A DNA stretch of 64,000 nt from an uncultured Alteromonas sp. (lineage in GTDB: Bacteria > Pseudomonadota > Gammaproteobacteria > Enterobacterales > Alteromonadaceae). A program made the position numbers and the translations under genes. Shown piece after piece: positions 1 to 64,000 of this stretch. The notes beneath the pieces were generated by a model that was not told the DNA's origin, made no database searches, and worked only from the letters and a program-made list of their open reading frames with translations. Position 1 is the first letter of the stretch. Each line of letters starts with the position of its first letter. Location of the stretch: NCBI RefSeq assembly GCF_913058315.1, contig NZ_CAJXQY010000008.1, positions 1 through 64,000 on the forward strand, written 5' to 3'.

Positions 1-960
1 GATACTGCGCTGATCACCGACCGTTTCGAAGTGACCGTGGATTATATCTCGGTACTGGTTGAAACTACCCCGGAAGCCTGCACTAGCTACGACACCATGC
101 GCGCCATTGATGACTTTCAGTGGCAGATGACCAATGTGGATGGCGTTCAGTCTGCCGTTTCGTTGGCATCGGTGGCGAAGGTGGTTAATGCCGGTTATAA
201 CGAAGGGAACCCTAAATGGCAGGTACTGCCGCGAAATCAGCAAACACTTGTGCAGGCAATTTCTCGTGTACCCACGTCTTCCGGTCTGCTTAACGGTAAT
301 TGTTCGGTGATGCCAATCATTCTGTTTATGGAAGACCACAAAGCGCAAACCATTACCCGTGTGGTGGATGCAGTGAAGGACTTCAGACAAGCATATCAAA
401 CAGATAACACCCGCTTTAGCCTGGCTTCAGGTCCGGTAGGCGTAATGGCGGCCACCAATGAAGCGGTTCAGGCAGCGCAAACACCAATGATGATGTATGT
501 GTTTGGTGCCGTCATCATATTGTGCTTGCTGAGCTTCCGGTCGCTACGCGCAACGATTTCCGTGGTACTGCCGTTGTATGTGGTATCGGTACTGGCTCAG
601 GCGTTAATGACCTATCTGAGTATTGGCCTGACGGTTTATACCTTGCCGGTGATTGCGCTGGGTGTAGGGATTGGTGTGGATTATGGTATTTATATTCTGT
701 CGACCATGAACGGCCTGATCAAGCAGGGTATGCCGGTGGAAAAAGCCTACCTTGAGGCGCTCAAAGAGCGGGGCAGTGCGGTGCTGTTTACCGGTATAAC
801 ACTGGCCATTGGCGTTAGCACCTGGGTATTCTCGTCACTCAAGTTCCAGGTCGATATGGGCATACTCCTTACCTTCATGTTCCTGGTGAATATGCTCGGT
901 GCCATTGTAGTGTTACCGGCGCTGGCCAGACTGCTATGGTTCAACCGCTCGGAAAATTAA
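1..960 (+). CDS. RND/MMPL-family exporter, C-terminal part (5' end outside window)
   Basis: The reading frame is open from the first base, so the start lies upstream of the window and about 319 residues are visible. The first ~155 residues are soluble and look like a periplasmic loop. They are followed by five or six hydrophobic helices. The segment GVGIGVDYGIYI matches the conserved transmembrane motif of the RND/MMPL superfamily, with the Asp expected for proton coupling. The family uses the proton gradient to export lipids, drugs or hydrophobic compounds across the inner membrane; the substrate here cannot be told. The gene ends in a strong hairpin terminator, so it is the last gene of its transcript. 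The family call is solid; the substrate is unknown. Confidence 0.85.
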   Translation, partial: DTALITDRFEVTVDYISVLVETTPEACTSYDTMRAIDDFQWQMTNVDGVQSAVSLASVAKVVNAGYNEGNPKWQVLPRNQQTLVQAISRVPTSSGLLNGNCSVMPIILFMEDHKAQTITRVVDAVKDFRQAYQTDNTRFSLASGPVGVMAATNEAVQAAQTPMMMYVFGAVIILCLLSFRSLRATISVVLPLYVVSVLAQALMTYLSIGLTVYTLPVIALGVGIGVDYGIYILSTMNGLIKQGMPVEKAYLEALKERGSAVLFTGITLAIGVSTWVFSSLKFQVDMGILLTFMFLVNMLGAIVVLPALARLLWFNRSEN

Positions 961-984
961 TATTTTTTCGCATAAGTAACCAAC

Positions 985-1010
985 AAAGGAGCCTTCAGGG
1001 CTCCTTTTTA
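985..1010 (+). terminator. Rho-independent terminator after the RND exporter
   Basis: A 9-bp stem (985-993 with 999-1007) and a five-base loop are followed by a run of T. It sits 25 bases after the exporter stop codon and separates it from the glutamate dehydrogenase gene. Confidence 0.85.
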
Positions 1011-1155
1011 TTTGCATAATCTGAATACTTACCCAAAATGTAAATATGATGTAAAAACAGGGGTTTTAATTCAGTCATATTTTCGAGAAAATATGTATGT
1101 ACAATCTATACTTAAATAAAATTCTATTTTATAAAATCATCATTAGGTAGAGCAC

Positions 1156-4100
1156 ATGACAGCTAACTCTCAGCGCTATTCCGTTTTGCTTGAGAATGTT
1201 TTTTCACTTATCGACAAGAAAGTAGATGCCAAAAGCCGTGAGCACATTCACACCTTTGGCCGGCATTTTTTTAAAAATATCTCTCTGGACGACCTTGAGA
1301 ATCGCAACGACAGCGACTTATACGGCGCCACACTCAGCTTGTGGAATAATTTTTCAAACTTCGATGCCAGTACACCGCACGTGCGCGTGTTTAATCCGGA
1401 AATAGAGAAGCACGGCTGGAAATCAAGCCACACCATTGTTGAGTTGATTATCCGCGATGTTCCGTTTTTAGTAGACTCTCTACGGATGGCATTAAACCGT
1501 CTGGGGATTACCGCGCATATGCTGATCCACAGCCCGATGAACATTGAGCGCGACGACAAGCATAAACTTGTCAGTTTTCTGGATGCTAATCAAACCAGCA
1601 ACCTGCGGCAAACCGTGGTGTTTATTGAAGTTGACCGTCAGACCAGTAAGGCGGATTTGGAGCAACTGGCCGATGAACTGCATTCCACCATCGATGAAGT
1701 TTCGCTGGCCGTGGCAGACTGGCAACCTATGCTGGATAAGCTCAAAGACATTACCAGTCAGGTAAGCAAAGCGAAAAAGCTGCCGGTCGATAAAACGCAT
1801 AAAGACACCATTCTGCGATTCCTTGACTGGCTGGGCGATCATAACTTTACGTTAATGGGTTATCGCTATTATTCAGTCAGCGCCATTGAAGGCGATCATC
1901 AGTGGACCCCGGACAACAACAGCAGCCTGGGACTGATGAAGAACTCTATCAGTGATAAACCCCGGTTGTTATCGAATCTACCAGCCACGGCCCGGGAAGA
2001 AGCGCTGAGTCAGCACCTGTTATTGCTAACCAAAACCAATAGTCGTTCGCGGGTTCATCGCCCGGCTTATATGGATTATGTGGGTATCAAAGAGTTTAAC
2101 AGCAATGGGCAGGTAACCGGTGAACACCGTTTTCTGGGCTTATACTCGGCCAGTTTCTATAACAGCAGTACCAAGGATATTCCGTTGCTGTCGGACAAGA
2201 TCCGCCGTATCTGTGAGTTATCAGAGTTTGATCCGGATACCCATGCCTACAAGGCGTTCAACAATATCGTTGAAACCTACCCAAGGGATGAATTACTGCA
2301 AACGCCAGAAGAAGAAATGGCCGAAATTATTCGCGGCATTTTCCAGATGCAGGAACGGGGCATTACCCGTTTATTCGTTCGCAAGGATACCTTTGGTCGC
2401 TTTTTCTCCTGTATGGTCTATGTGCCCAGAGAACGCTATAACACCCAGTTACGAAAAGAAACCCAGGCATTACTCAAGCGTTCATTAAATGCCAGTGGGG
2501 AAGTGGAATTTACCACGTTTTTCTCAGAGTCGGTGTATGCCCGCACTCACTATATAGCCAGGGTTGAAGACAACAATGCGGAATTAGATGTGAAGGATAT
2601 TGAGCAGAATATTATTGAGTTAACCAAAACCTGGAATGACCGCTTGTCGTCTGCGTTATCATCCGCCTATGGTGAAGCCAAAGCGAAAATGCTTGAGCGT
2701 AATTACCTCAATGCCTTTTCACCTTCGTATACAGAGCATAACCTGCCCAGTGCGGCACTGGTGGACATTGAAAAGCTGGAGCAACTGACACCGGAAGAAA
2801 ACCTCGGCATGTTGTTTTACCGGCCCCAGGAAGAGCAATCTGACAGTCAGGTGGTCAAGCTTAAATTATTTCACTTATTTGAGCCTATCCATCTGTCGGA
2901 TGTATTGCCTATTCTGGAAAACTTTGGCCTGCGGGTTATCGATGAAAGCCCGTATAAAATTCAGTGTGCCGATGGCAAGCTTAAGTGGGTCATGGACTTT
3001 ACCATGCTGCATAAGAGCGGTAACGATTTGGACATGGTCAAAGCCCAGCAACTGTTCCAGGATGCCTTCGCCAAAGTCTGGTATAACGATCTGGAAGACG
3101 ACGGTTTCAACCGTCTGGTCTTAAGTGCCGAACTGACAGGCCGTAACGTCACTATCCTGCGGGCGTTTGCTAAATATATGCGCCAGACTGGCAGCAGTTT
3201 CAGCCGTGATTATATCGCCAACACGTTGTCGAATTATCCACACATAGCTGAAATGCTGATCAGTTACTTTGAGCTTATCTTTAATCCGGGCCGCAAACCC
3301 AACAAGAAACGTCAGGAAACCCTGCAGAATAAAATTACTGAGGCGCTGGATCAGGTTAGCAACCTTGATGACGATCGTATCATTCGTCGTTACCTGGATA
3401 TGATTAATGCCACGTTGCGGACCAATTTCTATCAGCCTGCCGAAGACGGTAGCGACAAACCTTACGTGTCGTTTAAGTTATTACCAGAACTGATCCCGGA
3501 AATGCCACTGCCGCTGCCGAAGTATGAAATCTTCGTCTACAGTCCCAAAATTGAAGGGGTCCATTTACGTGGCGGGCGGGTTGCCCGAGGCGGCTTACGC
3601 TGGTCAGATCGACAGGAAGACTTCCGTACCGAAATACTGGGCCTGGTAAAAGCACAACAGGTAAAAAACACCGTGATTGTGCCGGTAGGCGCAAAAGGCG
3701 GTTTTGTTTGTAAACAATTGCCAGCCGGCGCTACCCGTCAGGAAATTTTCGAGGAAGGGAAGGCCTGCTACCGGACGTTTATCCGCAGCTTACTGGATAT
3801 TACCGATAACATTGTTGATGGTGCCGTGGTGCCGCCGAAAAACGTAGTGCGCCTGGACGAAGACGATCCGTATCTGGTGGTTGCCGCCGATAAAGGTACT
3901 GCGACCTTCTCAGATATCGCCAACGGTATATCTGAAGAATATAACTTCTGGCTCGGTGATGCCTTTGCCTCAGGTGGCAGCATCGGCTACGACCACAAGA
4001 AAATGGGCATTACCGCCCGCGGTGCCTGGGAGTCGGTTAAGCGACACTTCCGCGAAATAGGCGTCGACTGTCAGACCACCGACTTCACCTGTGTGGGGGT

Positions 4101-5991
4101 GGGTGATATGGCCGGCGACGTGTTTGGTAACGGTATGCTGTTATCACAGCACACACGGTTAATTGTTGCCTTTAACCATATGCACATATTCTTCGATCCG
4201 GACCCGGAGGCGGCGAAAAGCTATAAAGAGCGTCAGCGGTTATTTGAAAACCCCAGCCTGACTTGGGACGATTACGATAAGTCTCTGATTTCCAAAGGCG
4301 GTGGTGTGTTTAGCCGGGCGGCGAAATCCATAACATTAACGCCTGAGATGAAAACCTGGCTGGGTACCCGCCAAAGCTCCATGACGCCTACGGAGCTTAT
4401 CCATAACTGCCTGAAAATGCCGGTCGACCTGATTTGGAACGGTGGTATCGGGACTTATGTGAAGAGTAAGAAAGAAAGCCACACTGACGTGGGTGACCGC
4501 GCTAATGATGCACTACGGGTGAATGGTTGTGATATTAAAGCCAAAATCATAGGTGAGGGCGGTAACCTTGGCGCCACACAACTGGGCCGTATGGAATTCG
4601 CTGCCAATGGCGGGCGGGTGAATACTGACTTTATTGATAACGTCGGCGGCGTTGACTGCTCGGATAACGAGGTCAATATTAAAATTCTGCTTAACGCGCT
4701 GGTCAGTAATGGCGATCTGACTGTGAAGCAGCGTAACAACCTGCTGTATGACATGACCGACGATGTAGCGAAAATTGTACTGCAGGATTGCTACCGTCAG
4801 ACTCAGACCATCTCCGTTACGGAGATGACCGGGGTGTCATCGCTGAAAGAACAGTTGCGTTTCATACACGGTCTGGAAAGAGACGGTGCGCTCAACCGCG
4901 AGCTCGAGTTTATCCCCAATGACGATGAAATCTCAGACCGAGCGGTACAAAACCGCGGGTTAACACGGCCTGAGCTGAGCGTAATTACAGCTTACGGCAA
5001 GATGGTGTTAAAAGACCAGTTGAATATCCCGGCCCTTACGGACAACCCGTATCACGGAAAACTGTTGATTGGCGCCTTCCCGCCAGTCCTGCGTGAGCGC
5101 TTTGCTGAACAAATGCAGCAGCACCCGTTACGGGCAGAAATTATTGCCACCAAGTTAACCAATAATATGGTTAACGACATGGGGGCAAATTTTGTTTATC
5201 GCATGCAGGAAGAAACCGGCGCGGATATGGTGGAAATCACCAATGCTTACAGCATTGTTAAAGGTGTTTTCAGCATTGGTCAACTGTGGCAGGACATTGA
5301 AAGCCTCGACAATAAAGTCGATGCCAAAGTACAACTGGCGATGCTGGAATCGGCCCGTCGCTTAATGCGGCGCGGTACCCGCTGGTATATTCGCCACGGC
5401 GACAACTGCAATGATATTCAGCAGTGCATTGAGAAATATCAGCCAGCGGTGAATGATCTGTGTGAAAATCTCACCAACTACCTGGTGAAACAGGAAATTG
5501 CGCAGTTAGAAAAAGCTAAGCAGAACTGGATAGACAAAGGCGCTCCCGAGGATATCGCAATCCGCGTGGCGGCTTTCAGTAACTTATTCAGCGCGCTTGA
5601 TTTAACTCAGGTCGTCGAACAAGATACCCATAGCATCGATGTAGTGGCGCGGTTGTATTACCAGTTAGGCTCAACCCTTGAACTGCACTGGTTCCTGGAA
5701 CAGATCAATAATCAACCGGTAGGTAATCACTGGCAAGCACTGGCCAGAGCGTCTTACCGTGAGGAACTTGACTGGCAGCAGCGCTCTATTGTGGCCACCT
5801 TGCTGGCTGGCAACGGTAAATCCAAGGATGCGGATGCTATTTTAGAGAACTGGATGCAAAATAATGAAGCCTTGCTAAAACGTTGGTATCATATGATGAG
5901 TGAGTTTAAAACCAGCTCTAGCCACGATTTTGCGAAGTTTTCTGTTGCTCTGCGTGAATTGATGCTTTTAAGCATGAAGTCGAACCAGTAA
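1156..5991 (+). CDS. NAD-specific glutamate dehydrogenase, large (~180 kDa) type
   Basis: This 1611-residue protein has the length and layout of the large bacterial NAD-dependent glutamate dehydrogenases (GDH-180 type), which convert glutamate to 2-oxoglutarate and ammonium in the cytoplasm. A long N-terminal region with ACT-like regulatory segments precedes the catalytic core. The core is recognisable around residues 805-840 by GGLRWSDR followed by VGAKGGFV. Further on, NGGIGTYVK and GEGGNLGATQLGR belong to the nucleotide-binding half. The ATG at 1156 is preceded by a GGTAGAG-like ribosome site. The gene stands alone between two terminators, so it is probably monocistronic. Enzymes of this type are often allosterically controlled by amino acids, which the long N-terminus would allow, but nothing specific is visible. 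No frameshift or missing core motif was seen. Confidence 0.95.
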   Translation: MTANSQRYSVLLENVFSLIDKKVDAKSREHIHTFGRHFFKNISLDDLENRNDSDLYGATLSLWNNFSNFDASTPHVRVFNPEIEKHGWKSSHTIVELIIRDVPFLVDSLRMALNRLGITAHMLIHSPMNIERDDKHKLVSFLDANQTSNLRQTVVFIEVDRQTSKADLEQLADELHSTIDEVSLAVADWQPMLDKLKDITSQVSKAKKLPVDKTHKDTILRFLDWLGDHNFTLMGYRYYSVSAIEGDHQWTPDNNSSLGLMKNSISDKPRLLSNLPATAREEALSQHLLLLTKTNSRSRVHRPAYMDYVGIKEFNSNGQVTGEHRFLGLYSASFYNSSTKDIPLLSDKIRRICELSEFDPDTHAYKAFNNIVETYPRDELLQTPEEEMAEIIRGIFQMQERGITRLFVRKDTFGRFFSCMVYVPRERYNTQLRKETQALLKRSLNASGEVEFTTFFSESVYARTHYIARVEDNNAELDVKDIEQNIIELTKTWNDRLSSALSSAYGEAKAKMLERNYLNAFSPSYTEHNLPSAALVDIEKLEQLTPEENLGMLFYRPQEEQSDSQVVKLKLFHLFEPIHLSDVLPILENFGLRVIDESPYKIQCADGKLKWVMDFTMLHKSGNDLDMVKAQQLFQDAFAKVWYNDLEDDGFNRLVLSAELTGRNVTILRAFAKYMRQTGSSFSRDYIANTLSNYPHIAEMLISYFELIFNPGRKPNKKRQETLQNKITEALDQVSNLDDDRIIRRYLDMINATLRTNFYQPAEDGSDKPYVSFKLLPELIPEMPLPLPKYEIFVYSPKIEGVHLRGGRVARGGLRWSDRQEDFRTEILGLVKAQQVKNTVIVPVGAKGGFVCKQLPAGATRQEIFEEGKACYRTFIRSLLDITDNIVDGAVVPPKNVVRLDEDDPYLVVAADKGTATFSDIANGISEEYNFWLGDAFASGGSIGYDHKKMGITARGAWESVKRHFREIGVDCQTTDFTCVGVGDMAGDVFGNGMLLSQHTRLIVAFNHMHIFFDPDPEAAKSYKERQRLFENPSLTWDDYDKSLISKGGGVFSRAAKSITLTPEMKTWLGTRQSSMTPTELIHNCLKMPVDLIWNGGIGTYVKSKKESHTDVGDRANDALRVNGCDIKAKIIGEGGNLGATQLGRMEFAANGGRVNTDFIDNVGGVDCSDNEVNIKILLNALVSNGDLTVKQRNNLLYDMTDDVAKIVLQDCYRQTQTISVTEMTGVSSLKEQLRFIHGLERDGALNRELEFIPNDDEISDRAVQNRGLTRPELSVITAYGKMVLKDQLNIPALTDNPYHGKLLIGAFPPVLRERFAEQMQQHPLRAEIIATKLTNNMVNDMGANFVYRMQEETGADMVEITNAYSIVKGVFSIGQLWQDIESLDNKVDAKVQLAMLESARRLMRRGTRWYIRHGDNCNDIQQCIEKYQPAVNDLCENLTNYLVKQEIAQLEKAKQNWIDKGAPEDIAIRVAAFSNLFSALDLTQVVEQDTHSIDVVARLYYQLGSTLELHWFLEQINNQPVGNHWQALARASYREELDWQQRSIVATLLAGNGKSKDADAILENWMQNNEALLKRWYHMMSEFKTSSSHDFAKFSVALRELMLLSMKSNQ

Positions 5992-6062
5992 ACTACGCAA
6001 CCATGGGTTGATACCTGCTTTGCGCTGGCGTAAGTCAGCGTGAGGTTGCAAACATAATCTTC

Positions 6063-6100
6063 ACAGCCCCGACCGGTATAAGTTACCAGCCGGGGCTTTA
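6063..6100 (+). terminator. Hairpin terminator between glutamate dehydrogenase and pyrD
   Basis: An imperfect stem of about 13 bp is formed by AGCCCCGACCGGT and ACCAGCCGGGGCT with a short AT-rich loop, followed by TTAATTT. It ends only a few bases before the first possible pyrD start, which is one reason to prefer the later pyrD start at 6123. Confidence 0.7.
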
Positions 6101-6122
6101 ATTTATGGCGTTAAAACACTTC

Positions 6123-7130
6123 ATGTACGATCTGATCCAAAAAGTATTGCTTAACTGCGAACCCGAAAAGAGCCACGATTTCAGTATTAAATGGTTACAC
6201 CGCACCCAGCGCACGCTGCTGTCTGGCCTGTACCGTGTTAACACACCGGATAAGCCGGTAACCGTTGCTGGCGTGACCTTCAGAAATCCTGTCGGGTTAG
6301 CGGCCGGACTGGACAAAAACGGGGAGTGCATTGATGCGTTTGCCGCCATGGGCTTTGGCTTTATTGAAGTGGGAACGGTCACGCCGCGCCCGCAGCCGGG
6401 TAACCCCAAGCCTCGCCTGTTCCGGTTACCGGAAAAAAACGCCATTATCAATCGTATGGGCTTTAACAACAAAGGCGTTGATTATCTGGTTGAGCAGGTT
6501 AAAGCCAGTCGTTATGACGGTGCGTTAGGCATTAATATCGGTAAAAACAAAGATACCGAAGAAGCGAATGCGCTGGATGACTATTTAATTTGTCTGAATA
6601 AAGTGTATGAGCATGCCAGTTATGTGACCATCAATATCTCATCACCGAATACACCGGGACTGCGCAACCTGCAATATGGTGCCGCCCTGGAAGCATTACT
6701 GGGTGGCTTAAAAGAAGCTCAGACCAAGCTGGCTCAGGTACATGGTAAGTATGTGCCACTGTTTATTAAAATTGCGCCGGACTTAACGCTGGAAGAAGTG
6801 AATGGCATTGCCGAATCACTGATTAAATCCGAAATGGATGGCGTGATAGCCACCAATACCACCCTGGATCGTCAGGCCGTGGCAGGATTGGCGCATGCCG
6901 GGGAAGCCGGCGGTTTAAGCGGTGAAGTGCTGGTTAACCAAAGCCAGTTGGTCACCGAACAATTACACGCCGCATTGAACGGTAAAATGCCGATTATCGG
7001 TGTTGGCGGTATACACGACGTGGCCAGTGCCAAAGCACGAATGGCGGCGGGTGCTGAGCTTATTCAGGTGTACTCTTCATTTATTTATCAGGGACCGGCG
7101 TTAGTGAAACAGCTGGTTGAAGGCCTTTAA
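6123..7130 (+). CDS. pyrD: Dihydroorotate dehydrogenase (quinone), class 2
   Basis: This membrane-associated flavoenzyme oxidises dihydroorotate to orotate in pyrimidine synthesis and passes electrons to quinone. I chose the ATG at 6123 (MYDLIQK) because E. coli PyrD also begins MY and is 336 residues, against 335 here. An ATG at 6105 in the same frame would sit against the terminator stem. Visible motifs are [15 protein letters not shown] and [18 protein letters not shown] near the N-terminus, [15 protein letters not shown] around the catalytic serine, ATNTTLDR, and the C-terminal FMN phosphate site IIGVGGI. The stop codon overlaps the start of rlmKL by one base, so the two are probably translated together. 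The pyrD-rlmKL-uup order is conserved in gammaproteobacteria, although E. coli has zapC and ycbX in between, which are missing here. Confidence 0.95.
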
Positions 7131-9250
7131 TGTCTGATTCACAATCTCAAGCCGGTTTTTTAGTCACCACCAGTCGCGGTCTCGATGAGCTGCTTAAACA
7201 AGAGCTCAGTGAACTCTGCCCGGAGGCAGAGCTAACAATTGCTCGTGGTGGGGTGCGTGTGAAAGCCAATTTGCAGGCGGCCTACAAGGTTTGCCTGTGG
7301 TCGCGTCTGGCTAACCGGGTGATCTGGATTTTAAACGAAGGTGACGCGGCTACGGCCGAGCAACTGTATGAAAGTGCCCGAGACGTCGACTGGTCAATGC
7401 ACTTTGGCGTGAATAACACGTTTTCGGTGCAATTCAATGGCAACAGCAATGCCATTAATAACACTCAGTTTGGCGCGCTTAAAATTAAAGACGCCATTGT
7501 TGACCATTTCTATGAAGAAGCGCAATCACGCCCGAATGTCGATCGTGATTTTCCTGATGTAGTGATCAGTGGGCGTCTGCATCGAGACAAAGTACTGATT
7601 GGCATAGAGCTCTCCGGTGGCAGTCTGCATCAGCGGGCCTATCGTCAGGATGCCGGTCTGGCGCCATTAAAAGAACACGTGGCCGCCGCCATGCTAATGC
7701 GCAGTGGCTGGGCAAACGACATGTCAAAACCATTACTGGATCCTATGTGTGGATCCGGCACACTGGTGATTGAAGCTGCGCTTATGGCACTTAATAAAGC
7801 GCCTGGCCTGGGTCGGTCCCGCTGGGGCTTCAGCAAATGGCTGGGCCACCGTGAAAGCGACTGGCAGGCGTTACTGGAAGAGGCAAAGTCGCAAGAAGTT
7901 GCGCCTCCGGTTAAGCTGTTTGCCAGTGATATAGACCGTAAGCTGGTAGCTATTGCCAAACAAAATGCCAATGAGGCAGGAGTGTTTGAGCTCATTGAGT
8001 TTAACGTAGCAGATGCCACCAAGTTTGCGCCGCCAGCGGCGATCACGGTGCCAGGATACCTGGTCTCTAATCCGCCTTATGGTGAGCGATTGGGTGAGCT
8101 GACCGAGTTAATCCCTTTATTTGCACAATGGGGTGAGCAACTAAAACAACACTGGCAGGGTTGGCAGGTCTCGTTGTTAAGCAGTAACCGTGAACTGTTA
8201 CGTTTACTTAAACTACGCGGCCATAAAGAATACAGCCTGATGAATGGCAAACTCGAGTGTAAACTGGTTAATTACGTACTGGATGCCAATAACTGCCAAC
8301 AGTTCGGAGAAAGTCAGGACAACGATTTTGCTAATCGGCTGAAGAAAAACCTGAAAAAACTCAAACCCTGGCTTAAACAGCAGGATACCAACTGCTACCG
8401 TATTTATGATGCCGATCTGCCTGAATACAACGTAGCCATTGATGTGTACGATGATTGTCTGGTTGTGCAGGAATATGCGCCACCAAAAACCATCGATGCG
8501 GAAAAAGCCCGTCGTCGCCTGCAGGAAGTACTGCTGTATTTACCGGCGGTCACAGGCGTTCCGGCTAAACAGATCATGCTCAAAGTACGTGAGCAGAAGA
8601 AAGGCAAACAACAATACGAAAAGGTGAATACCACCGGTAACCGTAAAGTGGTGTGGGAAAACGGCGCCAAACTGTACGTTAACCTTACCGATTACCTCGA
8701 TACCGGGTTATTTCTGGACCACCGTATCACCCGCCAGAAAGTGCGCCAGATGGCCAAAGGCAAAGACGTACTGAACCTGTTTTCCTATACCGGCAGTGTG
8801 TCGGTCGCAGCAGCGCTTGGCGGTGCACGCTCGGTAACGACGGTTGATATGTCGAATACCTATATCAACTGGGCCAAAGATAATTTTAAGCTGAATCAAC
8901 TCAACGGGGCATACCACTTTGTGCAATCTGATTGTTTACAGTGGTTAGTCGGGCACAACGGCAAGTACGATGTCATTTTTGTTGATCCACCGTCTTTTTC
9001 TAATTCCAAACGAATGGATACCACCTGGGATGTGCAGCGCGACCATGTCATGCTGTTAACCCAGGTACGTCGTTGTTTAAATCCGGGCGGGACTATCGTG
9101 TTTTCAAACAATAAGCGCGGGTTTAAGCTGGACAACAACGCCATGGCAGAGCTGGGTTTAGCGGTTGAGAATATCTCGGCGCAAACCATTCCGCAGGATT
9201 TTGCCCGACACAGTAATATTCACCAGTGTTATGTACTAACGTTGTCATGA
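7130..9250 (+). CDS. rlmL: Bifunctional 23S rRNA methyltransferase RlmKL (m2G2445 and m7G2069)
   Basis: At 706 residues this is the fused RlmL-RlmK enzyme of gammaproteobacteria, which modifies two guanines of 23S rRNA during large-subunit assembly. An N-terminal THUMP-type RNA-binding region is followed by the RlmL methyltransferase. That domain has the SAM motif DPMCGSGTLVIEAA and the catalytic SNPPYGER. The C-terminal RlmK domain carries LNLFSYTGSVSVAAALGG for SAM binding and VDPPSFSNSKR as its catalytic motif. Both active sites look intact. The start ATG overlaps the pyrD stop by one base, and the stop overlaps the start of the glutaredoxin-like gene, which points to translational coupling along a four-gene operon. 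Confidence 0.95.
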   Translation: MSDSQSQAGFLVTTSRGLDELLKQELSELCPEAELTIARGGVRVKANLQAAYKVCLWSRLANRVIWILNEGDAATAEQLYESARDVDWSMHFGVNNTFSVQFNGNSNAINNTQFGALKIKDAIVDHFYEEAQSRPNVDRDFPDVVISGRLHRDKVLIGIELSGGSLHQRAYRQDAGLAPLKEHVAAAMLMRSGWANDMSKPLLDPMCGSGTLVIEAALMALNKAPGLGRSRWGFSKWLGHRESDWQALLEEAKSQEVAPPVKLFASDIDRKLVAIAKQNANEAGVFELIEFNVADATKFAPPAAITVPGYLVSNPPYGERLGELTELIPLFAQWGEQLKQHWQGWQVSLLSSNRELLRLLKLRGHKEYSLMNGKLECKLVNYVLDANNCQQFGESQDNDFANRLKKNLKKLKPWLKQQDTNCYRIYDADLPEYNVAIDVYDDCLVVQEYAPPKTIDAEKARRRLQEVLLYLPAVTGVPAKQIMLKVREQKKGKQQYEKVNTTGNRKVVWENGAKLYVNLTDYLDTGLFLDHRITRQKVRQMAKGKDVLNLFSYTGSVSVAAALGGARSVTTVDMSNTYINWAKDNFKLNQLNGAYHFVQSDCLQWLVGHNGKYDVIFVDPPSFSNSKRMDTTWDVQRDHVMLLTQVRRCLNPGGTIVFSNNKRGFKLDNNAMAELGLAVENISAQTIPQDFARHSNIHQCYVLTLS

Positions 9251-9480
9251 AGATAGCGTTTTTTACTGGCCCACACTGTTGTTTATGTGATGATGCGGAT
9301 GCGCTGCTAAGGCAATCATCCGTGTACGAACAACTGCAAATTACCAAACATAATATCCGTGATAATACCGAGCATTATCATTTGTACGCCGTGCGTATAC
9401 CGGTATTAAAGCGTGAGGATAACGGTGCCGAACTGGGCTGGCCGTTTACGCTCGATGAACTGGAGCTGTTTCTGAAGTGA
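9247..9480 (+). CDS. Glutaredoxin-like small protein (DUF836 family)
   Basis: This 77-residue protein starts at the ATG overlapping the rlmKL stop (ATGA). The thioredoxin-fold N-terminus is visible as IAFFTGPHCCLCDDA, with a C-x-x-C pair (CCLC), and RIPVLKRED holds the cis-proline loop typical of glutaredoxin folds. It matches the small DUF836 glutaredoxin-like family often found beside rlmKL and uup in marine gammaproteobacteria. Its stop overlaps the GTG of uup. A redox role is inferred from the CxxC and the fold; the partner protein is unknown. A longer reading from 9226 is possible but would eat into rlmKL and has no better ribosome site. Confidence 0.8.
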   Translation: MKIAFFTGPHCCLCDDADALLRQSSVYEQLQITKHNIRDNTEHYHLYAVRIPVLKREDNGAELGWPFTLDELELFLK

Positions 9481-11402
9481 GTGTGTTACAACTTAAAAAT
9501 ATATCTGTTCTATTTGGCACGCCGCCTTTGCTCGACGGTGTTGAACTGGTCGTTCAACCGGGCGAGCGGGTGTGTATTGTTGGCCGAAACGGCAGTGGTA
9601 AATCGACCCTGATGAAAGTGATCAGCGGCGATGTGATCCCCGATGACGGCCAGCGTGTTGTGGAACGGGATACTATTATTGCCCGTCTTGAGCAGGACCC
9701 GCCGCAAACCACAGAGATCGCCTTGTTTGATTACGTGGCCGAAGGGCTCGCTGAAGTAGGCGATATTCTGAAAGGCTATTTTAAGCAAATTCAGCTGGTC
9801 ACCGACGATCCCAGCGAAAAAAACCTCAACAAGTTGCAGTCGCTTCAGGAGCAGCTTGAAATTCAGAATGCCTGGCAGTTTGAACAAAAAATAGAGCAGA
9901 CGCTGACTATGCTACAACTGGATGGTAATGCCTCGCTGGCATCGCTGTCGGGTGGTTGGCGACGTAAGGCAGCGCTGGCGCGCTCGTTGGTGCGATCACC
10001 GGATATTCTGCTACTCGACGAGCCAACCAACCACCTCGACGTGCAAATGATCCGCTGGCTGGAGCAAAGTCTGCAGCAGTATCAGGGGGCAATCGTTTTT
10101 GTCAGCCACGACCGGGCGTTTATCCGGGCCATGGCGACCCGTATTGTTGATTTAGACCGTGGCCAGCTTACCAGCTACCCGGGGAATTATCAGACGTACC
10201 TGGATAAAAAAGAGCACGATCTGGAAGTAGAAGCCAGTCAGCAGGCTGAGTTTGATAAAAAGCTTGCCCAGGAAGAAGTATGGATCCGCCAGGGGATAAA
10301 AGCCCGGCGTACCCGTAACGAGGGGCGCGTAAGGGCGCTTAAGAAGCTTCGAGAGGAACGCTCAGCCCGCCGTGAACTCACCGGTAATGCCGCTATGGCT
10401 CAGCATACGGCTGCTCGTTCAGGGAAATTGGTTTTTGAAACGAACGCGCTAAGCTACGAAATTGCCGGTAAAACCATCGTTAAAGGCCTCGATTTAACTG
10501 TACTGCGAGGTGACAAAATCGCCCTGATAGGCCCCAATGGGTGTGGTAAAAGTACCTTAATTAAATTGTTGTTAGGTGAATTATCACCAGTGTCTGGCAG
10601 TAGTCGCCAGGGGGCTAATCTGGAAGTGGCTTATTTTGACCAGCATCGCCTTGGCCTGGATCTGGAAAAAACGGTAATTGATGTGGTGGCCGACGGCAAA
10701 CGTGATCTGATGGTCAATGGTCATCCGCGCCACGTAATGAGTTATCTGCAGGACTATTTGTTTACTCCCGAACGGGTTAATGCGCCGGTGAAGTCGTTAT
10801 CCGGCGGAGAGAAGAATCGTCTGATGATTGCACGCCTGATGCTTAAGCCCAGCAATGTGCTTATTCTCGACGAACCGACCAACGATTTGGACGTAGAAAC
10901 TCTCGAAATGCTCGAGACATTGTTGATTAATTACACAGGTACGGTGATTTTAGTCAGTCACGATCGCGAATTCGTTGATAATGTTGTAAATTCCAGTTTA
11001 TTGTTTACCGAAAACGGTAAAGTTGAGGAGTTTGTTGGCGGTTATTCTGATATTGAAAGCTGGTATGCCGGGCAGGGGAAATCGATTTATATTTCTTCTT
11101 CTGCAAAAACAGCAAAAAATGAAACTAAATCAGAAAAAGTCAGTCCGACTGCAAAGGCTTCTCCGCGCAAGGCGAAAAAGTTATCATATAAAGATCAGCG
11201 CGAACTCGATAATTTACCAGCGCTAATTGAGAAACTGGAACAACAGGTAGAAGAACAACAAGCTCTTGTAAACGACCCTGAGTTTTTTAAACAGGAAAGC
11301 GAACAAACTTCAGCCGTGCTTAGCACGCTTGCTGAAAGTGAAGAACAATTATCCCAGGCTTATGCGCGCTGGGACGAACTTGAAAGTATGCTGGAAGATT
11401 GA
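9477..11402 (+). CDS. uup: ABC-F ATPase Uup
   Basis: This 641-residue soluble protein has two ABC ATPase domains and no membrane segments, as in the ABC-F family. Walker A is GRNGSGKST in the first domain and GPNGCGKST in the second. The signature motifs are LSGGWRRKAALA and LSGGEKNR, each followed by LLDEPTNHLD or ILDEPTNDLD. A charged linker lies between the domains, and the C-terminal ~80 residues form a lysine/glutamate-rich coiled coil, the DNA-binding tail known from E. coli Uup. Family members act on ribosomes, and Uup also affects precise transposon excision. The GTG start at 9477 overlaps the preceding stop by three bases, so it is the last gene of the pyrD operon. Confidence 0.95.
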   Translation: MSVLQLKNISVLFGTPPLLDGVELVVQPGERVCIVGRNGSGKSTLMKVISGDVIPDDGQRVVERDTIIARLEQDPPQTTEIALFDYVAEGLAEVGDILKGYFKQIQLVTDDPSEKNLNKLQSLQEQLEIQNAWQFEQKIEQTLTMLQLDGNASLASLSGGWRRKAALARSLVRSPDILLLDEPTNHLDVQMIRWLEQSLQQYQGAIVFVSHDRAFIRAMATRIVDLDRGQLTSYPGNYQTYLDKKEHDLEVEASQQAEFDKKLAQEEVWIRQGIKARRTRNEGRVRALKKLREERSARRELTGNAAMAQHTAARSGKLVFETNALSYEIAGKTIVKGLDLTVLRGDKIALIGPNGCGKSTLIKLLLGELSPVSGSSRQGANLEVAYFDQHRLGLDLEKTVIDVVADGKRDLMVNGHPRHVMSYLQDYLFTPERVNAPVKSLSGGEKNRLMIARLMLKPSNVLILDEPTNDLDVETLEMLETLLINYTGTVILVSHDREFVDNVVNSSLLFTENGKVEEFVGGYSDIESWYAGQGKSIYISSSAKTAKNETKSEKVSPTAKASPRKAKKLSYKDQRELDNLPALIEKLEQQVEEQQALVNDPEFFKQESEQTSAVLSTLAESEEQLSQAYARWDELESMLED

Positions 11403-11423
11403 CAGCAGTAAACAGGATTTTGA

Positions 11424-13160
11424 ATGAAACTAAAACAGCTTGCATCTGCAGTAATCCTTGCAACCTCCGCAGTGACTGCCGTTGCGGTATCGCCATTAGC
11501 GACTGCAGCAACCTATGATTTAACCCTGGCACCGGTGCAGGACAAATCATTTTTTAACTTTGCCCAGTCCATTGATAACACAGGCACCATGGTGGTCGTG
11601 AGTGAGTCGGAATATAACCCGCCTATAGACCTGTCGATTCTGGACTTCGAAAACGAAGCCTTTACCAATGGCTTTGAAGATCCGGAAGCCGTGGAACAAG
11701 GCGTTTTCAGTAATGCTGACTATCAGGCGCTGTATGCCTATGTCGTGAACGGTCGCAGTAGCAGCAATGGTATCAATATTCTCATTCAGTCATTAGCGAC
11801 TTATCGCAGTTATCAGGGCGATACGGTTACTGCCGATTTAATCCCGGGTTTTGACGTCATCGATGAAACCTTCGAAGATTACACCCGCAGTGCCTACAGC
11901 CAGGTAAATGACTCAGTAGGCGGCGACTTCTTTGTGGGCGCCGGCAGCACGCCGTTTTTCAAAGTGGATTACACCAATGAAGACGGTGATGAGTTTACTT
12001 ATATCGTAAACGACACGCTGACTCAGGCTTTTGTTGAAGCCAATGGTGTAACCACGGCATTACCACCAACGATGCCAGGCGATACCGGTATTAATGGTTT
12101 TAGTGAAGCGTTTGCTATTAACGAATCCCTGCAGGTAGCTGGCTGGGGCAGTGTTTCGCTTACCGAAGATTATCAGACCGATATCGACGAATGTCTTGAT
12201 GATGAAACCCGCGGTGAAACACCGGTTGAGCTGTGTATCTATAACCTGGCCAGAAGCATCACCACAGGCAGCTATCGCCGGGCTGTGACCTGGCAATTAG
12301 ATGCCCAGGGCAATGTATTATCGTCTACCCAGTACGGTATGGTATTTACCCCGGAAGAAGATGAAGATTCAACCGGCTATACCAGCACGGCCAGAGGTAT
12401 AAACAATAATGGCGTAGCCGTGGGCACTTCACACACCGGTGAGCGTATTATCTATACTTTACCCGGTGGCCAAGCAGCTTATTACGCCAATATAGTTGCT
12501 GCCACTTTCGCTAACGGTGAGACTACCGAATTATTACCCCGCGAAGAAAATCTCAGTAGTTCAGCGGTAGACATTAACGATGATAACTGGGTTGTGGGTA
12601 CTGTATTACGCGAGAATAACGGTGTCGCCCGAAACCAGCTGTTTATCTACAACATTGACAGTGGCGAAGCGGAATATCCGCAGGGCTTTTTTCAGACTGC
12701 CGCGGTCACCCCTCGAGCGATTAACAACAACGGTATTGTTGTTGGGGAAGGGGAATACGAGTCTGATGTCCAGACTAACCGCCAGCTTCGCGCGTTTATG
12801 TACGACATGAATGTAGGGGAGTTTGTTGACCTGAATACCCTGCTTACCTGTGAACAGCGTGAACAGTATACGCTGGTGTCTGCTATGGACATCAACGATA
12901 ATAACGAAATTATTGCGAATGCCCGCTACGTTTCAACACAGCGCTACATTACCGGTGATGAAGTGCTAAATGATGCTGGCGACACTGTAGAGACAGATCG
13001 CATCGTGGCCGTCAAACTCACGCCTAATAGCACCGGCAGTATTGAGCAGTGTGACAGCGTAGAGGAACAGCCTTATGAGCGTCAGGGAGCTTCTGCATCC
13101 TGGTATGGGATTGCATTACTCTCTTTGCTGGCCGTGTTCCGCCGCCGCGTTAAAAAATAA
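11424..13160 (+). CDS. DUF3466 family envelope protein with C-terminal anchor
   Basis: The protein has 578 residues. A Sec signal peptide is clear at the N-terminus (KLKQLASAVILATSAVTAVAV, cleaved near ATA). The body is acidic and contains repeated short motifs of the form IN.NG.VVG or IND.N.VVG, for example INNNGVAVG, INDDNWVVG and INNNGIVVG, as in DUF3466 and other HAF-repeat proteins. The end of the chain is a hydrophobic helix followed by FRRRVKK, resembling the GlyGly-CTERM sorting signal used by rhombosortase in Shewanella and Vibrio. Here the usual Gly-Gly is replaced by GASAS, so processing is uncertain. It starts 21 bases after uup and takes the place that pqiABC occupy in E. coli. 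Its function is unknown; a surface or periplasmic role is inferred. Confidence 0.8.
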   Translation: MKLKQLASAVILATSAVTAVAVSPLATAATYDLTLAPVQDKSFFNFAQSIDNTGTMVVVSESEYNPPIDLSILDFENEAFTNGFEDPEAVEQGVFSNADYQALYAYVVNGRSSSNGINILIQSLATYRSYQGDTVTADLIPGFDVIDETFEDYTRSAYSQVNDSVGGDFFVGAGSTPFFKVDYTNEDGDEFTYIVNDTLTQAFVEANGVTTALPPTMPGDTGINGFSEAFAINESLQVAGWGSVSLTEDYQTDIDECLDDETRGETPVELCIYNLARSITTGSYRRAVTWQLDAQGNVLSSTQYGMVFTPEEDEDSTGYTSTARGINNNGVAVGTSHTGERIIYTLPGGQAAYYANIVAATFANGETTELLPREENLSSSAVDINDDNWVVGTVLRENNGVARNQLFIYNIDSGEAEYPQGFFQTAAVTPRAINNNGIVVGEGEYESDVQTNRQLRAFMYDMNVGEFVDLNTLLTCEQREQYTLVSAMDINDNNEIIANARYVSTQRYITGDEVLNDAGDTVETDRIVAVKLTPNSTGSIEQCDSVEEQPYERQGASASWYGIALLSLLAVFRRRVKK

Positions 13161-13189
13161 GCAACGGTAGATCCGTTTATGATATAAAG

Positions 13190-13217
13190 CGCCCGGCCAT
13201 TAGCCGGGTGTTTTTTA
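13190..13217 (+). terminator. Rho-independent terminator after the DUF3466 gene
   Basis: An eight-pair stem (CGCCCGGC with GCCGGGTG, including one G-U pair) with loop CATTA is followed by a T-rich run. It ends the pyrD-uup-DUF3466 region before the DUF817 gene. Confidence 0.8.
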
Positions 13218-13249
13218 TTCCTCATTCAAATAAATAAAACCAGCAACGC

Positions 13250-14032
13250 ATGAAGCAATTTATCAGGGAACTTTGGATATTCGGGCTTAAGCAGGCCAAT
13301 GCCTGTGTATTCGGCGGCTTTTTACTGGCGCTAATGATAGGCACGAACCTCTGGTATCCGCTTGATGGTTTGCATCGCTACGACTTTATCTTTATTGCCG
13401 CAATTGTATTTCAGGTTGTCCTGTTGGCTTTTAAACTGGAAACGCTTAGGGAGTCATTGGTCATCATCGTTTTTCATCTGGTGGCCACGGTGATGGAATT
13501 ATTCAAAACCTCAGATGCTATTGGATCCTGGACGTATCCTGAAGCTTATGTATTTGGTATTGGCAATGTGCCCTTGTTTACCGGCTTTATGTACAGTGCA
13601 GTGGGGAGCTATATTGCCCGCGTATGGCGAATATTTGAGTTTGAATACAGCCATTATCCGCCCATAAAACTCACCGTGGTTTTAGTTTGCCTGATCTACA
13701 TTAATTTCTTTTCGCATCACTTTATCGCGGATTTTCGCTGGCTATTGCTGGCTGCTACCGTGGCACTTTTTTATCGTACCCGTATCTATTTTCGCGTCAT
13801 TAAAACGCACCGTTATATGCCATTGCTATTGGGTTGGTTTTTGGTGGCGATGTTTATCTGGTTTGCAGAAAATATCGCAACTTTTGCTAATATCTGGATA
13901 TACCCTAACCAGCATGAACAATGGCAAATGGTGCCGTTAGCCAAGTTGAGTTCGTGGTATTTGCTTATGTTGCTGAGTTTTGTACTGGTATCGCTAATTA
14001 ACACCCTGAATATTCGCAAAATTAAGCGCTAA
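13250..14032 (+). CDS. DUF817 family integral membrane protein
   Basis: This is a 260-residue, very hydrophobic protein with about seven or eight predicted membrane helices. It matches the DUF817 family in length and in the features [16 protein letters not shown] at the start, [16 protein letters not shown] in the middle (conserved polar residues between helices) and [20 protein letters not shown]. The conserved acidic and aromatic residues suggest a transport or enzymatic role in the inner membrane, but no function has been established for the family that I know of. It is flanked by a terminator upstream and the rmf promoter region downstream, so it is probably transcribed alone. Confidence 0.8.
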
Positions 14033-14343
14033 CTAGTGGCTATATAAGCAAAAATCATATCTTTGAAGTGGTCATAATTTGACCTGTACCAACTTGCGGC
14101 GCTTTTTAGACCAATTACTTTTAAATGCTGAAACAATTATGAAAAAAAATTGTAATATAAAATGAATCGAAATTTCAGATCGTTATAGTTTGTCAAGAAC
14201 TAAAAACACTAATCACTCTTGAACCAAATCATGCCTTGCACTATCTAATAAATAGTGCTCAGAAAAAGCCACACTACCACTAATTATGTATTGAGTTGCT
14301 GGCCTATTCTGTTCACTGTTAACCTAACAAAAGAGGCTATTCA
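14033..14343. other. Gene-free region upstream of rmf
   Basis: These 311 bases hold no supportable gene. They are AT-rich, as expected for the promoter region of a stationary-phase gene. The clearest structure is the inverted repeat at 14238-14258, listed separately. A ribosome site (AAAAGAGG) lies shortly before the rmf ATG. Confidence 0.6.
14238..14258. repeat. Inverted repeat upstream of rmf
   Basis: Seven-base arms GCACTAT and ATAGTGC are separated by seven bases, about 85 bases before the rmf start. It has the size of a dimeric regulator site but could also be chance in AT-rich DNA. I do not recognise the motif. Confidence 0.35.
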
Positions 14344-14520
14344 ATGAAAAGACAAAAAAGAGATAAACTGACTCGCGCTCACGCTAAAGGCTATCAGGCA
14401 GGAATCAGCGGTCGCTCTAAGGAAATATGTCCCTTTCAAACGTGCGATACTCGCTCGGAATGGTTAGGCGGGTACAGAGAGGCCATGGAAGACCGCCAGC
14501 TAGGTGTGGTGGTTCGTTAA
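14344..14520 (+). CDS. rmf: Ribosome modulation factor
   Basis: This small basic protein of 58 residues (MKRQKRDKLTRAHAKGYQAG...) binds 70S ribosomes in stationary phase and drives formation of inactive 100S dimers. The family features are plain: the basic N-terminus, GYQAGISGRSKEICPF, and the tryptophan motif EWLGGYREAMEDR. Length and sequence match E. coli Rmf closely. Its position next to fabA is the same as in E. coli, though here fabA converges on it from the other strand. It is followed directly by a strong terminator, and expression is probably growth-phase controlled as in relatives (inference). Confidence 0.95.
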   Translation: MKRQKRDKLTRAHAKGYQAGISGRSKEICPFQTCDTRSEWLGGYREAMEDRQLGVVVR

Positions 14521-14533
14521 CATCTCTTGAGTC

Positions 14534-14560
14534 AAAGCCCCGTTTAAGGGGCTTTTTTAA
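14534..14560 (+). terminator. Terminator after rmf
   Basis: The stem AAAGCCCC / GGGGCTTT with a short loop, followed by a run of T, lies 14 bases after the rmf stop. It may also help end fabA transcripts arriving from the other strand. Confidence 0.9.
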
Positions 14561-14614
14561 TAATGCACCTGAAAGCGGTAAAGTGCTGTGCATTATGCGG
14601 ACTGGCAAGCTTAA

Positions 14615-15133
14615 TTAAAAAGCGCTGGTATCCTGAAACAGACCCACTTTAAGATCTTTGGCGGCGTAAATTTCACGACCATCTACTTCCACTATGCCGT
14701 CGGCGAGGCCCATAAATAAACGACGCTTAACAACACGCTTCATTTGAATTTTATAAGTTACTTTTTTCGCGGTAGGCAGGATTTGGCCGGTAAATTTCAC
14801 TTCACCCACTCCCAGAGCACGACCTTTACCCGGACCGCCACTCCAGCCCAGAAAGAAACCAACTAATTGCCACATGGCATCCAAACCTAAACAGCCTGGC
14901 ATTACCGGGTCGCCCGGGAAGTGACAGTCAAAAAACCATAAATCGGGAGTGATATCTAATTCAGCAATAATCTGGCCTTTATCGAACTCGCCGCCTTCTT
15001 CAGATATCAGACTGATTCGGTCCATCATAAGCATGTTAGGGGCCGGAAGCTGGCTGTTACCCGGGCCAAACATATCGCCACGGCTACAAGCTAACAGGTC
15101 TTCTTTGTTAAAACTGGATTGTTTCGTTGTCAT
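14615..15133 (-). CDS. fabA: 3-hydroxydecanoyl-ACP dehydratase/isomerase
   Basis: FabA dehydrates 3-hydroxydecanoyl-ACP and isomerises the product to cis-3-decenoyl-ACP, the entry step to unsaturated fatty acids in the cytosol. I chose the ATG at 15133 (MTTKQSSF), giving 172 residues, almost exactly the family length. The frame stays open further upstream, but that extension has no family similarity. Active-site features are present: [20 protein letters not shown] with the catalytic His and the later Asp, the hotdog helix LVGFFLGW, and [11 protein letters not shown]. The gene is convergent with rmf, which keeps the old rmf-fabA neighbourhood. Confidence 0.95.
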
Positions 15134-15347
15134 TGTATTCCCATCGATTATTCTTAACGTGCGTAATTTAGCGAACACTTGTAAGCTAAACAACTCTGAA
15201 CAGTAAATTTTTTGCCCTCTGGCAAGGATATACTTTAATTTTAGGCTAAAATGCGCGAAGTAGCGCTCAACCTTTGTCACCCACTTTAATTCGGGGAGGC
15301 AAGCCGCCATGTTGAGCTACACATTTTCTGATTACATACAGGGTATC

Positions 15348-15605
15348 ATGACTGAGTCCAAGAAGAATCCACGCGCCAATGCGGATAAACAAAAGCGCTT
15401 CCGAGAGAGACAGCGCGAAGCCGGTAAACGTCAGGTGAGGGGGTATGTTACACCCGAGGCCTTAAGTTGTTATGAAGAAATACAGCAGAAAACCGGCTGG
15501 AATGACAACGAGGTGCTGTCAAATTCAATTCGTTTAATGTACGCCGCTTACCGGTGCGGTCAGGTAAAGCTATTGAACGAGTGGCTAAAAGATCATAACC
15601 GTTAG
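15348..15605 (+). CDS. Small hypothetical protein, possible ribbon-helix-helix type
   Basis: The protein has 85 residues from the ATG at 15348; a longer frame from 15309 adds an unconvincing leader. The N-terminus is strongly basic (KKNPRANADKQKRFRERQREAGKRQVRGYV). It is followed by a short strand and helices (VTPEALSCYEEIQQKTGWNDNEVLSNSIRLMY) that resemble a strand-helix-helix DNA-binding layout. I do not recognise a named family. It lies between fabA and the DASH cryptochrome, converging on the latter with a 16-base gap. A DNA-binding role is only a guess from charge and predicted layout. Confidence 0.6.
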   Translation: MTESKKNPRANADKQKRFRERQREAGKRQVRGYVTPEALSCYEEIQQKTGWNDNEVLSNSIRLMYAAYRCGQVKLLNEWLKDHNR

Positions 15606-15621
15606 GCTCCGCGCAACTCAT

Positions 15622-16893
15622 TCACGACCAAAGCTGGGTAAATTGCCCCTCGGGGTCGTACATTTGGGCCTGCTTCTCAATATTGAAGTGTCGCAGGCCC
15701 CGCGGATCGCTGCCCACGCCGGCGAGATATTGCCAGTTGCCCCAGTTTGACCCCACATCGTAGTCAATGAGCTGCTGTTCAAAATAAGCGGCACCATAGC
15801 GCCAGTGCTCACCGAGTTCATTAACCAGATAACTGGCTGCCCACTGTCTGGCGCGGTTAGACATATAGCCGGTGGCATTCAGTTGACGCATAGAGGCGTT
15901 AATGTGAGCGTTATCGGTGGTGCCTTGTTGCCAGTCGCTTAGCAACGCAGACGCACCTTCCATGGTCCTGGACTGCTGTTGAATGCCTCCACAAGTGAAC
16001 CAGTTAACGCCATGCTTTCGCTGTAACCACCAGAAAAACTCTCGCCACAGCAATTCAAAATAAAGCCAGTAGGTCGACTCGTTTGCCACCTCTTGCGCTT
16101 CAAATCGCTTTAACTCGGCGTAAATACGCCGGGGGGAAATGCTGCCATTGGCCAGCCAGGCTGAGAATTTACTCGAGTAATCCCAGCCATCGAGGCCATT
16201 TCGTGTTTCTTTGTACCGGCTAATCAGATGCTTATCGAAGAAGTAATACTTTAATTGCTTTTGAGCCGCCAGCTCACCGCCATGATAAGACGAAGAGTTT
16301 CCCCGGTGTAAGGGCACCGACGGCCAGTCAGTTTGCAATGCAATGGGCGGGGGAGGCAACAAGCCCACTTGCTCAGTCGGCGGTTGAGGTGATATCGCTT
16401 TTTCAACTTTTTTGCGAAACGGACTGAACTTGTCTGGCATCGCATCCACCTCAAAAGGCAAACTTTGCGAGGAGAATAAACTGTTGTTGCTACCGCTTAT
16501 CACTGTCAGCGCCGCAACACGTTGTTGAAGCTCACGCAGTTGCTGGCATTCATCGAAGCCCGGGTACTCGCTCACACCGAGTATATCCACCTGGTATGCC
16601 TTCACCAGCTGACTGATCTCCTCAACCGGATCGCCGCTCACGACTAATAGCGTTTGATGATAACTATCCAGCTGTCGGTTTAGTGCTTCAAGGGATTCAA
16701 ATAAAAACTGCTGTCGGTGATGCCCCATTGCACAATAACCAAACTGATTGGGCTCGAACCATTGCTTATCAATGCAAAATACCAGCAGTAATTTATTACA
16801 GCGAGAGGCCAACCGGGACAGCACAGGCTGATCGTCGAGGCGTAAGTCGTGTCTGAACCAGTAAAGCCCGGTCGTTGCGGAAGTCTTATTCAT
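15622..16893 (-). CDS. Cryptochrome/photolyase, DASH family
   Basis: This 423-residue flavoprotein has the photolyase N-terminal alpha/beta domain beginning LYWFRHDLRLDDQPVL and a C-terminal FAD-binding helical domain. DASH features are MPDKFSPFRKKVE in the linker and GVGSDPRGLRHFNIEKQAQMYDPEG at the end, where CPD photolyases have a different pattern. MSNRARQWAASYLVNELG and YDVGSNWGNWQYLAGVG contain the FAD-binding asparagine and tryptophan region. DASH proteins repair CPDs in single-stranded DNA and may also act in signalling. The gene is divergent from the class I photolyase gene and shares a 187-bp promoter region with it. The protein is a little shorter than many DASH proteins but seems complete. 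Confidence 0.9.
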   Translation of the reverse strand: MNKTSATTGLYWFRHDLRLDDQPVLSRLASRCNKLLLVFCIDKQWFEPNQFGYCAMGHHRQQFLFESLEALNRQLDSYHQTLLVVSGDPVEEISQLVKAYQVDILGVSEYPGFDECQQLRELQQRVAALTVISGSNNSLFSSQSLPFEVDAMPDKFSPFRKKVEKAISPQPPTEQVGLLPPPPIALQTDWPSVPLHRGNSSSYHGGELAAQKQLKYYFFDKHLISRYKETRNGLDGWDYSSKFSAWLANGSISPRRIYAELKRFEAQEVANESTYWLYFELLWREFFWWLQRKHGVNWFTCGGIQQQSRTMEGASALLSDWQQGTTDNAHINASMRQLNATGYMSNRARQWAASYLVNELGEHWRYGAAYFEQQLIDYDVGSNWGNWQYLAGVGSDPRGLRHFNIEKQAQMYDPEGQFTQLWS

Positions 16894-17080
16894 AGCAGTC
16901 TTTACGATGTCCTTATCGTTATGGATTTAAGCATAGAAGAGAAAATTGAAAAAAAATAGTCAGAGCCTTTTTAGCAGCTAAAAATAAACGTTAATCTGGC
17001 GGCAGAATGCGATCGTTTTCAGGCTACCGACGTACAAAGCAGGGCACATTACTAACAACGATTAAAAAAGGAACAGTAGA

Positions 17081-18508
17081 GTGAGTCAGCCTGTATGTAT
17101 TGTATGGTTCCGGCAGGATTTACGCGTCATCGATAACCCCGCTTTGTTTGCTGCGGTAGAGTATGGCAGTGTTATTCCGGTGTATATTTTTGACCCTGAA
17201 ATCGAAGAGGCCGACCAACCCGGTGGCGCATCTAACTGGTGGCTCCACCATTCGTTGGTGTCGTTAAATAAACGATTAAATGGTCATCTGCAGTGTTATA
17301 CCGGTGAACCGAAAAACATCCTGAGTGAACTCATTAAGACGTTTAACGCCCAGGCGGTATTCTGGAATCGTTGCTACGAACCAGCGGTGATTGACCGGGA
17401 TAAAGATATTAAGCAACACCTGCGCGATCAGGACTGTCTGGTTAGCAGCTTCAATGGCTCGCTTTTATGGGAACCCATGAGCATTCGTAAACAGGATGGT
17501 GGCGTTTACCGGGTGTTTACGCCTTATTATCGCAAAGGCTGTCTGCAAGCCTCCGCCCCCCGTTACCCCTCGTCCGCACCAGAGCGAATCACTTATGCAG
17601 ATGTGGCGCATGAAGGCCACAGCATTGAGGATGCGGGATTATTGCCAGAGATTAACTGGGACAGTGAATTCGCCAGCCATTGGAAACCCGGTGAAGAGGG
17701 AGCGGCAGATAAACTCAGTGAATTTATACAACACGCGGCCAACGGTTATCAGGACCAGCGGAATATTCCATCGGTAAGAGGGACATCGCGTTTGTCTCCG
17801 CATCTCCACTTTGGTGAAATCTCGCCCAACCAGGTGTGGTATGCACTGCTTAATGCGTTTGACGATCAGGGTAGTAGTGACCTCGACTGTTTCTTAAGTG
17901 AGCTTGGCTGGCGCGAGTTCAGCTATTACCTGTTATTTCACTTCCCAACGATTACTGATAAAAACTTTAATTCGCAATTTGATAAGTTTAAATGGCTTAA
18001 TCAGGACGATAAGTTTACGGCCTGGACCAAAGGACAAACGGGGATCCCTATCGTTGATGCCGGCATGCGCGAGTTGTGGCAGACCGGCTATATGCATAAC
18101 CGGGTGAGAATGATTGTGGGATCGTTTTTGGTTAAAAACCTCCTGGTCGACTGGCGTAAAGGTGAACGCTGGTTCTGGGATTGTCTGGTTGACGCTGACC
18201 GTGCCAGTAACGCAGCGAGCTGGCAGTGGGTGGCAGGTTCCGGGGCAGATGCGGCGCCTTATTTTCGTATATTCAATCCTGTATTGCAGGGCGAGAAATT
18301 TGATAAGCAGGGCGCCTACGTAAAGACCTATTGTCCCGAATTAAAAAACATGCCGGATAAATACCTCCACAAACCCTGGGATGCGCCCGAGGATGTTCTG
18401 AAAAAAGCCGGTATAACGCTTGGTGATACCTACCCGCAGCCAATAGCCGACCTGAAGCAATCGCGGCAGCGAGCGCTTGATGCCTACGCGGATACCAAGG
18501 AGAACTAA
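17081..18508 (+). CDS. phrB: Deoxyribodipyrimidine photolyase (class I CPD photolyase)
   Basis: This is a 475-residue light-driven repair enzyme for cyclobutane pyrimidine dimers. The N-terminal antenna domain starts IVWFRQDLRVIDNPAL. The catalytic domain has TSRLSPHLHFGEISPNQVW, MRELWQTGYMHNRVRMIVGSFL and SNAASWQWVAGSGADAAPYFRIFNP, all hallmarks of the FAD-binding site. The GTG start at 17081 follows a good AAGGAA ribosome site, and there is no better start nearby. The last base of its stop codon region overlaps the ATG of the next photolyase gene (TAATG), so the two are an operon. Its residues look intact and it should be active. Confidence 0.93.
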   Translation: MSQPVCIVWFRQDLRVIDNPALFAAVEYGSVIPVYIFDPEIEEADQPGGASNWWLHHSLVSLNKRLNGHLQCYTGEPKNILSELIKTFNAQAVFWNRCYEPAVIDRDKDIKQHLRDQDCLVSSFNGSLLWEPMSIRKQDGGVYRVFTPYYRKGCLQASAPRYPSSAPERITYADVAHEGHSIEDAGLLPEINWDSEFASHWKPGEEGAADKLSEFIQHAANGYQDQRNIPSVRGTSRLSPHLHFGEISPNQVWYALLNAFDDQGSSDLDCFLSELGWREFSYYLLFHFPTITDKNFNSQFDKFKWLNQDDKFTAWTKGQTGIPIVDAGMRELWQTGYMHNRVRMIVGSFLVKNLLVDWRKGERWFWDCLVDADRASNAASWQWVAGSGADAAPYFRIFNPVLQGEKFDKQGAYVKTYCPELKNMPDKYLHKPWDAPEDVLKKAGITLGDTYPQPIADLKQSRQRALDAYADTKEN

Positions 18509-20040
18509 TGGCTGGCGTATTGCGTTTAGTACTGGGTGACCAACTGTCGTTTGAGATGTCCAGTTTAAAAGATTGCACAAAATCCAAAGATAAGATCCTG
18601 CTCGCCGAGGTTCGCGAAGAAGCAACCTATGTGAAGCATCACAAAAAGAAGATTGTGTTGTTATTCTCAGCAATGCGTCATTTTGCCAGGGCCCTTAAAG
18701 ATGACGGCTACGATGTTATTTACCGTCGTTATGATGATAAGGACAATCAGGGCGCATTACTTGATGAAGTGAAGCTGGCTTGTAGCCAGCATCGTTTTGA
18801 CAAAGTGGTGGTGACATTTCCTGGTGAATACCGATTGCTGAAAAGTATGCAGCAATGGCAAAACCAGCTGCAGCTGCCGGTAGAAATACGCGATGACGAC
18901 AGGTTTATTGCCACTCCCGGGCAGTTTAGCGAGTGGGCAGAGGGGCGTAAGCAATGGCGCATGGAATATTTCTATCGCGAAATGCGCAAGTTAACCGGCC
19001 TTCTGATGGAGGACGGCAAGCCCATTGGTGATAAATGGAATTACGACCAGGATAACCGTAAATCACTGCCTGCGGATGTCGCGCCGCCTAAGCCTTACAC
19101 GGTGTCTCCGGATGATATAACCCGTGAAGTCATCGACCTGGTTGAGGCTAATTTTGCTGACCACATGGGGGAGGCCAAAGATTTTAACTACGCGGTCACC
19201 CGGGACGAGGCACTTAAGGTACTCGAGCAGTTTATTGACCAGCGGTTTAGCGATTTTGGCGACTATCAGGATGCTATGCGTGAAGGCAACGTGTGGCTGT
19301 TTCATTCACATATTTCGTTTTACCTTAACTGTGGGCTGTTATTACCCATGGAAGTCATGAAAGCGGCAGAGCAAGCTTATTTCGATGGTCGTGCGCCGCT
19401 CAATGCGGTAGAAGGCTTTATTCGCCAGATTCTGGGCTGGCGTGAGTATGTACGGGGCTTTTACTGGCACTGTATGCCAACCCTTCAAAAAGAGAATTAC
19501 TTTAATCACCAGCGCAAACTGCCGGATTTTTACTGGTCAGGGCACACCAATATGAATTGCATGCGCCAGTGTATTGGCGACACCAGGCGTCACGCCTATG
19601 CCCATCATATTCAGCGCTTAATGGTGATTGGCAATTTCAGCTTATTGGCCGGTTTGTCGGTAGAAGCCGTTAACGAATGGTATTTGCTGGTGTACGCCGA
19701 TGCCTACGAGTGGGTGGAAATGCCTAATGTCAGTGGCATGATTTTATTTGCCGACGGCGGAAATCTGGCCAGTAAACCTTATGTAGCCAGCGGTCAGTAT
19801 ATCAACCGCATGTCGGATTACTGTAAGAATTGTGGTTATGCAGTGTCAAAAAAGACCGGCAAAAATGCTTGCCCGTTTAACTATTTATACTGGGACTTTT
19901 TAATCAAACACCGCGAGAAACTGGGTAATAATCACCGCATGGGACTGATTTATAAAAGCCTCGACCGAATGTCTCAGGACACGGTTGATGCCATGCAGGA
20001 ACAGGCAGAGCAACTGCTGTCGGCATTAGATGATGCGTAA
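18508..20040 (+). CDS. Iron-sulfur (6-4) photolyase / bacterial cryptochrome (FeS-BCP)
   Basis: This 510-residue protein belongs to the prokaryotic (6-4) photolyase group typified by Agrobacterium PhrB and Rhodobacter CryB, which carry FAD, a lumazine antenna and a [4Fe-4S] cluster. The start LRLVLGDQL is typical of the group. The four cluster cysteines are present at residues 351, 439, 442 and 455; from memory the PhrB set is 350, 438, 441 and 454, so the spacing is the same. RRHAYAHHIQRLMV holds the histidine region of the active site, and MPNVSGMILFADGG is another group motif. It overlaps the class I photolyase gene by one base and the DUF2256 gene by eleven. It should repair (6-4) photoproducts, complementing the CPD enzyme. 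Confidence 0.92.
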   Translation: MAGVLRLVLGDQLSFEMSSLKDCTKSKDKILLAEVREEATYVKHHKKKIVLLFSAMRHFARALKDDGYDVIYRRYDDKDNQGALLDEVKLACSQHRFDKVVVTFPGEYRLLKSMQQWQNQLQLPVEIRDDDRFIATPGQFSEWAEGRKQWRMEYFYREMRKLTGLLMEDGKPIGDKWNYDQDNRKSLPADVAPPKPYTVSPDDITREVIDLVEANFADHMGEAKDFNYAVTRDEALKVLEQFIDQRFSDFGDYQDAMREGNVWLFHSHISFYLNCGLLLPMEVMKAAEQAYFDGRAPLNAVEGFIRQILGWREYVRGFYWHCMPTLQKENYFNHQRKLPDFYWSGHTNMNCMRQCIGDTRRHAYAHHIQRLMVIGNFSLLAGLSVEAVNEWYLLVYADAYEWVEMPNVSGMILFADGGNLASKPYVASGQYINRMSDYCKNCGYAVSKKTGKNACPFNYLYWDFLIKHREKLGNNHRMGLIYKSLDRMSQDTVDAMQEQAEQLLSALDDA

Positions 20041-20182
20041 AGCCGATCTGCCCAGCAAAATCTGTGTGGTATGCCAGCGCCCGTTCGTTTGGCGTAAAAA
20101 ATGGGAAAAAAACTGGCCGGAGGTGAAATACTGCTCAAAACGGTGCAGTAGTGTCCGATCGCGACAAAAACCAACAAATTAA
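20030..20182 (+). CDS. DUF2256 zinc-ribbon mini-protein
   Basis: The protein has 50 residues with the DUF2256 pattern: a C-x-x-C pair in KICVVCQRPFVWRKKW and a second pair in VKYCSKRCSS. Two CxxC-like pairs suggest one bound zinc. The family is commonly found directly downstream of FeS-type cryptochrome genes, and here it overlaps that gene by 11 bases, so it is almost certainly co-expressed. Its function is unknown; a helper role for the photolyase is an inference from conserved neighbourhood. A second ATG directly follows the first and either could be used. Confidence 0.85.
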   Translation: MMRKADLPSKICVVCQRPFVWRKKWEKNWPEVKYCSKRCSSVRSRQKPTN

Positions 20183-20280
20183 TCGTAATGTAGTGAAACT
20201 GACATTACTTTGCTGTGATATCTTTTGCTACTATAGTTTTAGTGAGCTAATGACAGTTTGCCCAAATAGAAGCAAAAGAT

Positions 20281-21357
20281 TTGAAAACATATACGTGTCA
20301 ATGTGGTAACACTTTATATTTCGCCAACAGCCTGTGCTTATCCTGTCAGCGTCCGGTAGGTTTTTTATCGGATGCCCGGGTGATTTCCTCGTGCGATGTG
20401 GATGCCGCGGGTAACTGGATAGCCAGCCATAATGGTCAGGCTTACCGCCAGTGCAGTAACTATGTAAAACAGAATATTTGTAACTGGCTGGTACCGGTTG
20501 AGAGCGAACAGAAACTCTGCGCCTCCTGCCAACTGACCGACACCATTCCTGACCTCTCGAAACCCGATAACCGTAAACTGTGGTTTCGTATGGAGCAGGC
20601 CAAACGGCATTTGCTTTACACGCTGTATAAGCTGGAACTGCCGGTTATCGGTAAACGTCACAATCCCCGGGGATTGTCTTTTCGATTCCTTGAAGATGAA
20701 GTGGCGCAGGCGTTGTATAACCGTGAATTAACCGTGCAAAATACTGTATTAACCGGGCACAGCAATGGTGTGATCACCATTAACCTTAAAGAAGCCGAAG
20801 AAACCAAACGTCTGGCTATGCGGGAATTAATGAATGAACGTTACCGGACACTGATTGGCCACTTTCGTCATGAGTCCGGGCATTATTACTGGGATGTGTT
20901 AATTAAAAACAGCTCGTATATTGAGCCGTTCAGGGCATTGTTTGGTGATGAGCGTCAGGATTATCAGCAATGTCTGGAAACCTACTATGCCAATGGCCCG
21001 GCGGCTGACTGGCAACAAAACTGTATTAGCGCCTATGCGAGCATGCATCCCTGGGAAGACTGGGCCGAAACCTGGGCGCATTACCTGCACATGGTTGACA
21101 CCCTGGAAACCGCTAATGAATATGAAACGAGTCTGGAAAACCGTCTGTTGTCTAATCCGTTAGACCCAGACCATCCCCATACAGCAAGCTACAACGAAGA
21201 GAGTTTTGGCACCCTGATTGACGACTGGGACAAGCTGACTAATCTGCTTAACTCACTTAATAGCAGTATGGGGCTCGACGATGCTTACCCCTTTGTAATT
21301 AACCCTAAAACCCAGGAAAAGTTGCACTTTATTCACCTGTTGGTTCGTCCGCTTTAG
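20281..21357 (+). CDS. Zinc-ribbon plus zinc-metallopeptidase protein (Anbu-cluster type)
   Basis: The protein has 358 residues and a TTG start at 20281. The first ~80 residues carry cysteine pairs (TCQCG, CLSCQ, later CASCQ) that look like zinc ribbons. The second part holds HESGH at residues 197-201, a HExxH-type zinc-binding helix, and later DWAETWAHYLH, which can supply the third ligand. This matches the putative zinc-binding metallopeptidase family often encoded with Anbu, circularly permuted ATP-grasp and alpha-E proteins, a set proposed to make and cleave a peptide tag. Its 3' end overlaps the 3' end of the opposite-strand Anbu gene by 29 bases. A peptidase role follows from the motif; the substrate is unknown. 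Confidence 0.8.
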   Translation: MKTYTCQCGNTLYFANSLCLSCQRPVGFLSDARVISSCDVDAAGNWIASHNGQAYRQCSNYVKQNICNWLVPVESEQKLCASCQLTDTIPDLSKPDNRKLWFRMEQAKRHLLYTLYKLELPVIGKRHNPRGLSFRFLEDEVAQALYNRELTVQNTVLTGHSNGVITINLKEAEETKRLAMRELMNERYRTLIGHFRHESGHYYWDVLIKNSSYIEPFRALFGDERQDYQQCLETYYANGPAADWQQNCISAYASMHPWEDWAETWAHYLHMVDTLETANEYETSLENRLLSNPLDPDHPHTASYNEESFGTLIDDWDKLTNLLNSLNSSMGLDDAYPFVINPKTQEKLHFIHLLVRPL

Positions 21358-22090
21358 TCTTTTCCCAATCAAACCGTGGCAGTTGCTCAAAGGCGCGGTG
21401 CAATCCGTCTGTCCATTGTTTTTTCATGGATTTATACATCGGGCTGTTCAGGGTGTAGGTGTGATGAAAGGGCTCATCAAAGGAATCATTCTGATACATT
21501 GCCAGTTCAATGGGCGGCCCAACGGAAATATTACTGCGAATAGTTGAATCGAGCGACACCATAGCGCAGCGAGCGGCGTCTTCCAGGGTGGTGCTTTTCG
21601 CAATAATTCTATCCAGAATAGGTTTGCCGTACTTGGTTTCACCAATCTGCAGATAAGGCGTGTCCTCGGATGCGCTGATGAAATTTCCCTGCGGATAAAC
21701 ATGAAATATTTCAGCAGCCTGGCCCTCTATTTGCCCGCCCAGAATAAAGTTGGATTCGGCACTGCTTTTAGATTTTTCCATGGCCCGCTCGTGCAGCGTT
21801 TGCTCCTGCTGGCTGAGCTTACCAATGTATTGAGCCACTTCGTAAAGCTGTTTACCGTGGCGCAGGCTGAATTCTGCGTCCGGATCATTAAGATCGCGGT
21901 TAATCGCATTCATAACGGCCTGTGAAGTGGCCAGACTGCCAGAGGTCATGAGCACGCATACCCGTTCACCCGGCCAGCAATAGCGACGCATTTTGCTGTA
22001 AGTCGCGACATAATCGACGCCGGCGTTGGTTCTGGAATCTGAAGCAAATACTAATCCGCGATTAACTTTTACGGCTAAACAATAGGTCAC
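21329..22090 (-). CDS. Anbu (bacterial proteasome homologue) peptidase
   Basis: This is an N-terminal-nucleophile hydrolase of the proteasome/HslV fold. I chose the GTG at 22090 because it gives MTYCLAVKVNRGLVFASDSRTNAGVDY, placing threonine at position 2 to become the catalytic N-terminal Thr after Met removal, as in HslV and Anbu. The longer frame from 22114 would bury it. Asp in SDSRT and Lys/Arg in the following strand fit the catalytic site. Length is 253 residues, typical for Anbu. The gene is divergent from the ATP-grasp and alpha-E genes and tail-to-tail with the zinc peptidase. The family forms rings or lock-washer assemblies; substrates are unknown, but the conserved neighbourhood points to a peptide-ligation and degradation system. 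Confidence 0.88.
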   Translation of the reverse strand: MTYCLAVKVNRGLVFASDSRTNAGVDYVATYSKMRRYCWPGERVCVLMTSGSLATSQAVMNAINRDLNDPDAEFSLRHGKQLYEVAQYIGKLSQQEQTLHERAMEKSKSSAESNFILGGQIEGQAAEIFHVYPQGNFISASEDTPYLQIGETKYGKPILDRIIAKSTTLEDAARCAMVSLDSTIRSNISVGPPIELAMYQNDSFDEPFHHTYTLNSPMYKSMKKQWTDGLHRAFEQLPRFDWEKTKADEPTGE

Positions 22091-22258
22091 TGGAAACTCT
22101 CTGAAAACACACAAAAAACGATACTGATAGAATGGATGGATTCAGGGCAATTTTCCAGATCAATTTGTCATCAATTTGTCATTATTTTCGTTGCAATTTC
22201 GGCTAAAACTCGTTTAGATGGTATTTCGTATACCGAAAAAAAGCTCTAGGGATTGTAG

Positions 22259-23713
22259 ATGGCAATAAGATGGGGAAATTATCGGGCAGGCGAGTTTTAC
22301 GATGAACTCATTCGCGTTGCAAATAAACCGCGTCCTGCTGCAGAAGAAATTTGTAAATACCTGCGAAATCTCACCGACCAGGAATTAGAAGAATATAAAA
22401 CAGCCGCCAACACAGCTATCCATGTAATGGGGATTACCTTTACTGTGTATACCGAAGAAGAGGGCTCAATTGACAGAGCCTGGCCCTTCGACATTATTCC
22501 CCGCATTATCGACAAAAAAGAGTGGCAGCAAATAGAAAAAGGGCTCAAGCAGCGGGTTAAAGCGCTGAATATGTTTATTGACGATTTGTATAATGAACAG
22601 CGGATCCTGGAAGCGGGGATCGTGCCCAGAAGTTTATTGGAAGCCTCAAAGAACTTTCTGCCCGAGTGTATGGGAATCAAACCAAAGCATGGCGTATGGG
22701 CGCACATTTGTGGCTCAGATTTGGTGCGCGATCATAACGGCACCGTTTATGTACTCGAGGATAACCTGCGCGTCCCCTCCGGCGTGTCTTACATGCTTGA
22801 AAACCGCCACGTAATGAAGCGGGTTTTCCCGGATATGTTCGAGAAATATAATATCCTCCCGGTAGATGACTATCCCTCTCAGCTGTATGACATGCTTAGT
22901 CAGCTTTCACCGCGAGAGATAGAACAACCAGAGGTGGTCGTACTCACTCCCGGCATCTACAACTCCGCGTATTTCGAACACGCCTACCTTGCTCAGCAAA
23001 TGGGCGCAGAATTGGTTGTGGGAAGCGATTTAGTGGTTGATGATGACGACATTGTCTATATGCGCACCGTGGATGGGTTGTCACGGGTAGATGTAATTTA
23101 CCGTCGTATTGATGATGCCTTCCTCGATCCAGAAGCCTTCCTGGAGGACTCTATGCTTGGCGTACCTGGCCTGATGCGCGCCTGGAAAGCCGGTAACGTC
23201 GGACTGGCAAACGCGCCGGGAGCCGGGGTGGCTGATGATAAAGTTGTCTACGCGTTCGTGCCGGAAATTATTAAATTTTACCTCGACGAAGAGCCTTTAT
23301 TACCTAATGTGCCCACGTATAAATGTGTCAATAAGGAAGAGCGCGATTACGTTATCGACAATATCGAAAAAATGGTGGTTAAACCAGCAAACGAATCAGG
23401 CGGTTACGGCATGCTAATTGGACCTCATGCGACCAAAGCGGAGCGAGAGAAGTTTGTTCGCCTTATCCGTCGTGATCCGCGTAACTATGTGGCGCAGCCC
23501 ATGTTGTTGTTATCCACCGCGCCCACCTTAATAGGCACTAAAGCAGAACCGCGTCACCTCGATCTGAGACCGTTTATCTTAAGCGGTAATGACATCAGCG
23601 TGACCACCGGCGGCTTAACTCGGGTAGCGATGCGCAAAGGCTCTACTGTAGTGAACTCCTCTCAGGGTGGCGGTAGTAAAGATACCTGGATTGTAGACAT
23701 GGAGGCCGACTAA
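22259..23713 (+). CDS. Circularly permuted ATP-grasp protein (type 2)
   Basis: This 484-residue protein matches the circularly permuted ATP-grasp family that accompanies alpha-E proteins. Visible features are AWPFDIIPRII near residue 75, VYVLEDNLRVPSGVSYMLENR near 165-185 (metal/nucleotide site), VDVIYRRIDDAFLDP, and VVKPANESGGYGMLIG (glycine-rich nucleotide loop). The GSTVVNSSQGGGSKDTWIV end is also characteristic. ATP-grasp enzymes form amide bonds by way of acyl-phosphates, so this is a predicted peptide or amide ligase. The alpha-E gene starts two bases after its stop. The shared intergenic region with Anbu suggests joint regulation. The natural substrate is not known. Confidence 0.9.
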   Translation: MAIRWGNYRAGEFYDELIRVANKPRPAAEEICKYLRNLTDQELEEYKTAANTAIHVMGITFTVYTEEEGSIDRAWPFDIIPRIIDKKEWQQIEKGLKQRVKALNMFIDDLYNEQRILEAGIVPRSLLEASKNFLPECMGIKPKHGVWAHICGSDLVRDHNGTVYVLEDNLRVPSGVSYMLENRHVMKRVFPDMFEKYNILPVDDYPSQLYDMLSQLSPREIEQPEVVVLTPGIYNSAYFEHAYLAQQMGAELVVGSDLVVDDDDIVYMRTVDGLSRVDVIYRRIDDAFLDPEAFLEDSMLGVPGLMRAWKAGNVGLANAPGAGVADDKVVYAFVPEIIKFYLDEEPLLPNVPTYKCVNKEERDYVIDNIEKMVVKPANESGGYGMLIGPHATKAEREKFVRLIRRDPRNYVAQPMLLLSTAPTLIGTKAEPRHLDLRPFILSGNDISVTTGGLTRVAMRKGSTVVNSSQGGGSKDTWIVDMEAD

Positions 23714-23715
23714 CG

Positions 23716-24636
23716 ATGTTATCTAGGGTAGCAAATCATATTTACTGGATGGAACGTTATCTGGAACGCGCCGAAAACACCGCCCGTTTAATTCAGGTGA
23801 ACACCCACCTTTTACTCGATTTACCACGCAATGTAACCCTCGGCTGGGAACCCATTATCGATATGTTATCGTTTCGTGATGTGTTCTATGACCTCTATAA
23901 AGAGGCCGATGAGAAGAGCGTCATCAAATTTATGGTAACTGATACGGCCAACCCCGGGTCAATCATTAATTGTTTGGCAGCTGTACGGGAAAATGCGCGT
24001 ATTATTCGCGAAATTATTCCTTCCGAAGCCTGGGAACAAATTAATAATCTGTATATCGCGGCTAAGGCCGATGGGCAGAGTGTGTTAACCCGACGTCACA
24101 GGTTTAATTGTCTGCACCGCATTATTGTGGCTAATCAAACCATTACCGGGCTGCTTGGCGGCACCATGCTGCGCGGAGAAGGCTACGCTTTCCTGCGACT
24201 GGGTCGGCATTTGGAGCGGACTGATATGACATCGCGTATTATTGATGTACGTTCGGCATCATTATTACCGGATTTGTCCCCTGAACAATCAGCCTTTGAG
24301 AATATTCAGTGGATGGGGGTATTAAAATCTTTAACTGCATATCAGATGTATCGGCAGGAAATGCGGATCAGAATTAACCGGGCTGACGTACTGGAATTCT
24401 TAGTTAACAATGAGCAATTTCCTCGTTCGTTGCAGCACGGGCTGATGCAAATTGGTAAGTGTCTGAAAGAATTACCTCACTCAGAGAGTATATCCCAGCA
24501 GGTCAGCGCTTTGTCGGCGGAATTGCAACAACTCAATACTCACGAACTCGCCCAGGAGACCCTGCATAAAGTCATCGATGACATTCAGTTTGGCGTGGTG
24601 AAAATCCATCAGGCCATTGACGCTCAGTATTTTTAA
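23716..24636 (+). CDS. Alpha-E domain protein
   Basis: The protein has 306 residues, is all alpha-helical in appearance and has the typical alpha-E start MLSRVANHIYWMERYLERAENTARLI. The conserved LGRHLERTDMTSRIIDVR is also present. The family is named for its conserved acidic residues in helices and always lies with circularly permuted ATP-grasp proteins, sometimes fused to them, plus transglutaminase-like and Anbu proteins. It starts two bases after the ATP-grasp stop, so it is in the same operon. No transglutaminase-like gene is adjacent here. The molecular role is unknown; it probably works with the ligase. Confidence 0.9.
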   Translation: MLSRVANHIYWMERYLERAENTARLIQVNTHLLLDLPRNVTLGWEPIIDMLSFRDVFYDLYKEADEKSVIKFMVTDTANPGSIINCLAAVRENARIIREIIPSEAWEQINNLYIAAKADGQSVLTRRHRFNCLHRIIVANQTITGLLGGTMLRGEGYAFLRLGRHLERTDMTSRIIDVRSASLLPDLSPEQSAFENIQWMGVLKSLTAYQMYRQEMRIRINRADVLEFLVNNEQFPRSLQHGLMQIGKCLKELPHSESISQQVSALSAELQQLNTHELAQETLHKVIDDIQFGVVKIHQAIDAQYF

Positions 24637-24654
24637 TCTCTTAGTAAAAGGTGA

Positions 24655-24680
24655 CGGGCTGGAATTTTAAATCCAGCCCG
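24655..24680 (+). repeat. Hairpin after the alpha-E gene
   Basis: A nine-base inverted repeat (CGGGCTGGA with TCCAGCCCG) lies 18 bases after the alpha-E stop. It is long enough to stop transcription or protect the mRNA end, but it lacks a T-run, so I call it a hairpin and not a certain terminator. Confidence 0.6.
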
Positions 24681-24784
24681 GCTCTTCACCGGTCAGAATT
24701 CCCCAGGTTATTTTTTTCTGAGCTGTATTTTTTGCCGCGGGCTAACTAGGCTTAGTGTAGTGATGGTTTCTGTAGCGGTTTATC

Positions 24785-25685
24785 GTGTTCAATACTAACA
24801 ACCTTTTCAACTGTTTTTGGTGTGCTTTCAGGGTGCTTCTGGTTGCAGGGCTGCTTACGCCCAGCCAGGCTATTTGTCAGCAGCGGCTCAAACAAACCGT
24901 TCGTGTTCCTGCCCAGGTTTTTGAAGATAACACAGCACACACGTACTTCGTTGACGTACTCGAGCTGGCACTTAATAAGTGCTAACCCTGGTGGCATCGA
25001 TATCAAAATCGAGGCTGATCCGTTTAATGCCAATCAGGACCGATTGCTGCGTCAGGTAAAAGAAGGCTCAACTGACATTACCTGGGCGGTAACGTCTAAA
25101 GAGCGTGAAGCACAACACCAGGCGGTCTACTTTCCGCTGGCCAGGGGATTGCTGGGCTATCGCGTATTTGTAGTCCATCCCGACAATCAGGACGCATTTG
25201 GTAGTAAATCTCCGGCACAACTTAAACAAGCATTATCGGTACAGGGAATAGGATGGCCCGACAACGAAATAATGCGCTTTAATGGTTATCGGGTTGAAGA
25301 AGTCCCATTAAATATGATGTTTAAATTAATCGAGTCTGGAATGGCTGATTTTTTCCCTCGGTCGGTCATGGAAATAGAATATGAATTATCTGCCCGTAAC
25401 TCAGCTCAACTGGCTATTGAACCGCAACTGGCATTTTACTATCCGTCGCCTACGTATTTCTTTGTTAACAAACAAAAGCCGTCTTTCGCGAAACGCCTGA
25501 AAAAAGGCCTGGATATTGCCCTGGCCGATGGCAGTTTAACCGCACTTTATGAACAGCAACGGTTTGCTAAATCGGCACATAAAATCCTCGAGGGAAGACA
25601 GATTATATCACTGACAAACCCCATTCTAACGCCTCAATCAAAGCAAACCCTCAAGCAGTATAAACACTTCTTGCTGCAACATTAA
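24785..25685 (+). pseudogene. Periplasmic solute-binding-like protein, broken by a frameshift
   Basis: A GTG at 24785 begins a protein with a signal-peptide-like N-terminus (FRVLLVAGLLTPSQAIC). It runs to ...VDVLELALNKC and stops at 24985. The continuation, NPGGIDIKIEADPFNANQDRLLRQVKEG onward to 25685, is in the next frame. Skipping one base near 24977-24979 joins LALNK to ANPGGIDI, giving about 299 residues. The joined protein looks like the family-3 periplasmic binding fold: ITWAVTSKEREAQ, then LLGYRVFVVHPDN, MIESGMADFFPRS and a C-terminal LKKGLDIALADGSL. Such proteins bind amino acids or similar solutes, or act as stand-alone sensors. A real one-base insertion or a sequencing error would both explain this; the reading after the break is otherwise intact. 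Confidence 0.75.
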
Positions 25686-25737
25686 AAGCTTTAATAATCA
25701 GTGGTATAGGTTTTTATTCACTATTTTAACTTCCATT

Positions 25738-25756
25738 TATAGACGACCAGTCTATA
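25738..25756. promoter_or_regulatory. TetR-type operator 1 upstream of acuR-like gene
   Basis: This is a perfect palindrome with seven-base arms TATAGAC / GTCTATA and a five-base centre. Its centre is 22 bases from that of the second palindrome. The TATAAT-like bases overlapping its right edge suggest it covers the promoter, so the TetR protein encoded 34 bases later probably represses itself and acuI. Confidence 0.75.
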
Positions 25757-25761
25757 ATAAC

Positions 25762-25776
25762 TAGACGTTCGGTCTA
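25762..25776. promoter_or_regulatory. TetR-type operator 2 upstream of acuR-like gene
   Basis: Arms TAGAC / GTCTA with a five-base centre share the core of operator 1, spaced two helical turns from it, so two dimers could sit on the same DNA face. It ends 13 bases before the regulator start codon. Confidence 0.72.
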
Positions 25777-25789
25777 AAAACGAGATGTT

Positions 25790-26416
25790 ATGCAGCAGAA
25801 TCGCCGGGGCAGGCCACCAAAATCAGCCCGAAATTTTGACGATACCAAAGAAGCCTTACTGCTGGCCGGTATGGCCATACTGACTGAGCGCGGATTCAAC
25901 ACGGTAGGCATCGAAATGATCCTCAAGCGTGTCGGTGTGCCTAAAGGCTCGTTTTATCATTACTTTAAAAACAAAGACGACTTCGGCCTGCAGGTGATAG
26001 AACGGTATGACCAGTATTTCTGCGCCAAGCTAAGACGCTGTTTGGCTTCTAGTCCCACCCAGCCGCTGGCTGGTATCAGCACATTTGTGCAGGAAGCGAT
26101 TGATGGCATGGAAAAGTACCGGTTTAGCCGGGGTTGCCTGATTGGCAATTTTGGTCAGGAAATGCCGATATTGGCGGAGTCATTTAAGGTGCCGTTGGCA
26201 CAATGCCTGAAAAACTGGACATCCATGCTGGCCCATAACCTCGAGCAGGCAAAGGTACTTCGCCTTATCTCTGAAGAGACTGACTGTTTACAGCAGGCCG
26301 AGTTTTTCTGGATTGGCTGGGAGGGCGCTATCCTTACCGCTAAAGTCATGCAATCCAGTTCACCCATGCAAAAATTTGCCGATGGATTTATCCATCAACT
26401 TACTGTCAAACGTTAA
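25790..26416 (+). CDS. TetR/AcrR family regulator, AcuR-like
   Basis: This 208-residue repressor has an N-terminal helix-turn-helix of the TetR type (residues ~15-62: TKEALLLAGMAILTERGFNTVGIEMILKRVGVPKGSFYHYFKNKDDF) and a C-terminal ligand domain. The RGRPPKS leader and the C-terminal pattern MEKYRFSRGCLIGNFGQEMP resemble AcuR, which senses acrylate in DMSP-degrading marine bacteria. It precedes acuI by 14 bases with a strong ribosome site between them, and two matching palindromes lie just upstream. Together these support an autoregulated acuR-acuI operon induced by acrylate or acryloyl-CoA. Ligand identity is inference from context. Confidence 0.85.
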   Translation: MQQNRRGRPPKSARNFDDTKEALLLAGMAILTERGFNTVGIEMILKRVGVPKGSFYHYFKNKDDFGLQVIERYDQYFCAKLRRCLASSPTQPLAGISTFVQEAIDGMEKYRFSRGCLIGNFGQEMPILAESFKVPLAQCLKNWTSMLAHNLEQAKVLRLISEETDCLQQAEFFWIGWEGAILTAKVMQSSSPMQKFADGFIHQLTVKR

Positions 26417-26430
26417 CCCAGGAGGGCACA

Positions 26431-27414
26431 ATGTTTAAAGCGATTTACATCAACAAAGACGACCAGGATTACACGGCAGACATTACCGAGCTAGATGAAT
26501 CGGCATTGCCTGATGAAGACGTGCTGATTACGGTAGAATACAGTACCCTGAACTTTAAGGATGCGTTGGGCATAACCGGTAAAAGTCCGGTAGTCAGACA
26601 ATTTCCCATGGTGGCAGGCATCGATTTAGCCGGCACGGTAGTGGAAAGTCGTTCTGATAGATTTCAGCCCGGTGATAAAGTGTTAGTTAATGGCTGGGGG
26701 CTGGGCGAGCAGTACTGGGGCGGTCTCGCTCAGAAAGCGCGGATCAATGCAGACTTCGTGCAAAAAATGCCTGATGGTTTATCTAGCCGGCACGCGATGG
26801 CAGTAGGCACCGCAGGGTACACTGCCATGTTATGTGTTATGGCGCTGGAGTCACAGGGCGTCACACCCGACAAAGGCGAGATTCTTGTTACCGGCGCAAA
26901 TGGCGGAGTAGGGACTACCGCTATTGCGATTCTGGCCAATCTTGGTTACCACGTGGTTGCTTCTACGGGCCGCCTCGAACAGGCCGATACGTTAAAAGCA
27001 CTGGGAGCCAAAGAGGTCATAGATAGGACTTCCCTTAGCGAGCCAGGCCGTCCTCTTGCCAAAGAGCGCTGGGCAGGGGTCGTCGATTCAGTTGGCAGCC
27101 ATACCCTTGCCAACGCGTGTGCGGCAACTCAATCAGAGGGGGCTGTAGCAGCTTGTGGTTTGGCGCAGGGCATGGACTTTCCGGCTACTGTTGCGCCATT
27201 TATATTACGTGGCGTTAAGCTGATGGGCATAAACAGTGTTACTCAAACACTGGCTGTTCGTGAAAAAGCGTGGGCCAGGGTGATGCAGGATTTACCTGAG
27301 TCGAGCCTTGCGACGATTACCCGCGAGGTTACTTTAGCCGAAGCTCTGGACATTGCTCCTCAATTTCTGTCTGGCCAGGTACAGGGTCGCATAGTGGTTG
27401 ATGTTAATCAGTAA
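26431..27414 (+). CDS. acuI: Acrylyl-CoA reductase (NADPH), YhdH/AcuI family
   Basis: The protein has 327 residues and belongs to the medium-chain dehydrogenase/reductase family without structural zinc. The N-terminal substrate domain has TLNFKDALGITGKSPVVRQFPMVAGIDLAGTV, and the Rossmann part carries VTGANGGVGTTAIAILANLGY for NADPH binding. These are the signatures of YhdH/AcuI, which reduces toxic acryloyl-CoA to propionyl-CoA in DMSP and acrylate breakdown and in general detoxification. A clear AGGAGGG ribosome site precedes the ATG. It follows a TetR gene in an operon, as acuI often does. No DMSP lyase (ddd) or acuN/acuK gene is in the window, so the role may be detoxification only. Confidence 0.9.
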   Translation: MFKAIYINKDDQDYTADITELDESALPDEDVLITVEYSTLNFKDALGITGKSPVVRQFPMVAGIDLAGTVVESRSDRFQPGDKVLVNGWGLGEQYWGGLAQKARINADFVQKMPDGLSSRHAMAVGTAGYTAMLCVMALESQGVTPDKGEILVTGANGGVGTTAIAILANLGYHVVASTGRLEQADTLKALGAKEVIDRTSLSEPGRPLAKERWAGVVDSVGSHTLANACAATQSEGAVAACGLAQGMDFPATVAPFILRGVKLMGINSVTQTLAVREKAWARVMQDLPESSLATITREVTLAEALDIAPQFLSGQVQGRIVVDVNQ

Positions 27415-27423
27415 TCTGCTCAT

Positions 27424-27453
27424 AAAGCTCCTCTGATTTAAGAGGGGCTTTTC
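27424..27453 (+). terminator. Terminator after acuI
   Basis: An 11-bp stem (AAAGCTCCTCT with AGAGGGGCTTT, one G-U pair) with a six-base loop ends in TTTT, nine bases after the acuI stop. Confidence 0.88.
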
Positions 27454-28290
27454 GTCGTAACATTCAGGCAGCCGCTTGCAAGCTATCCTCACTTCAAAAC
27501 AATAAGCGTATTTTTCCTGCTAATTTATTCCTGATGAATACCCACCTTGCCACTCAGGGTTGTTTAACCCCGCGCAGACTATTCGTTGTGAATTAAGCGC
27601 TGTTATTTCCCGCTTGATCTGCTCGTCCAATCGGCAACCAGGACTTAGCTTACTCTGGGCAGCGCCACTTCAAAGCACGCTATCTTGTGAAAATAAGACG
27701 ATAAAATCACCTAAAAACGTTACGCGTAACTCTTTTTTCTGCAATTATGGTCATTTTTTAGGTCCCAGGCACTCAGCAGAGCGAATATCTGCGACGAGTG
27801 ATTAGTGGGCTTTATTATCAGTGAAACGATTGTTTCATGCTGATGCTGGCTATGATGAGCGGTATGAAACGAGAATTACTGGCGGTATACAGGCATGGCT
27901 ACCTGAGTATTTGCTGGCCGGTGACTTCAATGCATAACGGGTTAGCCTTTACCGTCTTTCATATTCTGCAATAATAAGGTATTCCAAAGCAGGCTTTTAA
28001 TAAACAGCCTAAGGCCATTAATCTAACCGGCTTAGGTAGCGATTAAATTTCAGACGGTCTTCATTACTGAACAAGCCAGTTATGGCACGTTTAAGTACGC
28101 CTTTGGTATCGACAGACTACGACTAATTGCCAAATACCAGAGAGAATTGTGCGGATTAATTTTGCGCTATACTCACAAAATGCCCTAATCAGGGTTCGGT
28201 GACTTTAGTTTAAAAAAAACAGTGGATGGTTGCCGGCTTCAGACAAGTTTATCAGCAGTGTGATACCTGAAGAGGTCAGGTCGTTTAAGG
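27454..28290. other. Gene-poor region between acuI and a GGDEF gene
   Basis: About 840 bases with no convincing gene. The longest frame (27560-27805) has composition and codon use unlike neighbouring genes and no recognisable motif. A short stretch near 28030-28130 read on the minus strand gives a protein-like 31-residue piece without a start codon, possibly a remnant of a lost gene. The last ~100 bases are probably the promoter of the next gene. Confidence 0.5.
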
Positions 28291-29823
28291 GTGTCAAAGC
28301 AAATCGTTAATCAAAAAGTTACCACCAGGCTGTTCATCAAAATCCTGTCAATCGTGCTAGTGGTTGAGACAGTGATAATGATAGGGTTGCACTTACTCAG
28401 GACGGACTTATCACCCTGGCAAAATGTGCTGGTCGATATTGCGTTACTGACGTTATTTTCAACACCGGTGATTTATTTTGCAGTGATTCAGCCTTATGAA
28501 CAGAACCTGCAAAAAGTGCGCGCCGACGAAGACCGGATCCGGTGTCAGTTAACCCAGTTGAATAAAGACCTCGCATTACAGAAAAAAACACTCGATGAAC
28601 ATGCCATTGTGAGTATTGCGGATAAACGCGGTGACATCGTTTATGTTAACGATAAATTTTGTCAAATCAGCGGCTTTAATCGTGACGAACTGCTCGGACA
28701 GAACCATCGAATTGTGAGCTCCGGCTATCATGACCGGGCATTCTTCGTAGCGCTGTGGGCAACGATTTCCAGTGGCAAGGTGTGGCACGGCGATATTAAA
28801 AATCGCGCTAAAAATGGTACCTTTTACTGGGTAAACGCCACCATAGTGCCCGTTTTGGATGAACAGCAAAAACCTAATCAGTATATTGCAATACGAACAG
28901 ACATTACCGCTCAGAAGCGCACGGAAGAAGCTTTCACCCAGGCACAGCGAGTGGGCCATATTGGTAGTTGGAACTGGAACCAAACCAATGAAAAGCTGGT
29001 CTGGTCGAATGAAATCTATCACATTTGTGGTTTACCGGACACCGTGCGATCTACCAGCAAAGAGCTCTTTATTATGGTTATCCATCAGGATGACAGGGAC
29101 TATGTGCTGCAACAGTTTGAGCTGTCTAAAACAAACAATACGCCTTTTGATGTTGAACATCGCATTACCCGACAGGATAACGGTGAGGTTCGATGGGTCC
29201 ACGAGAAATGTGTTCACGATCGCGATGTCATGGGGAATGTTGTGCAGTCTCATGGCATTGTCCAGGACATCACCGAACGCAAACTTGCCCAGGAAAAAAT
29301 AAAACAGCTGGCCATGACCGACCAGCTCACCGGACTGGCAAACCGAAACCAGTTTTATGCGACCTTTGACAAATTTATCAATATGGCTAAACGGGACAGC
29401 GCCTTACTGGGAGTAATGATCCTCGATCTGGATATGTTTAAAGCGGTTAACGATACCTATGGTCATCAAACCGGAGACAAACTGCTGAATGTGATTGCCC
29501 AGGTTTTTCGGGAAAACTGCCGTGAGATTGATTTAATAGCACGTTTGGGGGGCGACGAATTTGCCATCGTACTTTATAAACCCCTGGATAAAGGGGCCAT
29601 AACAGATGTCGCCACCCGCATTATTCGCGCTTTCGAAACCGCTATGCATGTCAATGGCAACCATTTACATGTGGGTGTGAGCATTGGTATTTCGCTGTTC
29701 CCTGCACACGGAAGCGAGCAACACGAACTCATTGAAAACGCGGATGCTGCTTTATATCAAGTAAAGCGGCACGGTAAAAATAACTTAAGATTTTACGACC
29801 CGGACGACAACCAACTGAACTAG
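28291..29823 (+). CDS. Membrane PAS-PAS-GGDEF diguanylate cyclase
   Basis: The protein has 510 residues and a GTG start. Two membrane helices lie within the first ~70 residues. They are followed by a short coiled segment, a first PAS domain (~103-200, with VYVNDKFCQISGFNRDELLGQNHRIV), a PAC segment, a second PAS of the PAS_3 type (~215-330) and a GGDEF domain. The catalytic motif is GGDEF itself, starting at residue 420 in ARLGGDEFAIV, so the cyclase should be active and make cyclic di-GMP from two GTP. No RxxD product-inhibition site is obvious upstream of GGDEF. The ligand of the PAS domains is unknown. It stands alone between non-coding regions. Confidence 0.92.
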   Translation: MSKQIVNQKVTTRLFIKILSIVLVVETVIMIGLHLLRTDLSPWQNVLVDIALLTLFSTPVIYFAVIQPYEQNLQKVRADEDRIRCQLTQLNKDLALQKKTLDEHAIVSIADKRGDIVYVNDKFCQISGFNRDELLGQNHRIVSSGYHDRAFFVALWATISSGKVWHGDIKNRAKNGTFYWVNATIVPVLDEQQKPNQYIAIRTDITAQKRTEEAFTQAQRVGHIGSWNWNQTNEKLVWSNEIYHICGLPDTVRSTSKELFIMVIHQDDRDYVLQQFELSKTNNTPFDVEHRITRQDNGEVRWVHEKCVHDRDVMGNVVQSHGIVQDITERKLAQEKIKQLAMTDQLTGLANRNQFYATFDKFINMAKRDSALLGVMILDLDMFKAVNDTYGHQTGDKLLNVIAQVFRENCREIDLIARLGGDEFAIVLYKPLDKGAITDVATRIIRAFETAMHVNGNHLHVGVSIGISLFPAHGSEQHELIENADAALYQVKRHGKNNLRFYDPDDNQLN

Positions 29824-29960
29824 CAGGCTCAGTTTCAGCTTCCTTGTCTTGATAAAAATTATTTATCCTGGCGAAGAATATTTTCCGTTCTGAATAGAAT
29901 AGGTAGATTGGCGGATAACGCGCATAATCGCCCCGTTTTTATTCACTGGATCCAGGATTC

Positions 29961-30740
29961 ATGCACTTTACCAACGACCGAGTGTCGGTTTATGCGCTAC
30001 CCGAAAGTCAACTTACTTCAGAATACGCTATTGATATAGGTACCCGTTATCGGGACGCTTCATTAATTGAACTCCCCGGGGGAGAGGCCTGGGTATTCGA
30101 TTACGGCGTTATCGTGTTTTGGGGCATCGATGAGGACGAACGTCTTTCTCTGCTACACCGACTGAAAATTCAAAGCGAACTGCTGGCTGGCGAACATCAG
30201 GAACATTTTCGTTTTACGGTGGGCGGTAGCGAGGTCAAACTACAAAAAGACCATATATCGCTCTCCAGCGACGATCCTCTATTGCGCCTGTCTATCAGCC
30301 ATGCGCTGGCACAATCTATTAAGCTTAATGATTATGAACTCAGAGCTCAGCTGACCATCGCGGAATACAGTCATTTACCCAAGGTACTGGCTGAAACCGG
30401 TTCGATAAAGCTGGGGCGACGTCAAATTGCCAGTATCCGTGGGCATTTATTCAGCACTAAGAGTGATATCTTCCTGCATTACAACCTGCTGGATACGCCT
30501 GAATTTTTCTGGGAGTACCCGGTTTACGAAGTGGCTTATAACAGCGCAGCTAAATACCTGGATATTCGTCCTCGCGTGGAGTTATTGTCGAATAAACTCA
30601 ACGTTATCCATGAACTCTTCGATATGCTGGCAGACGAATTGAAGCATAAACATTCGTCTTTTTTAGAGTGGATCATTATTATTCTGATTGCGTTTGAAAT
30701 TGTTATGGTGGGCGCTGAAGGGCTGCTTTCGCTGTTCTGA
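29961..30740 (+). CDS. RMD1/DUF155 family protein
   Basis: The 259-residue protein resembles the RMD1/Sif2-like DUF155 family: YALPESQL at the start, LPGGEAWVFDYGVIVFWG in the first domain, LRLSISHALAQSIKLNDYE in the middle, and a C-terminal membrane anchor (EWIIIILIAFEIVMVGAEG) preceded by a helical region. In yeast and mitochondria relatives affect meiotic division or mitochondrial translation; the bacterial function is not known. A GTTCTGA stop is followed at once by an opposite-strand gene 14 bases away. Confidence 0.85.
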   Translation: MHFTNDRVSVYALPESQLTSEYAIDIGTRYRDASLIELPGGEAWVFDYGVIVFWGIDEDERLSLLHRLKIQSELLAGEHQEHFRFTVGGSEVKLQKDHISLSSDDPLLRLSISHALAQSIKLNDYELRAQLTIAEYSHLPKVLAETGSIKLGRRQIASIRGHLFSTKSDIFLHYNLLDTPEFFWEYPVYEVAYNSAAKYLDIRPRVELLSNKLNVIHELFDMLADELKHKHSSFLEWIIIILIAFEIVMVGAEGLLSLF

Positions 30741-30754
30741 TTTAAAACGGTTCC

Positions 30755-32221
30755 CTATGGCAGGGGAACCGCCAATGCAGACCGTTGAATCGGTTTTCCA
30801 CGCAGGATCACCGTTTCGATACTTTCCCAGTTCGCCACCGATTGTTGTGGGTTCTGGGTAAGGATGAGCAGGTTAGCGATTTTACCGGGCTCAACCGTGC
30901 CGTACTGTTTATCCAGACCAAATTGCCGCGGACCATTAATTGTCGCGGCAGCAAAGATTTGTTCGGCGCTGATCCCTGCATCGGCCAATTGTTGCATTTC
31001 ATAAAATGTGGATAAACCCGGGGCGGCAGCAAAAGACGGGCTTGAAGGGTAGTCTGAAGCCACCAGCAACGGATGTCCCTTGGAAGCAAGGTAAGCCGCG
31101 GCTTGTTTCGCCCGGCCAACACCATAGCCGCTGAGTTCATGCACTTTGGCGTCGGGCAAATCGCCAAAATCTTTACTGATTTCCCGCTTAAACCATTGCC
31201 CCTCGTAAGTTGAATACCACTTCAGCAGCGCTGCCGGTAACACCTTTTCCCGGCGGGGATCGGCGAGTGTGTCTTTATCGTACATGCCCTGCAAAGACAA
31301 CATGACCTGAATAGTGGGCATATAGGCGGTATCACTGGCAATCAGTTGCTCGAGAGTGTCTGTTACGGGCGGATTGTCCGGGTTAGTCTTCCATTGCCAG
31401 TTCCATAACCCGTGCGCAATACCATCGACATGATGATTTAAGGCAATGTGGTACATATCGAGTGCATTGGCATGGGCCCAGACCTGAAGATCAGCCTTAT
31501 CTGCCGCCTGACGAATTCGCTGTAAGCTTGTACTGCTGAGTAGCGGCCAGTCTGATGCTGCACCAAAGCCATCCTCAATATAAATCTTTATGCAACGTGC
31601 GCCTGTCTTTGCTATGGCGGCCACTACCGCTTCCGGGGTGTGCAAGGCTGGGTCGATATATTCTGGCAACGATAGCTGAGTCGGATCTTCAATAATAAAG
31701 TATCTGGCATGGCGCAGGGTATAGCCTGCAGACAGGTGAGGGTAGCCGCCAATAACGGGAATGGGCTGGCAGGTATAGTAATCCGGGTGCTCACGGGCCG
31801 CTGTGAAGTGCTTCTCCCCATCGCTTCCACCTAAATTAAGCACCTCGGTGATACCGAAATACAGCAGACTTCTTGGCAACTGGCGAAGGTACTCTTCCAC
31901 GACGGCGGCATGTTTTACGGCATTAGGGCTATCTAAAAAGCCAATGCCAGGAATGCTACCGACATGGACATGGCTGTCCATAATACCCGGCGTAAGGAAT
32001 TTTCCCTGACCGTTGATCAATTTGGCATGCGCAGTCAGCGGCTGCATGGGTTCCGTAGTGACCTCGGTAATGGCTCCGTCCACTATGCGGATCTGGGTAT
32101 TTTCTTGCTGTTCGGTAAGATGGCCCGACACCACCGTGAAATTTTCCAGGATCAGCTCACTTGCCGTTGCCACACTTTGGCAGAATAGGGCCGTGATCAG
32201 CATCACCAGTTTAGCTTTCAT
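30755..32221 (-). CDS. Exported amidohydrolase family protein
   Basis: The protein has 488 residues from the ATG at 32221; I chose this start because AAGGAA lies nine bases before it and a signal peptide follows directly (KAKLVMLITALFCQSVATA). The frame remains open further upstream without sense. The metal-binding HxH of the amidohydrolase barrel is visible in GIMDSHVHVGS. Later come GARCIKIYIEDGFG, VWAHANALDMYH with a third histidine, DGIAHG and the metal/catalytic Asp in LVASDYPSSP. The C-terminal GTVEPGKIANLLIL is the usual return to the small beta domain. Exported members include imidazolonepropionase- and dipeptidase-like enzymes (periplasmic). The substrate cannot be told from sequence. 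Confidence 0.88.
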   Translation of the reverse strand: MKAKLVMLITALFCQSVATASELILENFTVVSGHLTEQQENTQIRIVDGAITEVTTEPMQPLTAHAKLINGQGKFLTPGIMDSHVHVGSIPGIGFLDSPNAVKHAAVVEEYLRQLPRSLLYFGITEVLNLGGSDGEKHFTAAREHPDYYTCQPIPVIGGYPHLSAGYTLRHARYFIIEDPTQLSLPEYIDPALHTPEAVVAAIAKTGARCIKIYIEDGFGAASDWPLLSSTSLQRIRQAADKADLQVWAHANALDMYHIALNHHVDGIAHGLWNWQWKTNPDNPPVTDTLEQLIASDTAYMPTIQVMLSLQGMYDKDTLADPRREKVLPAALLKWYSTYEGQWFKREISKDFGDLPDAKVHELSGYGVGRAKQAAAYLASKGHPLLVASDYPSSPSFAAAPGLSTFYEMQQLADAGISAEQIFAAATINGPRQFGLDKQYGTVEPGKIANLLILTQNPQQSVANWESIETVILRGKPIQRSALAVPLP

Positions 32222-32671
32222 TTTTAGCATTTCCTTGCAAGAAGTGATTCCGCTCAGTTTATAATTCAAAGACTGACGTACAAGTGGAATTCTGTAAGCA
32301 AACGTACACTGGCCACCCGGGACGACACTACGGTTTGTTTGTTCATACCCAAAAACCATACTAATAAAAGGGAATATACCTTCAGGGTATACAAGCTGCG
32401 AGTAAAAGGTATTTCCCAGGCAAACCAAGCCCGTGTAAGTTTACACAATGTTAACTTATGGCTTTGCAATGGTAGGGCATGTTTAACCCGCTGATACGCC
32501 TGTTTTTGCGCTACGGTATCGCCTAAGTTAAAGCAGAACAACCACATACAGTTAGTTGCCAGGTTTTACGTCGCAGTGTTTCTGTGTAATCAGTAACACA
32601 ATAAATTTAACAATTCGTGACTAACTTTCTTCGTTGTCATAAAAAAATGTAACAAATACAAGGTGGTAAAT
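32222..32671. other. Intergenic region between amidohydrolase and catechol dioxygenase genes
   Basis: About 450 bases separate two divergent genes and should hold both promoters. No gene is supportable. A short inverted repeat TGTGT...ACACA at 32583-32600, 72 bases before the dioxygenase start, could be an operator. The frames reading from this region into the amidohydrolase gene carry no family similarity. Confidence 0.45.
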
Positions 32672-33598
32672 ATGTCAATGCGCGGTGTGTTAAGACTTGC
32701 TGAAGTGCAAATGCGGGTTTTGGATATGGCCGAGTCCAAACAACATTACGGAAGCCGTATGGGCTTACACGAGATGATGACCGATGATAACGGTTTAGTT
32801 TATTTCAAGGCCTGGGCAGAACATGATCATCACAGCCTGGTGCTGCGGGAAGCCGACTGTGCCGGTCTGGACCACATTGCCTTTAAAGTGTATGACGATG
32901 CAACGCTGGCAGATTTGGAAAAGAAAATTATCGACTTTGGCATTGAAGTAGAGCGTGTTGAAGCCGGCGTGTATCCCAAGAGCGGTCAACGATTAAAGTT
33001 TATTTTACCCACGGGGCATGAAATGCATCTGTTTGCCGAGAAGGAACAGGTGGGTAACTCGCTGGGCACGTTTAATCCTGATGTGATCCCCGATGACGAG
33101 GTATGCCGGGGGTTTCGTATTAATGCACTGGATCACGTGTTTATTGTGGGGCCTGATGCTGACCAAAACCTTAAGCTGTTTACCGAAGTCTTCGAGTTTA
33201 GCTATACAGAAAGGGTTATTGATGGCGAGGGTAACACGGTGTTATTTTTCGTCAGCTGTTCAAGCCGCGCCCACGACATCGCATTTGGTGTTAATCCCAA
33301 TCCTGGGTTAATCCACCATGTTTCTTTCCGACTGGAAAACCCTCAGGATCACATTCGTGCTGCAGATCTGATTGGCAAATATGAAATTCCGGTCGAAATG
33401 AACGACCGGCATGGTGTGACGCAGGTAAAAACGGTGTATTACTTCGATCCTTCCGGTAACCGTAACGAAGTGTTCTGCGACGGATATACCTATTATCCGG
33501 ATATGCCGCTGTTAACCTGGACCATGGACGAACTTGACCATGCCGCGTTTTCACAGTCTCTGCATGTACCCGAGAGCTTCCTGGCGGTTTATACCTAA
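32672..33598 (+). CDS. Catechol 2,3-dioxygenase (extradiol, XylE type)
   Basis: The protein has 308 residues from the ATG at 32672; an in-frame GTG at 32663 lies inside the AAGGTGG ribosome site and is not a credible start. It aligns along its length, by memory, with Pseudomonas XylE (307 residues): MRVLDM, LVLREADCAGLDHIAFKV, and FDPSGNRNEVFCDGYTYYP near the end. Iron ligands of the His-His-Glu facial triad appear as H155 (ALDHVF), one of H215/H216 (IHHVSF) and E266 (NRNEVF). It should cleave catechol-type rings next to the hydroxyls, using Fe(II) and oxygen. No other meta-pathway gene lies nearby, so it is an orphan here. A terminator follows. Confidence 0.92.
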   Translation: MSMRGVLRLAEVQMRVLDMAESKQHYGSRMGLHEMMTDDNGLVYFKAWAEHDHHSLVLREADCAGLDHIAFKVYDDATLADLEKKIIDFGIEVERVEAGVYPKSGQRLKFILPTGHEMHLFAEKEQVGNSLGTFNPDVIPDDEVCRGFRINALDHVFIVGPDADQNLKLFTEVFEFSYTERVIDGEGNTVLFFVSCSSRAHDIAFGVNPNPGLIHHVSFRLENPQDHIRAADLIGKYEIPVEMNDRHGVTQVKTVYYFDPSGNRNEVFCDGYTYYPDMPLLTWTMDELDHAAFSQSLHVPESFLAVYT

Positions 33599-33631
33599 TC
33601 TATTTTGAATGTTATCCAACCACATTCACAC

Positions 33632-33661
33632 GCCGGCTTATCATTGATAGCCGGCTTTTTG
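33632..33661 (+). terminator. Terminator after the catechol dioxygenase gene
   Basis: GCCGGC arms (33632-33637 and 33650-33655) with partly paired inner bases are followed by five T, 34 bases after the stop codon. Confidence 0.85.
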
Positions 33662-33738
33662 TGTTCCGAGCCAGAATAATTGCACTGTTTAGGCGGCTGA
33701 AGCGTAATAAATAGCAGCAACACTCTTGGGGGGCATAA

Positions 33739-34209
33739 ATGGAGTTGCTTATCACAACACTCTTAAGCTGGATTGATATGCATACCCATTATAGTACGCA
33801 GGCATTGCCACACCCGAGGGTGGTTGTGATGACCCGTGAGGAATTAACTCAGGAATATTACAGTGGCGTGGCTAACCGAGCGCCAGGAGCTGGTGTTGAT
33901 GAACGACTTAAAGCACTCTATGCGTTTGAGGACGGTCCACATGGGACCATTTATATTCTGAGTTCTACGGCAGTAAACAGCGCAAACCGTTTCGCTAACC
34001 CGACGGAAAACCCCAGGTTCAGGGAGATTTTGCTGCATGAACTGGTGCATCATGTGCAGTGGCACAGCCAGAGCATTGAGCAATGGCAGTGTTCCAACCA
34101 GGGGGAATTAGAAGCCTATTTGCTGGGGGCTATGTATCTCAAACAGCAGAATACGCACGACCCTATGATAAACCGTATTTTGTGGGCTAACCGTTATTCA
34201 CGTTGTTAG
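33739..34209 (+). CDS. Small HExxH metalloprotease-like protein (DUF6647-like)
   Basis: The protein has 156 residues and a ribosome site GGGGGG just before the ATG. The helix EILLHELVHHVQWHSQ contains HELVH, a zinc-binding HExxH motif. NQGELEAYLLGAMYL downstream supplies a likely third ligand (the Glu/Ala helix of gluzincins). The N-terminus is mildly hydrophobic but not a clean signal peptide. It resembles the small DUF6647 group; the substrate and role are unknown. The gene stands alone. Confidence 0.7.
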   Translation: MELLITTLLSWIDMHTHYSTQALPHPRVVVMTREELTQEYYSGVANRAPGAGVDERLKALYAFEDGPHGTIYILSSTAVNSANRFANPTENPRFREILLHELVHHVQWHSQSIEQWQCSNQGELEAYLLGAMYLKQQNTHDPMINRILWANRYSRC

Positions 34210-34475
34210 CCAAAGCCTGATATCAACAAGCGGTATTGGTGTGCTTTCTGGCCAGGTTTTGCTGCACAATCGTCTCGCCGCTACGAGTAACCTGCACCAG
34301 GTCTACGCCTGAATTGCCACTACAATCAGACCAATGAGAGATTAAGGATCATCCATTGTCGTCAGCTCACACAGCCAGATGTGTAGCTGCACTTAACAGG
34401 TTTAATCACTGTACTTGTAAGGAATGCGTTTAACTACAGAAAAACTGCTACAATTTGAACACCATGTATATGACG

Positions 34476-34826
34476 TTAGCGGATAAACGCCAGCCAGTTT
34501 TCAAGTAGATTAGCAAAGTCCATTAGGCCACAGCCTGAGACCGGGCCTTCAGCCAAATCTTCGTCGAACTCATTGTGATTGAGTTCGGTGTTATTCAGGA
34601 ACAGTTCTACTTCGTCGTCGGCAATGATCAGGTGATAAATTTTACCAGTGTAGTCAAATTCCATTTTTTGTCTGGCGAGTAGCTTTTCAATCGCTGCCAG
34701 TAAAGTAGTAACGGCTACAGTGTCTGCGCCAATATCATGGCTTAACCAGTCGCCAAAATATTCACTTTCCACATCGCATTTGGCCAGCGGCTCGCCGGTA
34801 ACATCGGTTAAAAATTCAAAATCCAT
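34476..34826 (-). CDS. UPF0231 family protein (YacL-like)
   Basis: The protein has 116 residues, is strongly acidic, and starts MDFEFLTDVTGEPLAKCDVESEYFGDWL, like E. coli YacL (MDYEFLRDITG...). The rest keeps the pattern: a helical middle, YHLIIADDEVELFLN, and CGLMDFANLLENWLAF at the end. The function of the family is not known. It lies eight bases downstream of the metallopeptidase gene on the same strand, so they are probably co-transcribed. Confidence 0.82.
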   Translation of the reverse strand: MDFEFLTDVTGEPLAKCDVESEYFGDWLSHDIGADTVAVTTLLAAIEKLLARQKMEFDYTGKIYHLIIADDEVELFLNNTELNHNEFDEDLAEGPVSGCGLMDFANLLENWLAFIR

Positions 34827-34834
34827 GGTTTATC

Positions 34835-35356
34835 TCAGGTAGTGGTTGGTACAAAAACATGGCCGGTATTTTCCAGCTCAGTTAAGTACACGCGAACGTC
34901 AAACTCAATTTGATGGTAGTCGGGCAACATGTGTCGGCACAGCTGATAGAACGCTTTATTGTGTTCTTTTTCTTTCAGGTGGGCGAGCTCATGCACAACA
35001 ATCATATTTAAAAAGGCTTCCGGGGTAGTTTTAAATAGCTCGCTCACCCTCAGCTCATTTTTACTTTTCAGCTTGCCGCCCTGAACCCGCGAGACATAGG
35101 AATGCAGGCCCAGCGCATGATTAACAATGTGGATCTTATTGTCGTAAACCACCTTACTTAATGGCTGCGTTTTCTTCATGTACTGATTTTTGATGGTCAT
35201 CGCATAATCACGTAACGCTTTATCGTTATTTATTTTATGAATCCGGGGATAACGTGCACGCAGCCAGTCTCCTAGCTTATTAGCGTCCGATAGTTGCGTA
35301 ACCTGATCCTGCAAATGTTGCGGATAATGAGACAGGTAGGTAAGGGGAGTGGCCAT
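34835..35356 (-). CDS. YgjP/WLM-like zinc metallopeptidase
   Basis: The protein has 173 residues from the ATG at 35356 (MATPLTYLSHYP). The alternative upstream start at 35398 adds 14 unconvincing residues. The zinc helix is IVVHELAHLKEKEHNKAFYQL, containing HELAH and the third-ligand His of HNKAFY, the standard pattern of the YgjP/DUF45 family. The basic region in front (KNQYMKKTQPLSK) is also typical. The family is related to WLM/SprT-type proteases; function in bacteria is unknown. It forms a two-gene unit with the UPF0231 gene and is divergent from the LysR gene. Confidence 0.85.
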   Translation of the reverse strand: MATPLTYLSHYPQHLQDQVTQLSDANKLGDWLRARYPRIHKINNDKALRDYAMTIKNQYMKKTQPLSKVVYDNKIHIVNHALGLHSYVSRVQGGKLKSKNELRVSELFKTTPEAFLNMIVVHELAHLKEKEHNKAFYQLCRHMLPDYHQIEFDVRVYLTELENTGHVFVPTTT

Positions 35357-35571
35357 TGATGATTCTTTATTGCTGGTAAGACGGGCTCTATTATACACAT
35401 TGCGAACAGGGAATTATTAAGATTATTAATGAGCTCAGTCGATTAATTAATCTAAAATATTCATAAGCTCATACCGATTTCTATGGCTAATCATTGCCGG
35501 GGACAAGGGGTAAACTGTGCTGAAAGGTGCGATGCGTCAACACCCTTAGTAAATATCAGGTTACAATAACA

Positions 35572-36483
35572 ATGAAAACCAAGCTAAACGATCTTATTGC
35601 TTTTATAGCCGTTGCGGAAGAAGAAAGTTTTACCCGAGCGGCAGCACGCCTCTCGATATCACAATCTGCGCTCAGTCACACTATAAAAGGTCTTGAAGAC
35701 AGATTAGGATTACGGTTGCTGACTCGCACCACCCGTAGCGTTTCGTTAACTGAAATTGGCCGTAAACTTTATTCTTCCATAGCACCGCGCATGCAGGAAA
35801 TTGAGTATGAGCTTGACTCCCTGAATGCACTAAAAGAAAAGCCTGCTGGTACTATTCGAATTTCTACTGCGGAACATGCTGCACGCGCGGTACTGTGGCC
35901 GCGTATATTGGATTTCATGCAGCGTTATCCCGACATCCATATCGAAATGAACGTGGACAATGCACTAGCCGATATTGTGGCAGAAAAATATGATGCCGGG
36001 GTAAGGCTCGGCGAAAGCGTTGATAAAGACATGATAGCGGTAAGTATATCGCCGCCTTTACGAATGGCCGTGGTCGCCACTCCAGATTACTTTAAAGAGT
36101 ATGGCATTCCGAAGGAACCGCGTGATCTTGCAGAACATCAATGCATCAACTTTCGCTTGCCTACTTACGGACGGCTATTGGTATGGGATTTTGCGAAAGA
36201 CGGTCATGAAGTGAATGTTAGAGTTAAGGGACAGTTTACAGTCAATAAAGCCAGTTTTATTCGCGAGGCTGTTCTCGAGGGTGTGGGTATTGCTTATGTC
36301 CCCGAGGATATGGTTGTGGAAGATATTTCCGCGGGCAAATTACAAAGGGCACTGGGTTCCTGGTGCGATGAATTCCCCGGTTATTACCTTTATTTCCCCA
36401 ATCGTAGTCAGTTTTCGCCGGCCTTTTCGTTGTTTGTCGACGCCATGCGCGATAGCCTGAATTCAAAAGAAAATAAGAATTGA
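35572..36483 (+). CDS. LysR family transcriptional regulator
   Basis: The protein has 303 residues from the ATG at 35572, where the typical LysR helix-turn-helix begins (LNDLIAFIAVAEEESFTRAAARLSISQSALSHTIKGLEDRLGLRLLTRTTRSVSLTEIG). The second half is the periplasmic-binding-like effector domain with AGTIRISTAEHAARAVLWPRI. It belongs to the large group of LysR proteins near oxidoreductase genes. It sits 132 bases upstream of iorA in the same direction, so it may regulate iorAB from that gap. The effector is unknown. Confidence 0.9.
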   Translation: MKTKLNDLIAFIAVAEEESFTRAAARLSISQSALSHTIKGLEDRLGLRLLTRTTRSVSLTEIGRKLYSSIAPRMQEIEYELDSLNALKEKPAGTIRISTAEHAARAVLWPRILDFMQRYPDIHIEMNVDNALADIVAEKYDAGVRLGESVDKDMIAVSISPPLRMAVVATPDYFKEYGIPKEPRDLAEHQCINFRLPTYGRLLVWDFAKDGHEVNVRVKGQFTVNKASFIREAVLEGVGIAYVPEDMVVEDISAGKLQRALGSWCDEFPGYYLYFPNRSQFSPAFSLFVDAMRDSLNSKENKN

Positions 36484-36615
36484 AAGTTGCGGAAATTAAG
36501 AGTCGCATAGTGCCGTATATAATCTACCCTCATAGTAAGAAGGCAAAGGGTTAATTGCAGCATCACACAGATCGGTCAGAGACATACAATAAAGCACCTA
36601 AGACAGGAGAATGTA

Positions 36616-37071
36616 ATGCCAACCTATAAACTGAAAGTAAACGGTAAAACACATCAGGTGGATGCAGAGCCTGATACCCCATTATTGTGGGTGCTCCGTG
36701 ATGATTTAGCGATGCCAGGTACAAAGTTTGGTTGCGGTATTGCAATTTGCGGTGCCTGCACCGTTCACCTGAATGGCAATGCAATTCGTTCGTGTTCGAT
36801 GCCAGTGTCTGCGATCGGAAGTAACGAAGTGACCACCATAGAAGGATTATCAGAAAACGGCGACCACCCACTGCAAAAAGCCTGGGTAGAACAGGATGTG
36901 GCGCAATGTGGTTATTGTCAGACTGGCCAGATAATGAACGCTGCAGCGTTGTTAAACAAAAATCCTGCCCCGGATGATGCCACCATTGAGGAAGCGATGA
37001 AAGGCAATATCTGTCGCTGTGGTACTTATGTTCGTATCAAAAACGCCATCAAAACCGCAGCCAAAGCCTGA
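36616..37071 (+). CDS. iorA: Isoquinoline 1-oxidoreductase-type small subunit (2Fe-2S)
   Basis: The protein has 151 residues and two [2Fe-2S] clusters. The plant-ferredoxin-type cysteines are in [18 protein letters not shown], with a further one in CSMPV. The second, helical cluster domain has [16 protein letters not shown] and GNICRCGTY. The layout is that of the small subunit of xanthine-oxidase-family molybdenum hydroxylases with two subunits (IorAB type), which pass electrons to a membrane or cytochrome partner. A good AGGAG ribosome site precedes the ATG. The iorB start lies 10 bases after the stop. Confidence 0.9.
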
Positions 37072-37081
37072 GGGGAAATAT

Positions 37082-39352
37082 ATGACAACGAAAGACATTT
37101 CAGCTGAGTCTGTAGCACGCGAATTTGTAACATCGCACGGTCGCCGGCAGTTTTTAAAAGCATCAGTAGCCAGCACTGGTGGACTGATGGTGAATTTCAG
37201 TTGGTTGGGAACTGCGTCTGCGTTGTCTTCTAACAAAGATTCTTCACCCTTCAGGCTCAATGCTTATTTGTATGTTGCCACTGACGGCGAAATTACTGCG
37301 ATGGTACCCAACCCGGAATTTGGCCAGAACGTGATGACGTCGATGCCCATGATCCTTGCAGAAGAAATGGATGCAAACTGGTCGCAAATCAACGCTAAAC
37401 AGGCCGAATACGAGCCCGCTGATTTTGAGCGGCAATTTACCGGAGGAAGTCAATCCATAAGGCGAGGGTGGCAAAGCCTGAGAATGGCTGGTGCCAGTGC
37501 TAAGCAACTTTTAATCATGGCGGCAGCAGCAAGATGGCAGGTATCTACTGCACAACTCACGGTAAAAAATAGTGTAGTGTCTCATGCGGCAACAGGAAAT
37601 AGTGCAACCTTTGGTGAATTGGCAGCCGATGCGGCGTTAATGCAGTTACCACAAAGTATTGTGCTTAAAGCAAATCGGGATTTCAACATAATCGGACAGT
37701 CACAAACTAACCTTGAAGGTCAGAACATTGTAACCGGGAAGCCTTTGTTTGGTATTGATTACACCAGTGAAGGGATGCTGATTGCTGGTATTGTTCATGC
37801 GCCGGCATTCGGTAAAACTTTAAGCGACGCTGATCTGACCCCAATTAAAAATATGCCAGGCATTGTGGATGCCTTTATGGTTGAGTCAACCACCCCTGAT
37901 TATGTTAAAAGCTACTTCGATACGAGTGCATTCACCCGAATGGTCGCTATTGTAGGCGAAAAAACCTGGGCAGTTATTAAGGCCAAGCGTGCTGTTAAAG
38001 CCAACTGGGAAGGCATAGAAACCCATACTGAAAAACTCAATCGATTTGGAACACTGACTGAAATTACCGTGCCTGGTGATCTTGAAAACAGTGCAGGGCA
38101 CCGTAAGCAGATGGAAGCTTTACTCAACTCCGATTTACCCGTTTTACGTCAGGACGGCGATCCGGATAAGGCGTTTTCTACAGCCGATAAGATCATCGAG
38201 CGAACCTTTTTTGCCCCGTACCTTGCTCACAATACCATGGAGCCGATGAACTTTTTTGCCAATGTGACCAATGAAGGTGTTCACGTTGCGGGCCCACTGC
38301 AAGCCCCGGCAATGATTAGTCCCTGGGTAGCTGAGCGTATCGGCGTTTCACAGGATAAGGTTCGTATTGAAGTCACGCGTATGGGGGGCGGTTTCGGTAG
38401 ACGCGCCTACTCACATTATCTGGTAGAAGCGGCAGCAATTTCCGCTCACGTGAAGCGCCCGGTAAAGTTGATGTACACCCGCGAAGATGACATGACTAAT
38501 GGTATTTATCGCCCCACCTATATGGTGCGATTCAAAGCCGCTTTGAATGCCACTAATGAACTTATAGCTTATCAGGTAGATGGCGTGGGCGTGCCGGAAC
38601 ACGCTGTACACGGAGACCGTTTCCCTGCCGGCGCGGTCGAGCATTATTTGGCAAGGGGTGGTGCCATTGATTCGAATATTACTACCGGCGCGTTCAGGGC
38701 TCCCCGGTCTAATTTTATGGGCGCTTCAGAACAGGCATTTTTAGATGAAGTAGCTGAGCTGGCAGGGCAGGACCCTATAGATTTCAGGCTTGCACTTTTT
38801 AGTCGGGCTAAGAACAACCCGGTGGGTGATAAATATGATTATGATGCCGAAAGATACGCCGGGGTACTTAAACTGGTTAGACAAAAGTCAGGCTGGGATA
38901 CTATGCCAGAAAATACCAGCAAAGGCGTTGCTGCTTACTACTGTCATAACTCTTATGCGGCCCACGTGGTAACCACCAGAGTAAAGAGAGGCCTGCCACA
39001 AGCGGATAAAGTCTATAGCGCAATTGACTGTGGCGTTGTAGTTAACCCAATAGCGGCCGCTAATATGGTGCAGGGGGCCGTTGTAGATGCTATTGGTAAT
39101 GCCATGTTTGGCGAAATGACCTTTACGGATGGCCAGCCAGATAAGCAAAATTTTAATCAGTATCGGATGATACGCATGGATGAAGCACCTTCTGCTATTG
39201 ATGTGAGTTTCGTTAAGAGTAGCGTAGATCCTACAGGTTTAGGAGAGCCGCCCTTCCCGCCCATGTTTGCCTCATTAGCCAATGCATTGTATAAACAAAC
39301 AGGACAACGCTTTTACGAGCAACCATTTATTCACCAGTTGCAAAAATCCTGA
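37082..39352 (+). CDS. iorB: Isoquinoline 1-oxidoreductase-type large molybdenum subunit, Tat-exported
   Basis: The protein has 756 residues from the ATG at 37082, nine or so bases after the ribosome site GAGGGG. A twin-arginine signal is visible: GRRQFLKAS at residues 20-28 followed by a hydrophobic stretch ending near TASA. So the complex is probably folded with its cofactor in the cytoplasm and moved to the periplasm. Family motifs are GGGFGRRAYSHY (molybdopterin site), TGAFRAPRSN and the catalytic Glu near the end in GLGEPPFPP. Homologues hydroxylate N-heteroaromatics or aldehydes. No third subunit, cytochrome or XdhC-type maturation gene is adjacent. The substrate is unknown. Confidence 0.9.
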   Translation: MTTKDISAESVAREFVTSHGRRQFLKASVASTGGLMVNFSWLGTASALSSNKDSSPFRLNAYLYVATDGEITAMVPNPEFGQNVMTSMPMILAEEMDANWSQINAKQAEYEPADFERQFTGGSQSIRRGWQSLRMAGASAKQLLIMAAAARWQVSTAQLTVKNSVVSHAATGNSATFGELAADAALMQLPQSIVLKANRDFNIIGQSQTNLEGQNIVTGKPLFGIDYTSEGMLIAGIVHAPAFGKTLSDADLTPIKNMPGIVDAFMVESTTPDYVKSYFDTSAFTRMVAIVGEKTWAVIKAKRAVKANWEGIETHTEKLNRFGTLTEITVPGDLENSAGHRKQMEALLNSDLPVLRQDGDPDKAFSTADKIIERTFFAPYLAHNTMEPMNFFANVTNEGVHVAGPLQAPAMISPWVAERIGVSQDKVRIEVTRMGGGFGRRAYSHYLVEAAAISAHVKRPVKLMYTREDDMTNGIYRPTYMVRFKAALNATNELIAYQVDGVGVPEHAVHGDRFPAGAVEHYLARGGAIDSNITTGAFRAPRSNFMGASEQAFLDEVAELAGQDPIDFRLALFSRAKNNPVGDKYDYDAERYAGVLKLVRQKSGWDTMPENTSKGVAAYYCHNSYAAHVVTTRVKRGLPQADKVYSAIDCGVVVNPIAAANMVQGAVVDAIGNAMFGEMTFTDGQPDKQNFNQYRMIRMDEAPSAIDVSFVKSSVDPTGLGEPPFPPMFASLANALYKQTGQRFYEQPFIHQLQKS

Positions 39353-39357
39353 ATCGT

Positions 39358-39385
39358 AAGCCGGGAGATAAGCTTTTCCCGGCTT
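39358..39385 (+). terminator. Hairpin after iorB
   Basis: A nine-base perfect stem (AAGCCGGGA with TCCCGGCTT) lies six bases after the iorB stop. The T-run is short, so the strength is uncertain, but the position fits a terminator. Confidence 0.72.
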
Positions 39386-39564
39386 GCAGATGAACGCTAT
39401 TTTCGCTCAGCGGTGATTGGAAAGAACAGAACTGAGGGCCCGGTATCGAAGTAAAATTCAGTTGTTAAATTAAATTAACAATAGCGTTAAAATTGGCTAA
39501 CCTATTACAAAGTGCCACTTACCGGCAAGGTATGGCTTAAATCATCACTGAGTGATTACGTATT

Positions 39565-41784
39565 ATGATGTTGCGGCTGTTTATTTTGTTATTACTGGTT
39601 ACTTCGGCCTGCAGCGTTGCCTCTGAAAACGATGATTACAGTATTATTCTGGTGAACTCGTTTAACGAGTCTGACTTTGAAGTTAAAATGATGTACCGGT
39701 TAATGACCCAGGTTTCCGAATTGGAAAATGTGCTGGTGTTAACGGTTCCCGCTTACTATGCTGATACTGTTGAAGACTTTGACACAGACATCCGGCAAAC
39801 GATACGGGATAATTTCGAATATCAGTTACGCAACTTAATTCAGGAAAAAGGTAAGGTTAACTTTTCCCGACTTGTGGCTATCGGACGCCACGCCAGTGTG
39901 TTTATTGATACAAATCCATCATTACTACCGGCTGCCCAACGCTTCTTTTTGCACATCGACTGGCAACCCAAATCGGGCACGCTCGTGCGTTCTGATTATG
40001 AACCTGAATTATCTTATGCACAGATCCTGACCGCGTTTCCTGATACTGACGACATTTTGTTTATCCATGGTTCTCTTGGTTTGGAACAGGATGACGGGTT
40101 AGTGCAAAACTTTTTATCGAAGGTGCCCGCGGGTATCCGGGTGAACTACTTTAACCCTGTACAATCTCCCCAAAAAACACTCAACGCGTTGAACAAAAGC
40201 AAAGCCGGTACGCCGATTATCTACATTAATTACAAGTATCACGAGCGAAGCTGGGAAGCTGTGCACAACTGGTTAACCTCGCAGAATAAACACCCGATTT
40301 TTACCATCTTTGCCCACAATGTTAACCGCTACGCCGGCGGTGCGGTAGTTGTGCCGGAAAAAATTGCCGACATTGCGGTAGCCCTGGCAAGAGGGCAGAC
40401 CCTGGCTGCTGATACCAATAATGTAGTAAGCCTGCAATTTAACGCGCAACAACTGGAACAATGGGGCATCGACTCAGCCTCCTTGCCCCCCAATGCCGAA
40501 GTGGTTAACCAAACGCCTTCCGTTTATACCCTGGAGATGGTGCTCTTTATTATCAGCTTTTTTCTGGTCATTATCATTGTTATGACGGTTTATATGTTAT
40601 ACCGCGCTCATTTACACAATAAAAATATGGCAAACGCCTTGGCCGTAGCCGATAGCGCAAACCGTTCAAAAAGTGAGTTTTTGGCCAATATGAGCCACGA
40701 AATTCGGACACCTATGAATGGTGTGCTGGGTACATTGCAGTTGCTTGAGCGTTCAGATCTTGGGATGCAAACCAAAGCGCAGGTGAATAAAGCGTTATTT
40801 TCCGCCAGAAACCTGTTGATCATTATTAATGACATCCTCGATTACTCAAAAATAGAAGCCAATAAACTTGAGCTGGCAGAACAACCTTTTTCTCTGTTGG
40901 AAATCACCGAATCCGCTGTAGCCGATTTAATGATACTGGCTGAAAGTAAGGGGCTTCACCTGACTGTGGACGTTGATAAATCCTTCAGGGATGGCTGGCT
41001 GGGTGATTCAGTGCGGGTTAAACAAATTATCATTAATCTGGTGTCAAATGCGGTGAAATTTACCGAGTCAGGCTCGGTAACTATTCGGTTAAGTACCTCG
41101 CAAACTGGCGCTGAGCAAGAGCAGGTAGTAATAGAAGTTACCGACACCGGAATCGGTATGAATAAGGCAATGCAAAGTAAAATATTTGAGCGTTTTTCCC
41201 AGGCAGACACGTCCAGCACCCGAAAATTTGGTGGTACCGGCCTGGGTATGTCGATTACCCAGAGCCTGGTGGCCATGATGCACGGCCAGTTAAGCCTCGT
41301 TAGTAAAGAAGGCCAGGGCACCCGGGTGACCGTTGAATTACCTCTACCTACAGCCGCGTTGGCCGTAGCAGCTGGCGAACCAGAACGTCTTGAAGCGCCT
41401 GATTTAACCGGTATGCGGATACTGGTAGCGGAAGATAATATGATTAACCAGACGATTGTTGAATCGATGCTTGAGTCAACCCGCGCCAGCTTTGACATTG
41501 TCGATAACGGTAAACGGGCAGTTGATGCGGTTACCACTAAGCAGGACCCGTACGATATAGTCTTAATGGATATTCAAATGCCTGTCATGGATGGTGTTCA
41601 GGCTTGTAAGGAAATTAAAACGCTATTCCCGCATCTCCCCGTTATCGCCCTGACCGCAGATGTAATGGCTGATGAGGTACAAGAGTTTTTACAACTCGGG
41701 TTTGACAAGCATATCGGGAAACCTATTGATATGAACCGCTTATATGCCGCTTTGGCCGAAGTCGGTGCAAATCGGAAAGTTTGA
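39565..41784 (+). CDS. Hybrid histidine kinase with periplasmic ABC-substrate-binding-like sensor
   Basis: The protein has 739 residues. A signal sequence or lipoprotein-like start (LFILLLLVTSACSVA, Cys at ~16) precedes a ~300-residue periplasmic domain with repeated alpha/beta pattern (YSIILVNSFNES..., DDILFIHGSLG, GTPIIYINYKYH) of the ABC-substrate-binding-protein type. One membrane helix lies at ~323-346. Then come the HisKA domain with phospho-acceptor His378 in FLANMSHEIRTP, the HATPase domain (VSNAVKFT, DTGIGM, GTGLGMSI) and a C-terminal receiver with phospho-acceptor Asp669 in VLMDIQMPVMDG. No Hpt or output domain is fused, so a separate phosphotransfer partner is needed. The input signal is unknown. 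Confidence 0.92.
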   Translation: MMLRLFILLLLVTSACSVASENDDYSIILVNSFNESDFEVKMMYRLMTQVSELENVLVLTVPAYYADTVEDFDTDIRQTIRDNFEYQLRNLIQEKGKVNFSRLVAIGRHASVFIDTNPSLLPAAQRFFLHIDWQPKSGTLVRSDYEPELSYAQILTAFPDTDDILFIHGSLGLEQDDGLVQNFLSKVPAGIRVNYFNPVQSPQKTLNALNKSKAGTPIIYINYKYHERSWEAVHNWLTSQNKHPIFTIFAHNVNRYAGGAVVVPEKIADIAVALARGQTLAADTNNVVSLQFNAQQLEQWGIDSASLPPNAEVVNQTPSVYTLEMVLFIISFFLVIIIVMTVYMLYRAHLHNKNMANALAVADSANRSKSEFLANMSHEIRTPMNGVLGTLQLLERSDLGMQTKAQVNKALFSARNLLIIINDILDYSKIEANKLELAEQPFSLLEITESAVADLMILAESKGLHLTVDVDKSFRDGWLGDSVRVKQIIINLVSNAVKFTESGSVTIRLSTSQTGAEQEQVVIEVTDTGIGMNKAMQSKIFERFSQADTSSTRKFGGTGLGMSITQSLVAMMHGQLSLVSKEGQGTRVTVELPLPTAALAVAAGEPERLEAPDLTGMRILVAEDNMINQTIVESMLESTRASFDIVDNGKRAVDAVTTKQDPYDIVLMDIQMPVMDGVQACKEIKTLFPHLPVIALTADVMADEVQEFLQLGFDKHIGKPIDMNRLYAALAEVGANRKV

Positions 41785-41860
41785 CTCTTTAGTTATTGTG
41801 GGCCTTTTACCGACTGATCTGCGTAACAAGCAATAAGCTAGCGCAACAAAGGTAAAGCCT

Positions 41861-42223
41861 ATGCAAGCCACCAACCATCATGCAATCATTACACTATTTA
41901 CTTACCGGTATTTACTGGACGAACCGCAGCCGCCTCATGATTTTAAACAGGATATTGAGGAGCTCAACGTTTTCCCGGAGCGTCTGGAAATAAGCCATGT
42001 TGATGAATGGCGTAGCTATATTCGGCGCTACATTAGCCGTAATAAACTAACCAACGAACAGATTGAAGCACTTACACAGCGCCTCGACATTCCTGAGGTG
42101 TATGAAGAGTATCAGTATCTTAAGTCTATAGTAATTACGGCCCTGAAGATAAACGACAGCCCGGATGTTAAGGTTATCAATACGCCGCTAAAAGAATACC
42201 TTAACAAACTTATCAATCTGTAA
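41861..42223 (+). CDS. Hypothetical protein, unrecognised
   Basis: The protein has 120 residues and is rich in charged and aromatic residues, with no membrane segment or signal peptide. It starts MQATNHHAIITLFTYRYLLDEPQPP, and the middle (RSYIRRYISRNKLTNEQIEALTQRLDIPE) is helical. An AACAAAGGT ribosome site precedes the ATG. It ends 11 bases before the convergent phosphoribosyltransferase gene. Codon use looks like that of its neighbours, so I take it as real. I do not recognise a family. Confidence 0.6.
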   Translation: MQATNHHAIITLFTYRYLLDEPQPPHDFKQDIEELNVFPERLEISHVDEWRSYIRRYISRNKLTNEQIEALTQRLDIPEVYEEYQYLKSIVITALKINDSPDVKVINTPLKEYLNKLINL

Positions 42224-42233
42224 TATCAAGTCG

Positions 42234-42800
42234 TTAAGTTCGTAAATAGGGCGCGACATAAGGTTTATTGGCAGCAATTTCTTCGTGACTGAGCCCTTTT
42301 AATTCATAGGGAAACACCAGCCAGTCGGAGGTTTCATGCAGACAAAAATCGGGCTTGAGGGTAGTGCGGTTATAACCGGTGCGCTGATAAAGGGTTGCGA
42401 TTCGGACTTCTTCCGGCATGTTACGTTTGAGTTTGGTACTCAGGCGGTTAATGACAGCAGTGATATTGTGACCAGAACTAAATACGTCGTCTACTATTAG
42501 CAGGCCATCGTCAATGTTGAGGTTTTCTATCAGATACTGGGTACCATGAACCCTTATCCGTTCAGGCGTTTCAACCATATTCTGGTATTCCGGCAAGCCC
42601 GGGTAAGAGGTTCGTAACGCGATATGGTCGGTTTGCACGCCAAGGGTTTGCAAACATTCCTGAACATAAATACCCACTGCGCTGCCACCACGCCACAGGC
42701 CCACAATAAACGTAGGGCGAAAACCACTTTCAAAAATCTGAACGCCTAAACGAAAAGAATCTTCAATAATTTGCTGTTCTTCAAGATAACGCTTTTCCAA
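42234..42800 (-). CDS. Phosphoribosyltransferase paralogue 1
   Basis: The type I phosphoribosyltransferase fold is shown by the PRPP loop LLIVDDVFSSGHNI, preceded by the first-loop WRGGSAVGIYVQE. I chose TTG at 42800: GGGAG lies seven bases before it, the protein (188 residues) then starts LEKRYLEEQ and aligns residue for residue with the paralogue's MKSKTYLNAQ start, and lengths become 188 and 189. A GTG at 42821 would add seven residues without a ribosome site. Such proteins salvage purine bases (hypoxanthine/guanine/xanthine type). The conserved EKRYLEEQQIIEDSFRL N-terminus is shared with the neighbour. Base specificity cannot be told. Confidence 0.82.
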   Translation of the reverse strand: MEKRYLEEQQIIEDSFRLGVQIFESGFRPTFIVGLWRGGSAVGIYVQECLQTLGVQTDHIALRTSYPGLPEYQNMVETPERIRVHGTQYLIENLNIDDGLLIVDDVFSSGHNITAVINRLSTKLKRNMPEEVRIATLYQRTGYNRTTLKPDFCLHETSDWLVFPYELKGLSHEEIAANKPYVAPYLRT

Positions 42801-42889
42801 CGAGCATCTCCCATGTGACACAATGCCAGGTTAAGGCTACCATAGCATTTGACCGACCGGTAAGTTAATACCTTTTAGTGAGGCGAGTG

Positions 42890-43459
42890 ATGAAAAGTAA
42901 AACCTATTTAAATGCGCAGGGGTTGTTAGACGACTCATTTAAATTGGCCGCGAAGGTGTATGATTCCGGGTTTGAGCCGACGTTTATCATTGCCGTGTGG
43001 CGAGGCGGTGCGCCAATAGGCATCGCGGTGCAGGAATACCTGGCGTTTCATGGTGTGGAAACCGACAATATTGCAATTAGAACTTCGTCTTACCAGGGCA
43101 TCGACGATCAGGCTAAAGAAGTTAAAGTTCATGGCCTAAATTACCTGGTTAAGAATATCCAGCATCAGGACAAGTTGTTAATCGTTGATGATGTATTCGA
43201 CAGTGGCCGTTCAGTACAAGCCATCTTTAATAAACTAACGGATCTATGCAGGCTGAACACGCCAGAGGATATTCGCGTAGCCGTACCGTATTACAAGCCT
43301 CAACGCAATCAAACTAACTTGGTGCCGGATTATTACTTGTATGAAACAGAAGCCTGGCTCAAATACCCACATTCATTAGAAGGGCTCAGCACACAGGAGA
43401 TTGCCGAAAACCGCCCTAAGTTGTACGACATCCTTAAAGGGCATTTGAAAGACGAGTAG
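42890..43459 (+). CDS. Phosphoribosyltransferase paralogue 2
   Basis: This 189-residue paralogue of the divergent neighbour has KLAAKVYDSGFEPTFIIAVWRGGAPIGIAVQEYLA in the first loop region and LLIVDDVFDSGRSV as the PRPP site. The ATG at 42890 follows GAGG; an earlier in-frame ATG at 42878 has no ribosome site. The two genes diverge from an intergenic region of only 89 bases. Two closely related phosphoribosyltransferases facing away from each other suggest a local duplication with inversion and perhaps split base specificity (inference). The C-terminal LEGLSTQEIAENRP resembles the LKGLSHEEIAANKP of the neighbour. Confidence 0.85.
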   Translation: MKSKTYLNAQGLLDDSFKLAAKVYDSGFEPTFIIAVWRGGAPIGIAVQEYLAFHGVETDNIAIRTSSYQGIDDQAKEVKVHGLNYLVKNIQHQDKLLIVDDVFDSGRSVQAIFNKLTDLCRLNTPEDIRVAVPYYKPQRNQTNLVPDYYLYETEAWLKYPHSLEGLSTQEIAENRPKLYDILKGHLKDE

Positions 43460-43488
43460 GGTAACTATAAAAGTGAATCATTAACCTG

Positions 43489-44415
43489 CTAACCGTTAAT
43501 AAACTGGTTCATTAATTCGTAAGCCTGTTCACATTCTTCATCAACCAGGGTGTTCAGCAGTAAAAAGCCGTGAACCATGCCTTTAAATATTTTCATCTGC
43601 ACTGGTACGTCAGCTTTTATTAGTTTGTCGGCATAAGCATACGCTTCATCCTGCAACGGATCGCAATTGGCCACCATCATCAGTGTTTCGGGAATGCTTT
43701 CTGGCACAGGCAAGTAGAGTGGCGAGACCTGCATTCTGTTTTCACCGTTTTGCAGGTAATTATCGAAATACCAGGCAATCCCCGCTTTTTCCAGCAAGTA
43801 ACCGGTTTGATATGTATCCAATGAAGGATGCGCCATTGTGTAATCAAGACTCGGATAAACCAGGATTTGCTTGCTGATTTGCGGGCCTTTGTTTGAGGCT
43901 GATAATGTGGCAGCCAGGGCGCCGCCGGCACTGTCTCCAGCCAGAATAAGCTCATCTGTAAACCCAAGGCTACCTAACAACGACTTATAGTGAGATAAAA
44001 GAAACCGACAGTCCTCGATAGCGGCTGGATAGGGATGCTCTGGTGCCAGCCGGTAATCCAGCGTAATCACCACACTATTAGTATATTTCGCCATCCTGCG
44101 GCTTATAGCATCGTAGGTATCCAGATCACCGCACATATGGCCTCCGCCGTGCAGATGGAGTATCACAGGCAATTTATCAGCGGGTTTTGGCGAGTAAATA
44201 CGAAAGGGGATTTCTGTACGCGAACCGTTTTCTACAAAGAAGCTACCGTCTGAGACATACTGAACATCCGGGCCTTTACCATTCAATGTCGACAGGTTTT
44301 CCATGTTACTGCGCGCGAGCGCCGGTGAAGGCTCAATACCATTTTCCAGGGCCTGCTTTCTGGCGATGCTGACTTGCTCAAGAAAATTGCTAAGTTTTGC
44401 TGAAACGGTGTTCAT
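43489..44415 (-). CDS. Alpha/beta hydrolase, hormone-sensitive-lipase (HSL) family esterase
   Basis: The protein has 308 residues from the ATG at 44415. HSL-family signatures are plain: HLHGGGHMCGDLDTYD (oxyanion-hole HGGG) about residue 88, and the nucleophile elbow LAGDSAGGALAA about residue 160. NCDPLQDEAYAYADKL supplies the catalytic Asp and MVHGFLLLNT the catalytic His. No signal peptide is visible, so it is cytoplasmic. Relatives cleave short-chain esters. It converges on the phosphoribosyltransferase 2 gene with a 29-base gap. The natural substrate is unknown. Confidence 0.9.
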   Translation of the reverse strand: MNTVSAKLSNFLEQVSIARKQALENGIEPSPALARSNMENLSTLNGKGPDVQYVSDGSFFVENGSRTEIPFRIYSPKPADKLPVILHLHGGGHMCGDLDTYDAISRRMAKYTNSVVITLDYRLAPEHPYPAAIEDCRFLLSHYKSLLGSLGFTDELILAGDSAGGALAATLSASNKGPQISKQILVYPSLDYTMAHPSLDTYQTGYLLEKAGIAWYFDNYLQNGENRMQVSPLYLPVPESIPETLMMVANCDPLQDEAYAYADKLIKADVPVQMKIFKGMVHGFLLLNTLVDEECEQAYELMNQFING

Positions 44416-44645
44416 CAACGAATAACTCCAGATGGCCGGTGAATAGCAAGCTTACAATAAATAAAATCAGAATGGCCAGGTTGCCAATGAATAAACCGAA
44501 TATCAATGATGCGTTGTTGAAAGTTGAGTCGCTGCTTTAATGAATCACATGTACTAATACAATTGAAGAATATAGTTGGTCTGCTCTCATCATTTGTAGC
44601 TCGTCTTCTGGCGATTAATCAGGCTCAACAAGCATCAATGCGTTC

Positions 44646-47600
44646 TTATGCTTGCGATTGTAGATAATCATAGAATATCTGTAACGTCTCATTTAACAAA
44701 TTTTGGGAAGATTCAACGAGTAATTTTAACGCATCAAAAGGGGCATCCGGAGCCTGCTGCTCTAGTTCAGCCAGAGTCTTATGCAGTGCCTCTGCACCAA
44801 CATCCCCTGAATTGCCTTTAAGGGCATGAGCTGAAAAACGAAGCTTCTCTCTATCCTGAGCGGTAAAGGCATCTTGTATCGCTTCAAATTTTTGCTCAGC
44901 CCCTTTGATAAACAGCGCTAACAATTGTGCCAACAGCGGCTCTCTGCCTCCTAAGCGGATCAACGCATCTTCTTTGTTCCAAAGCGGCGCGGTAACAAAC
45001 TCGTTTTCAGAAGTATCAACCTTTACCGGCTCTGATTCATCCGGAGTCTCTGTGCCTGTAGGTATGTGTTGAGAAATTTTTCGAATAAGCAAAGATGGTT
45101 CGACGGGCTTCGTAATGTAGTCATTCATGCCTGCGGCCATGCATTTCTCACTTTCACCTTTCATGGCATTGGCTGTCATGGCGATAATCGGAATCGATTG
45201 ATATGTTACACCGGCACTTCCAGCGCGGATCGCTCTGGTGGCATCGTAACCATTCATAACAGGCATATTGCAATCCATCAGAATAACGTTATAGGTTTCT
45301 TTAGAGTCCGCTAAATGTTTAATCGCTTTCTTGCCATTTTCAACCACGGAGACTTTCACGTTATGGGGTTCTAAGATGTATCGAGCGACCTGGGTATTGA
45401 TTTCATTATCGTCGACAACAAGTGCCCGGCAATTGAGTAACTGGCCTGATATTGTTGCACTTGATGAGTTGACGTCGGTACTTCGACGCTCAATAACAGT
45501 TTCCGGGTTGAGAGGGCTGTTCCAGGTCTTTTGACGACTGTCCAGTAACGAGGATAGAAATGAAGAGCGATAAAGAGGCTCTATTAAATTAACTGAGCCT
45601 TTTGGTAAATCTTCCATGTCCATTGGCGTAGTGGAAATTATAATGAATTTAATGCCTCGCCCAAGCTTTGAGACTACCGATTGGTGCATGGCGGTTATTT
45701 GACTGAAATCTTCTCGCGAATTATCAACCACGAGCATTGATAACTTCGCCCACTCATCTTCGTGCTGATAATCACTAATAGTGTGTGTATTCCCGCCATG
45801 GCTTTTGACTAAACGATTTACTATCGAATTTAAAGGGCTTTTGTTGATCAAAATGCCTATTGTCTGGCCCCTTAATCGCTCTTTGCCTGCCAGGGATTTT
45901 TCTTCCCATAGGTTTACAGGTAACTCTACGTGAAATGTTGAGCCTTCTCCCTCTGTTGACTCTACGGTGATATTGCCGCCTAATAAATCGAGAATTTGTT
46001 TACAAATAGAAAGCCCCAGCCCGGTTCCGCCATATTTGGCCGAAATGCCTTCATCAGCCTGAGAAAACGCTTTAAATAATTTGTCCAGATTTTGGGCCGC
46101 AATCCCGGTGCCAGTGTCAGTTATGTCGATGTAAAGACAGGCATTGTCGTTAGTTATATTACTCCATGCTTTAAGCAAGATATAACCACCATTGGTAAAC
46201 TTAATAGCATTATTAAGTAGATTGGTAAGCACCTGGGTGAGTCGGTGGGGATCGCTATTAATCATGGATAAATCAAGATCAACAGTATCAATGTAAAAAT
46301 CCAGTGAATTTTCATTGGCCACAACTGACATCGTACTGGCAATGCTCTCTATTAATGCTTCTGCATTGAAGTGGCGTTGCTGTAATTCAAGTTTTCCTGC
46401 TTCAATCTTGGATAGATCTAAAACGTCGTTTATTAATCGCCGCAGCGCATCAACGCTATTTTCGGCCATTTGTGTTAGCTCGAGCTGCTGAGCGTTTAAT
46501 GGTTGATTTTTTAACAGGCTCACTGCGCCGACAATGCCGTTTAACGGGGTTCGCATTTCATGGCTGATAGTGGAGATAAAGTTAGACTTCAGATCACTGA
46601 CCTCAAGCGCTTTATCCATTGCAGATTTAAGCTCTTGTGTTCTCTCATTTACCGTAGCTTCTAATCGTTCATTACTCTTTTCAATAGCTAAAGTAGCCAG
46701 TTTTTCCGTGGTGATATCACAGGTAACTATCGCGAATGCGGCTTCAGATTTTGAGTTTTCGACTGGCTGTATTTTCGTCTTTAGCCATTTATCAGGCGCA
46801 CCTGGGCGTACCAATTGCCACTCGAAATTGTGTAACGACTCAATTTCGCCTGTTTCAAAACTGTTTCTGAATACATTGCAACCAAACCGAGAAAACACAT
46901 CAGACACAGACTCACCTAAGCATTCATTGCGGTGAACTAAAAATATGTTTTCAAAAGCATTATTGACTGTATTAATGTCCCCATGCTCATTTACCGTGAT
47001 GATAGCATCGTCTGCCACATTAACCGCTGATTGCGCTTCTTCTGCAACTTTTAAAAGACTTGATAGCCGCTTATTGTTGTTACTCAAAAAGAAAAGTCCG
47101 AATAACGCGGCTGCCCAGATGCCTGTAAGTGCAAGGAAAAACTGAAGCCTTACACTGTTCAACTCATCCTGATACTTATCGTTTGAAAACAATATATAAG
47201 GGTGTAATACACTTCCCTGAGAGTAACCAGAAACGGTTAGCTCATCATCAATTCCCCAATATAGCTGGTCTGTAGTCTCGTACTGCCGGAGGTTTACAAT
47301 AGAAGCAGGAGTTTCCCGGTAATAGCTGGGGAAATTTAGCGAAGGTGCCAGATCGCGGCTATACCGGAGGTTTTCATCGGGATGTTTAATAAAAAAGCCC
47401 TCTGCATCAGTTAGGAGCAAGTCATATTTGTTGGTAACAAGGAGGTCCAGCTCTGCTATTAGGTAACTGACATCAATATTAGCAATTAAGATACCAAAAA
47501 AGGCGTTATCTTCTCCATATATTGGCCGGGCAAGTCTGAGTGTAGGACGGTATGGGAATGAGATTTCACCATTTTCCCGGTTCAGGTCGATTATGGAGAC

Positions 47601-48092
47601 GAATAACTGCTCTTCGGAAAGCATCGAGGTTTCGGTGAAATAATAGCGTGTACTCTTATCCGCGAGGTCGTTCTCGGCACGAGCGGTAATGAGGTTATCT
47701 AATCGCTCCACCCGAATTAGCTCTTGCCCTTGATTATCCAGAATCCGTAATTGGAAGTAGGCTAGATTGTGCTGCATAAAGCCCATAAAAATTTTTTCAA
47801 GTCGCGATTTCCACAACGCAGTTGTAGTACCGTCAAGCGGATCCACGCCTGTTTCACTTGCGCGTGTAAGACCACTTATAGGCGGCGTAGTGTGCAAAAA
47901 GCCGAAGTCTTCTCTATAGCTAGCGAATTCATTAGTTAGATGTACATCCGCTTCTTTCAGGTTGATTTGCAAATCAGTCAGCAGGTTTTCGTTGTATGAA
48001 GCAACAATCTGCTGATTACCAATGAAACCAATAAGCAATGACACGATTGTGGTGACTGCTGCATACAAAGAAAAAGAGAATCTTGAATCCAT
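44646..48092 (-). CDS. Hybrid histidine kinase: CACHE sensor, PAS, HisKA, HATPase, receiver, Hpt
   Basis: The protein has 1148 residues. A membrane helix near the start is followed by a ~270-residue extracytoplasmic domain of dCACHE type (ITARAENDLADKSTRYYFTETSMLSE, then PIYGEDNAFFGILIANIDVSYLI) and a second membrane helix at ~315-335. A PAS domain follows, then HisKA with His511 in ISHEMRTPLNG, HATPase (LNNAIKFTNGG, GTGLGLSICKQ), a degenerate receiver-like middle, a true receiver with Asp940 in ILMDCNMPVMNG and a C-terminal Hpt domain with His1089 in SAHALKGNSGD. So all four phosphorelay steps are on one chain. Small-molecule sensing is likely from the CACHE domain; the ligand is unknown. 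Confidence 0.92.
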   Translation of the reverse strand: MDSRFSFSLYAAVTTIVSLLIGFIGNQQIVASYNENLLTDLQINLKEADVHLTNEFASYREDFGFLHTTPPISGLTRASETGVDPLDGTTTALWKSRLEKIFMGFMQHNLAYFQLRILDNQGQELIRVERLDNLITARAENDLADKSTRYYFTETSMLSEEQLFVSIIDLNRENGEISFPYRPTLRLARPIYGEDNAFFGILIANIDVSYLIAELDLLVTNKYDLLLTDAEGFFIKHPDENLRYSRDLAPSLNFPSYYRETPASIVNLRQYETTDQLYWGIDDELTVSGYSQGSVLHPYILFSNDKYQDELNSVRLQFFLALTGIWAAALFGLFFLSNNNKRLSSLLKVAEEAQSAVNVADDAIITVNEHGDINTVNNAFENIFLVHRNECLGESVSDVFSRFGCNVFRNSFETGEIESLHNFEWQLVRPGAPDKWLKTKIQPVENSKSEAAFAIVTCDITTEKLATLAIEKSNERLEATVNERTQELKSAMDKALEVSDLKSNFISTISHEMRTPLNGIVGAVSLLKNQPLNAQQLELTQMAENSVDALRRLINDVLDLSKIEAGKLELQQRHFNAEALIESIASTMSVVANENSLDFYIDTVDLDLSMINSDPHRLTQVLTNLLNNAIKFTNGGYILLKAWSNITNDNACLYIDITDTGTGIAAQNLDKLFKAFSQADEGISAKYGGTGLGLSICKQILDLLGGNITVESTEGEGSTFHVELPVNLWEEKSLAGKERLRGQTIGILINKSPLNSIVNRLVKSHGGNTHTISDYQHEDEWAKLSMLVVDNSREDFSQITAMHQSVVSKLGRGIKFIIISTTPMDMEDLPKGSVNLIEPLYRSSFLSSLLDSRQKTWNSPLNPETVIERRSTDVNSSSATISGQLLNCRALVVDDNEINTQVARYILEPHNVKVSVVENGKKAIKHLADSKETYNVILMDCNMPVMNGYDATRAIRAGSAGVTYQSIPIIAMTANAMKGESEKCMAAGMNDYITKPVEPSLLIRKISQHIPTGTETPDESEPVKVDTSENEFVTAPLWNKEDALIRLGGREPLLAQLLALFIKGAEQKFEAIQDAFTAQDREKLRFSAHALKGNSGDVGAEALHKTLAELEQQAPDAPFDALKLLVESSQNLLNETLQIFYDYLQSQA

Positions 48093-48272
48093 TAAGATTT
48101 TCCCGTGTGATGAAATGGATTGTGCACGGAAAGCACGAAGAAAATATCAATATTGCTATAACGAATAGATGATAACTATAAGAATAGCAATAAAAAAATG
48201 ACTGAAATGCAAAAGCCTACTAGACTTGGTTAAGAAGTCATTATTTGTATTATCGTGTACGAAGGATTGTTA

Positions 48273-50378
48273 ATGAAACTAGATTTCCAAAAAGGCGTGG
48301 TGCTTGCTGTGGATGACCAGGAAGCCGATTTGTTGATTGTAGAAAATGCGCTAAAAGATTATTACTCTGTAATCAAAACCACATCACCATTTGAGGCGCT
48401 TAAACTCGCAGAAGAACACCTGCCCGATGTTATTTTGCTGGATATCGAAATGCCGGATATGGATGGCTTTACCCTCTGTAAAGCATTGCAAGCCATCCCT
48501 GCATTGGTTAATACAAGTTTTATTTTTATTACTTCCCATAAAGACGTTCAGTCGGAAGCGCAGGCATTAGAAATCGGTGCAGTGGACTTTATATCGAAGC
48601 CCATTCATATGGAAGTGTGCCGTTTACGTGTAAAGAGTCAAATTACCATAAAACAGCAGGCTCGTTCTCTTCATCAAGCCTATTCAACCATGCACCGGGA
48701 AAAGACCCACCTGAATACCATACTGCATTGTATTGGTGATGCCGTTATCGCCACCGATAAAGATGCAAAGATTACCTATATCAACCCTGTTGGGCAGCGT
48801 TTAACCGGCTGGACGGATAAACAGGCGCAAGGGGAGTCGATAGACACAGTAATGAACTTACAAGATGCCAGCAGTGGTAAGAAAATGGAAAATCCACTTA
48901 AAGTAGCGCTTAGGCAGAGACGTACTGTGGCAATGGCACTTAATGCTGAACTGGTCGCTAAAGATGGTGAGCGCTATAGAGTTGAAGACACAGCCAGCCC
49001 GATAGTTGATATAGCAGGGCACTTGAGTGGAGGGGTGATTGTATTTCAGGACGTGAGTGATGCCATATCCATGGCTGTTCAGATGACACATCTTACTAAT
49101 CATGACCAACTAACCGGGCTGCCAAACCGGGTATTACTTCATGACCGTATGCTACAGGCGATAACGGTGGCAGAAAGTACCGGCCACATGGTCGCAACAC
49201 TGCTAATCGACCTGGATAATTTCAAATACATTAACGATGCGGTAGGCCATCACCTTGGGGATAATATCATTCAGCACGTGGCAAGGCGTCTTGATGGGGT
49301 AGTTGACTCCAGAGATACGGTTTCACGCATTGGAGGTGATGAATTTGTGGTAATGATCAGCGATTGTAAAAACATGAGTTGTATCAATCGTGTGTCGTCG
49401 CAAATACTGGACGCCATAAATGAACCCTTTACGCTAAACGACGAAGAACATCGTTTGTCTGTTAGCATGGGAATCTCAATTTACCCCAATGATGCGAATA
49501 CACCGGAAGAGCTGATGCGTCATGCAGACACTGCAATGTATAAAGTAAAAAGTGAGGGGAAGAACAATATTGCGCTTTATTCCAATTCACTTTCTCACGA
49601 GCTGGAAGAACGTTTAAGTATAGAAAAGTTGTTGCACCAACGGATAAAGGAAGATGCCTTAGAGGTATACTTTCAACCCAAATATAGCCTGGTTAATGGC
49701 GAATTAACGGGTATGGAAGCGTTGGTGAGAATGTTTAATCAAACCGGCCAACTACTCCCTCCTATTCATTTTATTCCCGTTGCGGAAGAGTCAGATCTTA
49801 TCAATCAGCTAGGCAAACAAGTACTTGAGAAGAGTTGCCGACAAGCGAAACAGTGGCTAGAAGAAGGCCGCCCAACCAAGGTTGCAGTAAATATAGGTGC
49901 CGCGCAGTTTAACAAATTTGGCTTTACGAAAACCGTTGCTGATACGCTATTAAAGTGCAAGTTACCTGCTAAGTATCTTGAGCTTGAGATCACTGAATCA
50001 GCCTTAATTGAAAATATCAACGCTGCCAAGCAAGCCATTACATCTTTGCAAAAGATTGGCATTAGTATCGCCCTGGACGATTTTGGTACGGGTTACTCCA
50101 GTTTATCGTACTTACGTAGTTTTAACTTTAACGTGCTAAAGGTCGACCGTTCTTTTATCAATGACATCGCTGTCGATGAACAAGCCAGAAGCCTGTTTAA
50201 GGCCATTAAACACCTCGCAGATTCACTGAATTTAAATATTGTGTGTGAAGGGGTTGAGAATGAAGCGCAGCTGATTATGTTAAAAGAATTAGGCTGTACG
50301 GAAGCGCAAGGTTATTACTTTAGTAAACCGTTGCCAATGGATGAACTTAAAAATGCCTGGACGCCCATTGCTCTATGA
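48273..50378 (+). CDS. Response regulator with PAS, GGDEF and EAL domains
   Basis: The protein has 701 residues from the ATG at 48273, which has GAAGGA nine bases before it; an in-frame GTG at 48255 is less likely. The receiver domain has Asp57 in ILLDIEMPDMDG. A PAS domain (~145-270) follows, then GGDEF at residue 354 onward (RIGGDEFVV) and EAL at 482-484 (GMEALVRM) with DDFGTGYSS later. Both the cyclase and phosphodiesterase motifs look catalytically competent, so it may make or degrade cyclic di-GMP depending on phosphorylation. It is divergent from the hybrid kinase just upstream, a likely partner. Confidence 0.92.
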   Translation: MKLDFQKGVVLAVDDQEADLLIVENALKDYYSVIKTTSPFEALKLAEEHLPDVILLDIEMPDMDGFTLCKALQAIPALVNTSFIFITSHKDVQSEAQALEIGAVDFISKPIHMEVCRLRVKSQITIKQQARSLHQAYSTMHREKTHLNTILHCIGDAVIATDKDAKITYINPVGQRLTGWTDKQAQGESIDTVMNLQDASSGKKMENPLKVALRQRRTVAMALNAELVAKDGERYRVEDTASPIVDIAGHLSGGVIVFQDVSDAISMAVQMTHLTNHDQLTGLPNRVLLHDRMLQAITVAESTGHMVATLLIDLDNFKYINDAVGHHLGDNIIQHVARRLDGVVDSRDTVSRIGGDEFVVMISDCKNMSCINRVSSQILDAINEPFTLNDEEHRLSVSMGISIYPNDANTPEELMRHADTAMYKVKSEGKNNIALYSNSLSHELEERLSIEKLLHQRIKEDALEVYFQPKYSLVNGELTGMEALVRMFNQTGQLLPPIHFIPVAEESDLINQLGKQVLEKSCRQAKQWLEEGRPTKVAVNIGAAQFNKFGFTKTVADTLLKCKLPAKYLELEITESALIENINAAKQAITSLQKIGISIALDDFGTGYSSLSYLRSFNFNVLKVDRSFINDIAVDEQARSLFKAIKHLADSLNLNIVCEGVENEAQLIMLKELGCTEAQGYYFSKPLPMDELKNAWTPIAL

Positions 50379-50400
50379 AGTGCACAAACACAGAGACGCT

Positions 50401-51363
50401 ATGACTTTATTAAATGAATATACGACATTCAAAGAGCCTCAATTTCAAACAAAAGGCCTCTCAGAGTGCAAGGCGGTGATAGTCGATGATGATAAATCCA
50501 GTTTGTTAGTCTTAGCTGCCATTTTACAGGACATTATTGTTACTGAGTACAGTGATAATATAATAGTTTGAATATGGTAGAGTTTTGCCTCGAATCTAGG
50601 CCAGACGTGGTTTTGCTCGACTTAAATATGCCAGGAAAAGACGGTATTACTGTTTGCCGGGAACTTAAAGCCAATCAGAACACGGCAGACATACCTGTGA
50701 TTTTTATTACCGGGGCGGGTAAACCCGAGGACCAGGATAGATGCTGGGAGGCGGGTGCCTCTGATTTCATTATTAAACCAGTGGTAGCATCGACCCTTCA
50801 GCACAGGGTTAGAAACATCTTATTAAGCAAGCTTCGTTTAGATCTACTCACTGAGGAAACATTCAGAGATCCACTTACCGGATTATATAACCGTTATTAC
50901 ATGAATGCCGAGATTCCAGCTGTTTTCAAGCACTGTGTGAGAGAGCAGGTTAACTTTGGCTGTTATGATGATTGATGTTGATAATTTCAAATCTTTTAAT
51001 GACACATACGGTCACCTGGAAGGGGACAACTGTTTGGCTCAAGTGGCAACAGCGCTAAAACACACATTACGACGGCCACAAGATAAAATACTAAGGTATG
51101 GCGGCGAAGAGTTCGCAGTTTTTTTGCCCAATACCGATAAAGAAGGGGTGAAGCAGTTGGCGAAAGCGATGTGTAAGAATGTAGAGAGCTTAAACATGGA
51201 AAACTCAAACTGTGGCAGTGGTGTAATCACGATTAGTCTTGGGTTTGTAGTCACTAAACCGGACGATCAAACGTCATTAGCTGGGTTAGTAAACGAAGCC
51301 GAACTTGCCCTATTTGAAGCTAAAACGGCTGGTAAAAACCAATGCGTTGGTCATAGTATTTAG
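50401..51363 (+). pseudogene. REC-GGDEF response regulator broken by two frameshifts
   Basis: Three consecutive frames together spell one receiver-GGDEF diguanylate cyclase. The first part ends ...AVIVDDDKSSLLVLAAILQD...SDN at a stop near 50571. The second (frame shifted, from about 50562) continues NSLNMVEFCLESRPDVVLLDLNMPGKDG with the phospho-acceptor Asp, to a stop at 50975. The third, from about 50948, has LTLAVMMIDVDNFKSFNDTYGH and RYGGEEFAVFLPNTD. Removing two bases near 50560-50561 and one G near 50946-50947 restores one frame of about 320 residues. All motifs survive, so the breaks look recent, or they are sequence errors. It follows the GGDEF-EAL gene directly. The true start may be 50341 or 50401. 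Confidence 0.8.
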
Positions 51364-51584
51364 CTTTTTGATAGGTAGGTTAGTATCTTTATTTGTGTTC
51401 AATTTTGAATAGCTATGGCGGTGCAGCACCAAATCAACTTCGGTTATAACGCTCCTTTTAACACTAAATTCCTTGCGTTTTCTTTAACATAGTCAACAAT
51501 TATTTAACCGGTAGGTGACGTTGTTCAACAATATTTATCGAGTGAAATGTATTTTCAGAGGATAATGAAAAGTATGGATCATAG

Positions 51585-53573
51585 ATGAGTTTGACTAAGG
51601 CTATCTCGGCACTGTTTTCTTACCACGCAAATGAACCAAAGGGCATTTCTGAACAAATGCTTAGAGTATTGGCTAACTACTTTTTGATAGATTGCCTGAT
51701 ACTAGCTCGTGCAGATGGTAAAACCTTAACTGTTTTAACAAGCATTGGAGAGAGCAGTTTTGGCGATGAAGAAAGCGTTGAAGAGTTAGTCGCAACGCTT
51801 CCTCTCCCTCCATTGGAGCTTTGCTCAAGCCAAACAAAGTTCCAAAGCAAGCCCATCAATTATTTATGCACTCCGATCTCCGCCGCCTGTGGTTTTAATG
51901 GTGCGTTATATTTTGTAAGTAAAAATTCACTTCCTGATGTAATGCTCACTAAGAGCATTCAGCATCAAATAGAAGTTGTAACGCAGCTTTTGGCAACGCA
52001 AATTGCTTTAAGCGAAGCTAAACGTGTGTCTCAGAAAAAGTCGGACTCTATGCGCTCTATGGAGAAGTTGGCAACCATTGGATGGTGGGAAGTCGATTTA
52101 ATCGCAAATACGATTTACTGGAGTCTTCAAACTCGCGCCATTCATGAGGTACCTGCTGATTTTGAGCCGGACTTAAACAAAGCTATTGAGTTTTACAAAG
52201 AGGGAGAAGACAGAGAAAAAATTTCCAACGCGGTGTTTAATGGTATTTATCATGGAGAATCCTGGGACCTGGAAGTTAGGATTGTGACATACCATGGTGA
52301 TGAAAAGTGGGTTGCCGCACTGGGTACGGCAGAAATGGTAAATGGGCAATGCGTGAGGATGTTCGGTGCGTTTCAGGATATTGATGAGCGGAAACGAGCA
52401 AAACTGGATGTTGAAAAACAGCGGAATGAACTGGAATTATTGCTTAACTCCAGAAATCGGCTCTTGTCTCGAATTAGTCATGAATTACGTACACCGGTTA
52501 ATGCTGTGCATGGGATGCTCCACACCATTGACGCCGGGGTACCTGAGGGAAGTGCCAAAGAGAAGCTATCCATCGCTAAAGCGAATGCTCGCACGTTAAT
52601 TCGCCTGATAAACGATATTACAGACTTTAACCAGGTCAATCACGAGGAGCTAAGGTTATATTCAACGAATTTTCTGGTGTCTTCCTTACTGTCAGGCGTA
52701 ATGCTTCATTACCAACAACCTTTTAATGAAAAAGGAATACTATTATCTCATTCATTCAATATTAGCGAGGATAGCGTAAAAGGTGATGAAGTTCGCTTGC
52801 GACAAATACTGACTAATTTACTCGATAATGCGTTAAAGTTTACCCATTCAGGCGAAGTGTGTTTGCATGTGAGTACCCATCGCAATAACGATATTCTCGT
52901 CCTGCAAGGCAGTGTTATTGACACTGGTATTGGTATTTCTGAAAAAGACCTCCCTGAACTTTTCTTACCGTTTTCTCAAACCAATAGTTTTAATAACCTG
53001 ATTACGCCGGGCAGGGGACTTGGGCTCTCTATAGTCAAACAGCTTTGTGAAAAAATGAATGGTCATTGTGCTGTAAAGAGTGAGTTTGGCAAAGGAAGTG
53101 AGTTTTTCTTTGAAGTATCTTTAAAGGCAGTTGAGCCATCAGAACAACCGGCCGAGACTGAACAAAAATCACTTAGCAAAATAAATGCTAGGTTTAACGT
53201 TCTTCTGGTAGATGACGTAGACACTAACCGACTTGTTGCAGAAGTTTTTTTGAATGAGCTTGGTTTAAAATCAGACCATGCCGTTAATGGTGAAGAAGCC
53301 CTAGCTGCATTAAAACGTTGTGACTACGATATTATTTTTATGGATTGCCACATGCCGGTCATGGATGGCTTTGAAGCAACTCAAAAGATAAGAGAAACCA
53401 ATAACGACAACGTCATGATAATCGCTATGACAGCTGATGTAACTGAAGATAACCAAGCTCGATGTGAGGAGGCCGGGATGGATAAGGTCATTTTAAAACC
53501 ATTAACGATCGAGAAAATAATTGATGTTATTGAGTTTTGTACAGAGTTGTCTGCGGTTAATCTGAAAAATTAA
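51585..53573 (+). CDS. Hybrid histidine kinase with GAF-like, PAS, HisKA, HATPase and receiver domains
   Basis: The protein has 662 residues and no membrane helix, so it is a cytoplasmic sensor. The first ~135 residues resemble a GAF-type domain (VLANYFLIDCLILARADGKTLTVLTSIG, LNYLCTPISAACGFNGALYFV). A PAS domain with PAC follows at ~160-270 (IGWWEVDLIANTIYWS). HisKA has His299 in LSRISHELRTPVNAV. HATPase motifs are LLDNALKFTHSG, DTGIGI and GRGLGLSIVKQ. The receiver has Asp587 in IFMDCHMPVMDG. It overlaps the convergent kinase gene by four bases at its 3' end. The signal is unknown. Confidence 0.92.
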   Translation: MSLTKAISALFSYHANEPKGISEQMLRVLANYFLIDCLILARADGKTLTVLTSIGESSFGDEESVEELVATLPLPPLELCSSQTKFQSKPINYLCTPISAACGFNGALYFVSKNSLPDVMLTKSIQHQIEVVTQLLATQIALSEAKRVSQKKSDSMRSMEKLATIGWWEVDLIANTIYWSLQTRAIHEVPADFEPDLNKAIEFYKEGEDREKISNAVFNGIYHGESWDLEVRIVTYHGDEKWVAALGTAEMVNGQCVRMFGAFQDIDERKRAKLDVEKQRNELELLLNSRNRLLSRISHELRTPVNAVHGMLHTIDAGVPEGSAKEKLSIAKANARTLIRLINDITDFNQVNHEELRLYSTNFLVSSLLSGVMLHYQQPFNEKGILLSHSFNISEDSVKGDEVRLRQILTNLLDNALKFTHSGEVCLHVSTHRNNDILVLQGSVIDTGIGISEKDLPELFLPFSQTNSFNNLITPGRGLGLSIVKQLCEKMNGHCAVKSEFGKGSEFFFEVSLKAVEPSEQPAETEQKSLSKINARFNVLLVDDVDTNRLVAEVFLNELGLKSDHAVNGEEALAALKRCDYDIIFMDCHMPVMDGFEATQKIRETNNDNVMIIAMTADVTEDNQARCEEAGMDKVILKPLTIEKIIDVIEFCTELSAVNLKN

Positions 53574-55078
53574 TCATCAAGGTGTTTTTGCAAAACGTTA
53601 AACAACGACTCGGCAAAAACAGGTTTAACCACGACGTCGTTAAACCCCAACGCCAGATAATGATCCACCTGATGCTTTACAGCATTGGCAGTAAGTACAA
53701 CAACCGGTTTGCTAAAACCTGAGCGCCTTAAATTGTCGAGTGATTCTTCGCCGCCCATTACCGGCATATTGATGTCGGTGATCACTATATCAACGTGTGA
53801 TTGGCAACAATACTCAAAGGCCTGCTTACCGTCTGATACCAACACTAACTTCGCTTTAGTTGGCTTTAAAAGTTCTTCGAGGATGATTCGATTGATATCA
53901 TTGTCTTCGGCTATTAGTAATGATTTACCGGTAAAATTGGGCGCTACAATGACATTTTCTTCGAACTGACTGGTTCTGGCAGTTTTAGCCAGTGGTAAGT
54001 CAACGGTAATAGCAGTCCCGACACCCGGTGTGCTATCGACTTTGAGCGAGCCGTTCATTAACGAAATAAGTTCGTTAACAATGGCCATCCCTAAGCCAGT
54101 TCCGCCATACTTTCGTGTGGTGGAAAGATCAGCCTGAGTGAATCTGTCGCAAAGGCTGTGAATTTGTTCTTTCGTCATTCCAATTCCGGTATCCCGCACG
54201 ATGAAAACCACGGATTTATCCGAGGTGGTAATCGATAATGAGATCACGCCTTTGTCAGTGAACTTAATCGCGTTTGACAGTATATTGCCCAGAATTTGTT
54301 TGATTCTTACTAAGTCCCCTAGCCATTCCTCTGTAGGTAACGCGTCACTACTAACCACTAACTGCACACCTTTTTTTTCAACAGCATCTCGCACGTTATT
54401 AATAACCTCACTTACCAGGCTGTTTAGTAGAATAGGGGACTCTTCAATATTGAGTTTACTGGCTTCCAGTTTGGAAAAGTCGAGCAAGTCGTTCAATATT
54501 CGCATTAGTAATTCAGACGAAGTTAAAGCTATATCAACCAGTTTAGCCGCATCCGTATCTAACGGACGCTGTTGTAACAATTGCAGTGTGCCCAATATCC
54601 CATTCATAGGCGTTCTGATTTCGTGGCACATGTTGCCTAAAAACTCACTCTTGGCATGATTAGCCGCATCTGCCAATTCTTTGGCTTCACTTAAAGCATT
54701 AAAAGTGTTTACTTTTTCAGTGATATCTTTAAGCAGGCCCACAAACAACCTACGGTCATCAACGACCACTTTAGTGACAATGATTTCAACAGGAAATCGT
54801 TCCCCGTTTTTGCGAAGCCCAATCAATTCCCGGGTTTTACCTAGGGCAGTACTACGCTCGGTTGAGTCGTAGGCATTGATATGGTGCTGATGAGTAAGGC
54901 CAATCTCATCGGGCATTAACATTGAAACATTCTTACCAAGTACCTCATTACGATCATACTGAAAGAGCTGTTCAGCCGCGTAAGTAAACTGCTCTATAGC
55001 TCCGGAGCCGTTAATTATGATGAGTGCCTCACCCAGGTTTTCTAATATAGCCTCGTGTATTTCCAGCCCTGTGGACAT
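53570..55078 (-). CDS. Hybrid histidine kinase with PAS, HisKA, HATPase and receiver domains
   Basis: This 502-residue soluble protein begins with one PAS domain (~1-115; EALIIINGSGAIEQFTYAAEQLFQYDRNEVLGKNVSMLMPDEIGLTHQHH, the FixL-like pattern with the HQHH segment). It goes on to HisKA with His152 in FLGNMCHEIRTPMNG, HATPase (LSNAIKFTDKG, DTGIGM, GTGLGMAIVNE) and a receiver with Asp435 in VITDINMPVMGG. The PAS type is often seen in oxygen- or redox-linked sensors, but haem binding is not assured. Its 3' end overlaps the neighbouring kinase gene. Confidence 0.92.
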   Translation of the reverse strand: MSTGLEIHEAILENLGEALIIINGSGAIEQFTYAAEQLFQYDRNEVLGKNVSMLMPDEIGLTHQHHINAYDSTERSTALGKTRELIGLRKNGERFPVEIIVTKVVVDDRRLFVGLLKDITEKVNTFNALSEAKELADAANHAKSEFLGNMCHEIRTPMNGILGTLQLLQQRPLDTDAAKLVDIALTSSELLMRILNDLLDFSKLEASKLNIEESPILLNSLVSEVINNVRDAVEKKGVQLVVSSDALPTEEWLGDLVRIKQILGNILSNAIKFTDKGVISLSITTSDKSVVFIVRDTGIGMTKEQIHSLCDRFTQADLSTTRKYGGTGLGMAIVNELISLMNGSLKVDSTPGVGTAITVDLPLAKTARTSQFEENVIVAPNFTGKSLLIAEDNDINRIILEELLKPTKAKLVLVSDGKQAFEYCCQSHVDIVITDINMPVMGGEESLDNLRRSGFSKPVVVLTANAVKHQVDHYLALGFNDVVVKPVFAESLFNVLQKHLDD

Positions 55079-55264
55079 TTACTTCTCCTATAAAGGGTAA
55101 CCAGTCAGATACCTGGCAGCATTGGTACCCGGCGGATCTCATCAATCCAGCTATTACAACATACCAATACTTTAGTATAAGTTAACCAATAGTTACTTTT
55201 TATTGTCTGTTTTTTGAACTAGTGTTATAAACAATAACGCTGAAAATAAAAAAGCGTAGTAGCA

Positions 55265-55798
55265 GTGACATCCAATCAGACTCAAAATGAAACATGGCGG
55301 CTTGTAAAAGTGGCCAGTTCAACGATACGCCCATTTGGTGTTGTCGCGCTATTATTCGGTCTGATAGCGATACTAGGGTATCTAAGCGCATTTGAGGAGT
55401 TCTATCGTCCTATAGCATATGGCTCTGCAACTCATCCTTTAACGGCATTAACAATTTCTGCTATTGGTATCGCGCTATACTGCAATATTAAGCGACCACC
55501 ACAAATCGCTCTGCAACGCTTCTTTTCACTCTTAGCTATCGGTATTTGTTTAAGCAGAGCCACCGAAATCTTGTTTGAATCAGAATTTACCCATCACTTT
55601 GTGCCGTTTCAGGGAGTGGTGTCGCAAGAACTTGCGTTAGGAAAACATAATAGCATGGGACTCAATACCGCCATAATGTTAGGTGGGCTGGGCTTATCCA
55701 TTTTACTTGCATCGCTTAAGCAACCCATTCTTTCACAGTTTATTGTTTCCATGGCTGTCCTACGTTTTGAGGAGCTAAATCCACAAATAAATATTTAA
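55265..55798 (+). pseudogene. Membrane sensor domain fragment, truncated at the transposon end
   Basis: A GTG at 55265 starts a 177-residue frame with four or five membrane helices (VVALLFGLIAILGYLSAFEEF, THPLTALTISAIGIALY, LLAIGICLSRATEIL, MGLNTAIMLGGLGLSILLASL). The layout and the phrases ATHPLTALT and MGLNTA resemble the N-terminal membrane part of GGDEF or kinase proteins. After residue ~165 (FIVSMAV) it runs into an unrelated tail and a stop, 43 bases before the Tn3 transposase stop codon on the other strand. So the rest of this gene was probably displaced by insertion of the Tn3-family element. A short stand-alone membrane protein is the alternative. Confidence 0.65.
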
Positions 55799-55840
55799 GC
55801 TATTGTTTTTATGTTATTTTATATGGCGTTTTTAATTTCA

Positions 55841-58800
55841 TCAAAGTATCAACTTCATCATCTGATTAAACGTAGAATCAAATGCGCTCCGCGAATCTTC
55901 TGTAAATTCATAGGTGCCAAGGAAATTAATATGCGCCCAAGCAATGACCGACCCAGAACTGATTGATTCAATTAGTTGCTTCCTCTCTGCTTGCTCCTTT
56001 ATCTTCAAACAATGATCTGAAAGAAAAAGATAATTCCATAAAATCACCATGTTTCTGAGCAATGCATTACATGTCGCAGCAATTGTCATACCTTCACTCG
56101 TACCAGTTTGGATTTTTCCACCTCTACCAAAAAAAATTTTTTTAGCGAGCGACTGTCCAAGTTCTACCCTGGTGAGTTGTTTGTTGATGCGCTGTCTTAA
56201 ATGTTCATCATCTACGTACTTTAGAATGAAGTGTGTTTTCAACAAGCGACCAAATTCCTTAAATGCTCTGTAAAGCGCACTATCACGTTCACTTGCGGAT
56301 AGTGTTTTAAGCATTTGAGCTGGACTACAACGACCCAGTTTCATTGATACCATTAGCCTTAATATATCGTCCCAGTGTTCTAAGATAAGCTTTTTATTGA
56401 TTTGTTTTTTAGGGCAAAGTGGGGAGTTTGCATTGTCTCGCATTGACTTTAAATTGAAGCCATAAAGTCTTTGTCGCCATACATTTTTAATTCTGGGAGC
56501 AAATGATACTCCGCAAAGATGTAACCCCGCAAAAGTGGCATCTGTATAACCATGTGTGTCGGTTGAATGCAGGTGTTTATCAATTTCTTCCATTGAGAGA
56601 ATATCCTTGCTATTTATTAGACCTTCTAGAACATAAGGAGCTTCTCTATCAGAGGACGTCATGACATTTACACAGAATAGACTCTGCTTTTCATCTAGAA
56701 AACTATTTATACTGACACCCTGTTCTTTGCCATAGTACTTATAGGAAAAATTCGCTAGAAGTGAATTAACGCTAACAACGACTTTTGTTGCGTCACTCAC
56801 CGAATGTAGTACGCCTTTTATATCGCTATAAACTGTGGGCAGTGGTAATGACTGAATTGTTGCCACTAATCTATCATTTGCTTTCTTAAGATTATTGAGT
56901 GTTATCCAGTTTTTTTCAGTATCAATAAGGGCCTTTTCGGAAAAAACTTTAGTAGCCCTAGCTAGCCCATAATGTCCAAGATTAGTACCTAGGCTCAAAA
57001 TGGTTGCGAATAAAAGTTTTCTGTTCACATCAGTTTTGCCACCTTTCGCTCTGCGATTGGTAAAGCATTGAAAAAATTCTGAGTGTCTATCAGCTTCAAA
57101 CATAATCTCTTGCAACGAAACACCCTTAGCTCCTTGAAGCAGCTGAGGAATGACTTTTTCAACACTGAAATTTGCCTCAAGGTCTTTGACTCTCCATCCA
57201 TCTCCTTCATCTGGAACAAAGAATGGGTTTTCACCAGTGTCAATTCGCTTGTTGGATTCAATGAAACCTTCACATACAGCCTTCCCAATCTTGTTTAACT
57301 CTGCCTCACCATCAGAAAAGTGAAGCATGTTTGTCGCTTTCATTAGTCTAATTTTGTTATTAGCCCATTCGTCATCAGATATTAGGTAATGTGGTGCATG
57401 CTTATATTTGTATGAGTGAAAAATTGTAATGCTGCGTTCCTTGAGGGCTTTGCACAGTGAAAGCATAAGTAGGATCCGAAATTTATCGACTTTTGAGTAT
57501 TCATCATCTGCCAAAAGTGATGCCTTATCTGCTGCCGATAAAAAATCGATAGGCGATGACTCATCAATGTCTTTAAAATTCTGCTTGAATAATTTTATTC
57601 CCTCTAAAAGACTTTGATTTCTGGACGTGCTATCAAATTCTATTTGTCTAATAAGTGGACCCAATTCACGTTGAATTTGTTGCGCATTTTTAAAAAGAGC
57701 ATGGTAAAAATCAACTTGTTTCAGTTGATTATTGAGACTAGTGTCGACCCGCTCCAATGTTTCATCAAAATCTGAGTTTTGGCTTTCGAAAAAAGCAAGT
57801 ATGAGTTGCCTGATTTGCTCCTTAGCTTGCGCATCAGACAAGGTGCGGTCGCTTGTCAATACCAAAATTTTGTTGAGAACCTTTTTCAGTTCTTTGGCAG
57901 TTAAAATAATAGTTTTATTATCTTCGTTTAATTTTTGTCGCCCTTCGTCTAGCTTTTTTCTCTCCGTTGATTTTGCCTTGTTCATATGTCCTATCATCAC
58001 TTTAATAATCGCATCTGCTGATGCATCGTGACGTTGGTAGAGTTGATCTTTTATAAATGCGCAATGGAGTAAGAGGTTGTTTGATGTAAGCCTGAGTTTT
58101 TTTAAGTTTTTTACATCTGTATTCTTTACTGTTTGAGCGAACTGCTTTACAGCATCGTCTGTCAGACCTAGTTTGTTCAATAATGGTTGTAAAACATCAA
58201 AATAGGACCTGTATAACTCAAGCATACGGGCATTTGTGTTTAAACTGCGTTGAGTATGTGCCTGGTCAATGTTTTTAAGTTCTCTTGCGCTGTACTGCTC
58301 ACCGTATTCATCTAAAAAGTCACTGAGCGCATTTTTTTGAGTAGCTGTGATGTTGTTATCGAGCTTTTGCTTTATCGCATTATCAAAGTTTTTGAAGCAA
58401 CTTGTGATTATTTCTATTAACTTAGACAACGACGGAATTTCGATCCTACTCTGCCAACAAAAAGCTACCAAAGAGAACAATACATCTTCCTTATTTTGCT
58501 GAACCGCAACTAAGTTATCAGCATAATCCCGCATTGACGTTAAAGTATCGTCGCTTAGTGGACGCCAATTTAGTTGTGCAAGGATCATTTTTTTGTGTGC
58601 AGCCATTATATGAGGCTTGTACTCGTCCATTGAAATGGTTTCAGAAATACTGAGTGACTTTTTAGCACTTTTTATATCTGAACTATCGAATCGACTGGGG
58701 CTGAAGAATTGCCCTTTTTTGTGAAAGTAAGCACGCATTACGAGAAAGCCAACCTTATTTACCGGAGAACTTATTTTATTGAGTAATTTTCGAGTTCCAG

Positions 58801-58900
58801 TATCGATGAGAAACAGGACGTCCTTGTCTTCTTTGTTTAATTTAGGTATGTTTTTGAATGCTCGTTCGCGCGCAGCAGAGAGTATTTTTAGCTCAGGCAT
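55841..58900 (-). mobile_element. tnpA: Tn3-family transposase gene
   Basis: The protein has 1019 residues, the usual length for Tn3-family TnpA. The N-terminal DUF4158-like region precedes a long helical middle and the RNase-H-like catalytic end. The DDE residues fit at D703 (VSDATK), D781 (STDTHGYTDA) and E913 (TRVELGQ), and KKIFFGRGGKI and CNALLRNMVILWN are also family motifs. The whole frame is intact, so it may still be active. No resolvase gene or clear 38-bp terminal inverted repeats could be picked out by eye. It transcribes toward the truncated membrane sensor gene, so the left transposon end probably lies near 55760-55800. The region has lower GC than the core. Confidence 0.9.
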
Positions 58901-59069
58901 GATCTGCTCTTATAACCATTAAGTGTTACTAATTAATTTTATATAACCATGTTTCGATTTTTATGCTTTGTACAAAACATAAAAATTAAATTTTCGTTAT
59001 TAAAAAGCGGTGCATTAGCTCAGTTAGCTATATGCATTTATTTTTTTTTGTATTTACAACTGTCGGGTG

Positions 59070-59894
59070 ATGATGACCACGCCTACTAATGAACTTTATC
59101 AACCGCTCGTAGATGCATACGACCATTTCAATCAAACACTTTTTCACGAAAAATTACCAGCGGTTATTTTTACGTTACAAAGGAAAAAAAATGTAGCAGG
59201 GTTCTTTGCTGCTCAGCGATGGGGAAACATTGAGGGTGGAAAATGCAATGAGATTGCAATTAACCCATCTTATTTTGCTAACTCTAGGATCATTGAAGTA
59301 TTTCAAACGTTAGTGCATGAGATGGTTCACGCTTGGCAATTTCATAATGGAACGCCTTCTACAGGCCACTATCACAACAAAGAATGGGCTCAAAAAATGA
59401 TTGAGATTGGATTAATGCCTTCAACTACAGGTGAACCAGGTGGTGATATTGTGGGTCGTCAAATGGGCGATTTTATAATAAAGGAAGGTGCATTTTTGAG
59501 AGAAGCAAGAGTTCTCATAGAAAACCCTCAATTCTCCTTAATGTGGGTGGATAGGCTTGCTCTGCCTCGGCTGTCAGAACCTGTTATAGCCGACTTAAAG
59601 ATGAATAAGCAGGATGGGATAAAACCGGAACCCAATAAAGACGAATTACAAGCGTTAGCTAATTCTGCTTGTGAGTCTGAATCGCTGTATAGTTACTTCA
59701 GCGCTATAACAACCGAACAAGACAAACCAGCCAATGAATCACTGCCTAGTGACTTTTTTATCTCTAACAGTGAAGTCGCTAGGAAACCTTCTCGTTACAA
59801 ATATGAATGCCCCAACTGCAGCACTAAAATATATGGGAGGCTGGGTCTCAACATAATGTGCTGCGACTGTAACACAAAGTTTGTCAGTGATTAA
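59070..59894 (+). CDS. SprT-like zinc metalloprotein with C-terminal zinc ribbon
   Basis: The protein has 274 residues, read from ATG at 59070; GTG 59067 and ATG 59073 are alternatives. The N-terminus is the SprT-like domain: YDHFNQTLFHEKLPAVIFTLQRKK, CNEIAINPSYF and the zinc helix LVHEMVHAWQFHNG with H83, E84 and H87, plus GHYHNKEWAQKM supplying the third histidine. The end has two CxxC pairs (YECPNCSTKIYG and CCDCNTKF), a zinc ribbon. SprT/Spartan proteins cleave DNA-crosslinked proteins; this plasmid/transposon-associated branch is uncharacterised. It lies in the island next to the Tn3 transposase, in the opposite direction. Confidence 0.88.
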   Translation: MMTTPTNELYQPLVDAYDHFNQTLFHEKLPAVIFTLQRKKNVAGFFAAQRWGNIEGGKCNEIAINPSYFANSRIIEVFQTLVHEMVHAWQFHNGTPSTGHYHNKEWAQKMIEIGLMPSTTGEPGGDIVGRQMGDFIIKEGAFLREARVLIENPQFSLMWVDRLALPRLSEPVIADLKMNKQDGIKPEPNKDELQALANSACESESLYSYFSAITTEQDKPANESLPSDFFISNSEVARKPSRYKYECPNCSTKIYGRLGLNIMCCDCNTKFVSD

Positions 59895-59965
59895 CCAAAA
59901 CTCTTTATTTTATAGTGGTAAAAATTGGTATTCTCACAACACAATGAACAACTTTAAGTGAGGGT

Positions 59966-60370
59966 ATGAAATTCGCAGCAGAATATTATGAATTGACCGG
60001 TACTAAACTAGGGCGCTCAGTCATGGAAGAAATCAAAACTGGGTTACCTTCTAGTTCTGCTCGGGTAATAGGGGATTTACTATCGTTAACAAGTCAGGAA
60101 ACAGTCTGTTTACTGTCAACGTCGCTAACTTTGCATAATAAAAAGAATGGTGTGTTAAGTACAATCAGTAGCGATAAAGCACTTTTTATAATGCGCGTGA
60201 TTCTGCGTGCCGAAGATATTTTTGGAGATCGAAATCATCTTAAAACGTGGATACGCACTCCAAACATAACCCTCAGTAATCAACAGCCATTACATCTACT
60301 TCACTTTTCAATTGGAGTTGAATCGGTATTGGACAGCTTGCTTCGTCAGAAATACTCATTTGTTGTTTGA
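59966..60370 (+). CDS. Xre/ParS (MbcA)-type antitoxin, no toxin adjacent
   Basis: The protein has 134 residues. The second half matches the antitoxin toxin-binding domain (DUF2384/MbcA-ParS-Xre): IMRVILRAEDIFGDRNHLKTWIRTPNITLSNQQPLHLLHFSIGVESVLDSLL. The N-terminal half gives a helical region that would carry DNA binding or dimerisation. The usual partner, a RES-domain NAD-degrading toxin, should follow on the same strand, but the next gene is on the opposite strand 91 bases away and is not a RES protein. So this is a solitary antitoxin or one that lost its toxin. Such antitoxins can be passengers of Tn3-family elements. Confidence 0.78.
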   Translation: MKFAAEYYELTGTKLGRSVMEEIKTGLPSSSARVIGDLLSLTSQETVCLLSTSLTLHNKKNGVLSTISSDKALFIMRVILRAEDIFGDRNHLKTWIRTPNITLSNQQPLHLLHFSIGVESVLDSLLRQKYSFVV

Positions 60371-60461
60371 AGAATGATTTACCGTTTAGGTACCTAGTTC
60401 CTATCAATTTTTTTAAGTTGTGCGAATTATTAAAAAGTCTAATCGCTCGTTTGCAACCAGA

Positions 60462-61421
60462 TTATTCCGCCATTACTTTTTCCCACCTATGCTGACAATA
60501 TCCGCATTTCCCCCCATTCCATTGATCATCAAGTCGCAGTCCCTCGCCACAAATCTCGCAGCTTGTGTGTTCCATTTCGTACTCGCAAGCGACGCATTTG
60601 CCTTCCGAATAAATAAATGTCTCTTTATCACAGCTCAAACAGGTATCGTAAGGTGAATCACCGCCATCCATCACACTTTGTATTGCTTCCCCTCCAAGAG
60701 AGTCATCAATGCATTGCTCGATCACATCATCAAAATCAAATTCTTGTTTACAAGACCTACATCGCAAACCGATACAACTATAATGTTCGTCACTATCTGG
60801 CGCCTCGATAAGAGATGAATGACAATTTGTACACCTTAGATATTTTATTGAATCCACTACAGTCGGATAAACCCAGTCCACTTTATCAAGGCTCATTCGA
60901 CATGATTTCTCTTCGGCTGCATAGATTTCACTCACGCTAAGTAACACTGACCAGGCATCTGGGCCTAAGACCTCCTGAGGATCCAATTTAAGTTGATCTG
61001 ACAAAAAGTCACGAATAAGTAAAAATGACTTGGCAATAATTTCTCTCACAGTATCAGGCGATTTAGATGTGTAGTAATGCTCTAAATCATTACGAAGCCT
61101 ATTTATTTCGTCAAATCTAGACCAATCTACTTCTACTTTTAAGCTTTTAAATCTTTCCTTTATGTTTTGTACATCTACTGTTTTGTGACCTTTCCCTTCA
61201 AATTTAATCGTTCCATCTTCTGTGGATACAGGACGTATATTTTGTTTAATTAACAGTTCTTTATTATCCTCTGGCGATAATTGGCATAACTTTTCTTTGT
61301 AGAGTAATAAAATTCCAGCCGAGATGTTTCTCACAGCTGAAATATTCCGCCTATTGTCATTCGCCTGATGGTCTTCAAGGCCAATTTGTATTGAATCAAT
61401 TGCATTTTTTATAATTGTCAT
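60462..61421 (-). CDS. HEPN-motif protein with C-terminal zinc ribbons, unrecognised
   Basis: The protein has 319 residues. The N-terminal ~190 are helical and contain RNDLEHYY, the R-N-x3-H form of the catalytic motif of HEPN RNases, after a long helix (NRRNISAVRNISAGILLLYKEKL) typical of that fold. The second part has several CxxC pairs: RCTNCHSS, RCRSCKQEF, CLSCDKE, CVACEYE, CEICGEG and CGYCQHRW, which look like three zinc ribbons. I do not recognise a named family. HEPN proteins are RNA-cutting toxins of many defence systems; the ribbons could bind nucleic acid or a partner. It has no obvious antitoxin (such as an MNT nucleotidyltransferase) beside it. Its stop lies 91 bases from the antitoxin stop, convergent. 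Confidence 0.65.
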   Translation of the reverse strand: MTIIKNAIDSIQIGLEDHQANDNRRNISAVRNISAGILLLYKEKLCQLSPEDNKELLIKQNIRPVSTEDGTIKFEGKGHKTVDVQNIKERFKSLKVEVDWSRFDEINRLRNDLEHYYTSKSPDTVREIIAKSFLLIRDFLSDQLKLDPQEVLGPDAWSVLLSVSEIYAAEEKSCRMSLDKVDWVYPTVVDSIKYLRCTNCHSSLIEAPDSDEHYSCIGLRCRSCKQEFDFDDVIEQCIDDSLGGEAIQSVMDGGDSPYDTCLSCDKETFIYSEGKCVACEYEMEHTSCEICGEGLRLDDQWNGGKCGYCQHRWEKVMAE

Positions 61422-61423
61422 AA

Positions 61424-61672
61424 TTACTCAACTTTTCTGTCTTTCCCTGACGACGCACGTCGTTTTCGCTCAACCTGGACATAAACGGTATCGGTAGTGG
61501 CACTGCTAGAGTGCCCTAAATCTTCGGATAAATCTTTCAGTGGACGATCTCTTTCAATCTCCATACTGGCTTTTCCTAAACAAAACTTATTTTTTACGCA
61601 TAGCAAATGAGAATTATTACCAATAATGGTATTTAACTCATAAATGGCTGTTTTCGAGACGTCAAAATACAT
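61424..61672 (-). pseudogene. Remnant of a tyrosine recombinase/integrase (C-terminus)
   Basis: The last ~37 residues of this frame read DLSEDLGHSSSATTDTVYVQ...RKRRASSGKDRK, the C-terminal end of phage-type integrases: a histidine-containing LGHSS and the catalytic tyrosine in TVYVQ. The catalytic Arg and the rest of the core are absent, and the upstream part (YFDVSKTAIYELNTIIGNN...) has no integrase match I can see. Its start region overlaps the end of the YkgJ gene on the same strand in another frame. It is best read as the scar of an integrated element. Only the tail is strongly supported. Confidence 0.7.
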
Positions 61673-62231
61673 CTCTAATCTCCAACAATGAAGGCCTACC
61701 ACTCTCAACTCTAATCAAATCATAAGACTTATTTATTTCAGTAAAGGAAAGTAGTGGAAAAGAATATTCAAAGGCGTTTTCAGGCTTACACCATTCATTC
61801 GTTTCAGTCATGGTAACGTGTCTTCTGCATACAAAAGGCCGAGTATCATAAATAGAGCAGGCACCATCTTTGAGAAACGGACATGGCGTAAACTTACTGC
61901 GTTCTTGTTTCAGTATTATTGGTTTTCTTTTTATCCCAGAACTGTTTTCAATATTCTGTATTTCAATCTCCGACACCTTGACTGGATAAGTGCAGCAGTG
62001 GTTACAGCCTTTAGCGCAGGGCGTAAACTTCTCAACATGTGCAGATAAATCATCCATTAAGGCATATAACCTGTTGAGTTTTTTCAACACTGGCATATTA
62101 GCTTTGGTTAATCGTTTTGCTATTTTGGCTTCTTTTTGGCTCAATACAGACGGAAGAGAATCTGAAAAATTTTTGAAATTAGTTTTGGCTACTTTATTGG
62201 CTTCTTCATAAGTTTGATCTTGGTTTGGCAT
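61662..62231 (-). CDS. YkgJ family cysteine-cluster protein
   Basis: The protein has 189 residues and the YkgJ (zinc- or iron-chelating, CxxxCC) pattern: FTPCAKGCNHCCTYPVKVSEIEIQNI, then CPFLKDGACSIYDTRPFVCRRH with further cysteines and CKPENAF. An AAGGAA ribosome site precedes the ATG at 62231. The family may bind a metal or iron-sulfur cluster; no reaction is established. It overlaps the integrase remnant at its 3' end, so it was joined to that scar by rearrangement. Complete by length for the family. Confidence 0.85.
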   Translation of the reverse strand: MPNQDQTYEEANKVAKTNFKNFSDSLPSVLSQKEAKIAKRLTKANMPVLKKLNRLYALMDDLSAHVEKFTPCAKGCNHCCTYPVKVSEIEIQNIENSSGIKRKPIILKQERSKFTPCPFLKDGACSIYDTRPFVCRRHVTMTETNEWCKPENAFEYSFPLLSFTEINKSYDLIRVESGRPSLLEIRDVF

Positions 62232-62329
62232 GTACTATTCCTTGTTATAACGATACATCGTTTTAACTGTGAATATATACAGTGATACGTTAAAATCACA
62301 AGTACTAAAAGAATTAATTACTTACGGTT

Positions 62330-62968
62330 ATGATTAAAGTAGTAAATATTTCCGAAACAAGTCCCAGTGAAATCATAGAACATGTTAATGCGCATGGCAT
62401 TTTGGCTATTCATGGCGGGAGGCTAGAGGTTCGAAATGCTCTTAATCAAGCAAAAGAGTTAGCAAATCCAGAAAACTCAAATGAATATGTGTTTGGTCTG
62501 ACTTTCAATCACGACAAAACAGAGCTCGGGCACCCGCACAATCCAAACATATACACCCTCGAACATGCAAAAAATCTCGCCATCCCTGCCTTTAAACGAG
62601 ATGACTTAAAAAAGATTCATCCTAAAGAAGACATTCCGCCCAACACAATCACATCAGACCAACAGGACCCCCTGCGTAAGTTGGTAAAACAAATAGAGAG
62701 TTTGGAAAAAATGGAAACTGTCGGCACCGGTGAAGAGCCTTGGGAAATTTGGGACCAATTGTCAGTTTATTGTGATGCGATTAAGACGGAGGGTAGGGCC
62801 CGCTACAAAAACATAGCCATGGACAATTTTGACAAAGGCCACTCGTTTTTGCTCACTTGGTTGGTTCAATTGCTGCAGAACAACATTGCATCACTAAAAA
62901 GAACGAGTGAATTTATTGGCTATTCCCGAAATAGAACGATTTGTCATCTGATAACCACATTCATCTAA
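62330..62968 (+). CDS. Unrecognised protein, first gene of an island unit
   Basis: The protein has 212 residues, is mostly hydrophilic, and has no membrane segment or signal. The start MIKVVNISETSPSEIIEHVNAHGILAIHGGRLEVRNALNQAKEL is alpha/beta in appearance. The middle is charged (IHPKEDIPPNT) and the end is helical (FLLTWLVQLLQNNIASLKRTSEFIGY). I find no family signature. The next gene starts 15 bases after its stop, so the two are likely co-transcribed and may act together. The base composition is AT-rich, like the rest of the island. The odd C-terminal end (NRTICHLITTFI) leaves open a small truncation. Confidence 0.6.
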   Translation: MIKVVNISETSPSEIIEHVNAHGILAIHGGRLEVRNALNQAKELANPENSNEYVFGLTFNHDKTELGHPHNPNIYTLEHAKNLAIPAFKRDDLKKIHPKEDIPPNTITSDQQDPLRKLVKQIESLEKMETVGTGEEPWEIWDQLSVYCDAIKTEGRARYKNIAMDNFDKGHSFLLTWLVQLLQNNIASLKRTSEFIGYSRNRTICHLITTFI

Positions 62969-62983
62969 ACCCGCTAACACACA

Positions 62984-64000
62984 ATGTCAGTAGAAAAAGA
63001 ACTTTTAAAAGTAAAAAGACGACTGCGATATTTTGATAGATCCTCAGTGCTCATTGAATTTGATCGGTTTTTGTCTGAGCATCCTGAACACAGTGTAGAA
63101 CGCTTTCGAAGATTGCCCTTTTTGAGCTTCCTAGTGGTTGAGTGGCTTTTTGAAGTCACTCCCCACAAATCAACTAGGGTTGCCAGCAAAAAGGATGTAT
63201 ATTGGTTTGTGAATAGGTTGTTCGAGTTAAATGGCAAAACAACAGCGGGTAACAATTCAGACTCGCTCATTTTATTTATGCGACCGCTTATCAATAATCA
63301 ATTCTGGATCCAACACCGAAACGAATATTGGTTGCGTGCATTGATCAATCAATTCGAGATATTCCATCCCGATAATACAAGCCCATTCGACAACGAATTT
63401 AAGCAAGCAACAGGCATAAAGCTGAGCGATTTCTTTGTTATTGTGTCTTATGTATATTTTGGTATGAGAGCAGAAAACCGACGGCTGAACTATATTCAAA
63501 TTGTTAAACAACTGCATCCATATTATAGCTTGGAGACGATAGCTAAAAGTATTCGCATTATTGCTGGCACACCAACGCAACTACAAGACTTCCTTTGCAA
63601 CACGTTCCCCAGAGAAGTCACCGATACTGTGACAATTGCTGAGACGCGGCTTTTGCATAAACCCATTCTGATTACCGCAGGTTATTTGTACTGTGCAGAT
63701 ATCACCTTGCTAGGGCGAGGTATAGTTGAGGCTGCACTCAATCATTTTGTGCGCAAAAATACGTCAGGCTTTCGCAAGCGTTTTGGTCTTGCATTTGAGC
63801 ATTACGTCAACGTTTGTTTGTCTCGACCAGATATTTCTTATCTTAGAGAAACTGACGTTGAGGCTATATACAAAGCTGCAGGGATCTCGGGCAAAGTGAC
63901 CGACTTTCTTGTGACGGGCGACGATGGATGTGTATTTGTTGAGGCAAAAGGCGTTGTACCTCGTGCTGAAACGTTGTGCACTGCAAATCCCTATCTGATA
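62984..64000 (+). CDS. Protein with PD-(D/E)XK-nuclease-like motifs (3' end outside window)
   Basis: The frame is open from the ATG at 62984 to the last base, 339 residues so far. The first ~260 residues are helical and basic with no recognisable domain. After that comes the pattern of a restriction-endonuclease-like fold: E272 in RFGLAFEHYV, D307 in GKVTDFLVTGDDG and E320-x-K322 in CVFVEAKGVV, that is helix Glu, strand Asp, strand ExK, in the usual order and spacing. So the protein is predicted to cut nucleic acid. It follows the unrecognised 212-residue gene by 15 bases. The family is unknown to me; assignment rests on the motif only. Confidence 0.6.
   Translation, partial: MSVEKELLKVKRRLRYFDRSSVLIEFDRFLSEHPEHSVERFRRLPFLSFLVVEWLFEVTPHKSTRVASKKDVYWFVNRLFELNGKTTAGNNSDSLILFMRPLINNQFWIQHRNEYWLRALINQFEIFHPDNTSPFDNEFKQATGIKLSDFFVIVSYVYFGMRAENRRLNYIQIVKQLHPYYSLETIAKSIRIIAGTPTQLQDFLCNTFPREVTDTVTIAETRLLHKPILITAGYLYCADITLLGRGIVEAALNHFVRKNTSGFRKRFGLAFEHYVNVCLSRPDISYLRETDVEAIYKAAGISGKVTDFLVTGDDGCVFVEAKGVVPRAETLCTANPYLI

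Follow-up and report, generated by a model that had tools for sequence, protein, structure and literature searches.

We analysed the first 64,000 nucleotides (the window) of an Alteromonas contig that is 76,908 bases long. At the right-hand end of the window lie two tightly spaced open reading frames on the plus strand, which a preliminary description, made from the letters of the window, had presented as a possible undescribed two-gene defence unit. The first is a 212-aa ORF at 62330..62968, and the second gene starts 15 nt downstream, at 62984. The window end cuts gene 2, leaving 62984..64000 (+), its first 339 codons, inside; the contig runs on, and following it rightward, as had been advised, yielded the full ORF of 529 aa at 62984-64573 (+) of the contig. 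Both genes sit in the AT-rich island that had been noted, with a G+C of 0.36-0.42 from 55 kb to the window end, as compared to 0.41-0.44 at 45-55 kb and mostly 0.43-0.52 earlier. Against a codon table made from 25 long ORFs in the first 55 kb of the window, neither gene reached even the lowest score among these ORFs (on which the table itself was trained), yet in each case the gene's own frame scored best of the six. From these low scores in otherwise best-scoring frames, we infer that both genes are real and of foreign origin.

Several neighbours of the two genes had also been named. The transposase is the first of two Tn3 transposase genes (window 55841-58900; NCBIfam/Pfam), and the antitoxin corresponds to an Xre/ParS-type antitoxin-like gene at 59966-60370, though its score of 67.4 bits is below the curated cut-off of 90. 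The protein that had been called HEPN (319 aa, minus strand, 60462-61421) contains an RNDLEH stretch, which we take to be the kind of R-x4-6-H stretch found in HEPN proteins. No HEPN model matched the protein, but it matches the PADLOC candidate family PDC-S64 (8.8e-60). CxxC pairs are also present in its C-terminal part. The "dead integrase" at 61424-61708 was not substantiated, as it gave no NCBIfam match at E ≤ 0.01. Beyond the window, a CBASS operon, presumably of the type II kind, occupies contig 71721-76166 and encodes a patatin-like phospholipase, a CD-NTase, an E1-E2 protein and a Cap3-like isopeptidase, the last of these below its curated cut-off (112.8 versus 200 bits).

On sequence evidence, gene 2 is a member of the already described GapS1 family of anti-phage nucleases. 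Its product scored 345.7 bits against the NCBIfam model NF047931.1 "antiphage_GapS1", for which the curated cut-off is 320, and the model was covered end to end (residues 10-464 on 1-455 of 455). The proposal of an undescribed family was rejected on this match, because NCBIfam's own cut-off places the protein in GapS1. No Pfam family (E ≤ 1) and no PADLOC family matched it, an unnamed PHROGs family did so at 2.8e-17, and a sequence search of solved structures with it and with the 212-aa protein returned no significant match. In an alignment of 13 GapS1 sequences (A2), all 13 rows matched NF047931, which was the sole NCBIfam family hit at E ≤ 0.001; four weak PADLOC matches were found among these rows, one row each, the best at E 0.0002. 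The GAPS1 system has already been published (Mahata et al. 2024, Nat Microbiol 9:3268-83, doi 10.1038/s41564-024-01840-5; cited in PMC12774648, PMC12259885, PMC12715929 and PMC12629846). The Alteromonas protein resembles the family in its full-length match above cut-off, its shared catalytic residues and its defence setting, and it differs from the aligned members in its low identity to them, 15-25% against the remaining 12 rows of A2 and 18-24% in a second alignment of nine sequences (A1), as well as in having the 212-aa ORF in front and a Tn3 transposase gene to either side. With GapS1, the PDC-S64 protein and CBASS close together, the suggested phage-defence setting has gained substance, and the gene adds a divergent GapS1 in an ordinary defence island that also contains CBASS.

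The preliminary description had tentatively assigned gene 2 to the PD-(D/E)XK nucleases from four residues, E272, D307, E320 and K322, all of which are present as it stated. Taken by itself, this motif is of little value: when the protein was shuffled 2000 times, 1589 of the products contained the pattern E-x25-45-D-x8-20-[DE]xK, and we rejected it as stand-alone evidence, being no better than chance. Since the motif is so common by chance, it becomes telling only when its conservation among homologues and the fold are considered. A1 and A2 jointly hold 18 distinct GapS1 proteins, which are not 18 independent sequences, because two of them, from loci L011 and L029, look almost the same in the alignments. 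The Alteromonas protein has the same catalytic set as the 17 other members, the exceptions being a single Q (position 272) and a single K (position 353). D307 (codon 63902..63904, +) and K322 were invariant in all 18; position 320 was D or E in all 18 (codons of E320-A321-K322, the [D/E]xK motif, 63941..63949, +); and E272 (codon 63797..63799, +) and Q353 were each kept in 17. E289 was E in 16/18. The N-terminal part also has positions common to the family, Q106 and P227 (18/18) and R100 (17/18). Together, the alignment and the structural model described below name E272, D307, [D/E]320-x-K322 and Q353, as well as N-terminal Q106, P227 and R100, as targets for mutagenesis.

An AlphaFold (AF2) model of GapS1 built from A2 had a mean pLDDT of 83.4 and a pTM of 0.85. 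It consists mostly of helices over residues ~1-258, followed by a PD-(D/E)XK-like core at ~260-381 and a helical C-terminal part, which agrees with the helical domain of ~260 residues that had been proposed in front of the core. The core elements are helices 260-280 and 336-364 and strands 308-311, 315-322 and 374-381. E272 is placed in helix 260-280, D307 just before strand 308-311, E320 and K322 where strand 315-322 ends, and Q353 in helix 336-364. The conserved residues and the predicted fold thus support the earlier nuclease call, with the expected residues on the expected elements of a predicted PD-(D/E)XK nuclease. In a second-look alignment (VIA-align), the leading solved structure was N.BspD6I (Z 10.7, 168 residues, 3.5 Å), and further matches were R.BspD6I2 (Z 9.2), McrBC (7.6), FokI (7.5), HindIII (7.5) and Can2 (6.9); by the aligner's own caveat, a Z under 8 may reflect a common arrangement only, and among the rows shown only the BspD6I chains and one further protein, Upx, exceed 8. 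We take the BspD6I proteins, McrBC, FokI, HindIII and Can2 to belong to the PD-(D/E)XK superfamily, and the titles of the structures name nucleases. The identity of N.BspD6I and FokI to GapS1 is 11-13%, the N.BspD6I alignment takes in 168 of the 529 GapS1 residues, and the rmsd of the FokI match is above 11 Å. A search of a viral structure library with the model gave no match at E ≤ 0.001.

That a nicking endonuclease ranks first by Z among the fold matches, and that the family score is moderately above its cut-off (345.7 versus 320), could be read to mean that gene 2 encodes a PD-(D/E)XK protein of another role, in repair, a transposon or restriction, that is merely GapS1-like. We regard this as extremely unlikely, as the protein matches one curated family over its full length and no other, and it shares the N-terminal positions Q106, P227 and R100 with that family.

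The remaining protein with a Z above 8 was Upx (PDB 9wuf, "Cryo-EM structure of Upx"), which we take to be a defence protein. It was the only match in a Foldseek search of the PDB at E ≤ 0.001 (3.9e-6), and VIA-align gave Z 9.4 over 365 residues, with residues 1-429 of the GapS1 model on residues 771-1272 of the Upx chain. By fold, then, the C-terminal part of Upx resembles GapS1 across both the helical and the nuclease domains. The two differ in that the Upx chain has 1212 residues and the rmsd to the GapS1 model is 9.6 Å, so that the domains are oriented differently or the match is partly loose. A sequence comparison of Upx with GapS1 gave no match at E ≤ 10; because no sequence link was found, the kinship is a lead, not a demonstrated homology. 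It suggests that a sensor-nuclease module may be common to two defence proteins that were named separately. Among the literature matches listed, in which subscription journals are thinly covered, no paper was seen to link GAPS1 with Upx.

GapS1 is sparse and scattered in its distribution, as is the case for mobile defence genes. At E ≤ 0.001, the NF047931 model matched 6 of the 369 genomes sampled from the class, two of them above the cut-off, and none of 14 control genomes. With a profile of the nine A1 members, matches were obtained in 9 of the 394 genomes sampled from the order (two weak) and in 7 of the 398 from the phylum (one weak). The window's own genome is counted each time, and the samples have genomes in common. 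Three weak matches were left unaligned, one from the class (L010, E 3.1e-4) and two from the order (L023, 2.6e-6; L024, 1.7e-4). Other genomes of the same genus, of which the order sample has six, gave no GapS1 match in the class, order or phylum searches. By tblastn, the protein matched 6 plasmid records at E ≤ 1e-5 and 17 phage records at E ≤ 0.01, 16 of the latter being Klebsiella phages. Pattern scans of viral and genome contigs, which reach close relatives only, found no relative of GapS1. A GAPS1-like protein has been reported in the Klebsiella prophage ST437-OXA245phi4.1 (PMC12774648), and the protein of this prophage matches the Alteromonas GapS1 over residues 236-469. The neighbours of gapS1 vary among the loci at which they were identified, and mobile elements are found at several: integrases adjoin the gene at three loci (L015, L009 and L033), phage portal and terminase genes at L029, a portal gene at L011, and ICE genes at L013.

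At the Alteromonas locus, Tn3 transposase genes flank the 212-aa ORF and gapS1 on both sides. The downstream one is convergent and ends 45 nt from the gapS1 stop codon. A gene so close to transposon genes might be an inactive relic left beside them. This appears very improbable, because all 529 codons are open, the protein aligns end to end with its homologues, the catalytic positions are kept, and of the six frames the gene's own scores best on the codon table. We also considered gapS1 as the cargo of a delimited Tn3 unit and rejected it, since neither a repeat search nor a pattern scan found a Tn3-type inverted-repeat pair. A 19-nt sequence just after gapS1 had no second copy in the surrounding region at up to 3 mismatches, and for the 71-nt stretch around it the rest of the genome gave nothing beyond short, weak matches (best E 0.088). 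Searches of the surrounding region for tRNAs and Rfam families found neither.

The 212-aa gene was examined as the proposed partner of gapS1. Pfam gave no hit for its product at E ≤ 1, HTH families included, and the ORF6C gathering cut-off was not reached. Residues 105-191 matched residues 130-209 of phrog_17822 (E 1.2e-5). Two full-length phrog_17822 relatives carry ORF6C (PF10552; 25.7 and 24.0 versus the Pfam cut-off of 22 bits), along with weak HTH matches, and a direct profile comparison aligned the same region of the 212-aa protein (probability 26.8, E 0.00068). The likeness to ORF6C-type phage regulators is thus weak, indirect and confined to the C-terminal half, and the protein is shorter at its C terminus than the phrog_17822 members. 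As judged from these matches, it is possible that the 212-aa protein is a relative or a remnant of a phage-type regulator. Other matches were weak as well, to TIGR00044 (E 0.016, far below its cut-off) and phrog_18255 (E 0.031), and an AF2 model from the lone sequence was uninformative (pLDDT 41.6). A search with phrog_17822 found 23 of 247 genomes, the window's own included, mostly via the N-terminal part of the model, a part to which the 212-aa protein shows no match.

Relatives of the 212-aa gene were then sought at other GapS1 loci. ORFs were listed around 17 GapS1 genes, our own and 16 others, with L009 (in A2) not among them. No relative was found at the 16 other loci (phmmer without filters, ORFs of at least 50 aa; best E 1.4); the upstream gene would be unseen at one of them (L039), because its contig starts 127 nt before gapS1, which leaves 15 of the 16 readable upstream. 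The 212-aa protein had no second copy in its own genome and, among 146 genomes, found only itself. Among 369 genomes of the class, it found itself and a 40-residue match (E 0.0075) that contains two stops and lies mostly in the gap between two unrelated genes, overlapping the end of one. Neither 72,556 plasmid and 50,697 phage records (E ≤ 0.01) nor pattern scans of genome and viral contigs yielded a relative. We therefore rejected an obligate two-gene unit, as no relative of the 212-aa protein accompanies gapS1 at the other loci or was found convincingly elsewhere, and, to judge from these searches, the two genes probably do not make up a new two-gene system. The preliminary description had looked to homologues for both the motif residues and the partner gene; the outcome is mixed, as the residues are kept and no partner was seen at the other loci.

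A weaker form of the proposal is that the locus holds a two-gene variant of GapS1, in which the 212-aa protein regulates the nuclease, senses for it or neutralises it, its ORF6C-like part being tuned to infection. The genes are on the same strand, and the 15-nt spacing suggests co-transcription. A consensus scan detected neither a plus-strand promoter-like site in front of the two genes nor a terminator-like site. The ORF6C-like C-terminal half and the codon scores, by which both genes fall below the lowest of 25 core genes (which also trained the table), point the same way. Against this, no 212-aa relative was seen at the 16 other GapS1 loci, 15 of them readable upstream, and the genome, plasmid, phage and contig searches gave no convincing one; we consider such a variant unlikely. 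Similarly doubtful is a broader form, in which GapS1 here has recruited the upstream gene as an ORF6C-like, phage-regulator-derived second component, acting as a regulator or sensor, and GapS1 and the C-terminal part of Upx belong to a wider family of helical-sensor PD-(D/E)XK proteins. The described GapS1 system reportedly works as a single gene. With a high degree of confidence, we favour the reading that gapS1 lies on mobile DNA and is most likely a single-protein defence gene, with the 212-aa gene most likely a passenger; that gene is probably not a required partner.

For GapS1 as a single-protein defence gene, we propose that the helical domain at the N terminus most likely detects some product that the phage makes while infecting the cell. 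Sensing would switch on the C-terminal PD-(D/E)XK nuclease, which in turn would stop host growth and so block the spread of the phage, an abortive outcome. The founding GAPS1 is reportedly triggered by a phage capsid protein and said to induce dormancy. The trigger and the substrate of the Alteromonas protein may differ from those of the founding system, because its identity to other members is low. No GAPS1 mechanism paper, by title, was among the literature matches listed, where subscription journals are thinly covered; a conference report states that GAPS1 of K. pneumoniae is protective against many phages (PMC12908700).

Two further gene arrangements were observed in the AT-rich stretch and beyond it. 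Between the second Tn3 gene and CBASS, a helicase-like gene (463 aa) and a 168-aa gene overlap by 4 nt on the minus strand (contig 69229-71123). The helicase-like protein matches Pfam ResIII over its cut-off and RadD far below cut-off, the 168-aa protein matches no NCBIfam family, and it is possible that the two are another defence pair. The two Tn3 transposases are 25% identical to each other, and an SprT-like gene adjoins each Tn3 gene, recognised by Pfam beside the first and by 37% identity to this protein beside the second. Tn3 and SprT-like genes together span 55841-59894 in the window and 64619-68627 in the contig, with one pair arranged divergently and the other pair sharing a strand, and they possibly form a recurring Tn3-SprT module.
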